The position numbers were made by a program, and so were the translations under genes. A stretch of DNA of 64,000 nt from Bacteroidota bacterium (GTDB lineage: Bacteria; Bacteroidota; Bacteroidia; Chitinophagales; LD1), in contig CANJZE010000004.1 in assembly GCA_947479455.1 (NCBI GenBank), positions 62,001 to 126,000 on the forward strand, given 5' to 3'. This document shows, piece by piece, positions 1-64,000 of this stretch. Position 1 is the stretch's first letter, and every line of letters starts with the position of its first letter. Below the pieces are notes generated by a model. It made no database searches, had not been told where the DNA came from, and saw only the letters and a program-made list of their open reading frames with translations.

Positions 1-1181
1 TGACCTATTGGAGCAAATATGGAGCTACTCTCAAAAGCGACAAAAGTGAAAACTACTATGCTATTCGGTACCCGGCAAACACCACCGTACGAACGGCAGA
101 GCAGCTTTACAAAATGAACAAGGCAAAAAATTATACTGAATATTGGGATGCCATTCGTATTCATGCTATAACCCTTTTCAATATTGTATATGCCGATGAT
201 AAGGATAACATTTTTTACATCCACCACGGCATGATTGCAGAGCGTGATACACTGATTGATTGGAGTGGTTTAGTAGCAGGCAATACCTCGAAAACCCTTT
301 GGACTAAGCTGATTCCACTCGACAGCATGCCCAAAACAATTAATCCTTCTTGCGGCTATGTTTATAATACCAACAACACTCCTTTTCACGCCTCTTCTAC
401 CGAGTGTAACGAAAATGGATATTGCTACACTTCGCGCAAACTGATGGATGAACGCCCGGGAGATAACAATCGTGCGGAAAGATTTAAAGAATTGATTTCA
501 GTGAAGAATAAATTCAACTTGCAGGATCTGCACGATTTGAAATTTGACGTTACGCTTTCGCGCAATGGCACCGTTGCCAAATCATTGAAGCCGTTGTTTA
601 ATTTAGATGTAAAAAAATACCCCGACCTAAAAGAGCCGCTGGAAATTTTGAATTCTTGGAATCGTATTGCAGATATTCACGAATATGCACCCACGCTACT
701 CGGTTTATGTATACAAACCGTTTTCAAAAAGTATGATTATGATGATGCCAATTTTGTTTTAGGCTTTAATGTAAAGGAAGATGAGTGGGTAAGCACACTA
801 CGTGGTGCTTGCGATACACTAAAAGCATATTTCGGAAGTATAAAAGTAGAATGGGGAACAGTAAACCGTTTAATACGCGGTGATAAAGATTTACCTTTAC
901 GCGGTTTTCCGGATGTGTTAAGCCCGAGTTATCCTAAGCGAGTAAAAGGTCGAATGGCGTTTAAAGTAGAGCATGGCGATACTTATACCATGTTTGCCTC
1001 ATTCGGTAAAAACGGTGTAGAAAAAATATCGGCACTTCAACCGCTCGGCAATTCGCTGAATCCTAAAAGCAAACATTACACCGACCAAATGGAAATGTTT
1101 ACAAAACAAGAAATGCGTCCGTTGAGTTTAAAAAAGGAAGATGTTTTGAAACGGGCAGAGAGTGTTTATCACCCGCGGTAG
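1..1181 (+). CDS. Penicillin acylase family (Ntn) hydrolase, 5' truncated
   Basis: The frame is open from nt 3 to the TAG at 1179-1181, so the gene starts before the window and the ATG at 114 is internal. About 392 codons are visible. They show the family's beta-chain block 'NIVYADDKDNIFYIHHG' and the typical closing block 'LNPKSKHYTDQMEMF' (PF01804). Known members are exported, autoprocessed N-terminal-nucleophile amidases that cut penicillins, N-acyl-homoserine lactones or related amides. The signal peptide, the linker and the catalytic Ser lie outside, so substrate and activity cannot be judged. A palindromic hairpin follows 6 nt after the stop and may end its transcript. Confidence 0.82.
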   Translation, partial: TYWSKYGATLKSDKSENYYAIRYPANTTVRTAEQLYKMNKAKNYTEYWDAIRIHAITLFNIVYADDKDNIFYIHHGMIAERDTLIDWSGLVAGNTSKTLWTKLIPLDSMPKTINPSCGYVYNTNNTPFHASSTECNENGYCYTSRKLMDERPGDNNRAERFKELISVKNKFNLQDLHDLKFDVTLSRNGTVAKSLKPLFNLDVKKYPDLKEPLEILNSWNRIADIHEYAPTLLGLCIQTVFKKYDYDDANFVLGFNVKEDEWVSTLRGACDTLKAYFGSIKVEWGTVNRLIRGDKDLPLRGFPDVLSPSYPKRVKGRMAFKVEHGDTYTMFASFGKNGVEKISALQPLGNSLNPKSKHYTDQMEMFTKQEMRPLSLKKEDVLKRAESVYHPR

Positions 1182-1186
1182 AGAAA

Positions 1187-1236
1187 TGTCATCCTGAGCT
1201 TGTCGAAGGATGCGCTTCGACAGGCTCAGCGTGACA
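1187..1236. repeat. CTGAGCTTGTCGAAG palindromic repeat, full copy 1; possible terminator
   Basis: Two arms, 'TGTCATCCTGAGCTTGTCGA' and its near reverse complement ending 'GCTCAGCGTGACA', form a long hairpin. It lies between two convergent genes (stops at 1181 and 1242). On the plus strand it is followed by a T-rich tail (1237-1250), so it could end transcription of the upstream gene. Related copies lie near 11981, 28339, 38885 and 39563. Confidence 0.8.
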
Positions 1237-1241
1237 TACTT

Positions 1242-1976
1242 TTATTTTTTTCGGTAATCCGAAAAGAAACTGTTCCACTGAATCTGGAGCACTCCTAAAA
1301 TTCCTTCTTTAATAATGTTGCGGCTCATTTTTGAAACGCCTTCAACGCGCTCGGTAAAAACGATAGGCACTTCAACAATTTTGAAACCGAGTTTGCGTGC
1401 CGCAAATTTCATTTCAATTTGAAAAGCGTAACCCACGAAACGAATTTTATTTAAATCAATCGTTTCTAAAACATTTCGCTTGTAACAAATAAAACCGGCA
1501 GTAGGGTCTTGTATTTTTATACCTGTTACAAAATTTACATAGCGTGAAGCATTCTTCGATAAACGGATTCTGTCTTTCGGCCAGTTGATAAAACCACCCC
1601 CTTTTACATAACGCGAGCCAACTGCCAAATCAAAATTTCCATTCTTACACGCATCATGCAAACGAACTAAATCATCGGGGTTGTGACTGAAATCGCAATC
1701 CATTTCAAAAATAAATTCGTAGCTTTTTTCGAGTGCAAAGCGGAAACCTGCAATGTAAGCCGTTCCGAGTCCTTGCTTGCCGCTGCGTTCAATCAGAAAA
1801 AGTTTACCGGCAAATTCAGCTTGAAGTTGTTTTACTTTCTGTGCAGTTCCGTCAGGAGAACCATCATCAATAATCAGCAAATCAAAAACGTGCGGTAATG
1901 AGAAAACCTTACGCACCATTTTTTCAATGTTGCCCAGTTCGTTGTAAGTAGGAATAATAATGAGACTATCGCTCAA
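1242..1976 (-). CDS. Polyprenol-phosphate mannosyltransferase-like GT2 glycosyltransferase
   Basis: A 244-residue family 2 glycosyltransferase of the DPM1 type. It has the N-terminal 'IIIPTYNELGNIEKMV', the nucleotide-binding 'IIDDGSPDGT', 'KQGLGTAY', the metal-binding 'EMDCDFSHNP', 'DPTAGF' and the C-terminal 'EGVSKMS' of this subgroup. Such enzymes move mannose or glucose from a nucleotide sugar to polyprenyl phosphate at the inner face of the membrane, feeding glycan or lipoprotein glycosylation. There is no C-terminal membrane anchor, as in the short DPM1 form. The donor sugar cannot be read from sequence. It is convergent with the acylase gene and stands alone. Confidence 0.88.
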   Translation of the reverse strand: MSDSLIIIPTYNELGNIEKMVRKVFSLPHVFDLLIIDDGSPDGTAQKVKQLQAEFAGKLFLIERSGKQGLGTAYIAGFRFALEKSYEFIFEMDCDFSHNPDDLVRLHDACKNGNFDLAVGSRYVKGGGFINWPKDRIRLSKNASRYVNFVTGIKIQDPTAGFICYKRNVLETIDLNKIRFVGYAFQIEMKFAARKLGFKIVEVPIVFTERVEGVSKMSRNIIKEGILGVLQIQWNSFFSDYRKK

Positions 1977-2057
1977 AACACAGGTTTAGAAAATTAGAAA
2001 GAGCGACAAAAGTAATTTTAGAATTTACTTTAATGAAAGCGTTGTGAAATTTTAATA

Positions 2058-2285
2058 TCACAAATCCCACACCGTAGTTTTGCGGCTGCGTACGTAGTCT
2101 TTCATCTTCATCCAGAAGGCAAGAATCATATAGATAATAATGGGAGAACCAATAGTCATACAACTGGCGTAAATAAAAAACAGGCGAATGTTTTTAACGG
2201 GCATTTTCAATCGCTCGCCAATTCGCTCACAAACACCAAAGGCGTTTGACTCTACCAAAAATTTGAAGGAATCTACTTGCGGCAT
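2058..2285 (-). CDS. PspC domain membrane protein
   Basis: A 75-residue protein that is essentially one PspC domain. It contains 'FGVCERIGERLKMPVKNIRL' followed by a hydrophobic segment (about residues 35-58) and a short basic tail. PspC domains sit in the inner membrane and in other bacteria take part in envelope-stress (phage-shock) signalling. Single-domain copies are common in Bacteroidota and their role is unknown. It lies 33 nt downstream of the DUF2851 gene on the same strand and is probably cotranscribed with it. Confidence 0.8.
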   Translation of the reverse strand: MPQVDSFKFLVESNAFGVCERIGERLKMPVKNIRLFFIYASCMTIGSPIIIYMILAFWMKMKDYVRSRKTTVWDL

Positions 2286-2318
2286 GTTGAGCTATTTGTT
2301 TTCGAATGCATGAAAATA

Positions 2319-3590
2319 TCATTTCAAAATCTTACTTCCTATAGCACAATCCACACAGCGGAATTTATCGCAGTATTCATTCTTCAATTGCAGCAATGCT
2401 TGTGAATCGGAAGCTGAGGAAGGAACTTGATTAAGTTTCTTCCACCCTGTAATAATGGAATTACTTTCTGCTTCGCAGTTTTGCAACAAAGCAAAAGCCC
2501 GGTCGCAATACTCTTCGTTGTCTTTGTATTTGCCATAGGCAAACAGCACAGGAGCTACAGCATTAATGAGCAAAATATTTTTCATGGAAGTTCCCAAATG
2601 CGAATTCACTTTCTTCGATGGTTTGTCGAAGCGGTAATGATTTTGCCAATACTCAGATACATCCACATCAAAGACGTGATGAATTGCTTTAACATTTTTT
2701 GCTTCAAGAATTCTTGAAAACATTTTTGCATCGAAACACATTAAAGCAGATAATTGCGCTAAACGAATAGTTGGAAAATTGGAAGGGCGGAGACGAAGAA
2801 ACTTCCAAACGCTCTTCTCCAATGGCTGCAATTGGTGCAATCGTTTTAAATACAGAAACTCTTTTCTCAATAGTTTCGCATACTCATCATCAAAATTTTC
2901 TTCTAGCATTCCTGCTGTGCCGAAGACCATAGCTTCAATCTGCAGTGGTTCATGAATATGCTTTGCCCAAACATTTACGCGAAGATTTTTTGCCAGCAAT
3001 TGAAATGGTTCTTTGTTGATGCCTGCTCCGAGATAGCGCGCTATCATTTGAAACATCACTTGCTCCCAATCATTTCCGCTTTCATTGAGCAATTCGTTTA
3101 TCTGTTCAACTTTCGCTTCTAATCTTTCAATCAATAAACACTCAAGAAAATTGCTCACGGTAAATTCATCGGCTTCGTGAAAGAACTTTGCGCAGGGAAT
3201 CCATGTTTTTCTTTTCTCCAATTCTTCATACCGATAAAGCACCGAAGGATGAATGCGATCTTTTAACTCGAGTGTAGGAATTTCTTCTCCGTTGCTTCTC
3301 AACGCAATTCGTTCTTTGGCTTCATAAACAACATGGAGAATTACATTGTTATAAGCTGCATCTTTTTCGTGCTTATGCAAAAACCAATCACCTGAGTTAA
3401 TGTGAATTTCAACATTGCCCGCCCAGATTGTTTTCACTATTCTGATTTTTGCATTCTGAAAATCGGCACCTGCATGTGTGTTGTGTGCACCACCTTGAAT
3501 TATTTCAATTCGCTCACCGGTAGTTGTAACCAAATCATTCGTATCGAACAAACGAAACTTCCAGATAAAGTGAAGCAGCTTTTCGTTCAT
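2319..3590 (-). CDS. DUF2851 family protein
   Basis: About 423 residues, matching DUF2851, a family almost confined to Bacteroidota: 'EKLLHFIWKFRLFD', 'GGAHNTHAGADFQNAKIRI' and 'GNVEIHINSGDW' are its N-terminal blocks, and a Cys pair ends the protein ('FRCVDCAIG'). I choose the ATG at 3590 because family members begin 'MNEKLLHFIW' and because it gives a 4-nt ATGA overlap with the upstream stop. An in-frame ATG at 3602 is also possible. The function is unknown. The acidic and histidine residues near the N-terminus resemble nuclease-like folds, but I cannot demonstrate that. Confidence 0.8.
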   Translation of the reverse strand: MNEKLLHFIWKFRLFDTNDLVTTTGERIEIIQGGAHNTHAGADFQNAKIRIVKTIWAGNVEIHINSGDWFLHKHEKDAAYNNVILHVVYEAKERIALRSNGEEIPTLELKDRIHPSVLYRYEELEKRKTWIPCAKFFHEADEFTVSNFLECLLIERLEAKVEQINELLNESGNDWEQVMFQMIARYLGAGINKEPFQLLAKNLRVNVWAKHIHEPLQIEAMVFGTAGMLEENFDDEYAKLLRKEFLYLKRLHQLQPLEKSVWKFLRLRPSNFPTIRLAQLSALMCFDAKMFSRILEAKNVKAIHHVFDVDVSEYWQNHYRFDKPSKKVNSHLGTSMKNILLINAVAPVLFAYGKYKDNEEYCDRAFALLQNCEAESNSIITGWKKLNQVPSSASDSQALLQLKNEYCDKFRCVDCAIGSKILK

Positions 3591-4051
3591 AGTATATTCC
3601 ACATAGCTTTAGAAAAGGATTGCTTTTCGTTCACTGTAATCTTTCCCGAACCTGTGAGATTCTGAAAATTGATTTCACCTTTCACGTTTACTTCTACTTT
3701 AGCATGTACAAGCGAATCAGAAAATATTCTTTCCCAATCATCAGTAGTAAAACGCACGCTTACCGGAAATGAAGTTTCCTTGCGGCCCGGAATTCCCTGA
3801 TTGATTTCAATGCTCAACACTCCTGCCTTTACACTGTTGATGTAAAAATCTTCGTCAATGGATTTGATGGTTGCAGAAAGTAAATTCGGATTTTGAAAAT
3901 GAATAACCGATTGCAATTCATAACCCGTTGTAGAAATCTTGACGAGTTTAAACTCGCTTTGCGATGAAAGCACTACATCTTTTCTATTGAGCAAAATTAC
4001 CGCAACAGCCAATACAAGAGAAATGAATAATCCGATTCGCTTATGGTTCAT
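3587..4051 (-). CDS. LEA type 2-like single-pass membrane protein
   Basis: About 154 residues. A membrane anchor ('IGLFISLVLAVAVILL') is followed by a beta-rich domain: 'ISTTGYELQSVIHFQNPNLL', 'IKSIDEDFYINSVKAG', 'ETSFPVSVRFT'. The pattern 'QNPN' followed by 'D.Y..' is the look of the LEA type 2 / WHy domain, an immunoglobulin-like fold in water-stress proteins. The start at 4051 ('MNHKRIG') puts the anchor near the N-terminus; an ATG at 4078 would add nine polar residues. It overlaps DUF2851 by 4 nt and diverges from the kinase gene at 4154. The function is not known. Confidence 0.6.
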   Translation of the reverse strand: MNHKRIGLFISLVLAVAVILLNRKDVVLSSQSEFKLVKISTTGYELQSVIHFQNPNLLSATIKSIDEDFYINSVKAGVLSIEINQGIPGRKETSFPVSVRFTTDDWERIFSDSLVHAKVEVNVKGEINFQNLTGSGKITVNEKQSFSKAMWNIL

Positions 4052-4153
4052 GTAAGTAAAAGTATTTTTGTTTTTCACATCGCGCTTCTAATTATTCACA
4101 CGGGTCTGCTTCGCATTTCAATTCGTTTATTTTCACTCATAAATATTTCTGCA

Positions 4154-4717
4154 TTGAAACTTATAGGCATTACAGGCACATTAGGCGCGGGCAAAGGAAC
4201 AATTGTTGATTATCTCACAAAGCATCATGGCTTTCAGCATTTTTCGGTGCGTGGTTATTTGAGCAAAATCATAAAAGCTAAAGGCGAAGAAATAAATCGT
4301 GACTCGTTAGTGGCCACGGCCAATGAACTGCGTGCACAAAACACTCCCAGTTTTATTGCCGAAGAACTTTATCGCGAAGCAAAAGAAAGCGGTAAGGACT
4401 GTATTATAGAAAGTATTCGCACGGTGGGCGAGGTGAATGCATTACACGCAAAAGGCAATTTCAATTTGTTTGCGGTAGATGCCGACCAACATTTGCGCTA
4501 TGAAAGAATTGTTGAGCGCGCATCGGAAACCGACAAAATAAATTTTGAAACTTTTGTAGAAAATGAAAATCGCGAAATGAATTCCACCGACCCGAACAAG
4601 CAAAATCTTTCGGCTTGCATGTTACTCGCTGATTTCAGATTTACGAATAACGGCAGCTTCGAAAATTTGTATGCCGAAATTGATTCAGCACTTAAACACA
4701 TTACAACTAAAATTTAA
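4154..4717 (+). CDS. P-loop nucleotide (dNMP/dephospho-CoA type) kinase
   Basis: A 187-residue AAA/NMP-kinase-like protein. A Walker A 'GITGTLGAGKGT' lies at the extreme N-terminus and is followed by 'FSVRGYL', 'IIESIRTVGEV' and a lid-like 'RYERIVERASETDK'. The frame is open upstream, but no ATG gives a sensible start. The TTG at 4154 yields 'MKLIGITGTLG', exactly the usual position of the P-loop, so I choose it. The dCMP deaminase gene follows after 6 nt, which suggests a shared role in pyrimidine deoxynucleotide supply. Phosphate acceptor unknown; dephospho-CoA-kinase-like proteins are the nearest alternative. Confidence 0.7.
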   Translation: MKLIGITGTLGAGKGTIVDYLTKHHGFQHFSVRGYLSKIIKAKGEEINRDSLVATANELRAQNTPSFIAEELYREAKESGKDCIIESIRTVGEVNALHAKGNFNLFAVDADQHLRYERIVERASETDKINFETFVENENREMNSTDPNKQNLSACMLLADFRFTNNGSFENLYAEIDSALKHITTKI

Positions 4718-4723
4718 AAGACC

Positions 4724-5230
4724 ATGAGCCATACTAACGAAGAACACTACGTGCGCCCAAGTTGGGATGAATATTTTATGGAAGTGATGGATGCCATCAG
4801 TAAGCGCGCTACCTGCGGCAGAGGACGCAGCGGTTGCGTAATTTCTCGCGAAAATCAATTGCTCGTTACGGGATATGTTGGTTCGCCTGTTGGTTTACCG
4901 CATTGCGATGAAGTAGGGCATCAAATGAAAAAGGTAATTCATGAAGATGGCAGTGTTACTGAACATTGTGTGCGCACGGTTCATGCGGAGCAAAATGCTA
5001 TTTGCCAGGCAGCAAAAAACGGAGTTGCCTTAGATGGTGCTACGCTTTATTGCCGTATGACGCCATGCCGAGTGTGCGCTATGCTTATAATTAACTGTGG
5101 TATTAAACGCGTGGTATGTCAGCGTAAATATCATGCAGGCACCGAAAGTGAGGATATGTTTAAAACAGCGGGAGTTAAACTCGAGTTCTTTCACGAAGAA
5201 GTTCAACAATATGAAAAAGGAAAAAGCTAA
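4724..5230 (+). CDS. dCMP deaminase family protein (ComEB-like)
   Basis: A 168-residue cytidine/deoxycytidylate deaminase fold. The zinc site is complete: His87 and catalytic Glu89 in 'VHAEQNAICQ', and Cys115/Cys118 in 'TPCRVCAMLIINCGI'. 'GCVISRENQLLVTGY' and 'GLPHCDEVGH' are hallmarks of dCMP deaminases, which convert dCMP to dUMP for dTMP synthesis. The N-terminus 'RPSWDEYFMEVMDAISKRAT' fits the family. It forms a two-gene operon with the kinase just upstream. Regulation by dCTP/dTTP is usual in the family but cannot be checked here. Confidence 0.9.
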   Translation: MSHTNEEHYVRPSWDEYFMEVMDAISKRATCGRGRSGCVISRENQLLVTGYVGSPVGLPHCDEVGHQMKKVIHEDGSVTEHCVRTVHAEQNAICQAAKNGVALDGATLYCRMTPCRVCAMLIINCGIKRVVCQRKYHAGTESEDMFKTAGVKLEFFHEEVQQYEKGKS

Positions 5231-5244
5231 ATCCTTCTCTCCTC

Positions 5245-5712
5245 TTAAATTCTCTCCATTTCAATTTTGGTAGTTGTAGTATCTAATGCAGGGTCAACGC
5301 CATCATAAAATTTAATGTGGTTGGCATCGCTGTTTAACTCATAATGTTTTTGCGTGGTCTTCTTTATATCAAAAGAGCCGTCAAAATATTTATCGAAGTG
5401 AAGTTGAACTTTGTTGTACTCGTCCAGTTCCCAAGTACCGCCCACTACATAACTAAAGGTGTCGTTGGTTAAGTAGTAAGCAAACACAATATCATCGCGT
5501 TGAAAATCTACTTTGTAAGCACAACAATTATTTCCGTTGGTGTAATTCGGAAAGCCGGACAAGAAATTGGTTCTTGAAGTGCCTATATAAACCTGATTGA
5601 ATCGCCACAAACCATTCACCAAATTATCTTCCTGGATTTTTTTGCAAGAACCAAAACCAAGTGCAATCAGCAAGAACAGTACAGTGCGCAAAAAATATTT
5701 TTTCATATTCAT
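5245..5712 (-). CDS. Lipocalin-like putative lipoprotein
   Basis: A 155-residue protein with a lipoprotein signal: 'KKYFLRTVLFLLIALGFGSC', with the acylated Cys at residue 23. The mature part ('GLWRFNQVYIG', 'GGTWELDEYNKVQLHFD', 'SDANHIKFYDG') has the alternating pattern of the small lipocalin-like beta-barrels common among Bacteroidota lipoproteins. I do not recognise a specific family. It converges with dCMP deaminase with 14 nt between stops. Probably sorted to the outer membrane or periplasm; no ligand can be inferred. Confidence 0.6.
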   Translation of the reverse strand: MNMKKYFLRTVLFLLIALGFGSCKKIQEDNLVNGLWRFNQVYIGTSRTNFLSGFPNYTNGNNCCAYKVDFQRDDIVFAYYLTNDTFSYVVGGTWELDEYNKVQLHFDKYFDGSFDIKKTTQKHYELNSDANHIKFYDGVDPALDTTTTKIEMERI

Positions 5713-5895
5713 AAATCTATTTTGCGGCTAAGTTACAAAACAAGATTTAGAGGTTTGTGAAAAAACGTTGGTTTCTAATACGTATAAAATATAACCCAGT
5801 GTGATTGACCGGCTTTGCGAATTATCCAAAAAGATTTTCTCATTTTATTATTCCTCATTTTTTATTCTTTTCACGGTCACAAAAATATACTACAC

Positions 5896-6504
5896 ATGAA
5901 AAAACATTTTTTAGTTATAGCAGTAATTAGTTGCGCACTAAATATTCAAGCGCAAGATGCGGGTAAACTTTTCGGAAGCCCAACCGTAATTTGGTATGGA
6001 ATTGATTTTACAAAAGCCAAGGTGTTAGGCTTTGGCGATGAGTCACCACACAAAATTCGCGATGAATATTTTAAGGCATGGAACGATGTAACCATTGATA
6101 TTGATTTAGCTAAAGTGTTTCAAAAAGATGCTGCTTATAAAGATCCAAATGGAATCAGCAAAATGAATTTGGCTCGTGAAACTAGTGATATAAACACAGG
6201 TGAAGAAGTAGAATTAACACCTGAGGTGATTGCCGATATGGTGAAGCAAACTCCGGCAGGTCAAAAGAAGGTTGGACTTGCGCTTTTATTTATTGCACAG
6301 TGTTTCAATAAAACAACAAGTGTAGCAACCGTTCAAGTAGTATTTTTTGATGTAGCTACGCGCAAAGTTATCTGGCTGAAGAAAATGACAGGTAAAGCAA
6401 GCGGTGGTAATGGCAAATCTGCTTTTACAACTGCCCTGAAAGATATTTTTCAACAAATAGAAAAGAAGGAGTACAAAGCTTGGAAGAAGGAAGCGAACTA
6501 TTAA
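5896..6504 (+). CDS. Secreted protein of unknown function
   Basis: A 202-residue protein beginning with a clear signal peptide ('MKKHFLVIAVISCALNIQAQ', cut after AQ). The frame is open further upstream to a TTG at 5815, but the ATG at 5896 places the signal peptide at the N-terminus and is preferred. The mature protein is lysine-rich and mixed alpha/beta ('SPTVIWYGIDFTKAKVLGFG', 'VATVQVVFFDVATRKVIWLK'). The second block resembles the 'V.F.D..T..V.....' strands of small periplasmic proteins. No family is recognised. A strong hairpin terminator follows 44 nt after the stop. Confidence 0.6.
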   Translation: MKKHFLVIAVISCALNIQAQDAGKLFGSPTVIWYGIDFTKAKVLGFGDESPHKIRDEYFKAWNDVTIDIDLAKVFQKDAAYKDPNGISKMNLARETSDINTGEEVELTPEVIADMVKQTPAGQKKVGLALLFIAQCFNKTTSVATVQVVFFDVATRKVIWLKKMTGKASGGNGKSAFTTALKDIFQQIEKKEYKAWKKEANY

Positions 6505-6547
6505 AATAGTAAATGAGTAAATTGGGAACAGCCAATTACGCATAGAA

Positions 6548-6597
6548 TGCAAAATGCCACCCTAATTAAGGGGTGGCATTTTGCATTTATATTTTTT
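6548..6597 (+). terminator. Rho-independent terminator
   Basis: Perfect 15-bp arms ('TGCAAAATGCCACCC' and its complement) around an 8-nt loop, then a T-rich tail (6586-6597). It is positioned to end the secreted-protein gene at 5896-6504. The A-rich upstream arm means it could also act on the minus strand. Confidence 0.85.
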
Positions 6598-6614
6598 GTA
6601 CTGTCTGTTATCAC

Positions 6615-6640
6615 CCTATGAAGCATTCGGGATGAAACAT
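6615..6640. repeat. Solo copy of the GAAGCAT-CGGGATGAAACA repeat
   Basis: 'GAAGCATTCGGGATGAAACA' nearly matches the inverted ends of the 35.4-35.8 kb element ('GAAGCATCGGGATGAAACA' on the minus strand there) and the 'GGCGGGATGAAACA' block inside the ketosynthase gene at 48342-48355. It sits between the terminator at 6548 and the stop of the beta-helix gene. Confidence 0.55.
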
Positions 6641-6659
6641 AAAATCTTTTGTCTATAGT

Positions 6660-7853
6660 CTATCTAATGATTTCCACTTTCTCTACACTAATTCCGTTGG
6701 CAGAAATAATCATGTCGGGGTTGCTTTGAGAAGGTAACTGGTTATTCATATCCTTATAAGTGTTACCCACGATAGTATAGCTTCCGGAGTTTAAATCATA
6801 AAAGATGTTGTTCATCATGTTTACGTTTCTCCCTACAGAAGTATTGCTATAGTAAGCTTGTCTGTTGGCTACATCGCCATTCATCATCAGTTTCACGCGG
6901 TTGTAATTCAACACGTGGTTATCTGATGTGCCACTCAACAATATGCCGGTTGCTTTTTTCTGTCCACCTACAGTAATCGAATTGAAAGTGATTTGTCCTA
7001 AACCCGAAGCTTGTGCCGAGCAGTTGTTTACTACCACACCCGCCTCGCCATGTACAGCGTTTACAATGTTATTGCTCACTACCATTTGATTCGAAACATC
7101 ACTCAAAGAAATAGCTTTGAATTTATCGCAAACCGAAAGCGAAGTGAACACATTATTCGTGAGCTGCGGTGCATCTTCATTACTAAGTGCAACGGCTGCT
7201 TCATATTGGTTAAAGAACAAAGTTCCGTTAATGGAAGTCTTGGTATCCAATTCGTTTGCACTTCTGCCACCTTTGCATATACCTATGCTACCGTTGTTTA
7301 CTTCACAATCCAGAAAAGTAATGTTGGTTTTAGGTGAGTTAGAAGTGAAGAAGACAGCAGCGTCAGCACTTCCTGTTCTCGCGGTCTCAACTCCTTCGAA
7401 CACCACTCCATTGAAATTGATGTGCGATGATTTGCCATCTATACGCATACAATTACCGTAAGTTCCGTTGCCGTGGTCTATAGTCAGGTTTTCGAACGAT
7501 ACATACGATGTACCATTACGTACCACCGTGGCATCGGTAGCAGCATACGTTAATACCACATCGGTATTCGTACCGCTCTTTGATTCAAAGAGAACTGTGT
7601 TTAGTGCAGAGGCTCCCAACACAGATGAGAAATTTATTTTCTCTTTATAGGTGCCGTTTTCAATACTGAAAACTACAGGACCTGTAACACCACCGCAGGT
7701 GATAGCTTCAACAGCTTGACTGATGGTTGTAAAATCGGAACTCTCGCTGGCACCGATGGTAAAGTTTCCGGACAACTGCGGACAGTTGCTTGCAAAAGTT
7801 GCAAGTGACAACGCAGCTAATCCTGCTGTGAATACTGTTTTGACTTTTTTCAT
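6660..7853 (-). CDS. Secreted right-handed parallel beta-helix protein
   Basis: 397 residues starting at ATG 7853 with a signal peptide ('KKVKTVFTAGLAALSLATFA'). An ATG at 7880 would put eight polar residues in front. The start of the mature protein has the sequence typical of Bacteroidota beta-helix proteins: 'FTTISQAVEAITCGGVTGPV', 'VVFSIENGTYKEKI'. Asn-rich coils follow ('SFENLTIDHGNGTYGN', 'TNNVFTSLSVCDKF', 'VVSNNIVNAVHGEAG'). No catalytic carbohydrate-lyase residues are evident and there is no T9SS sorting domain. It is probably a surface or matrix protein. Its upstream region shares an 18-bp motif with the gene at 41894-42742. Confidence 0.7.
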   Translation of the reverse strand: MKKVKTVFTAGLAALSLATFASNCPQLSGNFTIGASESSDFTTISQAVEAITCGGVTGPVVFSIENGTYKEKINFSSVLGASALNTVLFESKSGTNTDVVLTYAATDATVVRNGTSYVSFENLTIDHGNGTYGNCMRIDGKSSHINFNGVVFEGVETARTGSADAAVFFTSNSPKTNITFLDCEVNNGSIGICKGGRSANELDTKTSINGTLFFNQYEAAVALSNEDAPQLTNNVFTSLSVCDKFKAISLSDVSNQMVVSNNIVNAVHGEAGVVVNNCSAQASGLGQITFNSITVGGQKKATGILLSGTSDNHVLNYNRVKLMMNGDVANRQAYYSNTSVGRNVNMMNNIFYDLNSGSYTIVGNTYKDMNNQLPSQSNPDMIISANGISVEKVEIIR

Positions 7854-7894
7854 ACTTCTATTTTTGTTTGTTTTAGACAATGAGTTTAGGTTTG

Positions 7895-7912
7895 TTACGA
7901 GTCTTTACTTGT
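7895..7912 (-). promoter_or_regulatory. Candidate operator TTACRARYYTTTACTTGT, copy A
   Basis: 'TTACGAGTCTTTACTTGT' (plus strand) lies 42-59 nt upstream of the beta-helix gene start. It matches 17 of 18 positions of the copy at 42871-42888, in the same orientation relative to its gene. It overlaps where a promoter should be. Inferred only from similarity. Confidence 0.4.
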
Positions 7913-8041
7913 GGTGTTCTGTATTTTGCTCCCTATCTTACAAGGCGAAATTTGTATTGTCAATGAAAAAATAATTTGTGTTTTTTCTTCTTTTTGGCAA
8001 ATTGTTGAGCGCACCACTAAGCATCAACAAAAGCAAAACAA

Positions 8042-8069
8042 TTGTTCCTCAATTATTCTTTTACTTTTG
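8042..8069 (+). promoter_or_regulatory. Bacteroidota-type promoter for the DUF2061 gene
   Basis: TTG (8042-8044), a 17-nt spacer and TACTTTTG (8062-8069) match the phylum's -33 TTG / -7 TAnnTTTG consensus exactly. The start codon is 31 nt after the -7 box. Confidence 0.6.
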
Positions 8070-8100
8070 TTGTCTACTAAATAGATAGACTAATATATTT

Positions 8101-8562
8101 ATGACAGACAAACATCAGAGAAGCATACTAAAAGGTGCAACCTGGCGAGTTATCGGTACGCTGGATACTATTTTTCTTTCCCTGGTATTCACAGGAAAAA
8201 TAGGAAAGGCTTTAAAGATTGGAGTAATTGAATTGTTTACCAAAATTCTTCTTTTCTATCTACACGAAAGAATCTGGATGCGACTTGCGTTCGGAACAGA
8301 AGAAAAAACCGTTAACGGTGTATTAGTAAAAGTAGAGAAACACTATCGCAGTTTGGTAAAAGGAATTAGTTGGAGAATAGTAGGCTCGCTTGATACTTTT
8401 TGGATTGCACTTTTTGTAAATCGGGGAAGTGAACATGCCGTACAAACTGCATTTTACATTGCGGCTACAGAAGTACTAACTAAGGTGCTATTGTTTTGGC
8501 TACATGAGCGTGCATGGCTTAATGTGAAATGGGGGAAGGAAGTAACTGAAACAAAATCTTAA
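8101..8562 (+). CDS. Tandem DUF2061 membrane protein
   Basis: 153 residues made of two copies of DUF2061 (about residues 7-61 and 82-140). Each has a basic start, 'KGATWRVIGTLDT' or 'KGISWRIVGSLDT', then two membrane helices and a closing 'FYLHERIW' or 'FWLHERAW'. The family is of unknown function and is often found near sulfate-assimilation genes in Bacteroidota, none of which are seen here. The promoter upstream is good. The stop overlaps the stop of folC by 4 nt (convergent). Confidence 0.8.
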   Translation: MTDKHQRSILKGATWRVIGTLDTIFLSLVFTGKIGKALKIGVIELFTKILLFYLHERIWMRLAFGTEEKTVNGVLVKVEKHYRSLVKGISWRIVGSLDTFWIALFVNRGSEHAVQTAFYIAATEVLTKVLLFWLHERAWLNVKWGKEVTETKS

Positions 8563-9779
8563 ATCAGTTCTGCTACCACAAATACACTGCCTGCCACCAC
8601 AACCAAATCTTTTTTCGAAGCATTTTGCTTAGCCGCTTTGAATGCCTTCTTTACCGAGGGATAAACTTCCCCTTTCAATTTGAATTTGCCTGCTTGTTGT
8701 TTTAGTTCATCTGCATTTAAGCCGCGTGGTATATCTGCTTTGCAGAAATAATAATTCGCATCTTTAGGAAGTAGCGAGAGAACTTTTGAAATATCTTTAT
8801 CGGCTACCGTTCCAAAAACAAAATGAAGTCTTTCATGTTTCCTATTTCGTATTTCGTATTTCAGTTCTCTAACACCTCCTTCATTATGTGCCGAATCAAA
8901 AACAACAAGCGGCTTCTCTCCTACTATCATCCATCTTCCTATGAACGATGTATTCTTTGCCACATGCTTCAATCCTTTTGCAATTGCTCGATTCGAAACT
9001 TCTACTCCGCTCTTTTTCAAAACATCAATAGCCATTAACGCTGTTGGAATATTCTTCTGCTGATAAATTCCATTCAAATCTGTTTTGAATTTGTGCGGTG
9101 CAATTTCCTTATCGGCAAAATAAATTTTCGCCTGCATTGCTTTTGCTTTAGCCACAAAAACAGGTTTTGTTTCTTTTTGGGTTTCACCAATCACCACAGG
9201 AACATTCTTCTTAATAATTCCCGCTTTTTCAGCGGCAATCTTTTGTAAAGTATTACCCAGAAACTGTTGATGGTCGAAACTGATATTGGTAATAACAGAG
9301 ACTAAAGGCATAATAATATTGGTTGAATCCAATCTGCCTCCCATACCCGTTTCAATCACCGCAAAATCTACGCGTTCTTTTTTAAAATATTCAAACGCCA
9401 TGGCAGTAGTGATTTCAAAAAAAGAAGTATCTATTTTTTTGAACTCTCTTTGATTTCTCTCTACAAATGCCATAACAAACCTTTTGCTGATGAACTTGCC
9501 ATTGATTTTAACTCGCTCACGATAATCTTTGTAATGAGGCGAAACAAACACGCCAACTTTATATCCCTGCTCCTGAAGTATAGAAGCAATGATATGCGTT
9601 ACTGAACCTTTGCCATTTGTTCCTGCTACATGAACACATTTCAAATCCTTTTGAGGATTACCAAGCAAATCGCACAACTGAATAATATTAGTCAAATCGT
9701 TACGATAAGCAGCAGCACCCACCCGCTGAAACATGGGCAGTTGTTCGAGAAGATACTGTAGAGTTGCGCGGTAAGTCAA
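8559..9779 (-). CDS. folC: Bifunctional dihydrofolate synthase / folylpolyglutamate synthase
   Basis: 406 residues with the Mur-ligase-type ATP site 'VAGTNGKGSV' (about 51-60), 'FEITTAMAF', 'IETGMGGRLDSTN' and 'SFDHQQFLG', ending 'VVVAGSVFVVAEL'. It adds glutamate to dihydropteroate and folates using ATP in the cytoplasm. The start codon is TTG at 9779: it yields 'MTYRATLQYLLEQLPMFQR', the family's normal N-terminus, and no nearby ATG fits. It is the last gene of the exbB-exbD-tonB-folC run, 39 nt after tonB. Confidence 0.92.
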   Translation of the reverse strand: MTYRATLQYLLEQLPMFQRVGAAAYRNDLTNIIQLCDLLGNPQKDLKCVHVAGTNGKGSVTHIIASILQEQGYKVGVFVSPHYKDYRERVKINGKFISKRFVMAFVERNQREFKKIDTSFFEITTAMAFEYFKKERVDFAVIETGMGGRLDSTNIIMPLVSVITNISFDHQQFLGNTLQKIAAEKAGIIKKNVPVVIGETQKETKPVFVAKAKAMQAKIYFADKEIAPHKFKTDLNGIYQQKNIPTALMAIDVLKKSGVEVSNRAIAKGLKHVAKNTSFIGRWMIVGEKPLVVFDSAHNEGGVRELKYEIRNRKHERLHFVFGTVADKDISKVLSLLPKDANYYFCKADIPRGLNADELKQQAGKFKLKGEVYPSVKKAFKAAKQNASKKDLVVVAGSVFVVAELI

Positions 9780-9818
9780 AATTACTTTTCGAGCAAAAGT
9801 AAACGGATCAACTGAAAA

Positions 9819-10748
9819 CTATTGAACGGTGAAAACATAATTAATAGAGCCATACTGCAATTCATCTGCCTGAGAGTCGGCATTGAATTTAGATTTGAGA
9901 GCAGCAGTTTTTGCATTTTGAATACTGCAGTTATCGGTGATGGTTGAACCTTCGCGATGATATTTTGCATCTATCACATTTCCTCCGCGGTCAACGGTAA
10001 TGTCAATAATTACATTGCCTTTCTCCTGACAAAATTTAGGTGGTGGCAACGAAGCACTCTTTCTTCCTTTCAAACTTATTCCACCCCTTAAATCGCCTTT
10101 ACCGGGTCCACTTCCTTTTCCTCCTTCACTATCTAAATAGCTCTTTGAGTTAGGGTCACCATTTGGTTTTCCCTGATCACCTTGTCCGCCACCTGTGCCA
10201 TCGCCTTTACTTTTGTTCGGATTTCCGTTTGCTCCTTTATGAAACATAGCATTCGGGTCTGCCTTCGGTTCTTCCGGAACAGGAACTGGCGAAGTATTGT
10301 GAGTATTACTCGTATTGTTGGTTGAATGATTGGTTTTGTTCGGAGTGGTTTCTGCAGGCTTCGGCTTCTTGTCCCGCGAAGGAACGCTGGATGAAACATT
10401 TCCGTTTGTATTGTTCTCTACCACTGGCGCATCTTCTAAATCTTGTGTAACCACATTTTCTTTTATAGCCTCAGGTTGCTGTGAAGGGGCTGAAGCCGCA
10501 GGAGTAAAATCTGCCTGAATGGGTGTGAGCGTCATCGGCTGCACATCGCCTGTTCCAGTTTCGCTTGTTCCAAAATTTACGGTAACACCACCAGCACTAT
10601 CTGTGTAAGGCGGATTTGGCGGAGTAAGAATCATCCACAACAAAAACAAAAAAATGAGTGCATGCAATGCAATAGTTACAAAAGCCGCAATACCCGATTT
10701 GCGGTTTTTAAAACTTTGTTCTTCCTGTTCGAATGATGCTGCAAACAC
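9819..10748 (-). CDS. tonB: TonB family energy transducer
   Basis: 309 residues. A cytoplasmic start is followed by one membrane helix (about 20-42, 'FVTIALHALIFLFLLWMIL'), a long periplasmic Pro/Asn/Gly-rich spacer ('PKPAETTPNKTN', then a GNPNKSKGDGTGGG stretch) and a C-terminal TonB-like fold from about 232 ('EKGNVIIDITVDRGGNVIDA'). It couples the ExbB/ExbD proton channel encoded just upstream to outer-membrane receptors. The spacer is low complexity. Window genes such as the OMP_b-brl_3 protein belong to the receptor fold class but need not be its partners. Confidence 0.85.
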   Translation of the reverse strand: MFAASFEQEEQSFKNRKSGIAAFVTIALHALIFLFLLWMILTPPNPPYTDSAGGVTVNFGTSETGTGDVQPMTLTPIQADFTPAASAPSQQPEAIKENVVTQDLEDAPVVENNTNGNVSSSVPSRDKKPKPAETTPNKTNHSTNNTSNTHNTSPVPVPEEPKADPNAMFHKGANGNPNKSKGDGTGGGQGDQGKPNGDPNSKSYLDSEGGKGSGPGKGDLRGGISLKGRKSASLPPPKFCQEKGNVIIDITVDRGGNVIDAKYHREGSTITDNCSIQNAKTAALKSKFNADSQADELQYGSINYVFTVQ

Positions 10749-10750
10749 TG

Positions 10751-10779
10751 CTAATTGATAATTGATGATTGATAATTAA
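10751..10779. repeat. ATTGATAATTGATGATTG short tandem AT-rich repeat
   Basis: Heptamer-like iterations of ATTGATA/ATTGATG in the exbD-tonB gap. 'TTCAAATTCTCGAATTTTCA' follows just beyond (10808-10840). Similar A/T/G-rich iterations occur at 49427, 53701 and 54541. Confidence 0.5.
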
Positions 10780-10836
10780 AAACCGTTTGTCCTTGTGTAT
10801 TTCATTTTCAAATTCTCGAATTTTCAAATTCTCAAA

Positions 10837-11232
10837 TTATTTGTTCGTTGTTGCCAAAACCATTTTAATCTTCAACTTGTTGCCAATAGAAATTAGGTCA
10901 ACAATGATTTGAACTGGCAACGTGTTATCTGCTCGAAGGACTACTGTAGGGTCTTGCATTTTAAAAGTTTGTTCAGCTAACTGCGACTCTAATTGCTCAT
11001 AACCCACAGATACATTATTGATGTAAAATTTTTTCTCGGCATCTACTGAAACGGTGATGGTTTGTTTTGCCACTGCTTTTCCAGCTTCGCTTTTTGGTAA
11101 AATCAATTTGATAACCGATGGATTTACCAGTGTTGAAATAATAAGGAAGAACAGCATTAGAAAAAACATGATATCGCTGAGTGAGGATGTACTCACTTCA
11201 CTTGTCATTCTTGATTTTCTTCGTAGTTGCAT
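10837..11232 (-). CDS. exbD: ExbD/TolR family proton-channel subunit
   Basis: 131 residues with one membrane helix carrying the conserved protonatable Asp20 in 'SLSDIMFFLMLFFLIISTL', followed by a periplasmic domain ('ITVSVDAEKKFYINNVSV', 'VVLRADNTLPVQIIVDLI'). It is the partner of ExbB, encoded 36 nt upstream, and supplies the proton-motive force to TonB. Short, as is usual for Bacteroidota biopolymer transport proteins. Confidence 0.9.
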   Translation of the reverse strand: MQLRRKSRMTSEVSTSSLSDIMFFLMLFFLIISTLVNPSVIKLILPKSEAGKAVAKQTITVSVDAEKKFYINNVSVGYEQLESQLAEQTFKMQDPTVVLRADNTLPVQIIVDLISIGNKLKIKMVLATTNK

Positions 11233-11268
11233 TTTCTCGGTTTGTAATTCGTAATTCTTACTTCGTAT

Positions 11269-11949
11269 TTACTTTGTTGGCTCCTGTATCAAATCAATAA
11301 ACTCAACCGTTGTGCTCTCCAATTGAAAACTTACTCGGTCAATCATAGTATTCAGATAATGAAAACCGATGTGCGCAATAATTCCAACTATCAAACCTGC
11401 AGCAGAGGTTATCATCTTTTCGTAAAGGCCACCGGCAATTAACCCAATGCTGATATTATCGGCCAACGAAATGTTGTAGAAGATTTTGATTACTCCGCTT
11501 ATGGTTCCCACGAAACCAAACATAGGAGCAATACCTGCGATAATGCCGAGATAAGAAAGATTTTTTTCGAGTTTATAAATTTCGAGTTTGCCGGTATTCT
11601 CTACGGCACTTTCAATTTCTTTAACCGGCTTACCTAAACGTTTAATTCCCTTTTCGAGCAGGCGAGCAATTGGTGTATTGGTGCTTCGGCACAACGACAA
11701 AGCAGCATCCGCTTTTCCATCTAGCAGCATGGCTTTTATGTTTGCCATAAAACCCGTGTCAACTTTCGAAGCGCGATTGATGGTAATGAATCTTTCGACC
11801 ATCAAGTACACGGCAACAACCGAAAGTATTCCAATGGGAATCATCACAAATCCGCCCTTCATTATTAGGTCGAACAGATTTAGTGTTTGTACCTGCGCAG
11901 CAGCTTGCGTTGCAAGTGTTGAAGAATCAATAGCAATTTGTAATAGCAT
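11269..11949 (-). CDS. exbB: MotA/TolQ/ExbB proton channel protein
   Basis: 226 residues with three membrane segments (about 30-50, 128-150, 165-190) and the family blocks 'LSYLGIIAGIAPMFGFVGTI' and 'LIAGGLYEKMITSAAGLIVG'. It forms the pentameric inner-membrane channel that powers TonB. It is the first gene of the operon exbB-exbD-tonB-folC. A degenerate palindromic repeat lies in its leader region (11981-12014). Confidence 0.9.
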   Translation of the reverse strand: MLLQIAIDSSTLATQAAAQVQTLNLFDLIMKGGFVMIPIGILSVVAVYLMVERFITINRASKVDTGFMANIKAMLLDGKADAALSLCRSTNTPIARLLEKGIKRLGKPVKEIESAVENTGKLEIYKLEKNLSYLGIIAGIAPMFGFVGTISGVIKIFYNISLADNISIGLIAGGLYEKMITSAAGLIVGIIAHIGFHYLNTMIDRVSFQLESTTVEFIDLIQEPTK

Positions 11950-11980
11950 GGTTTATAGTTTATGTTTCATGTGACTTGCT

Positions 11981-12014
11981 ATCATGAAGATGCTTCGACA
12001 AGCTCAGCATGACA
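11981..12014. repeat. CTGAGCTTGTCGAAG repeat, half copy 2
   Basis: 'GATGCTTCGACAAGCTCAGC' plus 'ATGACA' is one arm of the family palindrome. The other arm is reduced to 'ATCATGAA'. It lies in the 255-bp divergent gap between exbB and the cytochrome gene. I see nothing else definite in that gap. Confidence 0.7.
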
Positions 12015-12204
12015 ACATCGACTAAATTATTAACGCTCGCTTCGCGTTTTTTAGTATGGCAAATTTGCTTTTGTTGTGAGTATTAAGCTAGTTCAGTATT
12101 GAACTAAAAACTGTGGATAGTCCTGTTTTGATGCGCGTTGCAACTTTCTGCCCTTTCCCTTTTCATGCAAATAACTAACTTCGATATTCAATTTTTACAA
12201 CGTA

Positions 12205-14142
12205 ATGTTTCAAAATAAAACAACTATTCTCCTCTGCTTCTCGGGTTTTATTGCATTTATGATTCTTACCTCTTCTCAGCAGGAAACAAAAACGCCCTTT
12301 CATTCAATAGGTGAATTAAAAGAGTTTCAAAACTCACGAGCGCAACTCGATTCTGGCCAATACTTTTTAGGAAGTATTCGTTGTAAAGGTTGCCACGGTT
12401 ATGATACCCTTCAACATGCTAACGTTGATGAAAACGGTCTCGACATCAATCTGTATGACGATTGGGAAAGCACCATGATGGCACTCTCTGCCAAGGATCC
12501 ACTGTGGCGTGCTAAGGTGAGTCACGAAATTTTAGTGAACCCTACACATGCCGATGAGCTACAAACCAAATGCACTTCGTGCCACGCGCCAATGGGGCAT
12601 TTTACGGCTACCATTAATGGTGCACAACATTACACGCTTGATGATTTGCTGAATGATACACTCGGATTAAATGGAGTAGCTTGTGGCGGGTGTCACGAAA
12701 TTGCGAAAGATAGTTTAGGTGGTTTGGAATACTCGGGCAATATTCACTACGATACTACATTGGTAGAATATGGACCATTTACCAATCCTCTTGCAGGACC
12801 TATGCAACTCTATACAGGTTTTACTCCTGCACATAGCGTGCACATGAACACGAGTAAACTTTGCGCACCTTGTCACACCTTGCAAACTGCAAGTGCCGAT
12901 TTGAGTGGAAACAGCACCGGAAATTATTTTACTGAACAAGCTACCTATCACGAATGGCTCAACAGTAAGTTTAATGATACCATTGTGTGCCAAGGCTGTC
13001 ACATGCCGCAAGTGAGCGAACCGGTAATCATCGCTAATAATATTTTGAATTTACCGCCTCGCTCTCCTTTCAACAAGCACAAATTTATGGGCGGAAATGT
13101 TACGATGCTCAATTTGATGAAGCAAAATAAAATTGCCTTGGGTATTGATGTGTCCGATGAACATTTCGATAGAACCATTGCATCTACCATGAATCTTTTA
13201 CAAACTGCAACTCTCGACATGAGCATACAAACCGATTCGGTAACACTGGATACGTTGTATCTAAGCGTATCACTTACCAACAAAGCAGGGCATAAATTTC
13301 CTAGTGGTTATCCTTCGCGAAGAGCGTTTGTACAAATTGCTGCAACATCGTCAACCGATACTGTTTTTCAATCGGGTATGTTGAATCCGAATTATGAAAT
13401 TGTTGGTCAGGGAATGGCGGTTGAAAAACACCACAACATTATTTCCGATTCGAATCAAGTGCAGATTTACGAAATGGTGATGGGCGATGTAAACGGAAAT
13501 TTAACCACCGTGCTAGAACGTGCCGATGTAGAGTTAAAGGATAACCGATTGCCTCCGGCAGGATTTTCTACTGCACATTATGCTTATGACACAGCAAAAA
13601 TTATTGGCGCAGCACTCACCGACCCTGACTTTAATTACAACGGCATTAACCAAGGCAGCGGGCGCGATGTGGTGCATTATCATATTCCTTTGCGCGGGCA
13701 CACGGGCGCAGTGAATGTATCGGCTGCGGTGTATTATCAAACCATTCCACCGCGGTGGTTCAACGAAATGTTTGCGTACAGCAGCACTTATATTGACAGT
13801 TTCAAAGCCATGTATCAAATTGCCGATAAAAGCCCTGTGCTGATTGCACATGATAGTTTAACGAGTGTAATGATACCAAGCGGTATTGCCTCTGTTTCAA
13901 AAGATGATTGGAAAGTTTTTCCAGTACCTTCCTTTAACGGAGAAGTGTTTGTTCAAAATCCAAAACGGCACTTTGTTTCTAAACTTGAGATATGGGATGC
14001 CAGTGGAAAAAAAGTGAGAGAGTTTATGATTGAAAAAAACGAATCTGACTTATCTATTACGCTCCCCGAGGCAATTGGGATTTACTGGCTGCGCATTCAA
14101 TGCGGTACACATAGCGTGGTGAAGAAATTGGTGCGGGAATAA
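12205..14142 (+). CDS. T9SS-sorted pentahaem cytochrome c (c554-like)
   Basis: 645 residues with a hydrophobic signal (about 5-22) and five CXXCH haem-binding motifs: CKGCH (60-64), CTSCH (123-127), CGGCH (160-164), CAPCH (220-224), CQGCH (262-266). The spacing and the 'GVACGGCHEIAKD' block resemble multihaem cytochrome c554-type proteins. A roughly 290-residue beta-rich region follows ('NKAGHKFPSGYPSRRAF' is a recurring block in secreted multihaem proteins), then a C-terminal T9SS sorting domain from about 567 ('WKVFPVPSFNGEVFVQNP', ending 'KKLVRE'). It probably acts in electron transfer or reduction at the cell surface. The substrate is unknown. Confidence 0.85.
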   Translation: MFQNKTTILLCFSGFIAFMILTSSQQETKTPFHSIGELKEFQNSRAQLDSGQYFLGSIRCKGCHGYDTLQHANVDENGLDINLYDDWESTMMALSAKDPLWRAKVSHEILVNPTHADELQTKCTSCHAPMGHFTATINGAQHYTLDDLLNDTLGLNGVACGGCHEIAKDSLGGLEYSGNIHYDTTLVEYGPFTNPLAGPMQLYTGFTPAHSVHMNTSKLCAPCHTLQTASADLSGNSTGNYFTEQATYHEWLNSKFNDTIVCQGCHMPQVSEPVIIANNILNLPPRSPFNKHKFMGGNVTMLNLMKQNKIALGIDVSDEHFDRTIASTMNLLQTATLDMSIQTDSVTLDTLYLSVSLTNKAGHKFPSGYPSRRAFVQIAATSSTDTVFQSGMLNPNYEIVGQGMAVEKHHNIISDSNQVQIYEMVMGDVNGNLTTVLERADVELKDNRLPPAGFSTAHYAYDTAKIIGAALTDPDFNYNGINQGSGRDVVHYHIPLRGHTGAVNVSAAVYYQTIPPRWFNEMFAYSSTYIDSFKAMYQIADKSPVLIAHDSLTSVMIPSGIASVSKDDWKVFPVPSFNGEVFVQNPKRHFVSKLEIWDASGKKVREFMIEKNESDLSITLPEAIGIYWLRIQCGTHSVVKKLVRE

Positions 14143-14158
14143 TTTACTAGGTGCTAAC

Positions 14159-14536
14159 TCACTTAAAGCAAGTTCCTTTTTGTGTCATCCAGGGATGAAT
14201 TTCGTAAACCAGTCTTCCTGATTTAACAGCTGCATCATTTTCGCAAAACAATTTTACTTCTTCTTCACTTTGTGAGTCGAAAACAAAAATACCGCGTAAA
14301 TCACCATCATCTAAAAACGGACCGGCCACGTTTAACTTTCCCGAAGCGGCTAACCGATTGATGTTTTCTAAATGCTCTTTCTGAATTTTTGCAGCTGTGG
14401 CTGAATCTTGTTCGCGATGCGGCCCTTTTTTGAGCAACACTAAATAGTAGGGTTTCAAATTATCCTCATTCTTCTGGGCTTTAACAAACGCCACAGAAAC
14501 GCTTAATAAAAAAACAAGCGCGAAGATTTTTTTCAT
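14159..14536 (-). CDS. Exported YCII-related domain protein
   Basis: 125 residues. A signal peptide ('KKIFALVFLLSVSVAFVKAQ') is followed by a YciI-like ferredoxin-fold domain: 'YYLVLLKKGPHREQDSATAA', 'HLENINRLAASGKLNVAGPF', 'DLRGIFVFD'. YciI domains are usually cytoplasmic and carry a His/Asp pair. Here the H of 'HLENI' and 'DDGDLRG' are kept. Exported versions occur in Bacteroidota, function unknown. It converges with the cytochrome gene. Confidence 0.75.
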   Translation of the reverse strand: MKKIFALVFLLSVSVAFVKAQKNEDNLKPYYLVLLKKGPHREQDSATAAKIQKEHLENINRLAASGKLNVAGPFLDDGDLRGIFVFDSQSEEEVKLFCENDAAVKSGRLVYEIHPWMTQKGTCFK

Positions 14537-14591
14537 GATTTACTTTTGATTTTGTCGAAATTCTACGTCCCAAATTCCGAATTCAGCTTTT

Positions 14592-15086
14592 CTATTTGTC
14601 CGTTCGCATTCTCCACGCCATTACAGCAGCAATAAGAGAACCGAAAATTAACGTTCCGAAAAACGATTGAAGAAGGTACGAAGTGAGATTAAAAAACGAA
14701 ACAGCATCAGCTTTTGCTTTTACCACATCTAATCCTAACATCATGGCGCGTTTTATAGAATAGGCTCGCATGTCATCAAAAAAATCGGGATTAATTAAGT
14801 AGTGAAATGTCAACTGCACCGGAATGGAGAGTACAGCTGCAAAGAGCACAACTGTGAGCCCCGTTTTAAATCCTTGCTTAAAATCAATTTTACCATTTAG
14901 CTGTTCAGTTTTTTCGAGCAAAACCATTCGGCTGCAAACGATAGGAATGAATAGCGAAAGCATGGTAACGTAGGGATGATACGGAATATATGCATTGTGC
15001 AAGCCCACCATAAATTCGAGCGAGAGCCAAAGCAACATCAGCAAACTCATTAGTACAGCAAAACGTATTTCTAGTTTAAAATTCAT
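14592..15086 (-). CDS. DUF4199 family membrane protein
   Basis: 164 residues with four predicted membrane helices (about 8-28, 38-55, 73-95, 133-157). The arrangement and the blocks 'FKQGFKTGLTVVLFAAVLSI' and 'AYSIKRAMMLGLDVVKAKAD' match DUF4199, a Bacteroidota inner-membrane family of unknown role. It lies 24 nt downstream of the lactone oxidase gene's end on the same strand only by position (that gene ends at 15111), so the two may be cotranscribed in the order DUF4199 after oxidase. Confidence 0.7.
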   Translation of the reverse strand: MNFKLEIRFAVLMSLLMLLWLSLEFMVGLHNAYIPYHPYVTMLSLFIPIVCSRMVLLEKTEQLNGKIDFKQGFKTGLTVVLFAAVLSIPVQLTFHYLINPDFFDDMRAYSIKRAMMLGLDVVKAKADAVSFFNLTSYLLQSFFGTLIFGSLIAAVMAWRMRTDK

Positions 15087-15110
15087 ACACAGGTGTTTGT
15101 TAAGCCGAAG

Positions 15111-16406
15111 CTAAAGAAATATTTTAGAGATATAGTCATTCTTGAACTTTCCATAAGGGTCAAATTGTAAACGGAGTGCATTAAAATCATCCAGTTTCGG
15201 ATACACTGTTTTCAAATATTCGTTGTTACAACAGAATTCTTTTCCCCAATGTGGACGCCCCTTATACTTTTTTGCCAGCACTTCAAAATCACTCATCAAT
15301 TCTTTCCAACCAAAATTATCGGCATTGTAAGCACCTAACCAAATGGTATCGCGTTTATAACAAGGACTCAGCGCATAGTCATCGGCTTTTGTAAATCTTA
15401 TTTCCTGAATAAAGTTAATGCGGTGGGCAGAAGCATTTATCAACTGCGTGTATTCGAGCAATAAATCTTTTGCTACGGCAATATCAAAAGCCCATTCTAC
15501 TTCTCGGTGTAAAGGAGGTTCAGGCACATTAAAAACTTTGTAACTCTTTTCAATTCTATCAAGAGGTTGCATAAATTTTTTTACAAGCGCGCGGTTAATT
15601 CGCTTTCGCCAATCGCGATTAATGTTTCCAACTTTAAGCAACAATCTATAAACGCCTACTGATAGAATTTCATCCATCAACCACTGGCGAAAACGCGAAT
15701 CATTTACTTTCTCTTGGGTGCGGGTGTATTGGTATACCACCACATCATCTACATGCGGAAACCACCAAAGTTTAAAATGGTCGGTGCTGTTTACCATTTC
15801 ATTCAATTGATTAATGGCTTGTTGCAAGTTCATTACAAAAGTTTGATCATGCAAGTTAAAGGCAGGAACAACGTTGAGGGTAACTTCAGAAACAACACCC
15901 AGGCTGCCGAGATTCACAATACACAAATTGAAAAGTTCTTTATCGCGCTCATTATGAAGTTTCAATTTTTCGCCATTCGCTTTTATGATGGTGAACTCAT
16001 CGATTTGCGAAGCGAGAATCTGGAACTGAATACCCGAACCATGTGTAGCTGTGCACATAGCACCGGCAAGAGATTGTTTGGCAATGGAACCCAGATTCTT
16101 CAGTGCTAAACCGTGCTTATCTAGTTCCTGATTAAGTTGCCAAAGTTTTATGCCCGGCTGCACGGTGATTTGCAATTTCTCTTTATCCAGGTCCAAAATT
16201 TTATTGTAGCGATCGAGGTTAATAAGCGCCTCTGTATTGATACAAATAGAACTCCAGGAATGTCCTGTGCCGGTGAATCGCACTGTTTTACATTGCGCAA
16301 TGGCGTCTATCAATTCATCCTCAGTTTCGGGAACAAAATATTTTTGGGCCACACAAGTTTCGTTCTTTGCCCAGTTAGTAAAACGGAAGTTAGATTGGTG
16401 TTGCAT
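15111..16406 (-). CDS. FAD-linked sugar-lactone oxidase (ALO/GULO type)
   Basis: About 431 residues of the vanillyl-alcohol-oxidase superfamily: FAD_binding_4 with 'TVRFTGTGHSWSSICIN', whose His is the usual covalent FAD site, 'ITVQPGIKLWQLNQELDKHG' and 'GAMCTATHGSG', then the D-arabinono-lactone-oxidase C-terminal domain ending 'HWGKEFC' and 'DPYGKFKNDY'. Relatives oxidise gulono-, galactono- or arabinono-1,4-lactone, or xylitol; which applies is not readable here. I choose ATG 16406 ('MQHQSNFRF') because upstream ATGs add a hydrophobic stretch absent from the family. The protein is probably cytoplasmic. Confidence 0.8.
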   Translation of the reverse strand: MQHQSNFRFTNWAKNETCVAQKYFVPETEDELIDAIAQCKTVRFTGTGHSWSSICINTEALINLDRYNKILDLDKEKLQITVQPGIKLWQLNQELDKHGLALKNLGSIAKQSLAGAMCTATHGSGIQFQILASQIDEFTIIKANGEKLKLHNERDKELFNLCIVNLGSLGVVSEVTLNVVPAFNLHDQTFVMNLQQAINQLNEMVNSTDHFKLWWFPHVDDVVVYQYTRTQEKVNDSRFRQWLMDEILSVGVYRLLLKVGNINRDWRKRINRALVKKFMQPLDRIEKSYKVFNVPEPPLHREVEWAFDIAVAKDLLLEYTQLINASAHRINFIQEIRFTKADDYALSPCYKRDTIWLGAYNADNFGWKELMSDFEVLAKKYKGRPHWGKEFCCNNEYLKTVYPKLDDFNALRLQFDPYGKFKNDYISKIFL

Positions 16407-16484
16407 GAAAATATTGCACATCGAGAATAAGGAAATTATTTTCAGCACCACTGCCATCTCTTCTGCATTTGCGAAGACATTGCG

Positions 16485-16514
16485 AAAAAATAGGGACCCT
16501 GAAACAGAGATCCT
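16485..16514 (-). terminator. Probable terminator of the beta-barrel gene
   Basis: On the minus strand an imperfect hairpin 'AGGATCTCTG' - TTT - 'CAGGGTCCCT' is followed by ATTTTTT. A second hairpin (GTGGAGA/TCTCCAC, 16513-16538) precedes it, right after the stop at 16541. Confidence 0.5.
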
Positions 16515-16540
16515 GTGGAGACAATTATTTTCTCCACATG

Positions 16541-19366
16541 TTATTTGGTGGAAGTTTTAAACTGTTTCAACGTGTAAGTAAGAGTTAGCATCCAGTACCG
16601 TTGCAATACTTTCGATTTTGAATCTTCAACATACGTTTCGTTTACCGTTCGACTTACTCCGCTGTTCTGATTCAGAATATCGTTGACACTTCCTTTAAGT
16701 TCCAGCGATTGGTCTTTCAAAAACTTATACGCAATCGAAGCATTCCACAGGAAAATATTCTGATTGTAACCCTGTGAAATACCCGCATATAACATGTTTT
16801 GCACGCTGGTGTTCACCACAAACCCTTTCCAGAACTGCCAGTTAATTTTTGCACTTGCATTGTGCGAATAATAATTGTTATCCGAATTTTTCTGCAAGGT
16901 ATTCTTGACCATGGTATAAGTGCCCATGTAGTTTATCGTGAAATCTATTTTCTCGTTGATGTTGCTACTAAGGGTAAATCCACCGTTGACTGAATAGTTG
17001 TTTGAGTTGTTTAGTGCGTTGTTGATTTGGCTTGGAGTGTGCGCGTAATTGAAACCTGTATTTAAATTCAAATTGCATTTGATTTTAGTAATGGGTAACC
17101 CATAATTCAAAAACACATTAGCAGTTACATAGCCACTCAAATTAACCGGCTGCGAAAGCTGCGAGCCGGAGCGAAGCAATACTGAGTTGTTCAACAAGGT
17201 ATCGTTCACAGCAATAAAAGTAGAGTTAGCTACATAGTTTTGCGTGTAATTAGCTGAGGAAAACAGAAAAAAAGTTTGCGCAGTTTTAGCATCGCTGGTA
17301 CTATAACGTAGCATCACAAAGTGATTGAACGATTGTTTTAAATCAGGATTTCCAGCACCGAGCAAAAGCGGATTTGAATTATCAATAACGTTTTGAAGTT
17401 GACTTATACTTGGCGGATTAGTTGATGTTCGGTAGGTGAGTTTAATGTTACTACTGTTCTTAAACTTGTAATTGAATTGCGCGTTTGGCAACAGGTTATA
17501 GAAATTTCTTTTGGTGTCATAATTAAAAGGGAAATAGCTTTTGCCGCTGAGCAAAGCATACTGCCCGCTAACACCCACTGAAAAATTAAAAGCGGTTCCT
17601 TTGACTCTGTAACTGGCAGAAGCCTTATGGGTCATATAATCGTTATCGTATTTATTCGAGAGAATAGTGTCGAGTAACGAATAATCATGAACACTTGTAT
17701 CGCGATTGAAAGTTTCTTTGCCGGCCTTGTTCCAGGTGTATGCTGGCTCATAACTCAACTGAACCATTCCGGTTTTTCCGGCAGGTTCTGTGTAAGAAAT
17801 GTTTCCATAAACTTTATAACTGGTGGCGATTGAATTTGCTTTTTGGTCAATAAACGATGAATCATTTGCCTGCTGAAAAAAATTCTGCGCAATTTGTGTG
17901 GTGTTACCCTCCTTATTATTTACAGACGTTCCAATGTTAGCTGAAAAAGTGCGATACAATTTTTGGAATTTATGCTGATACAGAAAATCGCCCGCTGCAC
18001 TGTAACCACCATTTTTAGAACTGTAGGTGCTGAGTGTTCTGCTCAACACCTCCGTTTTTGCAATTGAGTTTTGACCGTCTACAGTATTTGTTTGTTCGTT
18101 CTGCTGATAGCTGAACTTAGGTGTGAAAATGAAATTGTTCATCGAATCTGCCAGATACTCTAAACGCAGATTAACACGGTGATTAATATTTCTGCTCGAA
18201 GTAGAATTGCTTTCAGCATAGTAAAGTGAGCTATCACCATGATTAAAATACTGACGGGTTAAATCCGTAGCGTTCACGTTATCCATCCAATTGAAAAAGT
18301 AACTGCCGGTTATTTTCAGGTTTTTCTTTTTACCCAACAGATCCGTGTAATTCAATCCGGCAGCATGAGTGGTAGAAATTCCATTCTGCTGAGTCACCAA
18401 AAAATTTTGCACCCCCGAACTATTCATCCATCCCCCACCTCCACCTCTTCCTTGCGGTCTACCACCACCAGATGGCGTTCCTCGTGAAGAAACTCCTGCA
18501 GCACTCATAATATCCTGCATTGAAAAATTCTGCACGTTAATATTGTTGCTCATTCCTATAAACGACAAACGCCTATAACCATTGAACCAGTTTACATTTG
18601 CACCTGCTGTGTACCATGAAGCATTAATATACCCGTAGCCAGCATAAAATTTACCAAACACTCCGTTGTTCATTCCTTTCTTGGTCACTATATTCATTGC
18701 CTTTTGCGAGTTACCATCATCAAAACCAGTGAAAAAACTTTGGTCGCCCATTTGGTCAAACACCTGCACCTTATCTACAAACTCTGAAGGAATATTTTTC
18801 ATAGCCAAAGAAGCATCATCACCAAAATATTCTTTGCCATCAATCAACACTTTTTTCACTTGCTCACCGTGTGCCTTTACAACACCATTATCGTTAGTAA
18901 TGCCGGGCATTTTTGTAACAAGGTCTTCTACGTTTGCATCTTTGTTTGTTTTATATGCAGCAGCATTGTATACCGATGTATCTCCTTTTTGTACAACGCG
19001 CGTTTCCTTCTCTACAATAGTTACATCCCTAAGTGTGGTTGAATTTTTAGCTACAGAAATCTTTTCAAAGTGCTTATCTTCTTTCAGGAAAAACTTTTGC
19101 TCTGTTGTTTTGTAACCAATATAATTTATCACCAGCCGGTACAATCCTCTCGAAACATTGTTGAATTCAAACTTGCCATTATCGTTAGCAGCCATTCCGG
19201 TTAAGTTAGTAGAATCAAGACCTGAAATAAGTTTAACCGAAGCACCTGCTAAACCGGAATGGTCATCGGCATCTGTTACAATACCATCCACTTTAAATTG
19301 TGCTGATGCAAAATTTGTAAGGAAAAAAAGAAGAGGTACGATAAAGAAATGTTTTCTGTTGCTCAC
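16541..19366 (-). CDS. Outer-membrane beta-barrel protein with carboxypeptidase-regulatory-like domain (OMP_b-brl_3)
   Basis: 941 residues: a signal peptide (to about 'NFASAQ'), a CarboxypepD_reg-like Ig domain ('VDGIVTDADDHSGLAGASVK'), a TonB-receptor-like plug ('VEDLVTKMPGITNDNG', 'KVLIDGKEYFGDDASLAMKN') and a C-terminal barrel of about 600 residues with many 'TYRTSTNPPSISQLQN' type strands. A Gly/Arg-rich loop lies near residues 296-312. Proteins of this type sit in the outer membrane. They resemble TonB-dependent transporters, but no TonB box is evident and no substrate is known. Monocistronic; flanked by a terminator and by an unrelated gene 64 nt upstream. Confidence 0.82.
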   Translation of the reverse strand: MSNRKHFFIVPLLFFLTNFASAQFKVDGIVTDADDHSGLAGASVKLISGLDSTNLTGMAANDNGKFEFNNVSRGLYRLVINYIGYKTTEQKFFLKEDKHFEKISVAKNSTTLRDVTIVEKETRVVQKGDTSVYNAAAYKTNKDANVEDLVTKMPGITNDNGVVKAHGEQVKKVLIDGKEYFGDDASLAMKNIPSEFVDKVQVFDQMGDQSFFTGFDDGNSQKAMNIVTKKGMNNGVFGKFYAGYGYINASWYTAGANVNWFNGYRRLSFIGMSNNINVQNFSMQDIMSAAGVSSRGTPSGGGRPQGRGGGGGWMNSSGVQNFLVTQQNGISTTHAAGLNYTDLLGKKKNLKITGSYFFNWMDNVNATDLTRQYFNHGDSSLYYAESNSTSSRNINHRVNLRLEYLADSMNNFIFTPKFSYQQNEQTNTVDGQNSIAKTEVLSRTLSTYSSKNGGYSAAGDFLYQHKFQKLYRTFSANIGTSVNNKEGNTTQIAQNFFQQANDSSFIDQKANSIATSYKVYGNISYTEPAGKTGMVQLSYEPAYTWNKAGKETFNRDTSVHDYSLLDTILSNKYDNDYMTHKASASYRVKGTAFNFSVGVSGQYALLSGKSYFPFNYDTKRNFYNLLPNAQFNYKFKNSSNIKLTYRTSTNPPSISQLQNVIDNSNPLLLGAGNPDLKQSFNHFVMLRYSTSDAKTAQTFFLFSSANYTQNYVANSTFIAVNDTLLNNSVLLRSGSQLSQPVNLSGYVTANVFLNYGLPITKIKCNLNLNTGFNYAHTPSQINNALNNSNNYSVNGGFTLSSNINEKIDFTINYMGTYTMVKNTLQKNSDNNYYSHNASAKINWQFWKGFVVNTSVQNMLYAGISQGYNQNIFLWNASIAYKFLKDQSLELKGSVNDILNQNSGVSRTVNETYVEDSKSKVLQRYWMLTLTYTLKQFKTSTK

Positions 19367-19430
19367 AGCACAAATATGAAAGTAAATGACTGATGCCTGT
19401 GCAACATTTGCAGAACTTGGGAAACGAATT

Positions 19431-19934
19431 TTATAAAACTGAACTAAATGCTGTATGCGTTTGAACCAGATTCTTTAACCAGCTATTGGCATAAGTAATT
19501 TTCCAATTGTTCTCAAAATCTTTTTTCGTCTGAACCAGATTATTGAAAACAAAAGTGTCGTCATTAATTCTTCGATTCTCCACCAACTTTTCAAACTCCT
19601 CACGGTTACAACTCAACACCTGGTCGTTTTCCAAATAAGCAATATTCCAACGGTCGAAAAAGTCAGTATTGAATTCGGTAGCCAACCCTTTTATGAAATG
19701 AACCGAAGCGTCCATCGAGCAACCACTCACACCAACTTCCGATTCATCGGCCATCAAAATTACAAAGCGATTGTAAAGCACAAATCCATCGCCTGTTACT
19801 TGCTCTTTATGCGCTGTCCACTGCTCAACAAACTGTTTCACTTTCTCAGAAATTATTTGTGTTTGGGTTTCGGTAAACGAATTTACGCTCTGATAAACCC
19901 AAACTTTAGCATGCGATGGAAGTAAATTATTCAT
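19431..19934 (-). CDS. Conserved Bacteroidota protein, often mislabelled 'ABC transporter ATPase'
   Basis: 167 residues with the conserved pattern 'VWVYQSVNSFTETQ', 'VKQFVEQWTAHKEQV', 'NRFVILMADESEVGVSGCSM' and 'DASVHFIKGLA'. I recognise this as a small soluble family widespread in Bacteroidota whose database name is misleading: there is no Walker A or signature motif. The invariant 'SGCSMDASVHF' looks like an active or binding site, with Cys and Asp. The function is unknown. Confidence 0.65.
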   Translation of the reverse strand: MNNLLPSHAKVWVYQSVNSFTETQTQIISEKVKQFVEQWTAHKEQVTGDGFVLYNRFVILMADESEVGVSGCSMDASVHFIKGLATEFNTDFFDRWNIAYLENDQVLSCNREEFEKLVENRRINDDTFVFNNLVQTKKDFENNWKITYANSWLKNLVQTHTAFSSVL

Positions 19935-20030
19935 GGTGTTAAAATTTTAAAGAGATTGAAGAAATGACAATTCTATGACAATTAGTAAAGCAAGTTGCTA
20001 TAACCTTGCGCTCAAATTTAATTTAGAAAA

Positions 20031-21293
20031 ATGAAAGCTGTTTATTCTCTTTTTTTGTTGTGCATAACCCTTAACAATATTTTTTCGCAAACTATTGCTG
20101 TTTATGATTCAGTTTCTACTCACGCGGGAAATACCGACATGGTTTTTTATCGTTTGAATGACGGACAAAAAACTAACTCCTCTAACCATGATTGGCACCT
20201 CGCAGTATCAGTTAGACCTTCGCTTTTTCCAGGCAATACTTTACAAGGAACTACTCTACGCATCAATGAACAATTAGGTATAAATGTTTATCAGATTCCA
20301 AACTTCACTGCCGATTCTTTTAGTTTGATTGTGGATACTACCGGATATCATACTTGGAATCATTTACACGACTCCGATACCGTTCTTGATATGGGTGCGT
20401 TGAACAATGGGTTAAACATTGCGGTTTACAATTATGGATGGGGAATTTATTCAGGTCCACCAAATCATGATGTTACAGGTAGAAAAGTTTATTTGTTTGA
20501 ATTACCCAATGGTGCCTTAAAAAAGTTTTGGGTTGAGCAACTCGATCGCGATACAGCTTGGGAACTGAAATATGCCGACCTCGACAATTCTAATCTTCAA
20601 AGTATTCACATAGGTAAAGCTGCACACAGCAATAAAAATTTCGTCTATCTGAATATGCTCAACAATCAGGTACATGACAAAGAGCCGCTTTCAACTGATT
20701 GGGATTTGCAGTTTATAAAATATGCCGCTTCAGATATTCTTCCTGCTTCAACTTACCCTGCTGTAGGCGTTTGGACAAACAAAGGAGAAAGAGTTGCGGA
20801 AGTAAATGGTGTAGATGCCGCAACAGTTGACAATGCAGGAGCAAATCCATTTTCTGCCAACATGAATGCGATTGGTTGGGATTGGAAGGTTTACAATACG
20901 GGCGCTTACCAAATGCGCGATTCACTCGCCTATTTCATTCAGGCAAATTCAGGAGTTACTTATAAAATTGTGTTCACCCATTATGGCGACTCGGCTACTG
21001 GAGTTATCACTTTCTACAAGCAGGAATTCATTACCGGAATCAGCAAAACAGAAAATGAAATGGTTGTTGAAGTTTTTCCAAATCCAACATCTTCTGTTTT
21101 AAATATTGTAACAGGTTTGCAAACCGAAACCGAGTTCAAAGTTTTTGATGTGGAAGGAAAATTGGTAAGCGAGAAAAAAGTTACATCGCCAATATTACAA
21201 TTCAACACTGCTGAAATGCAAAGCGGAATTTATTTCCTCACGGTTACTGCGGGTAGTTCAGTTGCACGAAAAAGATTTGTGGTAAACCAATAG
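20031..21293 (+). CDS. T9SS-sorted secreted protein, HmuY-like
   Basis: 420 residues: a signal peptide ('KAVYSLFLLCITLNNIFSQ'), a beta-rich body with the repeated 'HDWHLAVSV' and 'STDWDLQFIKYAA' blocks that recall the 'DWDLAF' strand of the HmuY haemophore family, and a C-terminal T9SS sorting domain from about 345 ('VEVFPNPTSSVLNIVTG', ending 'ARKRFVVNQ'). It should be exported through the T9SS and attached to or released from the cell surface. Haem binding is only suggested; I cannot identify the ligand histidines. Single gene. Confidence 0.7.
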   Translation: MKAVYSLFLLCITLNNIFSQTIAVYDSVSTHAGNTDMVFYRLNDGQKTNSSNHDWHLAVSVRPSLFPGNTLQGTTLRINEQLGINVYQIPNFTADSFSLIVDTTGYHTWNHLHDSDTVLDMGALNNGLNIAVYNYGWGIYSGPPNHDVTGRKVYLFELPNGALKKFWVEQLDRDTAWELKYADLDNSNLQSIHIGKAAHSNKNFVYLNMLNNQVHDKEPLSTDWDLQFIKYAASDILPASTYPAVGVWTNKGERVAEVNGVDAATVDNAGANPFSANMNAIGWDWKVYNTGAYQMRDSLAYFIQANSGVTYKIVFTHYGDSATGVITFYKQEFITGISKTENEMVVEVFPNPTSSVLNIVTGLQTETEFKVFDVEGKLVSEKKVTSPILQFNTAEMQSGIYFLTVTAGSSVARKRFVVNQ

Positions 21294-21301
21294 GTGAAAA
21301 G

Positions 21302-22705
21302 TTACAGAATCTTTCTCTTCTCCATCCAGTTTACAAAATCGAGAAACGGTGAGGTCATGAGCGTAGTGACCAATGCCATTAGAATCATCATGGCAAAAAC
21401 TTCAGGAGTAAGAATCCCGAGTGAGTAACCAATATTCAAAACAATCAATTGCATCAATCCTCTGGTGTTCATCAATGCACCAACCGACAAGGAATCTTTG
21501 GTGCTTTGCCCCATCCACTTTGCTGCTACTGCACTTCCAACAAATTTTCCAAGCACTGCCACCAAAAGAATGAAACCGAAAATGACCCACATGTAACGGG
21601 TGTTCAATAAACCTATTTGCGTGTTTAATCCGGTGCAAGCAAAAAACACGGGCATCAGCACAATTAAACTTACATCCTCAATTTTTTCAGTGAGTTGAAG
21701 TTTTAAACCATCCAAATCGGGCATAATAATACCGGCAATGAACGCACCGAACAAAGCGTGAATCCCAATGATTTCGGTGCAGTAAGCCGAAATAAGAAGA
21801 ACTAAGAATGCAATTACAATAGAATGGCGTTCGGTTTTTGTTTCGCGAATGCGCAATAAAAACGGACGTACGACAAAAAACATAAGCATAACAAATACTA
21901 CCGAAAGTGAAATAGTAATTACTGCACTGCTGATAGTTCCCGCTTGTGCAATAGCAACCACTAAAGCCAAAACACACCATGCCGTAACATCATCAGCAGC
22001 TGCACAAGTAATGGCTAGCGTACCGAGCGGAGTTCCGCTTAGGTTTCGTTCCTTAATTATTCGAGCTAAAACAGGAAAGGCAGTAATACTCATGGCGATG
22101 CCCATGAATAAAGAGAACGGTAAAAACTTTACACCTGCCGGTGCAAAATCAGTATAGATGAAAAAAGAAAGTAACATACCCAGAAAAAAAGGAAGGATAA
22201 TACTTGCATGACTTACCACTACAGCATCCGCAGCACGGCCTTTTAGCAACTTAAAATCGAGTTCCATGCCTATGGTGAACATAAAAAAGACTAAACCTAT
22301 TTGACTTATAAACTGCAAGGACTTAATGCTTTCCGGACTGAACAAAAAGTTCGAGACCTCAGGAAAAACCCAACCCATGAGTGAAGGCCCCAGCACAATG
22401 CCCGCAATGATTTCGCCAATAACCGATGGCTGATTGATGCGTTGTAATAAATATCCAAACAAGCGGGAAACCACAATAATGGAAAGCATTTGTAACAACA
22501 GTATACTAAGGGGCTGCCGAATGTTTCGAAGAAGTTGCAGGTATATATCATTACCTGGAGGTAAATCAAGTGAGGCAGAATTCGAGACATTATTTTCAGC
22601 AAAAGCAACTGCCTTTACAGGAAGTTCGCGGCCGAATTTTACAATCACAAAAAAACCAATAGCAAAAATCAAAAGGGATATCACATAAAAACTAACTGCT
22701 TTCAT
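21302..22705 (-). CDS. Kef-type cation:proton antiporter (CPA2)
   Basis: About 467 residues with 12-13 membrane helices of the Na_H_Exchanger family. Blocks include '[20 protein letters not shown]', '[20 protein letters not shown]', '[16 protein letters not shown]' and the buried acid pair '[17 protein letters not shown]'. There is no C-terminal TrkA-N or RCK domain, so it is the short, unregulated form. ATG 22705 is chosen over 22732 because the membrane segment then starts at once. An N-terminal extracytoplasmic segment (about 30-55) precedes the usual core, a feature of Bacteroidota homologues. It exchanges K+ or Na+ for protons. Confidence 0.85.
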
Positions 22706-22790
22706 ACTTGCAATGTTATAACTCTTGAACAATAATTTTTTAAAAAGTGTTGATGAATTTTATCAGGGTTTCGAAAAGCCGTTATAAATT

Positions 22791-23888
22791 GTGGCTGTGT
22801 TTACACTATTTACCCAAAACGTTACTCAGCATAATGCAATTAGAATTGCGGAAACAAGATTGCGTGAAGTAAAAACAGATTGGGAAAAATCTGTTTGGAC
22901 GTTTATAGTTGATTGGTTCAATCCTCAAGTAAAAAGCATCATCGTAAAAACATCGGGCTCCACTGGTAAACCAAAGGCGATTTCGCATCGGAAGGAGTTT
23001 ATGCGCAATAGCGCTTCGCTTACTTTCAAAGTGTTGAACATTGTTGATATGCGTAGTGCTTTGCTTTGTTTGCCTGCGAATAAAATTTCTGGAATGATGA
23101 TGCTGGTAAGAGCATTTGAAAACAGAATGATTCTGGAGTGTATAGAGCCAAGTGCCAATCCGCTTCTGAAATTAGACGCAAGTATGGAAATTGATTTCGC
23201 TGCTTTTACACCTATGCAGTTTTCGAAAGTTATTACAAGTAAGAAGGCGTTCAACAAAGCAGAAAAAATTAAAACTGTGATTTTAGGAGGCGAAGGAATA
23301 AGTGATGAATTGCTGCTAACGATTAAGCGAATGAAGAACAATGTGTACGCTACTTTCGGAATGACAGAAACTATCAGTCACATTGCTTTGAAGAAACTGA
23401 ACGGAAAGAATGCTGATAAATATTTTCGTGTGTTGCCTTCTATTCGTATTTCGGTCAACAAAGTAAATTGCTTAGTGGTGAACGCACCTAAACTAGGCGT
23501 AAAGAATTTAGTGACCAACGATGTGGTAAAAATTATTTCGCCAACTCAATTTGAATGGATTGGTAGAATTGATAACGTGATTAACAGCGGTGGTTTAAAA
23601 ATTCATCCAGAAGAAATAGAAGCAATTTTGCGCAGCAAAACTGATGTTCCCCTTTTCATTGCAGGAATAAAAGATGCAATTACCGGAGAAAAACCTTGTT
23701 TGATACTTGAAAAGAAAAGCCTTTCAAAAAGGAAGATTGAAGAATTGAAAACTGCCTTTTCTGTCTTAGACAAAAAAAGCCGTCCGAAAGAAATTTGGTT
23801 GGTTTCTGAATTTGTGAAAACACCAAATGGAAAATTGAAACGGAAAGAAACGATAGCTTTGGCAGTGAAGAAAATTTCTTTGATATAA
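22791..23888 (+). CDS. menE: AMP-forming acyl-CoA ligase, MenE-like (o-succinylbenzoate-CoA ligase)
   Basis: 365 residues, short for the ANL superfamily but usual for Bacteroidota MenE. It has the P-loop 'KTSGSTGKPKAISH', the 'ATFGMTETISHIA' A5 motif, the hinge 'EWIGRIDNVINSGGLKIHPE' and the catalytic Lys motif 'TPNGKLKRKE'. MenE activates o-succinylbenzoate in classical menaquinone synthesis. The rest of the men pathway is not in the window, so the assignment rests on length and motifs. The start is GTG at 22791. It probably shares a transcript with the small secreted gene 11 nt downstream. Confidence 0.72.
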   Translation: MAVFTLFTQNVTQHNAIRIAETRLREVKTDWEKSVWTFIVDWFNPQVKSIIVKTSGSTGKPKAISHRKEFMRNSASLTFKVLNIVDMRSALLCLPANKISGMMMLVRAFENRMILECIEPSANPLLKLDASMEIDFAAFTPMQFSKVITSKKAFNKAEKIKTVILGGEGISDELLLTIKRMKNNVYATFGMTETISHIALKKLNGKNADKYFRVLPSIRISVNKVNCLVVNAPKLGVKNLVTNDVVKIISPTQFEWIGRIDNVINSGGLKIHPEEIEAILRSKTDVPLFIAGIKDAITGEKPCLILEKKSLSKRKIEELKTAFSVLDKKSRPKEIWLVSEFVKTPNGKLKRKETIALAVKKISLI

Positions 23889-23899
23889 AATCAAATGGT

Positions 23900-24214
23900 A
23901 TGAATCGGTTGCTCTTAGTTTTTGTGGCGTGTACTTTCGCTCTCCCAAGCTTTGCCCAAACCGATAGCAACTATGTAGAACCCCATTTCGACCAATACAA
24001 AATTTACTTGCCGAAACCCGCTAAAGAAATTCAGCAATTGCTTTATGAAAAAGATTGCACCCCCATCAACGGAAGGATTTCAGAAGAAAAGAAAAGCATC
24101 ATTATTGAAAACTATTTGCCGGGAAGCAAGGTGCACATCAAAGTGTTTTATCTAGACGGCACCGATGATGAGTTTGTGCGAAGCCCGTGTTTTATTGACC
24201 CTGTAATTTTGTAG
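23900..24214 (+). CDS. Small exported protein of unknown function
   Basis: 104 residues with a signal peptide ('NRLLLVFVACTFALPSFAQ'). The mature part is about 85 residues and contains two Cys ('EKDCTPINGRIS' and 'SPCFIDPVIL') that could form a disulfide, and 'KVHIKVFYLDGTDDEF'. I do not recognise the family. It lies 11 nt downstream of the MenE-like gene and converges with the next operon. Confidence 0.6.
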   Translation: MNRLLLVFVACTFALPSFAQTDSNYVEPHFDQYKIYLPKPAKEIQQLLYEKDCTPINGRISEEKKSIIIENYLPGSKVHIKVFYLDGTDDEFVRSPCFIDPVIL

Positions 24215-24219
24215 AAAAA

Positions 24220-24468
24220 CTACTGCTGCTGTTGCGCTTTCTTGCGAGTTCTCCACCAGAAATAGCCCACTGTTCCAATGATAAGGTAAGGCGTAAAAAA
24301 AAGATACATCACTCCTTTGTTTATTCCATCTGAATTAGTGGAACCTGCATCGCGCGAACTTTCAGCCACAGCTTGGCACATGGAACACTGCGCATGTGCC
24401 GAAAAAATAGAAAGCAGAATGATAAACACAATTAAGATGAAAGGAATGTATTTGATAAAGCGGTTCAT
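24220..24468 (-). CDS. Small Cys-x-x-Cys membrane protein of the oxidase-assembly cluster
   Basis: 82 residues: an N-terminal membrane/signal segment (about 6-25), 'AHAQCSMCQAVAESSRDAG', a second membrane helix (about 50-68) and a basic Gln-rich tail. Small proteins with this 'CSMCQA' motif are found next to SCO1 and DUF420 genes in Bacteroidota respiratory clusters. The two Cys may bind copper or be redox active (inference). It lies 57 nt downstream of DUF420. Confidence 0.65.
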   Translation of the reverse strand: MNRFIKYIPFILIVFIILLSIFSAHAQCSMCQAVAESSRDAGSTNSDGINKGVMYLFFTPYLIIGTVGYFWWRTRKKAQQQQ

Positions 24469-24525
24469 AGTGTTTGTTGTTGTTTGTATTTTATTCCATC
24501 AATCCAATATTCCAGTATTCCATTT

Positions 24526-25074
24526 TTATTTGTAGTAAGGCGAAATCAATAGATAAACAATTACACCGGTTACCGATACATATAACCACAACGGAAAAGT
24601 GTATCGCGCCCATTTTTTGTGTTTAGCATATTCACCCGTCAAACTCTGGTAAGCGGTGAAAAGAATAACCGGAAGAATAACAGTTGCAAGAATAATGTGG
24701 GAGGCCAACAACACGAGATAAATTGTTCGCGCAGTTCCTACTCCACCAAATTTTGTTTCACCTGCAAACACATGATGCGCTATGTAAGTTACAAGGAAGA
24801 AAGCCGAAAGTGCGATAGCGGTGAGCATTACTTTTTTGTGTGCTTCATAATTTTTTTGACGTACTAAAATGTAAGCCACAATTAAAAGCAATGAAACAGT
24901 AGAATTGATAACCGCATTTAGCGTGGCAAAAATGTGCGGGTTAAAAGGCAACTGAATTCCTAAATGAATTTTAGGTAGTGCGGCCACGACTACAAATACC
25001 ACAAGCGATACAATTCCGATTAACCACTTAACTACATTGTCGTTCTTTTGCAATAAAGGTTCGGGATATCTCAT
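24526..25074 (-). CDS. DUF420 membrane protein
   Basis: 182 residues and five membrane helices. The pattern 'PHIFATLNAVINSTVSLLLI', 'KNYEAHKKVMLTAIALSAFF', 'YIAHHVFAGETKFGG' and 'HIILATVILPVILFTAYQSL' is DUF420 (YozB/CtaG-like), with conserved His residues in the membrane. The family is found with cytochrome c oxidase and copper-delivery genes. It overlaps the SCO1 gene by 4 nt (ATGA), so translation is probably coupled. Confidence 0.85.
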   Translation of the reverse strand: MRYPEPLLQKNDNVVKWLIGIVSLVVFVVVAALPKIHLGIQLPFNPHIFATLNAVINSTVSLLLIVAYILVRQKNYEAHKKVMLTAIALSAFFLVTYIAHHVFAGETKFGGVGTARTIYLVLLASHIILATVILPVILFTAYQSLTGEYAKHKKWARYTFPLWLYVSVTGVIVYLLISPYYK

Positions 25075-25880
25075 TCGAATAATTTTTTAGAAGTTTCTTT
25101 TTGCTTAGAGAAACTAAAACTGTTTTCGCTTTCGCGCAACAGCAAAACAACATCGGCCATCATTTTATTTACGGTGATGCTATCCACCCCGCTATAATAA
25201 TTACGAATGTTCCCCTGCTGATCAACCAGCACCAATTTTTCGCTGTGAATAAATGACTCAGGCGTTTCATCGTCCTTGGCGGTAATGTGAAATCCTTCGT
25301 TCGCAAGTTTAAAGATATTGGCTTTGCTATTGCGCATAAAATACCATTTGCCGGGTATGGCATTGTGTTCATCTGCGTATCTGCGTAAAACGTTCACGGT
25401 ATCTCTTGCGGGGTCCACCGTGAACGAAACAATTTTGAAATTATCATCGCGAATAAAACCTTGTTGAACTCTCGCTAAACTGTGGCTCATTTTTGGGCAA
25501 ATACCCGGACAACTTGCAAAAAAGAAATCAGCGATATAAATATTTCCTCGCAGTGAATCCAATTCTAATGAATCTCCATTCTGTGTTTCAAATTTCATGT
25601 TAGGGATAACATGATAAACCGAATCCATAATTTTTTCGCCTTTTAAATTTGTTACTTCGGTAACTCCTTCGGCAAACATTTTAGCAGGAGCATGTGGGCG
25701 ATTACCGCGCATATTGTAATTCATTTTTCCCGAAAACCATTGTGAGATATATTCAGGAAACGACATTTTCAATTTAGGATTAAACAACTGCGGTATATAC
25801 CAGCTCGAAAACACCACACCAAAAATTGGAATAACGATGATTAAAATAATGGCGAGGGGACGAGGAAGATTTTTTTTCAT
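25071..25880 (-). CDS. SCO1/SenC/PrrC copper chaperone for cytochrome oxidase
   Basis: 269 residues: an N-terminal membrane anchor (about 8-28), then a thioredoxin-like SCO domain with the copper site Cys124/Cys128 in 'FFASCPGICPKM' and His212 in 'SFIHSEKLVLVD'. 'VSFTVDPARDTVNVLRRYAD' is also diagnostic. SCO proteins deliver copper to the CuA site of oxidase subunit II in the periplasm. It heads the SCO1-DUF420-small Cys protein operon. The oxidase genes themselves are not in this window. Confidence 0.92.
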   Translation of the reverse strand: MKKNLPRPLAIILIIVIPIFGVVFSSWYIPQLFNPKLKMSFPEYISQWFSGKMNYNMRGNRPHAPAKMFAEGVTEVTNLKGEKIMDSVYHVIPNMKFETQNGDSLELDSLRGNIYIADFFFASCPGICPKMSHSLARVQQGFIRDDNFKIVSFTVDPARDTVNVLRRYADEHNAIPGKWYFMRNSKANIFKLANEGFHITAKDDETPESFIHSEKLVLVDQQGNIRNYYSGVDSITVNKMMADVVLLLRESENSFSFSKQKETSKKLFE

Positions 25881-25959
25881 TGGTTTGAATGCGGGCGCAA
25901 GTATAAAACAGAATGTTGAGACATTTCTGCTTTAGTTGAACCAATTATATTCGCTCACT

Positions 25960-28332
25960 ATGTTTCGCAAATTACTTCTCCTCTTTTTCCTGTTTCTTCT
26001 ATGTAAGTTTTTGCCGGCCGAAGATTTAAGAGGCGACACGATTGATATACGCTCCTATCAAATCAAACTCGACCTTTCTGATTTTTCTACTAAAATTCTT
26101 TATGCCGATGTAACAATTGGTATGAAAGCCAAAGTGAATAACGTGCAAAATGTTCGGCTCGATTTGCTCGGTTTAACGATTGACACCGTGCGTGTGAATG
26201 GTTACAATGTGCCATTTGATTACAACGATTCTGTTTTAAACATCAACACACTTTCGTTCTTTAACAATGGCGATTCGTTTACTCTGCGCGTGGTTTATCA
26301 CGGTCATCCTTTGCAAATGCCTAACGATATTGGTGGCTTTTACTGGACCGCCACTTATGCTTTTAATATTGGCGCTAGCTATCTCTCCAATCCGCATAAC
26401 TTCGGTAAGGTGTGGTTTCCGTGTTTAGATAATTTTAAAGAGCGCAGCTTCTTCGAATATTTTGTTACTACAAAAAACACGCACAAAGCATTTTGCAACG
26501 GATTGCTGCAGGGGGTTACAACAGTTGCCAATAAAAAAACCTGGCACTGGAAATTGTACCAGGAAATTCCTTCTTACCTCACAAGTGTGGCGGTAAGCGA
26601 TTATCAGACCTTGCTCGACACTGTGAACGGAATTGGTGGAACAAAAGAAATTGATTTAGCAGCGCGTGCTATTGATACAACTGCGCTTAAAAATCTGTTT
26701 GTGCATTTACACAATGCATTTCACATTTTCGAAAACCTATGGGGCGAATACAAGTGGGATAAGATTGGCTACAGCATTGTCCCCTTCACCGGTGGTGCAA
26801 TTGAGCACGCTACCAACATCGCTTTTTCGCAATATTATCTCTCACAACTTTCTGCAGATTGTGAAACTGCTATGGCGCACGAGCTTTCGCATCATTGGTT
26901 TGGCGATTTGGTTACCTGCGACAGTGCGAGTGAAATGTGGTTGAACGAAGGATGGGCGCGCTACAACGAAAAATTGTTTCTTGAAAAACTGTATGGCGAT
27001 TCTACTTACAAAAGTTCGATGCGAATAAATCATGAAGATGTGTTACACCGTGCCCACATTTTAGATGGAAGTTATTTACCGGTTAGCGGAGTTACTTCTG
27101 AATACACTTATGGAAAAACTGTTTACGATAAAGCAGCCGATGCTTTACACACACTTCGCCATTACATGGACGATGCAACATTTTTTAATTGCGTAAAAAA
27201 TTATGTGCATGATTTTTCGTGGCAAAATACAAGCACCGCACAATTCAGAGATTATCTATCACAATGCTCAGGAGTGAATTTGAATGATTGCTTTAACGAT
27301 TGGTTTTATGCACCGGGCTTTCCGCATTTCTCCATAGAAGGTTTGAACATTCAGCAAAATGGAATTACGGTGGCGGCCGATATGGTTATTCGACAGCAAT
27401 TGCTACACGCTCCGCATTATTATAATCTGGTTCCGGTAAACGTTACTTATTTCGATTACAACTTTAACCGGATTGATGAAATTGTTTTTGTAAGCGGAAA
27501 ATGCACCCCACACAGTAAAAGCTTTACCAATTTTACACCTGCATTTATTGCGCTCGATTTTTATGAACATTTGCAGGATGCCATTACCGATGAATGGAAA
27601 ATAATTTCCAATACGGGTTACGCTGGTCTTGCAAACGCAAAAATGACCTTAATCGTTACAGAAAATACTGATTCAAGTTTAGTTCGGGTGGAACACAACT
27701 GGATTCGTCCCGAACCGATGCAAAACAAAATTGCAGGCTTGCATTTACATGATAAACGATACTGGACTGTGGATGGAATTTTTAATGCAAGTTTCAAAAC
27801 TGATGCACGAATTGATTATAACGGAACAGATTCTTTAGATGCCGCATTCTTTATTAATACAGAAGATAGTTTGGTGGTGATGTATAGGATAGGTTCAAAT
27901 GCAGAATGGGCAATTGCCGATTCATTTACCATCAACACACTCGGAAGTATTGCCGATAAAAAGGGTTCAATTACTATTCATCATTTGCAAAAAGGACAAT
28001 ACTGTTTTGCTATTTGGAACTCATCTGTTCCCGATACAACAATTGCTGAAACAGATTGTGTTTTTTCCTCGGTGGCTGAACTTGAAACGCAGAATAATTT
28101 TGAACTCTTTCCGAACCCAACCAATGAAAGCGTGAATCTTTCTTTCGGTAAAAATATTTTTAGTAAAGCAGAAGTGTATGATGTAGCGGGAAGAAAATTA
28201 GGGGAGCAGAAAATTTACGAGGAACAAAATTCATTAAAACTGAACCTCAAGAATTTTGCAGCGGGAATTTATATGGTTACGTTTTTTGAAAATGATGGAA
28301 GGCGGATTAGCAAGAAAGTGATGAAGCAGTAA
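25960..28332 (+). CDS. Secreted M1 family aminopeptidase with T9SS sorting domain
   Basis: About 790 residues from ATG 25960, which puts the signal peptide ('FRKLLLLFFLFLLCKFLPA') first. The upstream TTG at 25936 is less likely. The M1 peptidase core has the exopeptidase motif in the form 'GGAIEHATNIAF', the zinc site 'HELSHHWFGD' (H307, E308, H311) and Glu330 in 'WLNEGWA'. The C-terminal domain ends in a T9SS sorting signal from 'FELFPNPTNESVNLSFG' to 'RRISKKVMKQ'. It probably removes N-terminal residues from peptides outside the cell. The GAMEN motif is altered but keeps its Glu. Confidence 0.9.
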   Translation: MFRKLLLLFFLFLLCKFLPAEDLRGDTIDIRSYQIKLDLSDFSTKILYADVTIGMKAKVNNVQNVRLDLLGLTIDTVRVNGYNVPFDYNDSVLNINTLSFFNNGDSFTLRVVYHGHPLQMPNDIGGFYWTATYAFNIGASYLSNPHNFGKVWFPCLDNFKERSFFEYFVTTKNTHKAFCNGLLQGVTTVANKKTWHWKLYQEIPSYLTSVAVSDYQTLLDTVNGIGGTKEIDLAARAIDTTALKNLFVHLHNAFHIFENLWGEYKWDKIGYSIVPFTGGAIEHATNIAFSQYYLSQLSADCETAMAHELSHHWFGDLVTCDSASEMWLNEGWARYNEKLFLEKLYGDSTYKSSMRINHEDVLHRAHILDGSYLPVSGVTSEYTYGKTVYDKAADALHTLRHYMDDATFFNCVKNYVHDFSWQNTSTAQFRDYLSQCSGVNLNDCFNDWFYAPGFPHFSIEGLNIQQNGITVAADMVIRQQLLHAPHYYNLVPVNVTYFDYNFNRIDEIVFVSGKCTPHSKSFTNFTPAFIALDFYEHLQDAITDEWKIISNTGYAGLANAKMTLIVTENTDSSLVRVEHNWIRPEPMQNKIAGLHLHDKRYWTVDGIFNASFKTDARIDYNGTDSLDAAFFINTEDSLVVMYRIGSNAEWAIADSFTINTLGSIADKKGSITIHHLQKGQYCFAIWNSSVPDTTIAETDCVFSSVAELETQNNFELFPNPTNESVNLSFGKNIFSKAEVYDVAGRKLGEQKIYEEQNSLKLNLKNFAAGIYMVTFFENDGRRISKKVMKQ

Positions 28333-28338
28333 AAAGGG

Positions 28339-28374
28339 TTGTCATAAGATGCTTCGACAAGTTCAGCATGACAA
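28339..28374. repeat. CTGAGCTTGTCGAAG repeat, shortened copy 3
   Basis: 'TTGTCAT' and 'ATGACAA' ends frame one intact arm ('GATGCTTCGACAAGTTCAGC'). The other arm has lost its middle. It occupies the whole 48-bp space between two convergent genes (peptidase and P450), where it may help end both transcripts. Confidence 0.7.
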
Positions 28375-28380
28375 AATACA

Positions 28381-29709
28381 TTAACTCCTCTCCAACTTCA
28401 TCATCACACCATGCTTTGGTCGCAGGGTAACGAGTGGTTCTAATTCCAATTTGAAATTTTCCGTTAAAGTGAAATTGAATTGAGTGCAGGCAAGGGCTAT
28501 TACAATCTGCATTTCCATCATTGCAAAATTGTTGCCTATGCAAAAGCGTTGCCCGCCACCAAAAGGAAACCAGGCATAGCGGTGAATGTTTTTCATTCGT
28601 TCGGGTGAAAATCTTTCTGGGTCAAACTTCAGCGGGTTCTCCCAATACTTTTCTAAACGATGCACAGCATAAGGCGACATAGCAATACTGTCACCTTTCT
28701 TAATCCGGTAACCGCCTATCACGTCTTCTCTCGAAGCATCGCGGGTAATGCCCCAAACAGGAGGATACAAACGCATAGATTCTTTAATCACCATCGTTGT
28801 ATATTCCAACTTGCTTAAGTTTTCGAAACTCATTTCGTTATCGCCAACCACTTGTTTTACTTCATCAACCACGCGCTGTTTTATTTCGGCATGTTGTGCG
28901 AGTAAAAAGAAAGTGTACGATAAAGCATTAGCTGTAGTTTCGTGACCTGCCAAAAAAATTGTAATCACTTCATCGCGCAGTTGTTCATCGGTCATTCGTT
29001 CGCGCGTATCGGCATCCTCTACTTCCATCAGCATCGTCAGCAAATCGTTGAACTCGGTTTTATTCTTTCTTCTGTCTTCAATAATTTTTTGAATAGTGTC
29101 AAAAAGCAAAGCGCGGTTCTTTTGCATTTTCAAATTGCCTGGCGTTGGAATCCACACCGGCAAACGCAAAATTTTCATCATGCCTTCCATCACTACTACC
29201 AGAGCTTCACTTATCTTTTTGAAATCGCCAACTACTTCGGTACTCATTAAAGTTTGGCTCACAATATCTAAAGTAACGTTGGTCATTTCGGTGTGCATGT
29301 CAATCACCACACCTGTTTTCGTTTCCCAGTTTTTAAGCATGGTCACCGTGCTTTCATTTATCTTCTGCACAAAACTTTGCAAGCGTTGTTTATGAAACAG
29401 CGGCTGAATCAATCTGCGTTGCTTCAACCAAAATTCGCCTTCACTGGTTACTAATCCATTGCCTAGCAAAAATCGCAGTGTTTTGTTGTCGCGACCTTTC
29501 ACATAAATATCAGGGTGCGTAAAAACATGTTCAATATAAGCGGGCTCCGAAATATTTACATAGTGGTAAGGACCAATCATGGCGCGTGAAATGCTCGGGA
29601 ACCTTCGTACGGTTCGGTGAAAATGTCCAAGTAAATCTTTTCTGATATTGGCTTCCTTGTCCCACAAAAGATTAGTTGTAGGTCCCGGTGGAAATTTTGC
29701 GTTTGTCAT
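28381..29709 (-). CDS. Cytochrome P450
   Basis: 442 residues, soluble, with all P450 marks: the oxygen-activation motif 'AGHETTANA' (254-262), the ExxR pair Glu310-Arg313 in 'KESMRLYP', the 'PERFSPERM' region and the haem-ligand loop 'FPFGGGQRFCIGNNFA' with Cys390. The overall form resembles the CYP102/CYP4-like fatty-acid or terpenoid hydroxylases common in bacteria. No ferredoxin or reductase partner is encoded nearby. Its start is 99 nt from the divergent hbd gene. Substrate unknown. Confidence 0.92.
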   Translation of the reverse strand: MTNAKFPPGPTTNLLWDKEANIRKDLLGHFHRTVRRFPSISRAMIGPYHYVNISEPAYIEHVFTHPDIYVKGRDNKTLRFLLGNGLVTSEGEFWLKQRRLIQPLFHKQRLQSFVQKINESTVTMLKNWETKTGVVIDMHTEMTNVTLDIVSQTLMSTEVVGDFKKISEALVVVMEGMMKILRLPVWIPTPGNLKMQKNRALLFDTIQKIIEDRRKNKTEFNDLLTMLMEVEDADTRERMTDEQLRDEVITIFLAGHETTANALSYTFFLLAQHAEIKQRVVDEVKQVVGDNEMSFENLSKLEYTTMVIKESMRLYPPVWGITRDASREDVIGGYRIKKGDSIAMSPYAVHRLEKYWENPLKFDPERFSPERMKNIHRYAWFPFGGGQRFCIGNNFAMMEMQIVIALACTQFNFTLTENFKLELEPLVTLRPKHGVMMKLERS

Positions 29710-29759
29710 AAGTGTTTGCGAAAGTGATAAAGTTTCTGAATGCGTTGCGTTTATTTCAA

Positions 29760-29788
29760 TTGACGAATCAACTGCTTTTCTATTTTCG
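29760..29788 (+). promoter_or_regulatory. Candidate promoter of hbd
   Basis: TTG (29760-29762), an 18-nt spacer and TATTTTCG (29781-29788), one mismatch from TAnnTTTG, ending 20 nt before the ATG. Confidence 0.45.
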
Positions 29789-29808
29789 TTCGAGAAAAAT
29801 CACACAAA

Positions 29809-30708
29809 ATGGAAATCAAAAAAGTAGCAGTAATAGGAGCGGGCACTATGGGCAACGGCATTGCGCAGGTCTTCGCCATGAATAATTATTCAGTAACATT
29901 AGTTGATGTATCAGTAAGAGCACTCGGCAAGGCAACTGAAACTATTATTAAAAACACAGACAGAATGGTTGCTAAAGGAACCATTACCGAAGCGGTGAGA
30001 GATGCCGCCTTAAAAAATATTGTAACCAGTCCTTCGTTCGAAAGCTGCAAAGATGCCGACCTCGTGGTAGAAGCCGCTACTGAAAACGTGGACATCAAAC
30101 TCGGAATTTTCAAACAGCTCGATGAAATATGCAAGCCCGAAACTATTCTGGCTTCAAACACTTCTTCTATTTCTATTACAAAAATAGGTGCCGCTACAAA
30201 ACGCCCCGATAAAGTAATAGGCATGCACTTTATGAATCCTGTTCCGCTGATGAAATTAGTGGAGTTGATAAAAGGGTACGCAACTTCTGACGATTGTGTG
30301 AAACAAATTACGACTTGTGCGCGTATGCTTGGTAAAATTCCGGTGGAGGTCAATGATTACCCTGGTTTTGTGGCAAACAGAATATTAATGCCGATGATTA
30401 ATGAAGCCATAGAAACACTGCATGAAGGAGTTGCAGGGGTAAATGAAATTGACACCGTGATGAAACTGGGTATGGCGCACCCGATGGGACCTTTGCAGCT
30501 TGCCGATTTTATCGGTTTAGATGTTTGCTTAGCAATTCTACGAGTGCTTCATGATGGTTTCGGAAATCCGAAGTATGCGCCTTGCCCCTTGTTGGTAAAC
30601 ATGGTTACGGCAAATTACTTAGGAGTAAAAACCGGAGAAGGATTTTACAAATACACAGCAGGTTCGAAGGACCTGCTCGTATCTGATAGATTCAAAACAG
30701 GAGGGTAG
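29809..30708 (+). CDS. hbd: 3-hydroxybutyryl-CoA dehydrogenase
   Basis: 299 residues. An N-terminal NAD domain with 'VIGAGTMGNGIAQVFAMNNY' and an acidic strand end ('TLVDVS') is followed by the catalytic 'GMHFMNPVPLMKLVELI' (His of the His-Glu pair) and the C-terminal domain 'DYPGFVANRILMPMINEAIE', 'GMAHPMGPLQLADFIGLDV'. It interconverts acetoacetyl-CoA and 3-hydroxybutyryl-CoA in fatty-acid oxidation or butanoate metabolism. Single gene with a recognisable promoter, divergent from the P450. Confidence 0.93.
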   Translation: MEIKKVAVIGAGTMGNGIAQVFAMNNYSVTLVDVSVRALGKATETIIKNTDRMVAKGTITEAVRDAALKNIVTSPSFESCKDADLVVEAATENVDIKLGIFKQLDEICKPETILASNTSSISITKIGAATKRPDKVIGMHFMNPVPLMKLVELIKGYATSDDCVKQITTCARMLGKIPVEVNDYPGFVANRILMPMINEAIETLHEGVAGVNEIDTVMKLGMAHPMGPLQLADFIGLDVCLAILRVLHDGFGNPKYAPCPLLVNMVTANYLGVKTGEGFYKYTAGSKDLLVSDRFKTGG

Positions 30709-30763
30709 AATTTCATTCTTCCTTCTGCTCGAATCGGGAACCATTAATTAACCGTTAAACGAG

Positions 30764-32077
30764 ATGAAGGAAATGAAAACAAAAATTTTAACCCTAGTGT
30801 TTTTTGCGTTTACACTTATTACAAACGCACAAGCCCCTCAAAAAATTTGGTCAAACAGTAGCGACCCGCGCACCCAAGCTATTCGCGATTTTGCACGTGG
30901 CTATTATTTAGATTGTATTATGAACTGCCAAAAACTTTCCGCCCTCGGCATGAACGATGGTTTGGTTTCGGGTTTAATGGCAATGGCGTTTGATTCACTT
31001 TCAAACAACGATGCTGCAAAAAAAACCAGTGAGGTTGCCGGTGCATTTCAATTTGATTCTTCCATTCTTAAACGATTAGCTGCTTCCGATTTGTCTCCGG
31101 AAATTTATCAGCGTAACCTATTGAGCAAAGCATCGGAAGCTTACAACAAAGGTGACTTTGCTGCTAGCGAACAATCATTTAAAGAATTTTTGAAGTTGGC
31201 TCCTAAAGATACGTTTGCCACTTTCTTCCTTGGCAATTCGCAATTCTATCAACAGAAATATGAAGAAGCAATTGCGAGTTACAAGCATGTATTGGATTTA
31301 GATTTCAATCGTGCCGATGTGCACAATCTTACAGGCGTGTGCTACTTGCTGCAAAACAATTATCTCACGGCACGCGATTATTTTTCACAAGCATCTATTC
31401 TCGATAAACACATGGCAGTAGCATTTTATAACCTCGGTCGCGTACATTACGGTTTGCAGGATAAAAATGCTGCCTTGCAAAGTTTGACTTCTGCTTATGC
31501 CTTTGCTCCTAAAGATTCCGGTTGTGTGGCATTGCTTGCTCAAATTTATTTAGAGCAAAGCGATGATAAAAACGCTGAGAAGTTTTTAGCAAAGTTGTAT
31601 GCGCTCAATCGCAACAACGAAACAATTGGATGGAGTTTGGTAAATCTTTCGTTGAAGAATAAAGATTTCGAACACGCATCGGCTTATCTGCAAAATTTAA
31701 TTCGTGTAAATCCTAAAAATGCAGAAGCATACAACAAGCTCTGCGAAACATACATCAACATGAACAGCTATGAGCAGGCGTTTATCAATTATGAAAATGC
31801 GATTGCAAAAATGGGTGAGAGCCGCGATTTTCTTTATGGTGCAGGTTCATGTGCCAACAAGATTGGTCTTTATGGTAAAGCACTTGAATACTTAGGCAAA
31901 GCCCAAACGCTTGATGTAAGTTTTGCAAAAACATATCAGGCAATGGGCGATGCTTATATGGGCATGAAGAAGAAGAAAGATGCCAAGAAGAATTACAAAC
32001 TGGCTGTGAACTTCGGTTACCAAAAAGATGTGAGCCCAACCCTTGCGCCACCTTCGCTTTTAACTGCGAAGAATTAG
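30764..32077 (+). CDS. Exported tetratricopeptide-repeat protein
   Basis: 437 residues: a signal peptide (about 1-23, 'KILTLVFFAFTLITNAQA'), then TPR units across most of the length ('AYNKGDFAASEQSFKEFLKL', 'QQKYEEAIASYKHVLDLDFN', 'LQNNYLTARDYFSQASILDK', 'IGLYGKALEYLGKAQTLDVS', 'MGDAYMGMKKKKDAKKNYKL'). TPR solenoids are protein-protein platforms, here in the periplasm or on the inner face of the outer membrane. The partner is unknown. An inverted repeat and a strong terminator follow. Confidence 0.82.
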   Translation: MKEMKTKILTLVFFAFTLITNAQAPQKIWSNSSDPRTQAIRDFARGYYLDCIMNCQKLSALGMNDGLVSGLMAMAFDSLSNNDAAKKTSEVAGAFQFDSSILKRLAASDLSPEIYQRNLLSKASEAYNKGDFAASEQSFKEFLKLAPKDTFATFFLGNSQFYQQKYEEAIASYKHVLDLDFNRADVHNLTGVCYLLQNNYLTARDYFSQASILDKHMAVAFYNLGRVHYGLQDKNAALQSLTSAYAFAPKDSGCVALLAQIYLEQSDDKNAEKFLAKLYALNRNNETIGWSLVNLSLKNKDFEHASAYLQNLIRVNPKNAEAYNKLCETYINMNSYEQAFINYENAIAKMGESRDFLYGAGSCANKIGLYGKALEYLGKAQTLDVSFAKTYQAMGDAYMGMKKKKDAKKNYKLAVNFGYQKDVSPTLAPPSLLTAKN

Positions 32078-32093
32078 AAAAAGGGAAAAGAGC

Positions 32094-32176
32094 GAGGGAC
32101 GAAGGACGAGAGTAAAAACAAAATACATCTCTTGCATTTCCACTTTTCACTCGTCCCACGCTCTCGTCCCTCCAAA
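32094..32176. repeat. Inverted repeat with GTCCCTCGTCC-like arms
   Basis: The left arm 'GAGGGACGAAGGACGAGAGT' and a right arm reading 'ACTCGTCCC' then 'CTCTCGTCCCTC' pair imperfectly across a loop of about 38 nt. It is non-coding, between the TPR gene stop and the terminator. Confidence 0.5.
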
Positions 32177-32202
32177 CGTGTCCTTCATTCTCGTTCCAAT
32201 AG

Positions 32203-32238
32203 AAAATGCCCCGCTGGTCGGGGCATTTTTATTTTTTT
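32203..32238 (+). terminator. Rho-independent terminator after the TPR gene
   Basis: The stem 'AAAATGCCCCG' / 'CGGGGCATTTT' with a short loop is followed by a T-rich run to 32238. Confidence 0.9.
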
Positions 32239-32299
32239 AAAAGTAGTGTGCGTTTTTTAATTGCTGATAAGCGTTTACTTTTATTGAAAATTAGAATAG

Positions 32300-35200
32300 A
32301 TGAAAAAACATCTGCTCACTTTATCTTTTGTTATAGGGTTTTGGTTTTGCGGGAGGGCTCAATATGTTACCATACCTGATGCTGTATTTGTGGGTTGGTT
32401 AAACGGTCATGGATTTAACTCCTGTATAAGTGGAATAAATGGCGACCAGTTAGATACTACTTGTACGGCAATAGATACTGTTACTTCTTTAGGGATTTCT
32501 ATTTCAATCATGCACGACATAACCGGCATTCAATATTTTAGGAGTTTGCAAACATTAGTTCTGTTATCGACACAAGTTACTTTTATACCTACTCTACCTA
32601 AGTCTTTGAAAAATTTATACTGTCAGTCGAATTTTCAACTAACATCTATTTCTAAGTTACCAGATTCGCTGACTATCCTTTCAGTTAATTATAACAATTT
32701 GGATTCTTTGCCTTCTCTACCTGCAACTTTAATTTTACTTAATTGTTCTCAAAATCACATTCCGTCAATTCCCAGTTTACCAAATTCACTACTTCAACTC
32801 GATTGCGGCACCAATCAGATTTCAACACTACCAATATTACCAAGCGGCTTAACAAATTTGGTTTGTAACAGTAATCAGTTAAATGCAATTCCAAATTTAC
32901 CTTCCTCTCTTATCGAGTTAAATTGTAACGACAATCATATCATGGTGCTTCCTAACTTACCCGCACCGCTCCTTTCTTTACAATGTGGTATAAATCAAAT
33001 TAGTTCATTACCAACCTTACCAAATGTTTTGCAAACATTAAGATGTAACAACAATTTACTCAGTTTTCTTCCATCACTTTCCGATTCTTTGCTGAGTTTG
33101 TATTGCAATAACAATCAACTCGCCTTTTTACCCCCGCTACCACCTTCTTTAGTTATTATTGAATGTAATGACAATCTACTGGGGGCATTGCCTTCTTTAG
33201 GAAACACTCAACTAACATATCTCTACTGCGAAAACAATTTCCTCACAGCAATGCCAACTCTCCCTTACACAATTACTAATTTAAATTGCGGTAATAATCT
33301 GTTGTTTAGTTTGCCAGAACTACCTCAAAACATTTTGAATTTAAACTGTAGTAATAATGCTAACCTTTCTTGCCTGCCTGAGCTAAAAGGTTTGGAGTAT
33401 TTAAATTTCGAAAACACTGCTGTAACATGCAGACCTGGTTATAATTTATCAGCTAATCTTGGTAGCTATCCAATACTTGACAGTCTGCCGGTTTGTGATG
33501 TGTTTAATAACAATGGCTGCCAGGTATTTTTCGACATTACCGGCAAGGTTTATAAAGAACTAAACAATAACTGCATTCAAGATGGGAACGAAAATTCATT
33601 AGGTAATATTCCAGTTAAACTTTATAAAGGCGGAGTATTGACACAAGAAAAATATACACTCAACAGCGGCTATTTTTCCTTTGATGTGGATACTGGCTAT
33701 TATACTTATTCAATTGACACAATAGGCTTGCCGCTAAGAGTTGTTTGTCCCGACAGTACTTTTCATTCATCCCATATTACAGAAGCAGATTCATTTGATT
33801 TCAACAAAGACTTTGGAGTAATTTGTAAACCGGGTTTTGATGTGGGCGTTTTATCTATTGTTAGAACAAATGGAATTTTCAGACCGGCAAATTTTGTTAC
33901 TGTAAAAATTGAAGCAGGAGATGTCTCTTCCGTTTCTGGTCTTAGTTGTGCTACTGGAATCAGTGGTCAAATTCAGGTTGTCATAAACGGACCGGCTTCT
34001 TATGTTTCTCCTTCATTAGGTAGTATATCTCCCACTTCAGTTTCAGGTGATACAATTATTTGGATTGTTCAAGATTTCGGAACTGTAGATGTTATGAACG
34101 CATTCAACATTATTGTTCAAACCGATACACTCGCGCAAAGTGGCCAACAGGTTTGTTTTACAGTTAGTGTTTATCCAACAAACGGTGATAATAATCCGAT
34201 GAATAATTATCTCAGTCAATGCTTCAATGTTGTAAATAGTTACGACCCTAACGAGAAAGAAGTTTCTCCGTTATATGGAGTTGCTTACGATTATCAGGGC
34301 TGGCTTACTTACACTATACATTTTCAAAACACTGGTAACGCACCCGCTGAACATATTTATGTTACTGACACACTTGATTCCAATATAGACGAATCAAGTT
34401 TTCAGTTTTTAGCATCAAGTCATCAAGGGATTTTTGAAATGAAAAGTGGTGGCATTTTGAAATTCAGTTTCCCGAATATCAACCTTGCCGATAGCTTTAC
34501 TAACGAACCTCAAAGTCATGGATGGATTCAGTTTAGAGTAAAACTTAAAAATGATTTGCAGCCAAATACATTAGTAGAGAATACGGCTTTCATCTATTTT
34601 GATTTTAATTCACCGGTAGTAACGAATACAACTTCCAATACGCTCTCTTGTCAATCGAATGGTTTCGATTTGCATGCTTCCATCTGCAATGGAGAAACTT
34701 ATTTTTTCAATGGGAATAGCTATAATTCGAACATAGACTTATCTGATACGCTTCAAAACATTTATTCCTGCGATAGCGTGGTTACTTTTAGTCTTCGTGT
34801 TTGGCAACCATCTTCTTCCAGCATCAGCACATCAGTTTGTGATGGAGATATTTATTACGTTGGTAACCATGCGCACAACCAAGCGGGATCATTCACCGAT
34901 ACTTTGCAAACCGTAAATGGTTGCGATTCGGTTGTTCAACTTAGTCTAACCCTTTCTTCTGTTTATCAAGTTACAGTTGATACAAGTATTACTCAAGGCG
35001 ACAGTTACACATTGCCTTCAGGCAATGTGGTTAGCATAGCGGGAACATACAACGATACACTGCACACTATTAATAACTGCGATAGTATTATCACTACACA
35101 TTTAGATGTGGTGTCATCTATTCAACCCTCTAACTCCCTAAAGGGAGCACCGCTACGCATAAATCCAAATCCCGCTTCTTCTCTGGTAAATATTCTTGTT

Positions 35201-35380
35201 GATGAAACTTTGATTGGCAGCAGACTTACCATTTACGATGTTACGGGAAGAAAGATGATGTCTGCTCAATTGTTACTCACCAATAATTCACTATCAATCG
35301 CGAACTTCGCTCGCGGTGTTTATTTTGTAACTGTAAAAAGCACAGTTGCAGAATGGAATCAAAAACTGATGGTAGAATAG
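32300..35380 (+). CDS. Large T9SS-sorted leucine-rich-repeat surface protein
   Basis: 1026 residues. After a signal peptide (to about 'GRAQ') come some 14 tandem repeats of 20-21 residues (about 98-375) with the pattern LPxxLxxLxCxxNxLxxLPx, the short bacterial LRR class of the YopM/IpaH type. Next are a Cys-containing beta region, a conserved Bacteroidota module starting 'SYDPNEKEVSPLYG' (DUF7619-like, about 648-780), three repeats of about 45 residues each ending 'CDSVV' or 'CDSII', and a T9SS sorting domain from 'INPNPASSLVNILVDE' to 'KLMVE'. It is probably an adhesin or binding protein. A palindromic repeat codes for the linker at about residues 943-952. Confidence 0.85.
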   Translation: MKKHLLTLSFVIGFWFCGRAQYVTIPDAVFVGWLNGHGFNSCISGINGDQLDTTCTAIDTVTSLGISISIMHDITGIQYFRSLQTLVLLSTQVTFIPTLPKSLKNLYCQSNFQLTSISKLPDSLTILSVNYNNLDSLPSLPATLILLNCSQNHIPSIPSLPNSLLQLDCGTNQISTLPILPSGLTNLVCNSNQLNAIPNLPSSLIELNCNDNHIMVLPNLPAPLLSLQCGINQISSLPTLPNVLQTLRCNNNLLSFLPSLSDSLLSLYCNNNQLAFLPPLPPSLVIIECNDNLLGALPSLGNTQLTYLYCENNFLTAMPTLPYTITNLNCGNNLLFSLPELPQNILNLNCSNNANLSCLPELKGLEYLNFENTAVTCRPGYNLSANLGSYPILDSLPVCDVFNNNGCQVFFDITGKVYKELNNNCIQDGNENSLGNIPVKLYKGGVLTQEKYTLNSGYFSFDVDTGYYTYSIDTIGLPLRVVCPDSTFHSSHITEADSFDFNKDFGVICKPGFDVGVLSIVRTNGIFRPANFVTVKIEAGDVSSVSGLSCATGISGQIQVVINGPASYVSPSLGSISPTSVSGDTIIWIVQDFGTVDVMNAFNIIVQTDTLAQSGQQVCFTVSVYPTNGDNNPMNNYLSQCFNVVNSYDPNEKEVSPLYGVAYDYQGWLTYTIHFQNTGNAPAEHIYVTDTLDSNIDESSFQFLASSHQGIFEMKSGGILKFSFPNINLADSFTNEPQSHGWIQFRVKLKNDLQPNTLVENTAFIYFDFNSPVVTNTTSNTLSCQSNGFDLHASICNGETYFFNGNSYNSNIDLSDTLQNIYSCDSVVTFSLRVWQPSSSSISTSVCDGDIYYVGNHAHNQAGSFTDTLQTVNGCDSVVQLSLTLSSVYQVTVDTSITQGDSYTLPSGNVVSIAGTYNDTLHTINNCDSIITTHLDVVSSIQPSNSLKGAPLRINPNPASSLVNILVDETLIGSRLTIYDVTGRKMMSAQLLLTNNSLSIANFARGVYFVTVKSTVAEWNQKLMVE
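35134..35147. repeat. CTCCCTAAAGGGAG palindrome inside a coding region
   Basis: A perfect 5-bp-arm palindrome within 'AACTCCCTAAAGGGAGCACC' codes for 'NSLKGAP' between the last 45-residue repeat and the sorting domain of the LRR protein. The sequence resembles non-coding dispersed repeats common in Bacteroidota (CCCTAAAGGG family). Confidence 0.5.
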
Positions 35381-35441
35381 AGAAACAGACCTTCAGCCAC
35401 CGTTAGGACACAACTTTACTGCTGTCGTTTGCATTCTACCA

Positions 35442-35814
35442 CGTATGTTTCATCCCGATGCTTCATCGGGAGTGGTCACCGCTTTGTAGAAAAAGTAAAA
35501 ACAAAAAAACACGCAGCCCCTTAGGGGCAATGCCATTTAGTTAAGGATTTATTGCACCGCCCTTCAGGGCGGTGATGAAATTGCAAATAGAAAACAGGGC
35601 TTTAGCCCAATTGATGATTTGGCTAAAGCCACTGTAGTGGTGTTTGTTTTTATCCATCCCATAAATGGGATGGTAATTAATTGCCTTAAAAGCTATTGAC
35701 TGTCGCTTAACTTAATGGCATTGCCCTACGGGACAAATAAAATATTTGCGACTTCATTTGTTTTTCTACAAAGCGGTAGTGGCTCCCGCGAAGAAACGCG
35801 GGATGAAACATACG
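35442..35814. repeat. 373-bp element with inverted ends and mirrored internal palindromes
   Basis: The roughly 500-bp gap 35381-35879 holds no gene. Its core starts 'CGTATGTTTCATCCCG' and ends with the complement. A further matched pair inside is 'ACCGCTTTGTAGAAAAA' (35478-35494) and its exact complement (35761-35777). A third pair is 'GGCAATGCCATTTAGTTAAG' (35526-35545) and a near complement 35706-35725. Between them lie short palindromes: CCGCCCTTCAGGGCGG, GGGCTTTAGCCC, CCACTGTAGTGG, ATCCCATAAATGGGAT. The whole could fold into one long branched stem. No ORF, no transposase. Confidence 0.8.
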
Positions 35815-35879
35815 CGACAAAAAACTAATTAGTACAGCTTAAAGATTTGTATCCTAACGATAGCTTCCTTCGGGGAGAT

Positions 35880-38777
35880 TTAGAGGGGTTGCTCCATGTA
35901 ACTCTCAATAGGCGGACAAGTGCAAATTAAATTTCTATCGCCATGGCTATTGTTTACACGCCCAACCGAAGGCCAGAATTTATTTTCAGCAGCAAATGGA
36001 AGCGGGAATGCTGCTTCTTCGCGCGTGTAAGGATGATTCCATTCGCTGGCGGTAACCATTGCAATTGTATGCGGAGCATTTTTTAATGGATTATCGGCAG
36101 CATCAATTTGCTTTTTCTCAATCGCATCAATCTCACCTTTAATTGCAATCAGCGCATCGCAGAATCTGTCTAACTCTGCCTTGTCTTCACTCTCAGTTGG
36201 TTCAATCATTAAAGTTCCTGCAACGGGGAAAGAAACTGTTGGTGCATGGAAACCATAATCAATTAAACGCTTCGCCACATCTTCCACTTCAACACCAACT
36301 GTATGTTTAAACGAACGGAAATCTAAAATCAATTCGTGCGCAACACGTCCGTGTTCTTTGCCTACATAAAGCACTTGGTAATATTCTTCCAAACGCGCCT
36401 TCATGTAATTCGCATTCAAGATGGCATACTTAGTTGCATCGGTTACACCGGTGCATCCTAACATGCGTATATAGCCGTAACTAATTAAAAGAATACTTGC
36501 ACTGCCATAAGGCGCAGAAGAAACTCCGTGAATCGCTTTCTCTCCACCGGTCTTTGCAACTGCATTTCCCGGAAGATAAGGTGCCAAGTGTTTTGCAACA
36601 CAAATAGGTCCCATGCCGGGTCCGCCACCACCGTGAGGAATAGCAAATGTTTTGTGTAGGTTGATGTGGTTTACATCGGCACCAATCAAACCCGGAGCGG
36701 TTAAACCAACTTGTGCGTTTAGGTTCGCGCCATCCATATAAACCTGTCCGCCATTGGCGTGAATTACTTCGCAAACATCTTTGATAGCACTTTCAAACAC
36801 ACCGTGGGTAGAAGGATAGGTAACCATTAGGCAGCAGAGATTGTCTTTGTGTTCTTCTGCTTTCTTCAGCAAATCATTGAAGTCAATATTGCCGTGAGAA
36901 TCGGTTGCTACTACTACTACTTTCAAACCTGCCATTACAGCGGTTGCCGGATTTGTTCCGTGTGCCGATGCAGGAATAAGCGCAACATCGCGATGACCTT
37001 GACCAATATCTTTTTGATAAGCGCGGATAACCAACAAGCCCGCATACTCACCTTGTGCTCCACTGTTTGGTTGAAGTGAAGTAGCTGCGAAAGCAGTTAT
37101 CTCACTCAAATAATTTTCGAGAGCCGTGATAATTTCTAAGTAACCGGTTGCCTGCGACTTAGGAGCAAACGGATGAATATTTGCAAACTCCGCCCAACTG
37201 ATTGGTTCTAATTCTGCTGCAGCATTTAATTTCATGGTGCAAGAACCAAGCGCAATCATTGATTTGGTGAGCGACAAATCTTTGTTCTCCAAACTCTTGA
37301 TATAACGCATTAACTGGCTTTCGCTTTTGTGCGTGTTGAACACGGGATGTGTTAAGTAAGTCGAAGTTCTTTTTAATGAAGCAGGAAGGTCTAAAGGTTG
37401 TGGTGCATAACGGTAAATATCAAAGGTGTAATCATCTTTACCTACTGCACAAGCAAATACGTTCACAATATCTACTACATCTTCGGGTTGTGTGGTTTCA
37501 TCTAAAGAAATTGAAATGCCCGTTTCATTGTAATAGAAATTCATTTCCTTATTCACCGCGAGTTGATGAATGAAATCATGCTTCTGGTCTTGTCCGGTAG
37601 TATCAATCTTCAACGTATCGAAATGATGTTGATTGGAAATTTTAAAACCGAGGTGATGCAATTCTTTTTTAAGAATTGAAGCAAGTGTATAAACGCGTAG
37701 TGCAATATTCTTTACGCCAGCTGCACCGTGATAAACGCCATACATTCCTGACATGATTGCAAGAAGAGCTTGTGCCGTGCAAATGTTAGAAGTAGCTTTC
37801 TCTCTGCGGATATGTTGCTCTCTTGTTTGCAAAGCCATACGTAAAGCCGGTTTGCCTTGTGAGTCAACACTAACACCGATGATACGTCCCGGTAAAATTC
37901 TTTTGTAATCATCTTTAGTAGCAAAGAAAGCGGCATGAGGTCCACCATAACCCATTGGCACACCAAAGCGTTGAGAATTACCTACCACGCAATCAGCACC
38001 GAACTCGCCTGGAGGAGTTAATAAAGTAAGCGCGAGTAAATCAGTTGCTACACATACATAACATTCCAACGCGTGGCATTTTTCGGTAAAGGTTTTATAA
38101 TCCAAAACACTCCCGTCCATTGCAGGATATTGCAATAAAGCACCGAAGAAATCTTTATCTAATGCAACTGTGTTATGGTCATCAATAACTACTTCAATTC
38201 CTAAAACACCGGCACGGGTTTTAATAACATCAATAGTTTGCGGCAAGCATAAACTTGATACGAAGAACTTATTGTGCAATGCATCCTTCTTATTCTTTAC
38301 TCCCCAAAACATGTGCATGGCTTCAGCCGCTGCTGTTCCTTCATCAAGTAATGATGCGTTTGCAATTGGCATACCGGTTAGGTCGCTCACCATGGTTTGA
38401 AAATTCAAGAGCGCTTCTAATCTGCCTTGTGCAATTTCTGCCTGATAAGGTGTGTATTGCGTGTACCATCCCGGGTTTTCTAAAATGTTTCTGCGGATAG
38501 CAGCCGGTGTAATGTTGTTGTAATAACCTAAACCGATATAAGAACGAAACACTTTGTTCTTTGCAGCTTTCTTTTTCAATTCGCGCAGATAATTGTATTC
38601 GCTTTGTGCATCGGGCAGGTTCAGTTTTTCTTTTCTGCGGATGTTCTGCGGAACAGTTTCTGAAATTAAATCTTCCAGACTGTTTACTCCGATTGCTTTC
38701 AGCATTTCGGCAGTTTGGTTTTCATCGGGTCCAATGTGGCGGTTTACAAAGTAGTCGGTTGAGCGCAGATTAAGCAT
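35880..38777 (-). CDS. gcvP: Glycine dehydrogenase (decarboxylating), P protein, single chain
   Basis: 965 residues, the full-length fused form (no gcvPA/gcvPB split). It starts '[17 protein letters not shown]' and contains '[20 protein letters not shown]', '[13 protein letters not shown]', the PLP-lysine motif '[20 protein letters not shown]' and the C-terminal '[19 protein letters not shown]'. It decarboxylates glycine and passes the aminomethyl group to the lipoyl H protein. The other glycine-cleavage genes are not in the window. Monocistronic as far as seen; a TATTTTCG -7-like box lies about 35 nt upstream. Confidence 0.96.
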
Positions 38778-38884
38778 GTTTACTCGTAGTTAGTAGTTTG
38801 AATAATGGGCGCGAAAATAATAAAGCAGCGAACTAAATTTTGGGATGAAAACGGATGTTCACAAATTCTAAGAAGCAGGGGCTT

Positions 38885-38933
38885 TCATGCTGAGCTTGTC
38901 GAAGCGTACCCTTTGACAAGCTCAGGGTGACAA
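38885..38933. repeat. CTGAGCTTGTCGAAG repeat, full copy 4
   Basis: Arms 'CTGAGCTTGTCGAAG' and 'CTTTGACAAGCTCAG' around a short centre, flanked by TCATG/GGTGA. It lies in the 172-bp gap between gcvP and the GNAT gene. Confidence 0.8.
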
Positions 38934-38949
38934 GCCTTTCTGTACTAAA

Positions 38950-39540
38950 TTAAGTGGTAAGGTTTTGTAGATTTTTCTTCACCTTTTCCCATTCATCATT
39001 AATAATGCTGTAGACAGCGGTATAACGGAAAGTTCCGTTCTCCATTAACCTTTGCTTGCGCAGAATCCCTTCGAATTGTCCGCCTATTTTCTCAATGGCT
39101 TTTCGCGAACGAACATTCGTAGAAGTAGCTTTGAGCTGCACGCGAACCGTCTTCAGGATTTCAAAACAAAAGGTAAGCAGGAGCAATTTGCATTCAGTAT
39201 TTATTCCTGTTTTCCAGAAATCTTTTATCAACCAAGTTCTGCCAATTTCTAATTGACGGTCGGTAGTCTCCATATCATATAGCATGGTAGAGCCGATCAG
39301 CTTTTTAGATTCTTTATGGTAAACAACGAAAGGATAATAAGTTCCTTTTTCTCTTCCTGCCAATGCCGCATCGTAAGATGGAATAAATTTTTCGGGGTCA
39401 GAATAATCCTGAGGATAAAACTCCCACAAACTTTTGTCTTTTGCCAAGAGTAAAAGTTCATCATAATGCTCGCGTTCAAGCGGACGCAACTCAACGGTTC
39501 GTCCGATTAAAATGGTGGGATGTTTAATCCAATTGTTCAT
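38950..39540 (-). CDS. GNAT family N-acetyltransferase (RimJ/RimL-like)
   Basis: 196 residues of the Acetyltransf_3 type: 'TVELRPLEREHYDELLLLAK', 'FVVYHKESKKLIGSTMLYDM', 'LEIGRTWLIKDFWKTGINTE' (acetyl-CoA-binding region) and 'LKATSTNVRSRKAIEKIGGQ', with 'FEGILRKQRLMENGTFR' closing. Relatives acetylate ribosomal-protein N-termini, antibiotics or small amines. The target is unknown. Directly upstream is a degenerate copy of the palindromic repeat family. Confidence 0.87.
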   Translation of the reverse strand: MNNWIKHPTILIGRTVELRPLEREHYDELLLLAKDKSLWEFYPQDYSDPEKFIPSYDAALAGREKGTYYPFVVYHKESKKLIGSTMLYDMETTDRQLEIGRTWLIKDFWKTGINTECKLLLLTFCFEILKTVRVQLKATSTNVRSRKAIEKIGGQFEGILRKQRLMENGTFRYTAVYSIINDEWEKVKKNLQNLTT

Positions 39541-39562
39541 GATGCGAAAATAGATTTTGCTT

Positions 39563-39580
39563 GATGCTTCGACAAACTCA
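39563..39580. repeat. CTGAGCTTGTCGAAG repeat, degenerate copy 5
   Basis: 'GATGCTTCGACAAACTCA' is one arm only, 22 nt upstream of the GNAT start codon. On the minus strand it supplies TTTG 20 nt before a TATTTTCG box (39545-39552). Confidence 0.55.
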
Positions 39581-39649
39581 ATTACATATCGTCAAGCTGA
39601 TTTGACAAAAGTGCGCTTAAACATAATGCAGTCAATAGTTCTATCACTT

Positions 39650-39683
39650 TTACTTTCTTTTGGCTTGAACCAAAAGAAAGTAA
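39650..39683. repeat. Perfect 14-bp inverted repeat (TTACTTTCTTTTGG)
   Basis: Arms 'TTACTTTCTTTTGG' and 'CCAAAAGAAAGTAA' around the loop CTTGAA. It resembles the 'TTTGGCTTGAACCAAAAG' dispersed non-coding repeat known from many Gram-negative genomes. The 400-bp gap 39541-39940 holds this, copy 5 of the other family and the promoter below; I see no gene there. Confidence 0.75.
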
Positions 39684-39888
39684 CAAAGAAAAATTCACGA
39701 CTGTGTGACTTTTGGCTAAAAATCATTACAGAAACCTAAACTGCACAAACTCGCGCATCAAGAGTTGTAGTAATTAGATGGTTTTGGTTGGCGCTCAAAC
39801 AGTGCGCAGTTTTTAACGGTTTCCTTCATGATTTTTTTAACGCCAAAATTCACATGGGCATTCCTTAACATCCTTGGACAATCCCCGA

Positions 39889-39917
39889 TTGCAACTAGCA
39901 CATTTCTGATATTATTG
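39889..39917 (+). promoter_or_regulatory. Candidate promoter of the DUF2461 operon
   Basis: TTG (39889-39891), an 18-nt spacer, then TATTATTG (39910-39917), one mismatch from TAnnTTTG, 23 nt before the ATG. Confidence 0.4.
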
Positions 39918-39940
39918 CATGCTAAAATTCTGAAACGGCT

Positions 39941-40609
39941 ATGAAATATTTCTCTCCTGCATTTTTTAAATTTCTTGATGAGCTTTCAAAAAATAATAAC
40001 AAAGAATGGTTTGATGCGAATCGGCTTCGTTATGAAAGTGATGTGAAGCAACCGTTCCGCAAACTAGTGGAAGATTTAACTGCAAAACTTTCGAAAGAAA
40101 TTCCTGAACTCAATCAACAGGTGCACAAGGCTATCTTCCGCATTAACCGCGACATTCGTTTTGCAAAAGATAAATCGCCTTACAAGAATAATGTGGCGGC
40201 AGTTTTCAGTCGTAAGGGAACTCAGGATATTGATTTCCCGGGTTTCTATATTCATATCGGCTCAAAGGAAATTTTAGTGGGGGGAGGAAAGTATGAAGTG
40301 AGTAAAGAGCATTTGGCAAAAATTCGTCAGGAGATTTATTACAACAATGGCGGGTTCAAAAAAATACTCAACGAAAAAAGCTTTAAAGAAAAATACGGTA
40401 AGCTTGACGGAGAAAAGAATAAAGTGCTTCCAGCCGAATATAAAGAGTTTGAAAAAACGCAACCTTACATCGCCAACAAACAATTCTGGTATCACAGTTC
40501 GCTTACCCGAAAAGAAATCCTCAGCGATAAACTCGATACCATTTTATTATCCTACTTCAAAGCGGGAACGAAAATGAATAAGTTTCTGCTTGAAGCAATC
40601 AAAAGTTAA
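39941..40609 (+). CDS. DUF2461 family protein
   Basis: 222 residues, full-length DUF2461 (TIGR02453): 'FFKFLDELSKNNNKEWFDAN', 'RINRDIRFAKDKSPYKNNVA', 'GFYIHIGSKEILVGGGKYEV' and the closing 'LSDKLDTILLSYFKAGTKMN'. It is a soluble protein of unknown function found across bacteria and fungi. It is first in a three-gene run with the nucleoside-phosphorylase-like gene (5 nt gap) and the DUF4442 gene. Confidence 0.88.
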   Translation: MKYFSPAFFKFLDELSKNNNKEWFDANRLRYESDVKQPFRKLVEDLTAKLSKEIPELNQQVHKAIFRINRDIRFAKDKSPYKNNVAAVFSRKGTQDIDFPGFYIHIGSKEILVGGGKYEVSKEHLAKIRQEIYYNNGGFKKILNEKSFKEKYGKLDGEKNKVLPAEYKEFEKTQPYIANKQFWYHSSLTRKEILSDKLDTILLSYFKAGTKMNKFLLEAIKS

Positions 40610-40614
40610 GGTCA

Positions 40615-41292
40615 ATGAAATTACTTCTCTGTGTTTCTTCTCTTACTGATACTGAAACTTGCCTGAAACATTTTGCAGTAATGCTTGAAAAGAATGCTTC
40701 GTTCAGTTTTTTGTCCTCTGCAAAAATTCTTCATCACGAAATAGATATTTTAGAAACCGGAGTTGGTATATATCAAACCACTTATAAACTCACCAAAGTT
40801 TTATCGCAGCAGAAATATCATCTCGCACTCAAGCTTTCTTTAGGTAATTCTTACAAAGAAGAAATTTCTGTTGGTCGTGTACTTAATATCATCAATGAAA
40901 AACCGGGTGACTTCGGTATGCTCGAAAACGGAGAATGGAAAGACCATTACGATTTTGGTTTGCTGAAAAATACAGACGAGCCGCAAGTGCGTGGTGGTTT
41001 CATCAATATGACCAATGCATACATGAATGTTTTTGCTTCATTCAAAAAAGCGGTGGGCGTTACGGTGAACCACTACGCTGATGTAAACACCTTTCAAGTT
41101 CGGAAAGAAAAATATAAAGCCGATTGCGAAACAGGTGACGGACTAGGTTTTGTTTACCCCTGCCTATTCGAAAAGCAAAGCTTTTATCAATTGTGTTTTA
41201 TAGAGAGAAATCTTGTTTCAGGTGAAGCGGATTTTGAAAAAGCTAAAAATGCAATGAATGAAACATTGATAGATTTGATTCAGAAATTATAA
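40615..41292 (+). CDS. Nucleoside phosphorylase-like protein (futalosine hydrolase-like, divergent)
   Basis: 225 residues with the PNP/UDP-fold layout: 'ILETGVGIYQTTYKLTKVLS' (phosphate/substrate loop), 'HLALKLSLGNSYKEEISVGR' (in place of 'NxGxAG'), 'ADCETGDGLGFVYPC' (in place of 'VETMEGAAF' that holds the ribose-binding Glu), and a C-terminal helix. The nearest named relative I recognise is MqnB/futalosine hydrolase of Bacteroidota, which cuts futalosine in the alternative menaquinone route. Several usual residues differ, including the catalytic Asp region near the end, so activity is uncertain. Confidence 0.6.
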   Translation: MKLLLCVSSLTDTETCLKHFAVMLEKNASFSFLSSAKILHHEIDILETGVGIYQTTYKLTKVLSQQKYHLALKLSLGNSYKEEISVGRVLNIINEKPGDFGMLENGEWKDHYDFGLLKNTDEPQVRGGFINMTNAYMNVFASFKKAVGVTVNHYADVNTFQVRKEKYKADCETGDGLGFVYPCLFEKQSFYQLCFIERNLVSGEADFEKAKNAMNETLIDLIQKL

Positions 41293-41298
41293 ACACAT

Positions 41299-41841
41299 AT
41301 GCAAATGACGAACACAGAATTACTCGAACAATACCGCGAATGGAGAAAGAAGGAAGACCCGAAAACATTGAAGATGTTGAACAATGTTTTGGCGTTCGAA
41401 ATATTTTTGGCGGGCAGATTGCCAATGGGTTTTATTGCGGGACTGAAAGTAAAATCGGTTGATGCCAACCAATGTCAAATCAATGTTCCTTATCGTTGGG
41501 TAAATCAAAATCCATTCAAATCAACTTATTTCGCGGTTCTTTCAATGGCTGCCGAAATGAGTACAGGAATGATTGCCATGATGATGACTAACAATTCTAA
41601 ACCATCAGTTTCTATGTTGGTTACTCACCTCGAAGCTGATTTTGTAAAAAAAGCAACGGGCATTACCACTTTCACTTGTAATGACGGTAAAGCAATTAAT
41701 GATACTATAGAAAAAGCAATTCTTACAAAAGAAGGGCAAGCCTTTTCTGCTACAAGCGTGGGCACTTCTGCCAATGGCGAAATAGAAGCAAGATTCAAAG
41801 TGGAATGGAGTTTTAAAATGCGCAGCAACAAATCCAAATAA
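41299..41841 (+). CDS. DUF4442 hotdog-fold protein
   Basis: 180 residues with the DUF4442 version of the hotdog fold: 'LPMGFIAGLKVKSVDANQCQ', 'VPYRWVNQNPFKSTYFAVLS', 'MAAEMSTGMIAM' and 'VTHLEADFVKKATGITTFTC'. These are thioesterase-related proteins that probably act on acyl-CoA or acyl-ACP. No substrate is known. It is the last gene of the DUF2461 run, 6 nt after the previous stop, and is followed at once by a terminator. Confidence 0.82.
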   Translation: MQMTNTELLEQYREWRKKEDPKTLKMLNNVLAFEIFLAGRLPMGFIAGLKVKSVDANQCQINVPYRWVNQNPFKSTYFAVLSMAAEMSTGMIAMMMTNNSKPSVSMLVTHLEADFVKKATGITTFTCNDGKAINDTIEKAILTKEGQAFSATSVGTSANGEIEARFKVEWSFKMRSNKSK

Positions 41842-41843
41842 AC

Positions 41844-41872
41844 AAAGCGGGCCTTACGGGACCCGCTTTTAG
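41844..41872 (+). terminator. Rho-independent terminator
   Basis: 'AAAGCGGG' and 'CCCGCTTT' arms, plus inner CC/GG pairing around TTAC, followed by TTTT. It starts 2 nt after the DUF4442 stop. Confidence 0.85.
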
Positions 41873-41893
41873 CTTATTCATTAAATCTTAAAA

Positions 41894-42742
41894 TTATTTT
41901 GCCATTGCTAAGTTACCGCTGTTTACAGTAGCTATAGGAAGAATAGTTTCGTTTCCTTCAGCATTAATTGCTTTTACACGGTAGTAAGTCAAGTTGCTGT
42001 TGATTTGAGTATCGGTATAAGTCATTGCTACATCTGCACTTTTATTCACGTTAACCATTTGAAGTAAAGAGTAGTTCTTGCCATCGCTGCTTTTTTCTAC
42101 CGAAAAAATTGAAACATCAACTTTAGTTGGGTTTACAACATTCAATACCACACTGTTTGCATTTAAGATAGCATCTAAGTTGAAGGGTGAAGAAGCAGTA
42201 GCTTGATTCTCGATTGAGTTCGCGAAAAACATTCTTACATCAGAACCAATCTTTGCTTTAGAAGAAGAAGAAACATTGTTGTTTACAAAGTAAGCACCAC
42301 CTTTTCCGGCAACTTCACCTGCAATATTATTAAAGTTGTTTCCGGCAGTTACATTGTTGTTGTTCGCTATGTTGCCTTTGTTATCAATATCCATCATGGC
42401 TTCTAAAATCAAATTGTTGTTTATAGTTCCTTCGTTAATAATTCTCTTTAATACTGTGTTGCCGTTGTTTACAAAAGTTCCGCCTTTAGAAACCAGCATA
42501 TCTTTCATTCCTACCATTCCTGCTCCTTTCTCAATGGTTAACATTCCTTCTACTGTTATTGCTGTGTTTAAAGTTATTTGCCCGGTTACTACTACTATAT
42601 CTTCTGCTTTAATGGTTGAACCTGCATAGTCACCACCCCAAATGGCTGCATCGGTCCATTTACCTGAACCAACGGTATAAGTCTTAGCATTTGCCGAAGC
42701 TATCGTGAGAAGCGCTGCGATGATGGTGTAAACTTTTTTCAT
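41894..42742 (-). CDS. Secreted beta-rich repetitive protein of unknown function
   Basis: 282 residues from ATG 42742 with a signal peptide ('KKVYTIIAALLTIASANA'); upstream in-frame codons to 42841 would bury it. The mature protein begins with a 'GSGKWTDAAIWGGDY' block, the 'WTD..W' signature seen at the start of many secreted Bacteroidota repeat proteins, followed by stacked hydrophobic/Asn-rich strands ('NNGNTVLKRIINEGTINNNL') suggesting a beta-solenoid, and a C-terminal fibronectin-like domain ('DVSIFSVEKSSDGKNYSLLQ', 'TYYRVKAINAEGN'). No complete T9SS sorting domain is seen. Its upstream region contains three copies of a motif shared with the gene at 6660-7853. Confidence 0.65.
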   Translation of the reverse strand: MKKVYTIIAALLTIASANAKTYTVGSGKWTDAAIWGGDYAGSTIKAEDIVVVTGQITLNTAITVEGMLTIEKGAGMVGMKDMLVSKGGTFVNNGNTVLKRIINEGTINNNLILEAMMDIDNKGNIANNNNVTAGNNFNNIAGEVAGKGGAYFVNNNVSSSSKAKIGSDVRMFFANSIENQATASSPFNLDAILNANSVVLNVVNPTKVDVSIFSVEKSSDGKNYSLLQMVNVNKSADVAMTYTDTQINSNLTYYRVKAINAEGNETILPIATVNSGNLAMAK

Positions 42743-42799
42743 GATTTGGGATTTAAAATTGAATCTATGTGTGTGTTTACGCTCCCAATTGTAAAAAGG

Positions 42800-42888
42800 T
42801 TTCACTTGTTCCTTACAAACTTTTACTTGTATGCAGTTCACACCTGAAAATCAAGTAGTAAGGTATGATTTTACGAGCCTTTACTTGT
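42800..42888 (-). promoter_or_regulatory. Candidate operator array TTACRARYYTTTACTTGT (copies B1-B3)
   Basis: 'TTACGAGCCTTTACTTGT' (42871-42888) and 'TTACAAACTTTTACTTGT' (42813-42830) are 15/18 identical. A weaker copy ends with TTTCACTTGT at 42809, exactly 21 nt before the end of the second. All have the same orientation, upstream of the gene at 41894-42742. The rest of the 277-bp gap to 43019 holds more ACAAG/CTTGT words but no gene. Confidence 0.45.
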
Positions 42889-43019
42889 TGAAATCATGAT
42901 AAACAAGAAGCAGATTGAACAAGACAACATGTAACCTTTTTAGGCAGGTTTAAAAAGGTCAACAACAAAAAACTTGTTGCTCAGTTTTAAAGAGCAGTAA
43001 TTTCGAAAAGGTGAAGTTT

Positions 43020-43817
43020 TTAAAAAATTTCTACCACACCTTTTTGCCAAATAAAGCTATGGCAACGTTTATCAAGTGCAACATATATGCAAGAAAGCAA
43101 GAAGCCACTTCTGAAAATTGCATCGGGAAATGCAAGGAGATAGGATAGATAAACCACGAAGCAAAGCCACAAACTTCCAACTATGGCCGCAGGTCGCGAA
43201 AGAATTCCTGTAACCAACATGAAACCCATTACAGTGTCTGTAAAACCGCTGTAATAGACTACCGCGTTAGCCGTATCCTCGCTTAACACTTGTTTTGCCA
43301 ATTCAATATGGCCGCCTTTTAACCCAAAGAAACCGATGGATGCAAGACCATGTGCCAAAAAAGCGAAGCCTATGCCAATTCGCAGTAACGCATATTTCTT
43401 TTTGTTGTAAGTGAAATAAACCCAAAGAAAAATCGTATAAAATATCCAGGAAAATCTACGGAACGATTCAGCAATACCAAAGAAAGATCCTGTTTTATGA
43501 TGATAGTACAGGTAACCAGCACCCGCTACTAAAGTCAAATAGACCAATGCGAAACCAAGCACATATCGAGGAAAAAAACCTGAAAGAATAATAAACGCCA
43601 TTAGAATATCGAATGCGCCTTGAAACTGAAGAAATCTTGCCGTTTCAATTCCGAAAAAATTGATGGAATCAAAAATATGGTAGTGCAGTTCGTACCCAGG
43701 GCTATACCCTAAGGAAACTAGACCATGACCCAAGAACACCAAAAACAGCATGGTCCGAAAAAAAACGATGGTATTCTCTACAATGAATTGTTGCAATTGC
43801 TGCAAACGCAGTACCAT
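43020..43817 (-). CDS. DoxX-like membrane protein with internal duplication
   Basis: 265 residues with about eight membrane helices in two similar halves. Residues about 18-115 contain 'FLGHGLVSLGYSPGYEL' and 'FQGAFDILMAFIILSGFFPR'; residues about 145-255 contain 'FLAHGLASIGFFGLKGG' and 'YSGFTDTVMGFMLVTGILSR'. Each half looks like a DoxX-type four-helix unit. The function is unknown; DoxX-like proteins are linked to quinone or thiol redox. It lies 24 nt downstream of the PAP2-like gene on the same strand. Confidence 0.6.
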   Translation of the reverse strand: MVLRLQQLQQFIVENTIVFFRTMLFLVFLGHGLVSLGYSPGYELHYHIFDSINFFGIETARFLQFQGAFDILMAFIILSGFFPRYVLGFALVYLTLVAGAGYLYYHHKTGSFFGIAESFRRFSWIFYTIFLWVYFTYNKKKYALLRIGIGFAFLAHGLASIGFFGLKGGHIELAKQVLSEDTANAVVYYSGFTDTVMGFMLVTGILSRPAAIVGSLWLCFVVYLSYLLAFPDAIFRSGFLLSCIYVALDKRCHSFIWQKGVVEIF

Positions 43818-43841
43818 GGTTTGAATTATTGATGAAACGAG

Positions 43842-44480
43842 TTAATCCTGCAACTTTCCTTTTACAAAAACCGCGTAACAGATATAAGCAAAAAAAGGTG
43901 CCCCTATTACATCGGCAGTGTAATGAACGTGCTGCCAAACTAGCATTATCGCCACCGCAATGGCCGATAGAAACGTAAATGCTTTGAGCCACAAATTTCT
44001 GCAACACAAAAAGAATATGCATAGGTCAGCCATATGACCCGAATAAAAAAGGTCGTTGAGAATGTCTTTGTTTTCACCTACCAAAAAATCTAAAAACGGA
44101 TCATGAAGTACGATCGTATCAACCGGAGGTACAAGAGGAATAAGGACTATGAAAACTCCTCGCAATAAGAACACTACCAGAAAGGCACGCGCTACGTTAT
44201 AGAAATCGCGCGGCCGTGCGATGATGTATAGGATAAAAAGAATGGCACATGAGTAAGTAATAGAAAAAATGGTGGTTGAAAAATCACGCGGAATAAAGAA
44301 CTTTTGTATAGGGTCGTTAAGAATAACCCCGGGCGTTAACCGATTCCATGCTAAAAAATGAACCATCATCATGTACAGCAAAGCGCAAAAAATTGCATTA
44401 GCCGCAAAGCGTAAGGCGAAATATTTTTCTTGAAGTGCTTCACTCCAGTTATTTCGAAAAGTAAGATACCACAAGTTCAT
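43842..44480 (-). CDS. PAP2/sphingomyelin-synthase-like lipid phosphatase-transferase
   Basis: 212 residues, six membrane helices. The C-terminal motif pair 'DLFYSGHMADLCIF' and 'WQHVHYTADVIGAPFFAY' is that of the PAP2_C family (sphingomyelin synthase-like), with His-His-Asp as the catalytic triad. Such enzymes move or remove phospho-head groups on membrane lipids. Bacteroidota make sphingolipids, so a role in head-group exchange is plausible but inferred. First gene of a two-gene operon with the DoxX-like protein; divergent from ccmC. Confidence 0.7.
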   Translation of the reverse strand: MNLWYLTFRNNWSEALQEKYFALRFAANAIFCALLYMMMVHFLAWNRLTPGVILNDPIQKFFIPRDFSTTIFSITYSCAILFILYIIARPRDFYNVARAFLVVFLLRGVFIVLIPLVPPVDTIVLHDPFLDFLVGENKDILNDLFYSGHMADLCIFFLCCRNLWLKAFTFLSAIAVAIMLVWQHVHYTADVIGAPFFAYICYAVFVKGKLQD

Positions 44481-44594
44481 AGGTAGATTTGCAGGAATTT
44501 TCGCAATGATAAATAAAAATGGTTACCGATTATTTGAAAATTCATTTAGGTTTGACCCCTAACGAATTCACGTAAAAATCGTTTGATTGCCTAG

Positions 44595-45686
44595 ATGAAA
44601 TGGATTTATAGCACTTGGTGGAAATGGATTTCGGTGGTTTTATTGACGTATGTAGTGGCGTGTAGTTTCTTTGTTCCGCTTGGTCCGGGAATTACCAAAG
44701 TTTCTCCGCTCGGCTTTTATCCCGATTCAGTTTACACTTTTCAAATCAATACTTCGCACGCGCACTTTCTTTCGCCACAGGCAGGAAAAGTTCAGCTTTG
44801 GTTTAAGAATCAAAATAACTACTTCGCTCCTATTTCTTTTAAAGTAACAAGCAACACTACTGTCGAAGCACAGTTTGCTGTTGGTTCTGTTCAGCAAAAT
44901 AATTTCAAGCCCTCGAATTTCGATGTGGTACTCAACGATGATTTAGACGGAACCTTTGCGCTGCGCGATGCAGTTACTTTAGTAGCATCTGCTACTGTAG
45001 ATTCTTCTTTCAAAGCCTTAGCTTTTAGTATTGAACCTGAAGTAAAAAGCAATCACCATAAATTGATTTGCTTTCCTTACCGTGAAATTTTATACGAAAC
45101 AATTCGGAACACTTTCTTTCATGTGCCTATGTGGTTTGTAATGACCATGTTGGCATTTACCTCTTTTCTAGCAAGTATCCGATATTTAGCAAGTGGAAAA
45201 CCTGAACAGGATTTACTAGCCGAGCAAAGTGTAATTGTAGCTCTGCTGTTTGGCACTTGTGGGTATCTCACCGGTTTGTTATGGGCAAAATATACCTGGT
45301 ATATAGGAGTTTCGTGGAGCGATGTTATTCGTAAATTATTGCTTGAAGACATTAAAATGGCAGCGGCTTTAGTGGCTATGTTTTTTTATGCAGCCTATCT
45401 AATTCTTCGAAGTGCAATTGACGATGAAAACAAACGTGCACGCATTTCTGCAGTCTACAACATTTTTGCTTTTGTGATTTTTATTATGTGTGTGTTTGTG
45501 TTGCCTCGTCTCACCGATTCAATGCACCCGGGCAACGGAGGAAATCCGGCATTCAGCAAATACGATTTAGATAGCACCTTGCGCCTGTTTTTTTATCCTG
45601 CAGTTATTGGTTGGATTGTACTCGGCTATTGGATTCTATCAGTTCTTATACGTATACAACTTCTTTCTAAAAAACAGAAATCATGA
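44595..45686 (+). CDS. ccmC: CcmC/CcsA-type haem handling protein for cytochrome c maturation
   Basis: 363 residues. A membrane helix (about 8-28), a periplasmic beta domain (about 45-165) and then six helices: 'FFHVPMWFVMTMLAFTSF' (haem-ligand His), 'GYLTGLLWAKYTW', 'YAAYLILRSAIDDENKRARI', 'SAVYNIFAFVIFIM' and 'DSMHPGNGGNPAFSKYDLDS'. This is the Bacteroidota form of CcmC. The Trp-rich segment after 'WAKYTW' reads 'YIGVSWSDVIRKLLLEDIKM', unlike the usual WWxxDPK. ccmD follows with a 4-nt overlap. Haem export or holder role in the inner membrane. Confidence 0.78.
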   Translation: MKWIYSTWWKWISVVLLTYVVACSFFVPLGPGITKVSPLGFYPDSVYTFQINTSHAHFLSPQAGKVQLWFKNQNNYFAPISFKVTSNTTVEAQFAVGSVQQNNFKPSNFDVVLNDDLDGTFALRDAVTLVASATVDSSFKALAFSIEPEVKSNHHKLICFPYREILYETIRNTFFHVPMWFVMTMLAFTSFLASIRYLASGKPEQDLLAEQSVIVALLFGTCGYLTGLLWAKYTWYIGVSWSDVIRKLLLEDIKMAAALVAMFFYAAYLILRSAIDDENKRARISAVYNIFAFVIFIMCVFVLPRLTDSMHPGNGGNPAFSKYDLDSTLRLFFYPAVIGWIVLGYWILSVLIRIQLLSKKQKS

Positions 45687-45889
45687 AACGAATTTCAACA
45701 ACTACAATCCTGATTCTATTTTCCACCATGCTTTTTGCTCAAGGCGATTCGGGAACCAATAATTTTTTTGCTTCGAACCTGAAAATTTTTGTACCGGTAG
45801 GGGTGCTTACGATTATTCTACTTTGCCTTTTCGTCTTTCTGTTTGACATTGAAAAACGATTGAAAAAATTGGAAGATGCTAAAAACTAA
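45683..45889 (+). CDS. ccmD: CcmD-like small membrane protein
   Basis: 68 residues: a signal or membrane segment ('TTTILILFSTMLFAQG'), a second helix (about 33-55) and a charged tail 'DIEKRLKKLEDAKN'. Size, topology and position directly after ccmC (ATGA overlap) identify it as the CcmD-like partner. Sequence similarity in this family is low. Confidence 0.7.
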   Translation: MKRISTTTILILFSTMLFAQGDSGTNNFFASNLKIFVPVGVLTIILLCLFVFLFDIEKRLKKLEDAKN

Positions 45890-45908
45890 CCGTTAGAATT
45901 TAAAAAAT

Positions 45909-47225
45909 CTACTCCTCTCCTACCTGCATTTCACTCTCTTCCAAGTCTCTTAGTTTTTTTCCAACTGCAATTAATCTTGCCATTCTTTTTAAGTAGGTGC
46001 TGTGATTTTTTACGTAAGGATTTTCTTCATCCCAAACATAGCCTGCCAGCACCGAGCAAATTTGTTTAATCACATCTTCATTTCTTTCTTCAGCAAAAAA
46101 TATTTTCTGAAGTGTGCCATCGTACCAAGCCATTACATAGGAACGGAAGGTGTTTACACCAATCATGGTAGGTTCCATGTATTCTTTTTGCCAATCAATA
46201 TTTTCGCCTTGAAGTTGACGAACTACTAATTGTGCTGCTCGATGCGATGAAACCGTAGCCAAAGTAACACCCGAAGAAAAAATAGGATCAAGAAACTCGG
46301 TAACGTTACCTGTAAGCGCAAAACCTTCGCCATAAAATTTATCGCAGGTTGTGCTCCATCCTTGAATAGTTCGTGGTTCAAAAATAAATTCGTTGTCTTT
46401 AAAACGATCGGCTATGTTCCATTCGCTGGCAATGATTGCACGCAATTGTTCCTCTGGCGTTCCGGTAAAATCATCAAAAAATTCAGGCTCGCCCACAAAA
46501 CCACAACTGGTAATGCCGTTGCTAAAAGGAATACACCACACCCATACTCCGGGTTTGTGGTCAACAATTAAAATTCTGTTAGGCTCTACGTACTGGTCTC
46601 TGCGTGTATCACGAATGTGAGCGAAAATTGTTTTGCGTGGAGGAAGGTTCGATGGTCGATCTAAATTAAACAAACGTGGAATAACTCTGCCGTAACCACT
46701 AGCGTCAACAATAAATCGCGCTTCAATTTTTTTCTCAGTACCATCTTTGCCAACCACCGTTGTTGTAGAATTAGTTCCATCAAATTTTATTGCAGTTACA
46801 GCAGTTTCAAATTCAACATCTACTCCCATGCGCTGTACTTCTTTTGCAAGTACTTCATCAAAATGTGCGCGCTGAACCTGGTAAGTCCAACTCCAGCCTT
46901 TTGTAAACTGGTCGCTGAAATTGAAATCCATGATTTGTTTCTTTTCGTTGACAAACTTGGCACCGAATTTTTCCTGATAGCCCTGCGCTTTTAAAATGGG
47001 TAGAAAGCCTGCATCTTCCAATGGCTCCATACAGCGGGGCAACAAACTTTCGCCAATAACAAAGCGTGGGAATTTTTCTTTCTCCACAATTTTTACTTTG
47101 AAACCTCCTTTGTTAATGATAGAAGCAGCAACTGTTCCCGAGGGGCCTGCACCTATCACTAATACGTCAACTTTTTCTACAGCCCACAAACCCCCAAAGG
47201 GGGCTTTTGTTTCGTCTTTATTCAT
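45909..47225 (-). CDS. Flavin-dependent halogenase-like oxidoreductase of the flexirubin-type cluster
   Basis: 438 residues with the FAD site 'VLVIGAGPSGTVAAS' (22-35), 'EKFPRFVIGESLLPR', the WxWxIP signature as WVWCIP (228-233), 'DASGYGR' and 'EFLDPIFSSGVTLA'. Lys90 in 'FGAKFVNE' aligns by eye with the catalytic Lys of tryptophan halogenases (PrnA/RebH 'IKFVNW'), so halogenation of the aryl polyene is possible. No flavin reductase is nearby. Residues 7-14 are coded by a palindromic repeat. Last gene of the cluster on this strand. An alternative is a plain hydroxylase or desaturase. Confidence 0.78.
   Translation of the reverse strand: MNKDETKAPFGGLWAVEKVDVLVIGAGPSGTVAASIINKGGFKVKIVEKEKFPRFVIGESLLPRCMEPLEDAGFLPILKAQGYQEKFGAKFVNEKKQIMDFNFSDQFTKGWSWTYQVQRAHFDEVLAKEVQRMGVDVEFETAVTAIKFDGTNSTTTVVGKDGTEKKIEARFIVDASGYGRVIPRLFNLDRPSNLPPRKTIFAHIRDTRRDQYVEPNRILIVDHKPGVWVWCIPFSNGITSCGFVGEPEFFDDFTGTPEEQLRAIIASEWNIADRFKDNEFIFEPRTIQGWSTTCDKFYGEGFALTGNVTEFLDPIFSSGVTLATVSSHRAAQLVVRQLQGENIDWQKEYMEPTMIGVNTFRSYVMAWYDGTLQKIFFAEERNEDVIKQICSVLAGYVWDEENPYVKNHSTYLKRMARLIAVGKKLRDLEESEMQVGEE
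47183..47210. repeat. CCCCCAAAGGGGG palindrome at the 5' end of a coding region
   Basis: 'CCCACAAACCCCCAAAGGGG' with GCTTTTGT after it matches the widespread Bacteroidota dispersed motif built on CCCCCAAAGGGGG. It codes for 'KAPFGGLW' near the start of the flavoprotein. Confidence 0.6.
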
Positions 47226-47307
47226 AATATATCCTTTTGTTAGTTCTAGTTTATGCTTCTAAATAATTTCAATTACGCTTCTATACGATTGCTTACCTAA
47301 GCCATAA

Positions 47308-48543
47308 CTACACCCGCGAATATATAATGGCTGCATTGCAACCGCCAAATCCGGATGCGGTTTTTAGTGCATGATTTTTATCGCTCTTGGTTACTGCACA
47401 ACTCATGTTTACATTTTCTGAAACACCGAGTGTTTCAAAATTTTTGCTTGGCAATATTACTTCCTGCAATAATGATTGGTATGAGAAAATTGATTCCAGA
47501 ACACCTGCAGCACCAAGTGTGTGTCCGAAATTTCCTTTTAAACTATGCAATGGAATTTGCGAAAGCGATGCGCTTGAAAAGGCTTTTGCTTCCATTTCAT
47601 CATTAAATAAAGTAGCAGTGCCATGCGCTGAAATAAATGATAAATCGTTTACGGTTACCTCACTCTCCTTCATAGCTGATTGAACTGCAAAAGCCAATTC
47701 CAAACCCGTGCGCGATGGTCCCGAAATATGGTTAGCATCATTTGTACTAGCGCCACCGTTCACCAAAATATTTTTAGAGAGAGATTTGTCTGTGGTTAGA
47801 ATAATAGTTGCAGCGCATTCCCCCAAATTAATTCCATCACGATTTTTATCGAACGGCTTACAAGGATTTTTACTCATTGCATTCAACGATTGAAACCCAC
47901 TGATAATAAATTTTGAAAGCACATCGGCTCCACAGATTATCGCATGTTTGTATTTACCCGATTGCAATAACCGTTTTGCAACAACTACAGAAAGCACGCC
48001 TGAAATACAAGCATTCGAAACCACCAGCGGTTTATTTTTAGAACCAAAGTGCTCGGCAATAATCTTTGCCGTATTGAAAAGTGAAACACGGCTTCTTATT
48101 TCTTCATTCACTTCTTTGCCTTCAATCAATTCAATATTCCCTTTTGTGGTAGAAAGAATAAAAAGTGTGTCCGCATCAGAAAGTTTTATTTCGGTTTGAG
48201 CTAAAGCATTTTGAACAGAAGCAATGCAAATACTTTCGAAGCGCGACCTCACCCCCAGCCCCTCTCCGAAGGAGAGGGGAGAAACAGCCACCTCATCCGT
48301 CCCGCTTGAAACAAGCGGGACACCTTCTCCGTCCCGCGTAAGGCGGGATGAAACAAAAGGAGAAGGAAAAGTCAGCCATTCTTCTTTAGTAAACATTGAA
48401 GCATAGAAAGGTTCTGGTGAAAGTGAGCCATCTGTAATTTGACGGATAGCCGACAAGCCGTTCTTTACCTTCTCGAAATTTTCCTGTGTGGTAATTCCGA
48501 GCGGAGAAAAAATATTATCGGCAGCTATGTAAACAGCGTTCAT
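47308..48543 (-). CDS. Beta-ketoacyl synthase with repeat-derived insertion
   Basis: 411 residues of the KAS I/II fold with an intact triad: Cys179 in 'VVSNACISGVLS', His307 in 'FISAHGTAT', His341 in 'KGNFGHTLGAAG'. It should condense malonyl-ACP with the growing chain. Residues about 61-100 are an extra segment coded by three stacked palindromes (48245-48367) with no counterpart in the family. It breaks the fold between the N-terminal 'EEWLTF' and 'FESICIASVQNAL'. Start overlaps the thioesterase stop by 1 nt. Relative to the ketosynthase at 50845 it is shorter in conserved blocks and may act as chain-length partner. Confidence 0.85.
   Translation of the reverse strand: MNAVYIAADNIFSPLGITTQENFEKVKNGLSAIRQITDGSLSPEPFYASMFTKEEWLTFPSPFVSSRLTRDGEGVPLVSSGTDEVAVSPLSFGEGLGVRSRFESICIASVQNALAQTEIKLSDADTLFILSTTKGNIELIEGKEVNEEIRSRVSLFNTAKIIAEHFGSKNKPLVVSNACISGVLSVVVAKRLLQSGKYKHAIICGADVLSKFIISGFQSLNAMSKNPCKPFDKNRDGINLGECAATIILTTDKSLSKNILVNGGASTNDANHISGPSRTGLELAFAVQSAMKESEVTVNDLSFISAHGTATLFNDEMEAKAFSSASLSQIPLHSLKGNFGHTLGAAGVLESIFSYQSLLQEVILPSKNFETLGVSENVNMSCAVTKSDKNHALKTASGFGGCNAAIIYSRV
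48245..48367. repeat. Palindrome cluster inserted in frame in a ketosynthase gene
   Basis: Three consecutive palindromes: CCCCTCTCC-GAA-GGAGAGGGG (48259-48279), GTCCCGCTTG-AAA-CAAGCGGGAC (48299-48321) and GTCCCGCGTAAGGCGGGAT (48331-48349). The first belongs to the common 'CACCCCCAGCCCCTCTCC' family; the last ends in 'GGCGGGATGAAACA', also found at 6627 and in the 35.4-35.8 kb element. About 123 bp, a multiple of three. Confidence 0.85.
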
Positions 48544-48977
48544 TACAGCCCGTTTTGTTTTTTCCAGTTCACAAATACTTCGGGAATAACTAAACTCAAA
48601 TTCATAGTTCCGCTTTCAACAAATACTTGAGTAGTTGTTCCTTTGCAAATAACATCGTTTGTTTTTTCGCAACGAATCACATAATCGAAAATTATTTTTG
48701 CGGCAGGCGTATTTCGCATGGCGGTTTCTACCAGGGCTACATCTTTATATTGCAAGGTTTTTTTGAAATCGGTAGAAAGATGAACGATAGGCGTGGCAAA
48801 ACCTTTATGGAACAATTCCATGTAGTCGAGGTTATATTTTTTACCAAAGGCTTCTCTACCTTCTTGAAAATAATTGACATAGTTACCATGCCACACAATA
48901 CCCAGTGGGTCGCACTCGTTGAAACGAACCTCAACCCTGGCCACTGCAGATAAAGATGTAAGTGGTAAGTTGCTCAT
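48543..48977 (-). CDS. 4-hydroxybenzoyl-CoA thioesterase-family acyl thioesterase
   Basis: 144 residues, a single hotdog domain with the 4HBT signature 'FNECDPLGIVWHGNYVNYFQ' (catalytic Asp) and 'EGREAFGKKYNLDY'. In aryl-polyene and flexirubin clusters such a protein releases or edits acyl chains. It overlaps the dehydratase stop by 4 nt upstream and the ketosynthase start by 1 nt downstream, so the three are translationally coupled. Confidence 0.9.
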   Translation of the reverse strand: MSNLPLTSLSAVARVEVRFNECDPLGIVWHGNYVNYFQEGREAFGKKYNLDYMELFHKGFATPIVHLSTDFKKTLQYKDVALVETAMRNTPAAKIIFDYVIRCEKTNDVICKGTTTQVFVESGTMNLSLVIPEVFVNWKKQNGL

Positions 48978-49423
48978 GCTTTTTGTTCCGATGGTTTTGT
49001 TTCGGGCTCTACAAAAATTTTCATTTTACAATGTGCAATTTCCTTACCGTTCAGTTTTACTGAGCCAGTAATCATGCTTACATCAAAAATTTGATTGGTT
49101 ATCACTATCTCGGTTTCTATTTCTTCCCCCACCATCGGTAGTTTAGTGAAACTGAAATCACGCACATCGCCAATAAAACCAATCGGGATTTTTTTACCCA
49201 ACACATTACATTCATAACCCATTTTAGCCGCTGCGGTTTGCGCAATGTTCTCCATCAATCCGGCTATGGTCAGTTTTCCGTTATGACATAATATGTGATT
49301 GGCATCAAAACTGAAAGTTGTAATCGAATGATTTTCGCTGACTTTGTGCAAAGTACTTACTAGAACAAAAGGCGGCTTCTGAGGAATTAAGTCAATAAGA
49401 TTTTGTCCGCTAACGGGAAGCAC
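48974..49423 (-). CDS. 3-hydroxyacyl-ACP dehydratase-like hotdog protein (ApeP-like)
   Basis: 149 residues of the FabA/FabZ-like hotdog class: 'LIDLIPQKPPFVLVSTLHKV', 'GKLTIAGLMENIAQTAAAKM' (central helix) and 'IPIGFIGDVRDFSFTKLPMV'. Position and sequence match the ApeP-type dehydratase that creates the trans double bonds of aryl polyenes. The FabZ catalytic His lies in the 'NHSITTFSFD' or 'NHILCHNG' region and cannot be fixed by eye. Coupled with the thioesterase by ATGA. Confidence 0.75.
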   Translation of the reverse strand: MLPVSGQNLIDLIPQKPPFVLVSTLHKVSENHSITTFSFDANHILCHNGKLTIAGLMENIAQTAAAKMGYECNVLGKKIPIGFIGDVRDFSFTKLPMVGEEIETEIVITNQIFDVSMITGSVKLNGKEIAHCKMKIFVEPETKPSEQKA

Positions 49424-49426
49424 TAT

Positions 49427-49459
49427 GATTGAAGATTGAAAATTGAAGATTGAAAATTA
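49427..49459. repeat. ATTGAAGATTGAAAATTGAAG tandem low-complexity repeat
   Basis: About four head-to-tail ATTGAAR/ATTGAAA units just upstream of the dehydratase start codon. Related strings lie at 53701-53734 and 54541-54559 in other gaps of the same cluster, and at 10751. Confidence 0.6.
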
Positions 49460-49528
49460 AATACAAACTGCATGAAATGTTTTTGAAATTTTTTTCTGCT
49501 AATCATTAGCAATTGTAACCGCTAACGG

Positions 49529-50404
49529 TTAACCCTTTTTCCAAAAATCAAAATAATTAAACCACTGCTCTGGGTTCTCCTTCACCATTCCCTCCAGGTC
49601 ACGAACATAATCTTCCATAATCAAATCGATCGTTGTTTCCTTTGTAACCGTTCTGTGTGGGCGGCAATAAAAATTATAGTGCGTGGCGCTTCGTTTAACG
49701 CCATACACAAACGAATAATTAGCGCGAAAAGTTTTTATGATTTGAAAAATCCCAATAGGAAATCGCGCTTCTTCACCTAAAAATTTAAGTGAGCGTGTTT
49801 TACCATCCTGCAAAAAGCGGTCGGCAGTGGTAGCAATTATTTCGTTGCGCTCAAGTGCTTCTCCAATTTCGTAAATGTGCGAAAGGTCGTCCTTGATAGC
49901 AATGAGTTTAAATTTTCTTCCACCGGTTACATTGTTCAGATAATTTTTAAGTTGCTCATGTTCGCGATCAAAAACAAGAATATTAATCGTATCGCCATAG
50001 CCCATCAAATAATGCCCTGCAATTTCCCAGTTGCCTAAATGTGCGCCAAGTAAAATTCCGCCTTTGTTTCCGCTCACCATACCTTTCATATTTTCTGCGC
50101 CAAAACTTTCGGAAGTAAACTGGTCATTCATGCCCGACATAATCATCATTTTATCAATGAGCATTTGGCCAAGCCGATAATAGCTGGTGTAGATTTTGAA
50201 AAAAGATTTCAGTTTGTTATAACCAATTCGCTGGTGGAAGTAGTTATAAATGTGTTTTGATGTTTCGGGAGAGAAAAAGAAATAATAAAGCACTACAAAA
50301 TACAGAATGAAATAGGCGGGGCGAACACCGAAATTTTTGAAAATAAAAATAAAGATGGCGTAGCCGAGGGTATTGCCGCGCGATTTACCTTTCCATTCTG
50401 CCAT
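49529..50404 (-). CDS. LpxL/LABAT-type acyltransferase
   Basis: 291 residues: an N-terminal membrane segment (about 28-44), 'ETSKHIYNYFHQRIGYNKLK' and the HX4(D/E) active site 'GAHLGNWEIAGHYLMG' with His122 and Glu127. 'ATTADRFLQDGKTRSLKFLG' is the second family block. These enzymes transfer an acyl group from ACP to a lipid or hydroxyl acceptor. In this cluster it probably attaches the aryl-polyene chain or ends the synthesis. The ACP gene abuts it upstream (stop at 50405). Confidence 0.88.
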   Translation of the reverse strand: MAEWKGKSRGNTLGYAIFIFIFKNFGVRPAYFILYFVVLYYFFFSPETSKHIYNYFHQRIGYNKLKSFFKIYTSYYRLGQMLIDKMMIMSGMNDQFTSESFGAENMKGMVSGNKGGILLGAHLGNWEIAGHYLMGYGDTINILVFDREHEQLKNYLNNVTGGRKFKLIAIKDDLSHIYEIGEALERNEIIATTADRFLQDGKTRSLKFLGEEARFPIGIFQIIKTFRANYSFVYGVKRSATHYNFYCRPHRTVTKETTIDLIMEDYVRDLEGMVKENPEQWFNYFDFWKKG

Positions 50405-50653
50405 TTACGCTGCCGTCCTTTTGCTGATAACGTAATCGTATAAATTTTGGAAAGTGAGAATGCTCGAAAAGTCTTCCTGCTTTACTTTTATACCGAAGTT
50501 ACCTTCAATAATTACAACAAGGTCAACGTAGTCCAATGAATCGAGTTCGAGCGTTTCTTTCAAGGTTGCATCGGGTGTAATCGTAGCTCCATCCACTTCA
50601 AATTCTTCTACCAAAAATTCGTTGATTTTAGAAATCATTTCTTCGTTGCTCAT
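50405..50653 (-). CDS. Acyl carrier protein
   Basis: 82 residues, acidic, four-helix ACP. The phosphopantetheine site is Ser39 in 'LELDSLDYVDLVV'. It carries the growing polyene between the two ketosynthases, FabG and dehydratase of the cluster. A gap of 191 bp separates it from the ketosynthase upstream. That gap contains a 25-bp direct repeat ('TGATAATTCAAATTC' at 50692 and 50752) and no gene. Confidence 0.93.
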   Translation of the reverse strand: MSNEEMISKINEFLVEEFEVDGATITPDATLKETLELDSLDYVDLVVIIEGNFGIKVKQEDFSSILTFQNLYDYVISKRTAA

Positions 50654-50844
50654 AATTTGGGTTCTTGTTTTACGCTTCGCGATGATTTCTCTGATAATTC
50701 AAATTCAATTATACTTCGCAATGATTACACCGATAACAGCCGATGATTTCATGATAATTCAAATTCTTGTTTCTTGTTTTCTGCATTATCCATTGCCTTT
50801 ATCTCTTGTCTTTATCTGCGTAATCATCGCGCAGCGTAATTGTA

Positions 50845-52068
50845 TTATGCCTTCCATTTTCTTACTATTAGCGATGAGTTGGTTCCACCAAAGCCGAATG
50901 AATTGGATAAAAATACATCAATATTTTTCTCTTTAGTGATTGTTGCAATATTAAGTTTCGCACTAAACTCATCGGGGTTTTCGAAATTGATATTCGGTGC
51001 TACAAAATTATTCTGCATCATCATTAATGAATAAACAATTTCACTTGCTCCCGCCATCCAGCATTCATGACCCGTCATTGATTTGGTGGAACTTACCAAT
51101 GGCTGATAAGCACCGAACACCGCAGCAATTGCCTGCGCTTCGCTCGAATCGCCTTGTGGCGTACTCGTTGCATGGGCATTGATGTAATCAATTTCATCGG
51201 GCTTTACATCGGCATCTTTCATACACATCATCAACGAACGAACAGGACCATCAACCGTTGGATTTGAAATGTGTCCGCCATTCGAAGAAAAACCGTAACC
51301 AATTACTTCACCCAGAATATTCGCTCCGCGTTTTTGAGCGCTTTCGAGCGATTCAATAATTACCGTAGCCGCTCCACCGCTCGGTATTAAACCATCTCTG
51401 TCTTTATCAAAAGGTCGGCTTGCTTTTGTGGGTTGGTCTTCACGAACCGAAAACGCAGCGAGTGCATCGAAAGTTCCCATCGAAAAAATATTGAGCTCCT
51501 GCGCACCGCCACAAACCACTCTATCCTGATAGCCATGACGAATTAAAAAATAACCAAGCCCTATGGAATGTGAACCGCTGGCACATGCCGCACTCACCGT
51601 AAAGTTTATTCCCTTCAATTTGAAAATAGTAGCCAGGTTCATATTCACCGTGCTGTTCATGGTTTGGAACACCGCACCGCTGCCCGCAAACTGCGTGTTC
51701 TTTTTCTCCCGCATAATATCGGTGCTCTCCACCACTGCCTGCGCGGTGCTGTCGTTACCGTAAATAATTCCGGTTTCGTGATGGTCGAGAAAATCCTGGT
51801 CCATTTTTGCCTGCGCCAAAGCCTGCAGGGTTGCCATGTAAGCATATTCACCGGGCTCTGAAAGCATAACGCGCGAACGCCTGTCGAGCAAACCTTTGAG
51901 CTGCGGTTTTTCGCAAACCCCGGTAAGCCCCGAGCGGTAACCAAATTCTTTACGCGCTGGGTCGAGGATAATGCCCGACTTGCCGCGGTAAAGCGAATCG
52001 CGCACTTCATCGGTGTTCTTGCCTATGCACGACCAAATTCCTAATCCTGTAATTACCACACGGTTCAT
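50845..52068 (-). CDS. Beta-ketoacyl-ACP synthase (FabF-like)
   Basis: 407 residues with a full KAS II triad: Cys162 in 'VSAACASGSHSIG', His299 in 'INAHATSTPQGD', His334 in 'STKSMTGHECWMAG'. It keeps the N-terminal 'VVITGLGIWSCIGKN' and the closing 'SNSFGFGGTNSSLIV'. It is probably the main elongating enzyme of the polyene cluster. Codon use is richer in G and C around 51600-52000 than in most neighbours. Confidence 0.93.
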   Translation of the reverse strand: MNRVVITGLGIWSCIGKNTDEVRDSLYRGKSGIILDPARKEFGYRSGLTGVCEKPQLKGLLDRRSRVMLSEPGEYAYMATLQALAQAKMDQDFLDHHETGIIYGNDSTAQAVVESTDIMREKKNTQFAGSGAVFQTMNSTVNMNLATIFKLKGINFTVSAACASGSHSIGLGYFLIRHGYQDRVVCGGAQELNIFSMGTFDALAAFSVREDQPTKASRPFDKDRDGLIPSGGAATVIIESLESAQKRGANILGEVIGYGFSSNGGHISNPTVDGPVRSLMMCMKDADVKPDEIDYINAHATSTPQGDSSEAQAIAAVFGAYQPLVSSTKSMTGHECWMAGASEIVYSLMMMQNNFVAPNINFENPDEFSAKLNIATITKEKNIDVFLSNSFGFGGTNSSLIVRKWKA

Positions 52069-52149
52069 GGCGCAATAATAAAATTTTGAATGTTTGATTG
52101 CAATAAGAAGTAGCGAATTGGTAAGAAGATACGGAAATTGGGGATGATT

Positions 52150-53688
52150 TTAGTTCCTCTTCGCCACCACAAACTTCTTCCCGTCATCCTTACAAATCTT
52201 TTGCGTCAATTCTCTTCCGCTTAAAATAGCTATAGGCAAACCACCGCTGGGGCGGTTCCAGTGGCTGGCGTAATAAAAATTCTTCAACCCCGGAAACGTA
52301 AACTTAATAGGCACCGAAGCCAGAAAGTTTTTGCCCGCCATTAATCCCTGCGCGCTTCCTTTCCAGTTGCCGGTATAGCGAAGTGTAGTAGCGGGAGTAG
52401 CCACATCCACTACTTCAATAAATTCTTTAATGCCACCGAGGCGCTTATCGAGTTGCTCAATAACTTTCTCCGCAAAGGCTGCTTTCACTCTGCGGTATTC
52501 AGCGCGGTTATGTTTGCGGTGGTCAATCCAAAACTCGCGCTGCTTGGTATAATAACTTACAATCACACTGCTCTTTCCTTCGGGTGCCATGGTTTTATCG
52601 TAACTGTAAATGTGCACTTCCATGCGGTTGTATTCGGTGCCATCGGGCGAAACCAGCGGTTCATCTAAAGGATAGCGCGTTAAATGCGGCAAATGCGAAA
52701 GGTCTTTATTAATGCCAAACGAAAACTGCATAACCGAGAAGAAAATTTCAAGACTCTTTCCTTCTTTAAGGTCAAGCATTTCCTTGTTCACAAATTTTCC
52801 TTCGAGCAATTCAAATGCAGTCAAATACCAATCGGCACAGGAAATAATTAAATCCGATTCATGAATTTTTCCATGACGAACTTCCAATGCTTTCGCCACT
52901 CCGTTCTCGGTAATTATTTTGTTTACAGGCGTGTGGTAATGAATCTTTCCCCCTAAGTCCAAATATCTTTTTTCAAAACGCTCCGCAAATTTCAAAGAGC
53001 CACCAATAGGATACCCCGCGCTCTTCTTATCAAAACTCGCCATAGGAAAATAAATCACCAACAAATTTACTTCTTCACCATCATACAGCATTTCAAAACT
53101 TTCTTTCAAAAACGGGTTCTTCAGTTTTGCGGCAAACGTATAATTGGTTTTGCCCCATAGTTTCAAAAAAGTAAAAAGAAATTCTGCGTAGCGCGCCATC
53201 TTTATACTTCTAATTATAGAAGGAATCAACGGCAGCGGGTCCATGATGGGCGGCATTTCAAACTTCTGAATTACACGCATGGGTTTTATAAAGTCGCGAA
53301 TGGCTTCTTCATCTTCAGGAGCCAGGTCAATTAAATATTCCTGAAGTTTATCGAGGTTGGTGTAGAAACGAAAAGTATTGCTGCCGTATTTGTCTTTGTT
53401 CTTTACCTCAATGAACATGCGTATGTCGTGGTTCACCCAGTCCACCGCTTTCACGTCAATCAACTCATTCCACAATTTGTAAAACGAACTTCCTTTATCA
53501 GAGCCGAGAATCCAGTGCGCGCATCCGTCAAAGGTATAGCCCGATTTTTCCCAACTGGTGCAAAGCCCCCCCGGAATATTATGCTTTTCAAAAATCTGGG
53601 TATCGTAGCCGTTCATTTGCAAATAACATCCAAGCGATAAACCCGAAATGCCCGCACCAATAATATTTACCGTCTTGGCTGACTCCAT
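52150..53688 (-). CDS. CrtI/phytoene-desaturase-like FAD oxidoreductase
   Basis: 512 residues. A dinucleotide site 'NIIGAGISGLSLGCYLQMNG', 'GGLCTSWEKSGYTFDGCAHW', the RXXD-like 'GGSLKFAERFEKRYLDLGGK' region and a C-terminal FAD block 'NFYYASHWNRPSGGLPIAIL'. It is related to carotenoid desaturases and isomerases. In flexirubin-type clusters such enzymes may act on the polyene; the reaction is not known. It lies 81 nt upstream of the ketosynthase on the same strand. Confidence 0.85.
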   Translation of the reverse strand: MESAKTVNIIGAGISGLSLGCYLQMNGYDTQIFEKHNIPGGLCTSWEKSGYTFDGCAHWILGSDKGSSFYKLWNELIDVKAVDWVNHDIRMFIEVKNKDKYGSNTFRFYTNLDKLQEYLIDLAPEDEEAIRDFIKPMRVIQKFEMPPIMDPLPLIPSIIRSIKMARYAEFLFTFLKLWGKTNYTFAAKLKNPFLKESFEMLYDGEEVNLLVIYFPMASFDKKSAGYPIGGSLKFAERFEKRYLDLGGKIHYHTPVNKIITENGVAKALEVRHGKIHESDLIISCADWYLTAFELLEGKFVNKEMLDLKEGKSLEIFFSVMQFSFGINKDLSHLPHLTRYPLDEPLVSPDGTEYNRMEVHIYSYDKTMAPEGKSSVIVSYYTKQREFWIDHRKHNRAEYRRVKAAFAEKVIEQLDKRLGGIKEFIEVVDVATPATTLRYTGNWKGSAQGLMAGKNFLASVPIKFTFPGLKNFYYASHWNRPSGGLPIAILSGRELTQKICKDDGKKFVVAKRN

Positions 53689-53700
53689 TTGAGAGAGTAA

Positions 53701-53734
53701 TTGAAAATTTAAAATTGAAGATGGATGATTGAAT
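53701..53734. repeat. TTGAAAATTTAAAATTGAAG low-complexity repeat
   Basis: ATTGAAR-type units between fabG and the CrtI-like gene, similar to 49427-49459 and 54541-54559. Confidence 0.5.
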
Positions 53735-53777
53735 ACAATGAGTTGGCTTTTGAATATTAAATCTTCCTTCTTAAATA

Positions 53778-54527
53778 TTAAGTATAAAGCCCTCCGTTTA
53801 CGTTTATCACTTCGCCTGTTATATACGATGCACCTTTCGATGCGAGGAACGCTACGGTATCGGCTACTTCATCGGCTTCGCCAAAACGCTGCACCGGAAT
53901 TATACTTCTGAACTGCGACTCTTCAATGCCTTCGGTCATTTCGGTTTTAATAAAACCCGGTGCCACACAATTAACCGTAACTCCTTTTCTTCCCACTTCC
54001 TGCGCCAATGATTTGGAAGCAGCAATGACACCCGCCTTTGATGCCGCATAATTCGTTTGCCCAGGCAAACCTTTAATACCCGAAAGCGAAACCACATTTA
54101 TAATGCGACCGAATTTTTGAAACATCATTCCCGGCAACACGAGTTTAGTAATGTAGTAAAACGAATCAAGGTTGGTGCGCAACACATCGTGCCAGTCGGC
54201 TTCTGCCATCATCATCAGCAAGAAATCTTTGCGTATGCCCGCGTTGTTTACGAGTACTTCAATAGGTTTGTCTTTGTTTGCTTCTATCCAGCCGCCTAAA
54301 ACTTTTTCTACTTCTTCTTTACTGCCTACATCAAATTTCAAAGTAGAAGCATCGCCACCGTTTTCTTTTATCAGGGCAACCGTTTTATCGGCTTCGGTTT
54401 CGTTACGCTGAAAATTTACCAATACAGAGTATCCCTGTGCAGCTAATTTCAAACTTACTGCTCTGCCAATTCCGCGCGAGCCACCGGTTACGAGAGCCGT
54501 GCGTATGATTGTCTTACTATCGTTCAT
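53778..54527 (-). CDS. fabG: 3-oxoacyl-ACP reductase, SDR family
   Basis: 249 residues of the FabG type: 'ALVTGGSRGIGRAVSLKLAA' (cofactor loop, NADPH-type Arg), 'VLVNNAGI', the catalytic Ser-Tyr-Lys in 'VVSLSGIKGLPGQTNYAASK' and the closing 'ITGEVINVNGGLYT'. It reduces the 3-keto group after each condensation in the polyene pathway. Downstream of the ammonia lyase gene by 86 nt and in the same direction. Confidence 0.93.
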   Translation of the reverse strand: MNDSKTIIRTALVTGGSRGIGRAVSLKLAAQGYSVLVNFQRNETEADKTVALIKENGGDASTLKFDVGSKEEVEKVLGGWIEANKDKPIEVLVNNAGIRKDFLLMMMAEADWHDVLRTNLDSFYYITKLVLPGMMFQKFGRIINVVSLSGIKGLPGQTNYAASKAGVIAASKSLAQEVGRKGVTVNCVAPGFIKTEMTEGIEESQFRSIIPVQRFGEADEVADTVAFLASKGASYITGEVINVNGGLYT

Positions 54528-54540
54528 TCGTCATGGATTT

Positions 54541-54559
54541 AAAATTGAAGATTGAAGAT
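54541..54559. repeat. AAAATTGAAGATTGAAGAT low-complexity repeat
   Basis: Third of the ATTGAAR strings in the cluster's intergenic spaces, between the ammonia lyase and fabG. Confidence 0.5.
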
Positions 54560-54613
54560 GTAATATTGAAATACAGAGTGGCTGTTTAAATTTTAAATAT
54601 TACATCTTAATTA

Positions 54614-56149
54614 TTAAATCACACCAGGGTGATTAGTCTTCAAAAACTCTCTGATTGTTTTTAATTCTTTGAACTTCGGAACATCACCTTGAATTTTCGA
54701 AGAGCATTTTCTTATGCCATCATAAAATTCTTTCGGCTTCACCGAAAGTGAATTTCCTTTATCCAAGTAATCAACCGCTTCCGCCACTGCCAATGAATGC
54801 ACCGCCAAAACTTCGAACGTATTTTCAATAACACGAGCCGCCATCAATGCAGCATTGCTTCCCATACTCACTAAATCCTGATTATCGTTATTACTTGGAA
54901 TGCTGTGCACGTAAACAGGATTTGAAAGTGTTTGATTTTCGGCCACCGTTGAAGTAGCCGTGTATTGAATTCCCTGAATACCGAAGTTCAAACCCACAGT
55001 TCCTTTATTAATGAATGCAGGAAGTTTGCCGTTGAGTTTATCGTTGAGCAAATAATTCAATTGTCGGTCAGCCAGCATCGAAAGTTTAGTAATAGCAATT
55101 TTTAATTTATCCATTTCGAGGGCTACATAATCACCATGAAAATTTCCACCGTGGTAAACATTCTTAATCTCATCATCAATCACTGGATTGTCGCTAACAG
55201 AATTTAATTCGTCAACTAAAATCTTTTCAGCAAACGCAATGGTATCATAGATAGGTCCTATAATTTGCGGCATACAACGCAGCGAGTAATATTCTTGTAC
55301 CTTATCTTTAAAATGTGTATCGGGCGTATCGGTATACAAATGCTCCTGACGGTTGCGCATCAGTTTGCTTGATGAAACAATTTTGCGCATAGCATCAGCC
55401 ACTATATTTTGCCCCGCATGAAGTTTTACCTGATTAAGCGGTGCCGAGATATGGTCATCAAACGCTTCAAAAATTTCATTGATAGTAATCGAAATTAAAG
55501 TAGACCAGTTCAACAGTTTTTTAGCAGCTAACAAATTCACTAAACCAATTCCGGTCATGCACGAAGTGCCGTTCATCAATCCCAAACCTTCGCGCAAGCG
55601 AATGGCAAAAGGAGTAAGATTATGTTTATGCAGAACTTCGGTAGCGTCATAAATCTTTCCTTCGTGCCAAATTTCTCCTTCGCCAATAATTGCGAGACCC
55701 ATGTGTGCTAACTGCACTAAATCTCCACTGGCTCCTACTCCACCGTGCTCATATATCACAGGAATTAAATCCTGATTAATCATCTCTTTAATCAGAATCA
55801 ATAAATCGGGATGCACTCCGCTTTTGCATTGAGCAAATGTGTTGAGTCGGTCAATCAGCATCGCCTTGGCATAAATAACTTCAATAGGCTTTCCTGAACC
55901 CGAAGCATGACTGCGAATCAAATTGTATTGAAGGGTGAGGCGCTCGCTGTACGCAATTTTAAACTGCGCCATTGGGCCAAAGCCCGTATTGATACCATAA
56001 ATAACTTTGTTGGAAGCAAAGTCTTTGAGGAAATGAAAATTGTTATCTGCCTTTTTAAGCAAAGCAGCACTCAATTCAATTTTTTCTCCGCTGTAAATGA
56101 TTTTTGAAATATCATCCAGCGTAAGTTGTTTTTCGCCTACACCAATCAT
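54614..56149 (-). CDS. Aromatic amino acid ammonia lyase, tyrosine ammonia lyase-like
   Basis: 511 residues of the HAL/PAL/TAL family. The MIO cofactor forms from Ala140-Ser141-Gly142 in 'HGGVGASGDLVQLAHMG'. The catalytic Tyr51 lies in 'YGINTGFGPMAQFK'. The selectivity stretch 'YNLIRSHASGSGKP' (Ser80-His81) matches what I remember of Flavobacterium johnsoniae TAL ('LIRSHSSGTGKP'), which makes 4-coumarate from tyrosine, and 'VYHGGNFHGDYVALEMDK' is shared too. It should provide the aryl starter of the pigment. First gene of the minus-strand cluster, with a candidate promoter 64 nt upstream. Histidine ammonia lyase is the main alternative. Confidence 0.85.
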   Translation of the reverse strand: MIGVGEKQLTLDDISKIIYSGEKIELSAALLKKADNNFHFLKDFASNKVIYGINTGFGPMAQFKIAYSERLTLQYNLIRSHASGSGKPIEVIYAKAMLIDRLNTFAQCKSGVHPDLLILIKEMINQDLIPVIYEHGGVGASGDLVQLAHMGLAIIGEGEIWHEGKIYDATEVLHKHNLTPFAIRLREGLGLMNGTSCMTGIGLVNLLAAKKLLNWSTLISITINEIFEAFDDHISAPLNQVKLHAGQNIVADAMRKIVSSSKLMRNRQEHLYTDTPDTHFKDKVQEYYSLRCMPQIIGPIYDTIAFAEKILVDELNSVSDNPVIDDEIKNVYHGGNFHGDYVALEMDKLKIAITKLSMLADRQLNYLLNDKLNGKLPAFINKGTVGLNFGIQGIQYTATSTVAENQTLSNPVYVHSIPSNNDNQDLVSMGSNAALMAARVIENTFEVLAVHSLAVAEAVDYLDKGNSLSVKPKEFYDGIRKCSSKIQGDVPKFKELKTIREFLKTNHPGVI

Positions 56150-56212
56150 TCTGTGGGTAAAAATTTATCGTTAGCAAAAAGTTTAATCGTGTAAATATGT
56201 TTCTATGAATTT

Positions 56213-56243
56213 TGAAAGTATCATTATTCGCGACAAAGCAAAA
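56213..56243 (-). promoter_or_regulatory. Candidate promoter of the aryl-polyene cluster
   Basis: On the minus strand TTTTG (56243-56239), an 18-nt spacer and TACTTTCA (56220-56213) resemble -33 TTG / -7 TAnnTTTG, 64 nt upstream of the ammonia lyase start. Confidence 0.4.
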
Positions 56244-56278
56244 GCAAATCACCTTCCTGAATAGCTCCATTTCTTACT

Positions 56279-56311
56279 AAAAAAAAAGCAACCCCCTTGA
56301 GTTGCATTTTT
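56279..56311 (-). terminator. Rho-independent terminator after tRNA-Glu
   Basis: Minus strand: GCAAC and GTTGC arms with a G-rich loop, then nine T. It directly follows the CCA end of the tRNA. Confidence 0.75.
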
Positions 56312-56386
56312 TGGTACCGCGTAGGGGAATCGAACCCCTATTACCTCCGTGAAAGGGAGGCGTACTAACCGTTATACGAACGCGGC
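56312..56386 (-). tRNA. tRNA-Glu (anticodon TTC)
   Basis: 75 nt with the CCA end encoded. The anticodon stem-loop is CCTCC-CTTTCAC-GGAGG, the T-arm AGGGG-TTCGATT-CCCCT, and the D-arm contains 'GGTTAGTA'. The acceptor stem pairs GCCGCGT with ACGCGGT (first pair G-T). It is transcribed on its own strand between argS and the polyene cluster and ends at a terminator. Confidence 0.95.
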
Positions 56387-56454
56387 TTCTTTTTTAAGAG
56401 GCGCAAATGTAAATTTTTTTTGGAAGCAAAAAAGCCAATGAAAGAATATTCCAA

Positions 56455-58236
56455 TTACATTTTATCGGGCACGGTAATGCCGAGCAACTTCATACCCTTT
56501 TTAATCAGCATACCGGTTTGTGCCGAAAGGGCAACTCGTAATTTTTTCTCGTCTTCGGTAGAGGCATTAAGAATAGGAAAGTCGTGATAGAACTTATTGT
56601 AAGTTTTTGCAAGCGAGTAAACGTAATTTGCCACTTCACTTGGGTCATATTTTTCGGCAGCAGCACGCACTACATTTTCATATTCACTAATCAGAATAAT
56701 CAATTCGCGCTCTACATCATTCAACGTTTGCAGATTTGAAAAACCTGAAACATCCAAATCTTTCGCTTTACGCATGATAGCCGAAACCCGTGCATGTGTG
56801 TATTGTATAAACGGTCCTGTATGTCCATGAAAATCTATACTCTCTTCAGGATTGAAAATTATTTTTTTGTAAGGATTAACGCGCAACACAAAATATTTCA
56901 GCGCACCTAAACCAATGGTTTGATAAAGTTCTGCTGCTTGCTCTTCGCTAAAACCTTCTGTCTTCCCCAACTCTCTTGTTTTCTCTTCGGCTATGCGCAA
57001 CACTTCGGAAATCAAATCATCGGCATCAGCCGTTTTTCCTTCGCGGCTTTTAAATCTTCCGGTTGGTGATTCCACCAGCGCGTAACTCAAATGATAAATA
57101 CCAGCTGCCCATGCGTGACCAAGTTTCTGCAAAGCCAGTTTCAAAACTTTGAAATGATAATCCTGTTCGTTCGCCACCACATAAATCATTTTGTCCATCC
57201 CGAATTCCTTATTACGCAATTCGGCAGTAGCTAAATCCTGAGTAATGTAAACCGAAGTGCCATCGCTCCTCAATAAAACTTTTTCATCTAAGCCATCGGG
57301 AGTCAAGTCAATAATAACTGCGCCATCAGCACGCTTTTTGAAAACATTTTTTTTCACACCTTCTTCTACAATATCCTTCCCAAGCATATAGGTTTGACTC
57401 TCGAAATAATCTTTCTGAAAATCTATACTGAGTAAATTGAATGTTTGCTGAAATCCTTCAAACACCCATTCGTTCATTTGCTTCCACAACTTTATTGTTA
57501 CGGCATCGCCTGCCTCCCACTTCAAAAGCATTTCCTGCGTTTCTTTAAACAGGTTGGTTTGTTTTTGGTCTTCATCAAAATCTCCGGTCTTCGCGGCATT
57601 GAGAGTTTCCAATTCCTCTTTCGCCTTTTCATTCCATTTCACATACCAGTCACCGACAAAATGATCGCCCTTAATACCGGTTGATTGCGGAGTAGAGTTA
57701 TTTCCGTAATGAATATACGCCACCATACTTTTACAAATAGCAATACCGCGGTCGTTGTAAATATTCACCTTGGTTACATCGTAACCGTTTGCTTTTAAAA
57801 TTTCGCTCATCGAAAATCCCAAAAACATATTTCGTACGTGACCAATGTGCAGCGGCTTATTGGTGTTTGGTCCGCAATATTCGAGTACTACTTTTTTGCC
57901 GCTAGCTGGAAAAGTTCCGTAAGATTTATTTGTTGAAATTTCCTGTAAGCGATTCAACCAATAAGAAGAGGTAAAAGAAAGATTAAGAAAGCCTTTGATA
58001 ACATTATAGCCCGCTACATAATTTATTTTCGCCTTCAATTTCTCTCCAAGCATTTCGGCAGTTTGCTCAGGCGACTTTTTCGAAAACTTAATCAAAGGAA
58101 AAACCACCACCGTGTAATCTCCTGTATGTTCTTTCTTGGTAATATTCAAGGTAACTGCATCAGAAGAAATTTCTACTCCGAATTCTTCTTTGAAAATTTC
58201 AATAGTTGCCTGCTTTAACTCCTGTTCTAAGTTCAT
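56455..58236 (-). CDS. argS: Arginyl-tRNA synthetase
   Basis: 593 residues, class I synthetase: an N-terminal additional domain, the HIGH motif in 'YCGPNTNKPLHIGHVRNMFL', a KMSKS-like 'SPTGRFKSREGKTADADDLI' and the C-terminal anticodon-binding DALR domain ('QYTHARVSAIMRKAKDL', 'NFYHDFPILNA' type end). It charges tRNA-Arg and needs the tRNA for adenylate formation. It is upstream of and colinear with tRNA-Glu. Confidence 0.97.
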   Translation of the reverse strand: MNLEQELKQATIEIFKEEFGVEISSDAVTLNITKKEHTGDYTVVVFPLIKFSKKSPEQTAEMLGEKLKAKINYVAGYNVIKGFLNLSFTSSYWLNRLQEISTNKSYGTFPASGKKVVLEYCGPNTNKPLHIGHVRNMFLGFSMSEILKANGYDVTKVNIYNDRGIAICKSMVAYIHYGNNSTPQSTGIKGDHFVGDWYVKWNEKAKEELETLNAAKTGDFDEDQKQTNLFKETQEMLLKWEAGDAVTIKLWKQMNEWVFEGFQQTFNLLSIDFQKDYFESQTYMLGKDIVEEGVKKNVFKKRADGAVIIDLTPDGLDEKVLLRSDGTSVYITQDLATAELRNKEFGMDKMIYVVANEQDYHFKVLKLALQKLGHAWAAGIYHLSYALVESPTGRFKSREGKTADADDLISEVLRIAEEKTRELGKTEGFSEEQAAELYQTIGLGALKYFVLRVNPYKKIIFNPEESIDFHGHTGPFIQYTHARVSAIMRKAKDLDVSGFSNLQTLNDVERELIILISEYENVVRAAAEKYDPSEVANYVYSLAKTYNKFYHDFPILNASTEDEKKLRVALSAQTGMLIKKGMKLLGITVPDKM

Positions 58237-58321
58237 GCGCGTGAAAATAATTTCTATTCACATCTTTTGCGTTTTTAGCCGCAAAGTTTTTAGCTACTTT
58301 CGTTTCACTAAAAAATACAGA

Positions 58322-58873
58322 ATGAAGAAATTTTTTGTGCTCCCGTTTATAGTTGCTGTAGTTGCATTATCCTTTGCGCCTTCACCAAAACCTGCTGTTG
58401 AAGGCGGAGGCCCTTTAAAGTGGATGACCTGGGCCGAAATGCAGGAAGCGCAAAAGAAAGAACCGCGTAAAGTGTTTGTAGATGTTTATACCGATTGGTG
58501 CGGCTGGTGCAAACGCATGGATGCCACCACGTTTACTCATCCCGAAATTATAGCTTATGTCAACAAAAATTTTTACGCTATAAAATTTGATGCCGAAACG
58601 CATGACGTCATTAATTTTAAAGGGAAAGATTATAAGTATGTGGCACAGGGCTACCGCGGCTATAATGAATTAGCTGCTGAGATACTAAGTGGCCAAATGA
58701 GTTACCCCACGGGAGTTTATCTCGATGAAAAGATGGATCAAATTTTTCCTGTTCCCGGTTATCAAGACCCTAAAACATTTGAAGCTGTTGTAAATTTTGT
58801 AGCTACCAATAGTTACAAAACAAAACAATGGGAACAATATCAGCAAACGTTTAAAGGAAAAATTACAGAGTAG
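58322..58873 (+). CDS. Exported thioredoxin-fold protein (DUF255/Thioredoxin_7-like)
   Basis: 183 residues from ATG 58322, where a signal peptide begins ('KKFFVLPFIVAVVALSFAP'); the frame stays open upstream but without sense. The redox site is Cys60-Gly-Trp-Cys63 in 'VYTDWCGWCKRMDATTF' and the cis-Pro region is 'MSYPTGVYLDEKMD'. Proteins of this type are periplasmic thiol reductases or isomerases. Located 20 nt before the flavoprotein at 58894, possibly one transcript. Confidence 0.82.
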   Translation: MKKFFVLPFIVAVVALSFAPSPKPAVEGGGPLKWMTWAEMQEAQKKEPRKVFVDVYTDWCGWCKRMDATTFTHPEIIAYVNKNFYAIKFDAETHDVINFKGKDYKYVAQGYRGYNELAAEILSGQMSYPTGVYLDEKMDQIFPVPGYQDPKTFEAVVNFVATNSYKTKQWEQYQQTFKGKITE

Positions 58874-58893
58874 TTTACTAAATAAATGGGTTA

Positions 58894-60213
58894 ATGTTAT
58901 ACGATGTTGCCGTTATTGGTGGAGGACCTGCTGGTTCTACAGCCGCTTCTTACCTTTCCAAAGAAGGTTTGAAAGTAGTTCTGTTTGAAAAGAAAAAATT
59001 TCCGCGACCGCATGTTGGTGAATCATTAGTTCCTGCCGTAAACCGTGTGTTGCACGAACTCGGGCTTTTTGAAAAATTAGAAACACACGGCTTCCTGAAA
59101 AAGTACGGAGCAGCATGGACAACTTTTAATTCTAACGAAAACGCATCCCACGATTTTAAAGGAATGGAAATTTTAGAGCAGGTTGATATTTTGTTCAACG
59201 AAAGAGTAAACCCCGATGCGTTTAAAGAATTTACCTTTCATGTTGACCGTGCCGAGTTTGATGAACTTTTATTAAACCATTCGGAAAGTTTAGGAGCAAC
59301 AGTTTTTCAAAATGCGGGTGTGCAACACACCGATTTTTCGAATACTGATTTTGTTTCGTTACAAGTGAATGTAAACGGAGAGCAAAAAGAATTTCGCGCA
59401 AAGATGATAGTTGATGCCAGCGGACGAGATACACAGGTAGGTAGTCAGTTGAACCTAAAAATATCGGACCCTGTTTTCGATCAGTTTGCTATTCATAGTT
59501 GGTTCAAAAATTTCGACCGCAACGAAAAAGAGTTGCACGATTATATCTTCATTCACTTTCTTCCCTTTCACCATACGTGGATTTGGCAGATTCCGATTAC
59601 CAATGAAATCACGAGCTTAGGATTGGTAACTTCTAAAAAACACATTAAAGGACGAGCAGATGATTTGGAAAAAATCTTCAACGAGTTCATGGAGAACAAT
59701 TCTGACTTAGCACAGCGAATAAAAAAAGCGGAACGCATTCGTCCGTTTACTTTAGAAGCAGATTACAGCTACAGTATGAAGCAAATGGCTGGCGACAGAT
59801 TTGTTATGGTAGGTGATGCAGCCCGTTATGTTGACCCTATTTTTTCGAGCGGAGTAAGTATTGCACTGAACAGCGCGCGATTTGCAAAAGACAATATTCT
59901 TCGTGCATTTAAAACAGGAAATTTTAAGCGCGAAGCATTTCAGGATTACGAAAAGATAATTGGAGCAGGTTGCAAAAACTGGTATCGGTTTATCTCCATG
60001 TATTATCGTCTCAATGTGTTGTTTACATGGTTTGTAAAAAATCCAAAATACAGATTGGAAGTAATTCGCTTTTTACAAGGCGATGTGTATGACGAAAACG
60101 AATCGTTTTTGCTTCGCGATATGGAAGAAACTTTACAGGAAGTAGAAAAAAATCCGAAACATATCTGGCACGATTTGCTTCACAATATTCAAGAGGCTTC
60201 GTTGCAACACTAA
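58894..60213 (+). CDS. Second halogenase-like FAD oxidoreductase
   Basis: 439 residues, same family as the gene at 45909: 'VAVIGGGPAGSTAASYL' (6-22), 'KKFPRPHVGESLVPAVN', the WxWxIP signature as WIWQIP (229-234) and 'YVDPIFSSGVSIALNS'. At the position of the halogenase Lys it has Ala74 ('YGAAWTTF'), so it is more likely a hydroxylase or dehydrogenase. It may act in the same pigment pathway although it is on the other strand and beyond argS. No reductase partner is seen. Confidence 0.8.
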   Translation: MLYDVAVIGGGPAGSTAASYLSKEGLKVVLFEKKKFPRPHVGESLVPAVNRVLHELGLFEKLETHGFLKKYGAAWTTFNSNENASHDFKGMEILEQVDILFNERVNPDAFKEFTFHVDRAEFDELLLNHSESLGATVFQNAGVQHTDFSNTDFVSLQVNVNGEQKEFRAKMIVDASGRDTQVGSQLNLKISDPVFDQFAIHSWFKNFDRNEKELHDYIFIHFLPFHHTWIWQIPITNEITSLGLVTSKKHIKGRADDLEKIFNEFMENNSDLAQRIKKAERIRPFTLEADYSYSMKQMAGDRFVMVGDAARYVDPIFSSGVSIALNSARFAKDNILRAFKTGNFKREAFQDYEKIIGAGCKNWYRFISMYYRLNVLFTWFVKNPKYRLEVIRFLQGDVYDENESFLLRDMEETLQEVEKNPKHIWHDLLHNIQEASLQH

Positions 60214-60217
60214 ATTT

Positions 60218-61801
60218 CTACAAAAATATTTTCAGAATATCTCCTACTTTGATAGGACGGTCTTTGAGTAAGCCGTTGTTATCTGCTTTTAGTTTATCAA
60301 TAGAGAGTCCGTGATATTTTTGTGCAATGTTCCAAAGCGTATCACCGGCCTGTACCACATGATAAATACACCCACAATCTTTATTGATAAATTTCGGAGT
60401 TGTATCAGTAACCAATGTTGTGCTGTCAGAAACTGAATCATCTGCTACAGGAATTTCAACACCAGGAATAACTGTTGAATCAGTCTTCGGTTTTTCCAAG
60501 ATTTTGTTGCTGAATGCCTGCGCATAACTCGATGAAACAGGCGTGTTATTCGGAGTGATGACAATTTTCAGTTTCAACCCCGCATAAATATTCGTATTCT
60601 TTAAATGATTCCATCGCTTTATGGAATTTACGCTCACTCCATATTTTGAAGCTACTTTCTGAATGGTTTCGTTCTTTTTAACCTTGTACCAAATTGTGCG
60701 TGGTGCAACAGACGCAACAGGTTGAAAATTCTGAACAAAAAGAGAAGTATCGTTCATTATTTCGTACTTACGCGCTTCGTATAGTGCAAAATAGTTGATA
60801 GGCAAATTGAGCGCAAAACCTTTCATAGTGTAAGGAATAATTCCGGTTTTAATAGAAGGATTCAGAAACTGCAATTCATCCACTGGAATTCCCAACACAT
60901 TGGAGATGTGTTTCAAACTTACTTTGGAACTAACCATTACCGTATCCACTGCATAGAGTTCGCGTTTTGGTTCCGAAGAAACCAGTTTATAATCCTGAAA
61001 ATAATTCATCACATACACCATAGCTATGTATGTGGGAACATAGCTTCGAGTTTCTGCCGGAAGGTAATTCATGATTGCCCAAAAGCTTTTTACACCTCCT
61101 GCGCGCGCAATGGCTTTGTTTACATTTCCCGGTCCTGAATTGTATGCTGCTAAAACCAAATGCCAATCGCCATAAATATCGTAGAGCTTTTTCAAATAAT
61201 CAACGGCAGCTTCAGTCGATTTTAGTGGGTCACGTCTTTCATCAATGTAGGAGTTTATACTAAGACCCATCATTGCGCCTGTGCCATACATCAACTGCCA
61301 AAGACCGGTAGCACCTGCACGCGAAACCGCTACCGGATTAAATGCAGATTCAACAATTGGCAAATATTTAAACTCAAGTGGCACACCTTTTTTATCGAGA
61401 GTTGCTTCAAAAACAGGAAAATAAATTTGTGCATTTGCTAGACAGCGAGACATTAATCCTCTGCGTTTATAAGCAAACAAATCAATAAACATTTTCACCT
61501 GACTGTTGTAATTCAGCGGAACCAGAGAAGGAATCAATTTCATTTTTTCCTTGATTTCTTCCTCCGAAAATTTAGGAATTAAATCCACTGGCATGTTTAT
61601 GCTGGCAAGCACCTCTTCATCGCGCACAAAAAATTTATCGCGTGTAAAAAGAGAAAACGACATACTGTCGAGTTGGCAAATAACAGGGTCAACACAACTA
61701 AGACCGGTGGCGTCTGCAATATAGGGTTGGCTAAAAGCAGAAGATGAAAGCGACAAAGCAATCAGAGAAACTGCGATAGACCTGAATAGTTTAGTTTTCA
61801 T
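60218..61801 (-). CDS. MltD-like lytic transglycosylase with two LysM domains
   Basis: 527 residues: a signal peptide (to about 'AFSQ'), an SLT domain with catalytic Glu151 in 'FKYLPIVESAFNPVAVS', 'AGATGLWQLMYGTGAMMGL' and 'DWHLVLAAYNSGPGNVNKAI', then two LysM repeats ('WYKVKKNETIQKVASKYGVS' about 371-414 and 'YHVVQAGDTLWNIAQKYHGL' about 480-525). It cleaves peptidoglycan to anhydromuropeptides in the periplasm. The spacer between the LysM repeats is Thr/Asp-rich. It converges with the FAD gene with 4 nt between stops. Confidence 0.93.
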   Translation of the reverse strand: MKTKLFRSIAVSLIALSLSSSAFSQPYIADATGLSCVDPVICQLDSMSFSLFTRDKFFVRDEEVLASINMPVDLIPKFSEEEIKEKMKLIPSLVPLNYNSQVKMFIDLFAYKRRGLMSRCLANAQIYFPVFEATLDKKGVPLEFKYLPIVESAFNPVAVSRAGATGLWQLMYGTGAMMGLSINSYIDERRDPLKSTEAAVDYLKKLYDIYGDWHLVLAAYNSGPGNVNKAIARAGGVKSFWAIMNYLPAETRSYVPTYIAMVYVMNYFQDYKLVSSEPKRELYAVDTVMVSSKVSLKHISNVLGIPVDELQFLNPSIKTGIIPYTMKGFALNLPINYFALYEARKYEIMNDTSLFVQNFQPVASVAPRTIWYKVKKNETIQKVASKYGVSVNSIKRWNHLKNTNIYAGLKLKIVITPNNTPVSSSYAQAFSNKILEKPKTDSTVIPGVEIPVADDSVSDSTTLVTDTTPKFINKDCGCIYHVVQAGDTLWNIAQKYHGLSIDKLKADNNGLLKDRPIKVGDILKIFL

Positions 61802-61973
61802 GGACTAAGGGTTATGGTTGCCAAAATAACGTTTCGGACGGGTTAAATATTTCATCGGCTAAGCTGTTTGTAATAATTAACGTGGTAAAAATAAAATGCA
61901 GAAGCAATAAATAGCGTGCGTTGTTAACTTGATTTAAACACGATTGTAAAGTTATGTGGGCAGTGAGAGACCA

Positions 61974-62951
61974 CTACAAACTCAACAAAAATTTTAGGGT
62001 ATCCACACCATCAGCAAAACCTGATAACGAAGGATGCTGTGCTGTACCGAAATTATTTTTGGAAACAATACACTGAATTTTTTCTTCGTTCTGTTTTAAA
62101 TGCGTGTTCAATACTTTTTCATCGTGCCAAAACTCGTAATGAATGGTAGCAATGGGCGAAGCAATGGAAGCGTGTTCACGCAACATTACAAAATCGTTCG
62201 AAAGATGTTGAACACTGTTCATGAGCAACAGAGTTCGCTGATAATCGTAATTGTTCATGTACTTGTTATGCGTGTGCAGCCATTTATAACTTTCAAAAGC
62301 TGGAAAGAGATGCTCAAAATTGTAACCAACAGGAACATACAATTTTGAAACATTGCGACAGCCAAAACCGAAGTAGAGAAAAATATCATCGGCTAATTTC
62401 ACCAAATCTTCCTTTGTTTCTTCTCCATTAAGTATAGCTACAGAATTTCTGTTCTTTCTAAGTATCTTAGGATAGTCGTTGAAATAATATTCGAAGTAAC
62501 GATTAGTATTATCACTTCCTGTTGCGATAACGGCATCGTAGTTTTTAAGTGTATCAACTATTTCAACTTTTTCATTTACCTCTACATCAATTTCAGAAAG
62601 TGTTCTAATGACAAACAAAAACAACGCATCATCTTTCGAAGAAAGTTTGATTTTCATTTTGCAACCCGCTACATAGCAACACATAAAATCATGAAAACCC
62701 ACCAAAGGAATATTACCAGCAAAAATTAATCCGATGGTTTTGTTGACTGCTCTTAACTCATAGGGCTTCAACCATTCTTTCAGCTTCTGTTCATCGAGCA
62801 TTTCATTTATTACAGCATCAACAGCATGTTGCACAAACGGCTCAATAAACCATGGATTTTTTCCAACAGCATTTTTGATTTCTTCCTTTAAGTTGTCTGA
62901 TGTGCTTAACTGTTTTCCTAACGTTACTAAGTTTCTGATTGCCTTTTCCAT
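61974..62951 (-). CDS. LuxC-like acyl-CoA reductase
   Basis: 325 residues matching the LuxC family (PF05893): 'TIGLIFAGNIPLVGFHDFMC', 'AGCKMKIKLSSKDDALFLF', 'AVIATGSDNTNRYFEYYF', 'IFLYFGFGCRNVSKLYVPVG' with the probable thioester Cys, and 'TIHYEFWHDEKVLNTHLKQN'. It reduces acyl-CoA or acyl-ACP to aldehyde with NADPH. No luciferase or LuxE gene is present. Divergent from ddl. Its role, e.g. in fatty aldehyde or lipid synthesis, is unknown. Confidence 0.85.
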   Translation of the reverse strand: MEKAIRNLVTLGKQLSTSDNLKEEIKNAVGKNPWFIEPFVQHAVDAVINEMLDEQKLKEWLKPYELRAVNKTIGLIFAGNIPLVGFHDFMCCYVAGCKMKIKLSSKDDALFLFVIRTLSEIDVEVNEKVEIVDTLKNYDAVIATGSDNTNRYFEYYFNDYPKILRKNRNSVAILNGEETKEDLVKLADDIFLYFGFGCRNVSKLYVPVGYNFEHLFPAFESYKWLHTHNKYMNNYDYQRTLLLMNSVQHLSNDFVMLREHASIASPIATIHYEFWHDEKVLNTHLKQNEEKIQCIVSKNNFGTAQHPSLSGFADGVDTLKFLLSL

Positions 62952-63054
62952 TGTCTAAATTTCGATGCAAGGAAAACACATTTCTTCGGTTTGTTGAAAA
63001 GAAATCGTTTCAGCAGATGAAATAAAGCGACTCCTTAGCGTTAGAAAATAAGCT

Positions 63055-64000
63055 ATGAAAAAAAACATTGCAGTAATTACCGGGGGGGAAGCAAGCGAAC
63101 GCGGCATTTCATTAAAGAGTGCCGATGTGGTTTGCACACACCTCAACAAAGACAAATACAACGTTTTCAAAATTGTAATTGAAGGAAACGATTGGGTTGT
63201 AGAGCGCAACAACCCCGTGAAACTTTTCATTGATAAAAATGATTTCACTTTCACTATTGAAGAGCACAAAATAAATTTCGATGCCGTGTTTATTGCCATT
63301 CACGGCACACCTGCTGAAGACGGAAAATTGCAGGGTTATTTTGAACTGCTAAAAATTCCTTTCAACGCCTGCGGTGTTTTACAAGCTGCGCTCACCTTCG
63401 ATAAACTTCGTTGCAAAGAATACCTCGCACCGCTTGGTATAAAAACAGCTAATGCAGAACTACTACGTAAATCAGCATTCAGCATTCCTAATTCAGCAAT
63501 CGCCTTACCTGTTTTTGTAAAGCCAAATAAAAACGGTTCCAGTTACGGTGCATCAAAAGTTTCTAAGCAGGAAGATTTAGTTCCTGCTATTGAAGAAGCT
63601 TTCAAATACGATGACGAAATTTTGGTGGAAGAATTTATTGAAGGAACTGAAGTAACCTGTGGCGTAATTACTATAGATGGAAAGATAACCGCACTTCCAC
63701 TTACCGAAATAAGAAGCAAAGGCGAGTTCTTTGATTACAAAGCAAAATACGAAGGCAATTCGCAGGAAGTAACACCTGCCGAAATCAATGTTGCACTCAC
63801 AAAAAAAATTCAGGCGACATCCGAATTCATTTATTCTAAACTCAATTTTAAAGGGATGTGCCGCATTGATTATATCATAAAGGGCAACGACTATTATATG
63901 CTTGAAGTAAACTCCATTCCAGGCTTAAGCGAAGAAAGCATTGTGCCACAACAGGCACGTGCAATGGGAATTTCATTAGAAAGACTTTTCGAAATTTCGA
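63055..64000 (+). CDS. ddl: D-alanine--D-alanine ligase, 3' truncated by the window
   Basis: About 315 codons from ATG 63055 run off the right end. It has the family's N-terminal 'IAVITGGEASERGISLKSA', the ATP-grasp 'PVFVKPNKNGSSYGASKVSK', 'EILVEEFIEGTEVTCGVITI' and the metal-binding end 'DYYMLEVNSIPGLSEESIVP'. It makes the D-Ala-D-Ala dipeptide for peptidoglycan in the cytoplasm. The 'YKAKYEG' omega-loop is of the ordinary D-Ala type (Tyr), not D-Lac. A G7 run lies at its start (63082-63088). Confidence 0.93.
   Translation, partial: MKKNIAVITGGEASERGISLKSADVVCTHLNKDKYNVFKIVIEGNDWVVERNNPVKLFIDKNDFTFTIEEHKINFDAVFIAIHGTPAEDGKLQGYFELLKIPFNACGVLQAALTFDKLRCKEYLAPLGIKTANAELLRKSAFSIPNSAIALPVFVKPNKNGSSYGASKVSKQEDLVPAIEEAFKYDDEILVEEFIEGTEVTCGVITIDGKITALPLTEIRSKGEFFDYKAKYEGNSQEVTPAEINVALTKKIQATSEFIYSKLNFKGMCRIDYIIKGNDYYMLEVNSIPGLSEESIVPQQARAMGISLERLFEIS

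Follow-up and report, generated by a model that had tools for sequence, protein, structure and literature searches.

Palindromic repeats that encode part of a protein are known chiefly from alphaproteobacteria that live inside cells and have reduced genomes. A ketosynthase gene in the window analysed here, a stretch of 64,000 nt from a Bacteroidota genome, contains hairpin-forming repeats within its reading frame, and the locus raises the question of how such repeats entered a conserved enzyme and whether the gene has remained intact with them.

The ketosynthase gene and its repeat-derived segment

The host gene, encoding a KAS II-like beta-ketoacyl-ACP synthase (KS), lies at 47308 to 48543 on the minus strand as an ORF of 411 codons with matches to Pfam families PF00109 and PF02801. 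Its AlphaFold model has a mean pLDDT of 89.8 and matches KAS II structures of the PDB with Z of about 53 (1oxh_A, Z 53.5, rmsd 1.9 across 376 residues), and Cys179, His307 and His341 show no variation in an alignment of 40 KS proteins; as modelled, the host protein has the KAS fold together with the Cys-His-His triad. An NCBIfam scan of the protein gave no model above its cut-off, and a placement of the KS in a flexirubin cluster was not obtained. The reading frame is free of stops through the whole repeat stretch. An ACP gene is located nearby, at 50405-50653.

This repeat-derived stretch covers 121 nt at 48246 to 48366 on the minus strand, as do all of its parts, and corresponds to codons 60 to 100, with a net addition of 117 nt or 39 codons relative to the closest relative, L036, whose protein has 372 residues. 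Read in the direction of the gene, it begins with an outer hairpin, A (48323 to 48366), recognized by DNA folding and sequence reading, whose arms CCTTCTCC and GGAGAAGG hold nested in their loop an inner 24-nt unit (48332 to 48355) made of the head TGTTTCA and the hairpin TCCCGC-CTTAC-GCGGGA. A second hairpin, TCCCGCTTGTTTCAAGCGGGA (48300 to 48320), has the same stem as the inner unit and is without the TGTTTCA head. It is followed by a linking stretch, CGGATGAGGTGGCTGTTTCT (48280 to 48299), to which the ends GGTGGCTGTT and GGCTGTTTCT beside other copies are similar, and then by the third unit, CCCCTCTCCTTCGGAGAGGGG with the tail CTGGGGGTGAGGT (together 48246 to 48279), in which outer hairpin B, CCCCTCTCC-TTC-GGAGAGGGG, takes up 48259 to 48279 and the tail of this outer element 48246 to 48258; tails of the same kind are found in L007, L008 and L024. 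In total, four hairpins make up the composite, two of them outer ones and two with the stem TCCCG/CGGGA, of which one is nested inside an outer hairpin. The folding of 48235 to 48380 beats that of 200/200 dinucleotide shuffles, with z of -5.1 as DNA and -3.6 as RNA. The 24-nt inner unit recurs identically in PnuC (L009), at GalE (L010) and in the genome G015, which has its own in-frame copy in a gene (L212) that we take, from reading its sequence, to be cyclase-like.

The original prediction, made from the letters alone, had described palindromic repeats inserted in frame and adding about 40 residues to a ketosynthase with an open frame and its catalytic Cys, His and His kept, and all of this is borne out by the open 411-codon frame, the 121-nt stretch with its net 39 codons and the 40-protein alignment. 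Its count of three adjacent hairpins stands for the three adjacent units, but the first of these is double, its outer arms enclosing the 24-nt unit.

The segment is a gain of this lineage. It is missing from 29/29 homologues in an alignment of the best KS loci besides its own, and from 44/44 aligned homologues covering the site in a second set taken from named genomes; the two sets overlap, having contigs in common. In the second set, 45 of 51 loci were aligned (L108, L109 and L112 to L115 were left out), and for the 45th, L103, the match used begins downstream of the insert site. Homologues from many genera with the same segment, which the original prediction had named as the observation to look for against itself, are thus absent among those aligned. 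The closest KS relative, that of G004 (L036), shares 92% identity with this gene on either side of the insert and has an empty site, the linker there measuring 30 nt versus 147 nt here and the whole protein 372 versus 411 residues. Across the 44 homologues, the site holds 6 to 23 residues versus 46 here, so that the insert falls in a naturally length-variable loop. The sequence beside the insert differs between relatives, as it does beside the inserts of PnuC and aspartokinase, and because of this the junctions of the three composites can be placed only approximately.

Dispersal and stepwise insertion of the elements

The inner pattern TGTTTCATCCCG has 51 copies in this genome, compared with one for the reversed pattern used as control, and CTCTNCTTCNGAGAG has 10 copies versus 0 for its control. 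Many copies sit between ORFs, and 36 of the 51 inner copies were counted as non-genic by ORFs, in agreement with the predicted occurrence of the hairpin sequences outside genes. Within the window, inner-element copies between ORFs lie at 35446 to 35471 on the plus strand (26 nt, not a multiple of three), at 35784 to 35810 on the minus strand (27 nt) and at 6613 to 6639 on the minus strand, the last with a degenerate second arm. Most inner copies are found in surroundings that were already repetitive, namely within an outer hairpin's loop or in a run of heptanucleotides, and some inner copies have the TGTTTCA motif again in their own loops. Covariation in the stem is not convincing beyond the portion that the search pattern fixes: among the 24 copies of 27 nt, which represent 18 distinct sequences, two of the stem pairs have changed on both sides, and 28/500 shuffles reach the score. 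The head and left arm are constant in the aligned copies because the pattern used for the search includes them. A further palindromic repeat, CTGAGCTTGTCGAAG / CTTCGACAAGCTCAG, was noticed in whole or half copies at 1189-1243, 11987-12025, 28346-28384 and 38885-38939 of the window, and a period of 7, seen in four arrays, is the commonest among the short tandem arrays listed for the window (8838-8862, 10752-10777, 49427-49458 and 54586-54619).

In a survey of 99 genomes, consisting of this one, 17 other genus members and 81 genomes from outside the genus, TGTTTCATCCCG was found in 2 to 43 copies in 11/17 of the other genus members and in none of the remaining 6, and each of the 81 genomes outside the genus had at most three copies, a level also reached by the backwards control. 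The outer core CTCTCCTTCGGAGAG has eight exact copies of its 15-mer here and is present in 10/17 other genus members and in 7/7 genomes sampled from another genus in the family (1 to 32 copies); elsewhere it occurs only in G057 (2 copies), and its control gave 0 in all 99 genomes. From these distributions, the inner element appears to belong to the genus and the outer one to be older or more widespread.

Long reading frames contain 15 of the 51 inner copies, 10 in their interior and 5 at their ends, and 8 of the 15 are flanked on both sides by the same protein as judged by Pfam or homologues. Five of these eight copies lie inside one Pfam domain, namely those in KS, PnuC (L009), an alpha/beta hydrolase (L118), a polysaccharide deacetylase (L129) and a GDSL lipase (L138), while those in DNA polymerase I (PolA, L018), NAD synthase (NadE, L134) and the 2-oxoacid dehydrogenase E2 (L116) lie between domains. 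Copies at protein ends were found in GalE (L010), UvrA (L014, near the start of the frame), a MiaB-like protein (L022), a family 3 glycosidase (L126) and an asparagine synthase (L030), and the four N-terminal ones among these five may lie upstream of the real start. For L016 and L140, the genic status was assigned by the open frame alone, and L016 has no Pfam or NCBIfam match. The outer element by itself occurs in an aspartokinase (L007), a TonB receptor (L008), a transketolase C domain (L017) and before a Por secretion tail (L015). As a separate observation, at GalE (L010, 477-1586) the element sits at the N-terminus, and the stretch from there to the conserved nucleotide-binding motif contains no Met codon, so that the GalE start codon may have been replaced.

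All 15 genic inner copies measure 24 nt (5 copies) or 27 nt (10 copies), whereas the 36 non-genic ones comprise 22 with a length divisible by three, 13 with another length and one without a clear second arm, L029 (21 nt, with an open frame, upstream of a start codon) being counted among the non-genic. The contrast of 15/15 with 22/35 measurable others gives a one-sided Fisher p of 0.004, which becomes 0.020 when the genic set is restricted to the 10 interior copies and 0.034 when the 5 terminal ones are moved to the others; the test is partly circular because the genic copies were picked by their open frame. Against circularity, 7 of the 13 copies with a length not divisible by three lie between ORFs of opposite strands (L133, one of these, is also contained in an ORF of 188 codons) and 5 are flanked by same-strand genes of different Pfam families, the remaining copy, L132, being outside both of these flanking-gene checks. 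The simplest reading of these lengths would be that the standard unit is 27 nt and that genic copies are held to multiples of three, while others decay freely.

In-frame insertion is demonstrated against relatives for KS, NadE, PnuC and aspartokinase. The NadE gene of this genome contains an additional stretch of exactly 27 nt flanked by AATCATC heptamers, the palindrome being present in 1/18 genus genomes, and the two closest relatives, G004 (93% identical) and G015 (92%), have the heptamer run without the 27 nt. No target-site duplication was seen at NadE, the one site examined in this respect with an empty homologue; the 7-nt repeats flanking several copies were considered as target duplications and rejected, as at NadE they are heptanucleotide runs that existed beforehand. 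The PnuC alignment comprises ten sequences including its own (partial matches in G002, G005 and G012 were left out, and five genomes had no match): the gene is empty in G004, G010, G001 and G016, contains only the outer element in G015, and contains the outer element with the 24-nt inner unit in its loop in this genome, and that of G017 has a different outer-like insert. As read from these alignments, insertion at NadE and PnuC is stepwise between relatives, and PnuC gives the order of nesting. Aspartokinase has the outer element here and in 0/15 aligned relatives, a fragment (L229) having been left out of the alignment. Nonsynonymous changes make up 17/44 of those on this lineage versus 4/22 in the relative for aspartokinase, and 12/19 versus 3/6 for PnuC, counts that would allow some relaxation in these genes. 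The NadE linker (L148 to L165) also displays, at the same place in several genus members, tandem heptamers of differing sequence (AATCATC, AAGTCCG and GCGGATT types), a pattern that looks as if heptamers had been gained repeatedly in coding DNA.

Origin of the insert and state of the enzyme

We propose that a composite of small non-autonomous mobile palindromes very probably entered the KS gene after this lineage had diverged from the closest relative sequenced. The outer hairpins (CCTCTCC..GGAGAGG, in many cases with the tail GGGGTGAGGT) would have spread through the genome, and the inner hairpins of 24 to 27 nt (TGTTTCA-TCCCG..CGGGA) would have spread too, mostly into DNA that was already repetitive, the units being moved by a putative trans-acting or replication-based process. 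The composite would then have landed in a KS loop of variable length, with a stop-free frame and a net length divisible by three. The KS would thereby have acquired a loop of some 40 residues, probably disordered, that would be translated and present in the working enzyme, while purifying selection continued, and copies at intolerant sites or in intolerant frames would have been removed by selection.

As regards the mover, it is possible, if doubtful, that the units are of REP type and that a Y1 (RAYT/TnpA-REP-like) transposase moves them in trans, with the hairpin and the TGTTTCA head as its substrate, a route proposed for REPs. The short unpaired head beside the stem resembles the REP layout, with the head and left arm fixed by the search pattern, and Y1_Tnp matches occur in 18/18 genus genomes, 17 of them above the Pfam cut-off. 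However, no element copy lies within about 1.5 kb to either side of the three Y1 transposase genes found in this genome, and the 28 further Y1 loci of the genus gave a full inner copy in one (L192), an outer hairpin in one (L176), a partial inner copy of 11 bases in one and a near match in one; moreover, Y1 genes are also present where the inner 12-mer is lacking, for example in G007, G009 and G016, and the units have no GTAG or CGTC tag. A resident RAYT as the mover is therefore unsupported, with no elements by the three Y1_Tnp genes of this genome. Palindromes of other kinds were noticed at Y1 transposase loci: L145 has its own hairpin pairs at 1942-2004 and 2249-2318 (CCACTGGCTAAAGCCAGTGG and others), unlike the studied element, and a perfect 56-nt palindrome with 28-nt arms (L146, 720-775) flanks another Y1 transposase gene.

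It is unlikely that the units arose without any transposition, through local copying by template switching or slippage at hairpins and heptanucleotide repeats in replication and a subsequent spread by recombination. The insertion sites that were mostly repetitive beforehand, the NadE gain without target duplication and the TGTTTCA motif recurring in the loops of some copies are all consistent with such copying, but the identical 24-nt unit at unlinked loci in two genomes needs copying between distant places.

The predicted structure bears on what the insert could mean for the enzyme. Runs of at least three residues with pLDDT below 50 in the KS model, 65-69 and 71-94, fall within the insert, which is the low-confidence part of an otherwise confident KAS model; together with the 6 to 23 residues of the homologues versus 46 here, this fits the claim that the insert is tolerated because it lies in a surface loop. 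In a profile alignment, this loop is matched by the KEARKM stretch of FabF from Listeria and Bacillus, and Lys65, Arg68 and Lys69 of E. coli FabF presumably fall in this stretch. These three residues dock AcpP (PMC7138838). The insert would sit, by this alignment, in a loop of variable length close to the part of FabF that docks ACP. It is nevertheless very improbable that the insert was selected for an effect on the enzyme, with the new loop by the ACP-docking surface altering the carrier protein that the KS accepts. The position at the region contacting AcpP and the variable loop length across the family would suit such a change of partner; against it, the same repeats occur in unrelated proteins (NadE, PolA, PnuC, aspartokinase and polysaccharide deacetylase), the model assigns very low confidence to the insert, a single genome among the aligned ones has it, and the basic stretch of the FabF type is absent from the KS homologues without an insert.

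It is also very improbable that the KS gene is decaying and the insert is a first step toward a pseudogene. The net 39 foreign codons lie within a conserved domain, and the KS gene can be missing in the genus, with the best match in G002, G003, G005, G013, G014 and G015 being paralogue-like (E from 3e-39 to 7e-11) and G012 having none, although some of these assemblies are incomplete. On the other side, the gene has no stop or frameshift and keeps its catalytic residues, and its dN/dS versus the closest relative is 0.073, the same as the 0.073 of that relative versus the outgroup. Upstream of the insert dN is 0.082 and dS 0.455 (dN/dS about 0.18), and downstream dN is 0.038 and dS 0.884 (about 0.04). 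Of the changes placed on this branch 19 are synonymous and 13 nonsynonymous, versus 6 and 7 in its sister, and there is no nonsynonymous excess here (13/32 versus 7/13). The gene appears to be under purifying selection and does not look like a pseudogene, although much of the divergence may predate the insertion, and because most of it may be older, the dN/dS says little about the time since insertion. The pseudogene reading, the other observation that the original prediction had named against itself, was dropped, with frame, catalytic residues and dN/dS all against it. An assembly artefact, by which repeats were misjoined into the genes of a draft genome, is highly improbable: this genome consists of 70 contigs, the named relatives are mostly MAGs and short repeats can confuse assemblers, but PnuC and NadE have consistent intermediate states across independent genomes, the separate genome G015 has an in-frame copy of its own and the frames are kept.

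Relation to known palindromic repeats

A search of open-licence PMC papers returned nothing on in-frame palindromic repeats in Bacteroidota. In a wider picture, plausible although we do not quite favor it, one Bacteroidota genus might have layered mobile palindromes, with the smallest unit kept at 24 or 27 nt in genes as a cassette of 8 to 9 codons, outer hairpins and heptanucleotide runs acting as landing pads, and up to 15 frames of one genome carrying the inner cassette and four more the outer element alone. If true, this would be a living case, beyond the intracellular alphaproteobacteria, in which the conversion of repeat DNA into protein sequence can be followed. The empty, half-filled and filled sites of close relatives form an ordered series for the entry of repeat DNA into proteins, and a Bacteroidota series of this kind makes tolerance versus function testable. 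For annotators, stretches such as SPLSFGEGLGVR, SSRxxRDET and GMKQ in these genomes are repeat-derived and not domain evolution.

In-frame palindromes are established in Rickettsia (PMC3733652), and Wolbachia palindromic elements lie in frame in addA, addB and priA, the products of which seem still functional (PMC4224334). Likeness to these elements (RPE/WPE) lies in behaviour, in palindromes in frame within genes whose products are seemingly functional, and two features of the protein-coding palindromic kind are found here, in-frame copies in unrelated genes and copies outside genes. The original prediction of a Bacteroidota analogue of the Rickettsia elements holds insofar as in-frame repeats occur in several unrelated genes, but the phenomenon is not confined to Rickettsia (PMC3733652). 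The present case differs from RPE/WPE in belonging to another phylum and to a genome of 3.8 Mb instead of a reduced intracellular one, in an inner unit of only 24 to 27 nt, and in units nested in outer hairpins and heptanucleotide runs.

PMC3733652 reports intragenic REPs from several phyla and names UvrA and DNA polymerase I among the affected genes. The GTAG/CGTC REPs resemble the present elements as short stem-loops that are mostly intergenic and in some cases within ORFs, and PolA and UvrA are hit in both (PMC3733652). The PolA gene (L018) and the UvrA frame (L014) of this genome are thus repair genes that intragenic REPs also hit in other bacteria. As described in the same source, CGTC REP families, whose tag may also read TGTC or CCTC, have AT pairs at the base of a stem of 8 to 9 bp (PMC3733652), whereas the stem here is TCCCG/CGGGA with T-A and C-G as its first pairs, and most of the studied copies are headed by TGTTTCA. 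GTAG, which in GTAG REPs marks one end of the stem, or its complement occurs within 8 nt of the unit in at most 3/51 contexts, on varying sides, and CGTC or its complement in 1/51, counts that cover the copies collected by the TGTTTCA-containing pattern and not headless copies; at the headless second KS hairpin, the plus strand reads CGTCCCGC overlapping the stem, but there are no AT pairs at the base. In comparison with REPs that have a resident RAYT, 0/3 Y1_Tnp genes are flanked by the repeat here.

Bacterial MITEs are likewise non-autonomous, dispersed and hairpin-forming, and measure 70-300 bp (PMC3733652). The units here are far shorter, with no target duplication at the one clean junction (NadE) and no parent IS found. 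Cyanobacterial STRR are heptanucleotide tandem runs dispersed in the genome, as are those here, some of which differ in hosting the inner palindrome and in lying in the coding DNA of the NadE linker. Without the GTAG or CGTC tags of REPs, the KS case is, by analogy of behaviour, of the same kind as the palindromic elements of Rickettsia and Wolbachia and the intragenic REPs.
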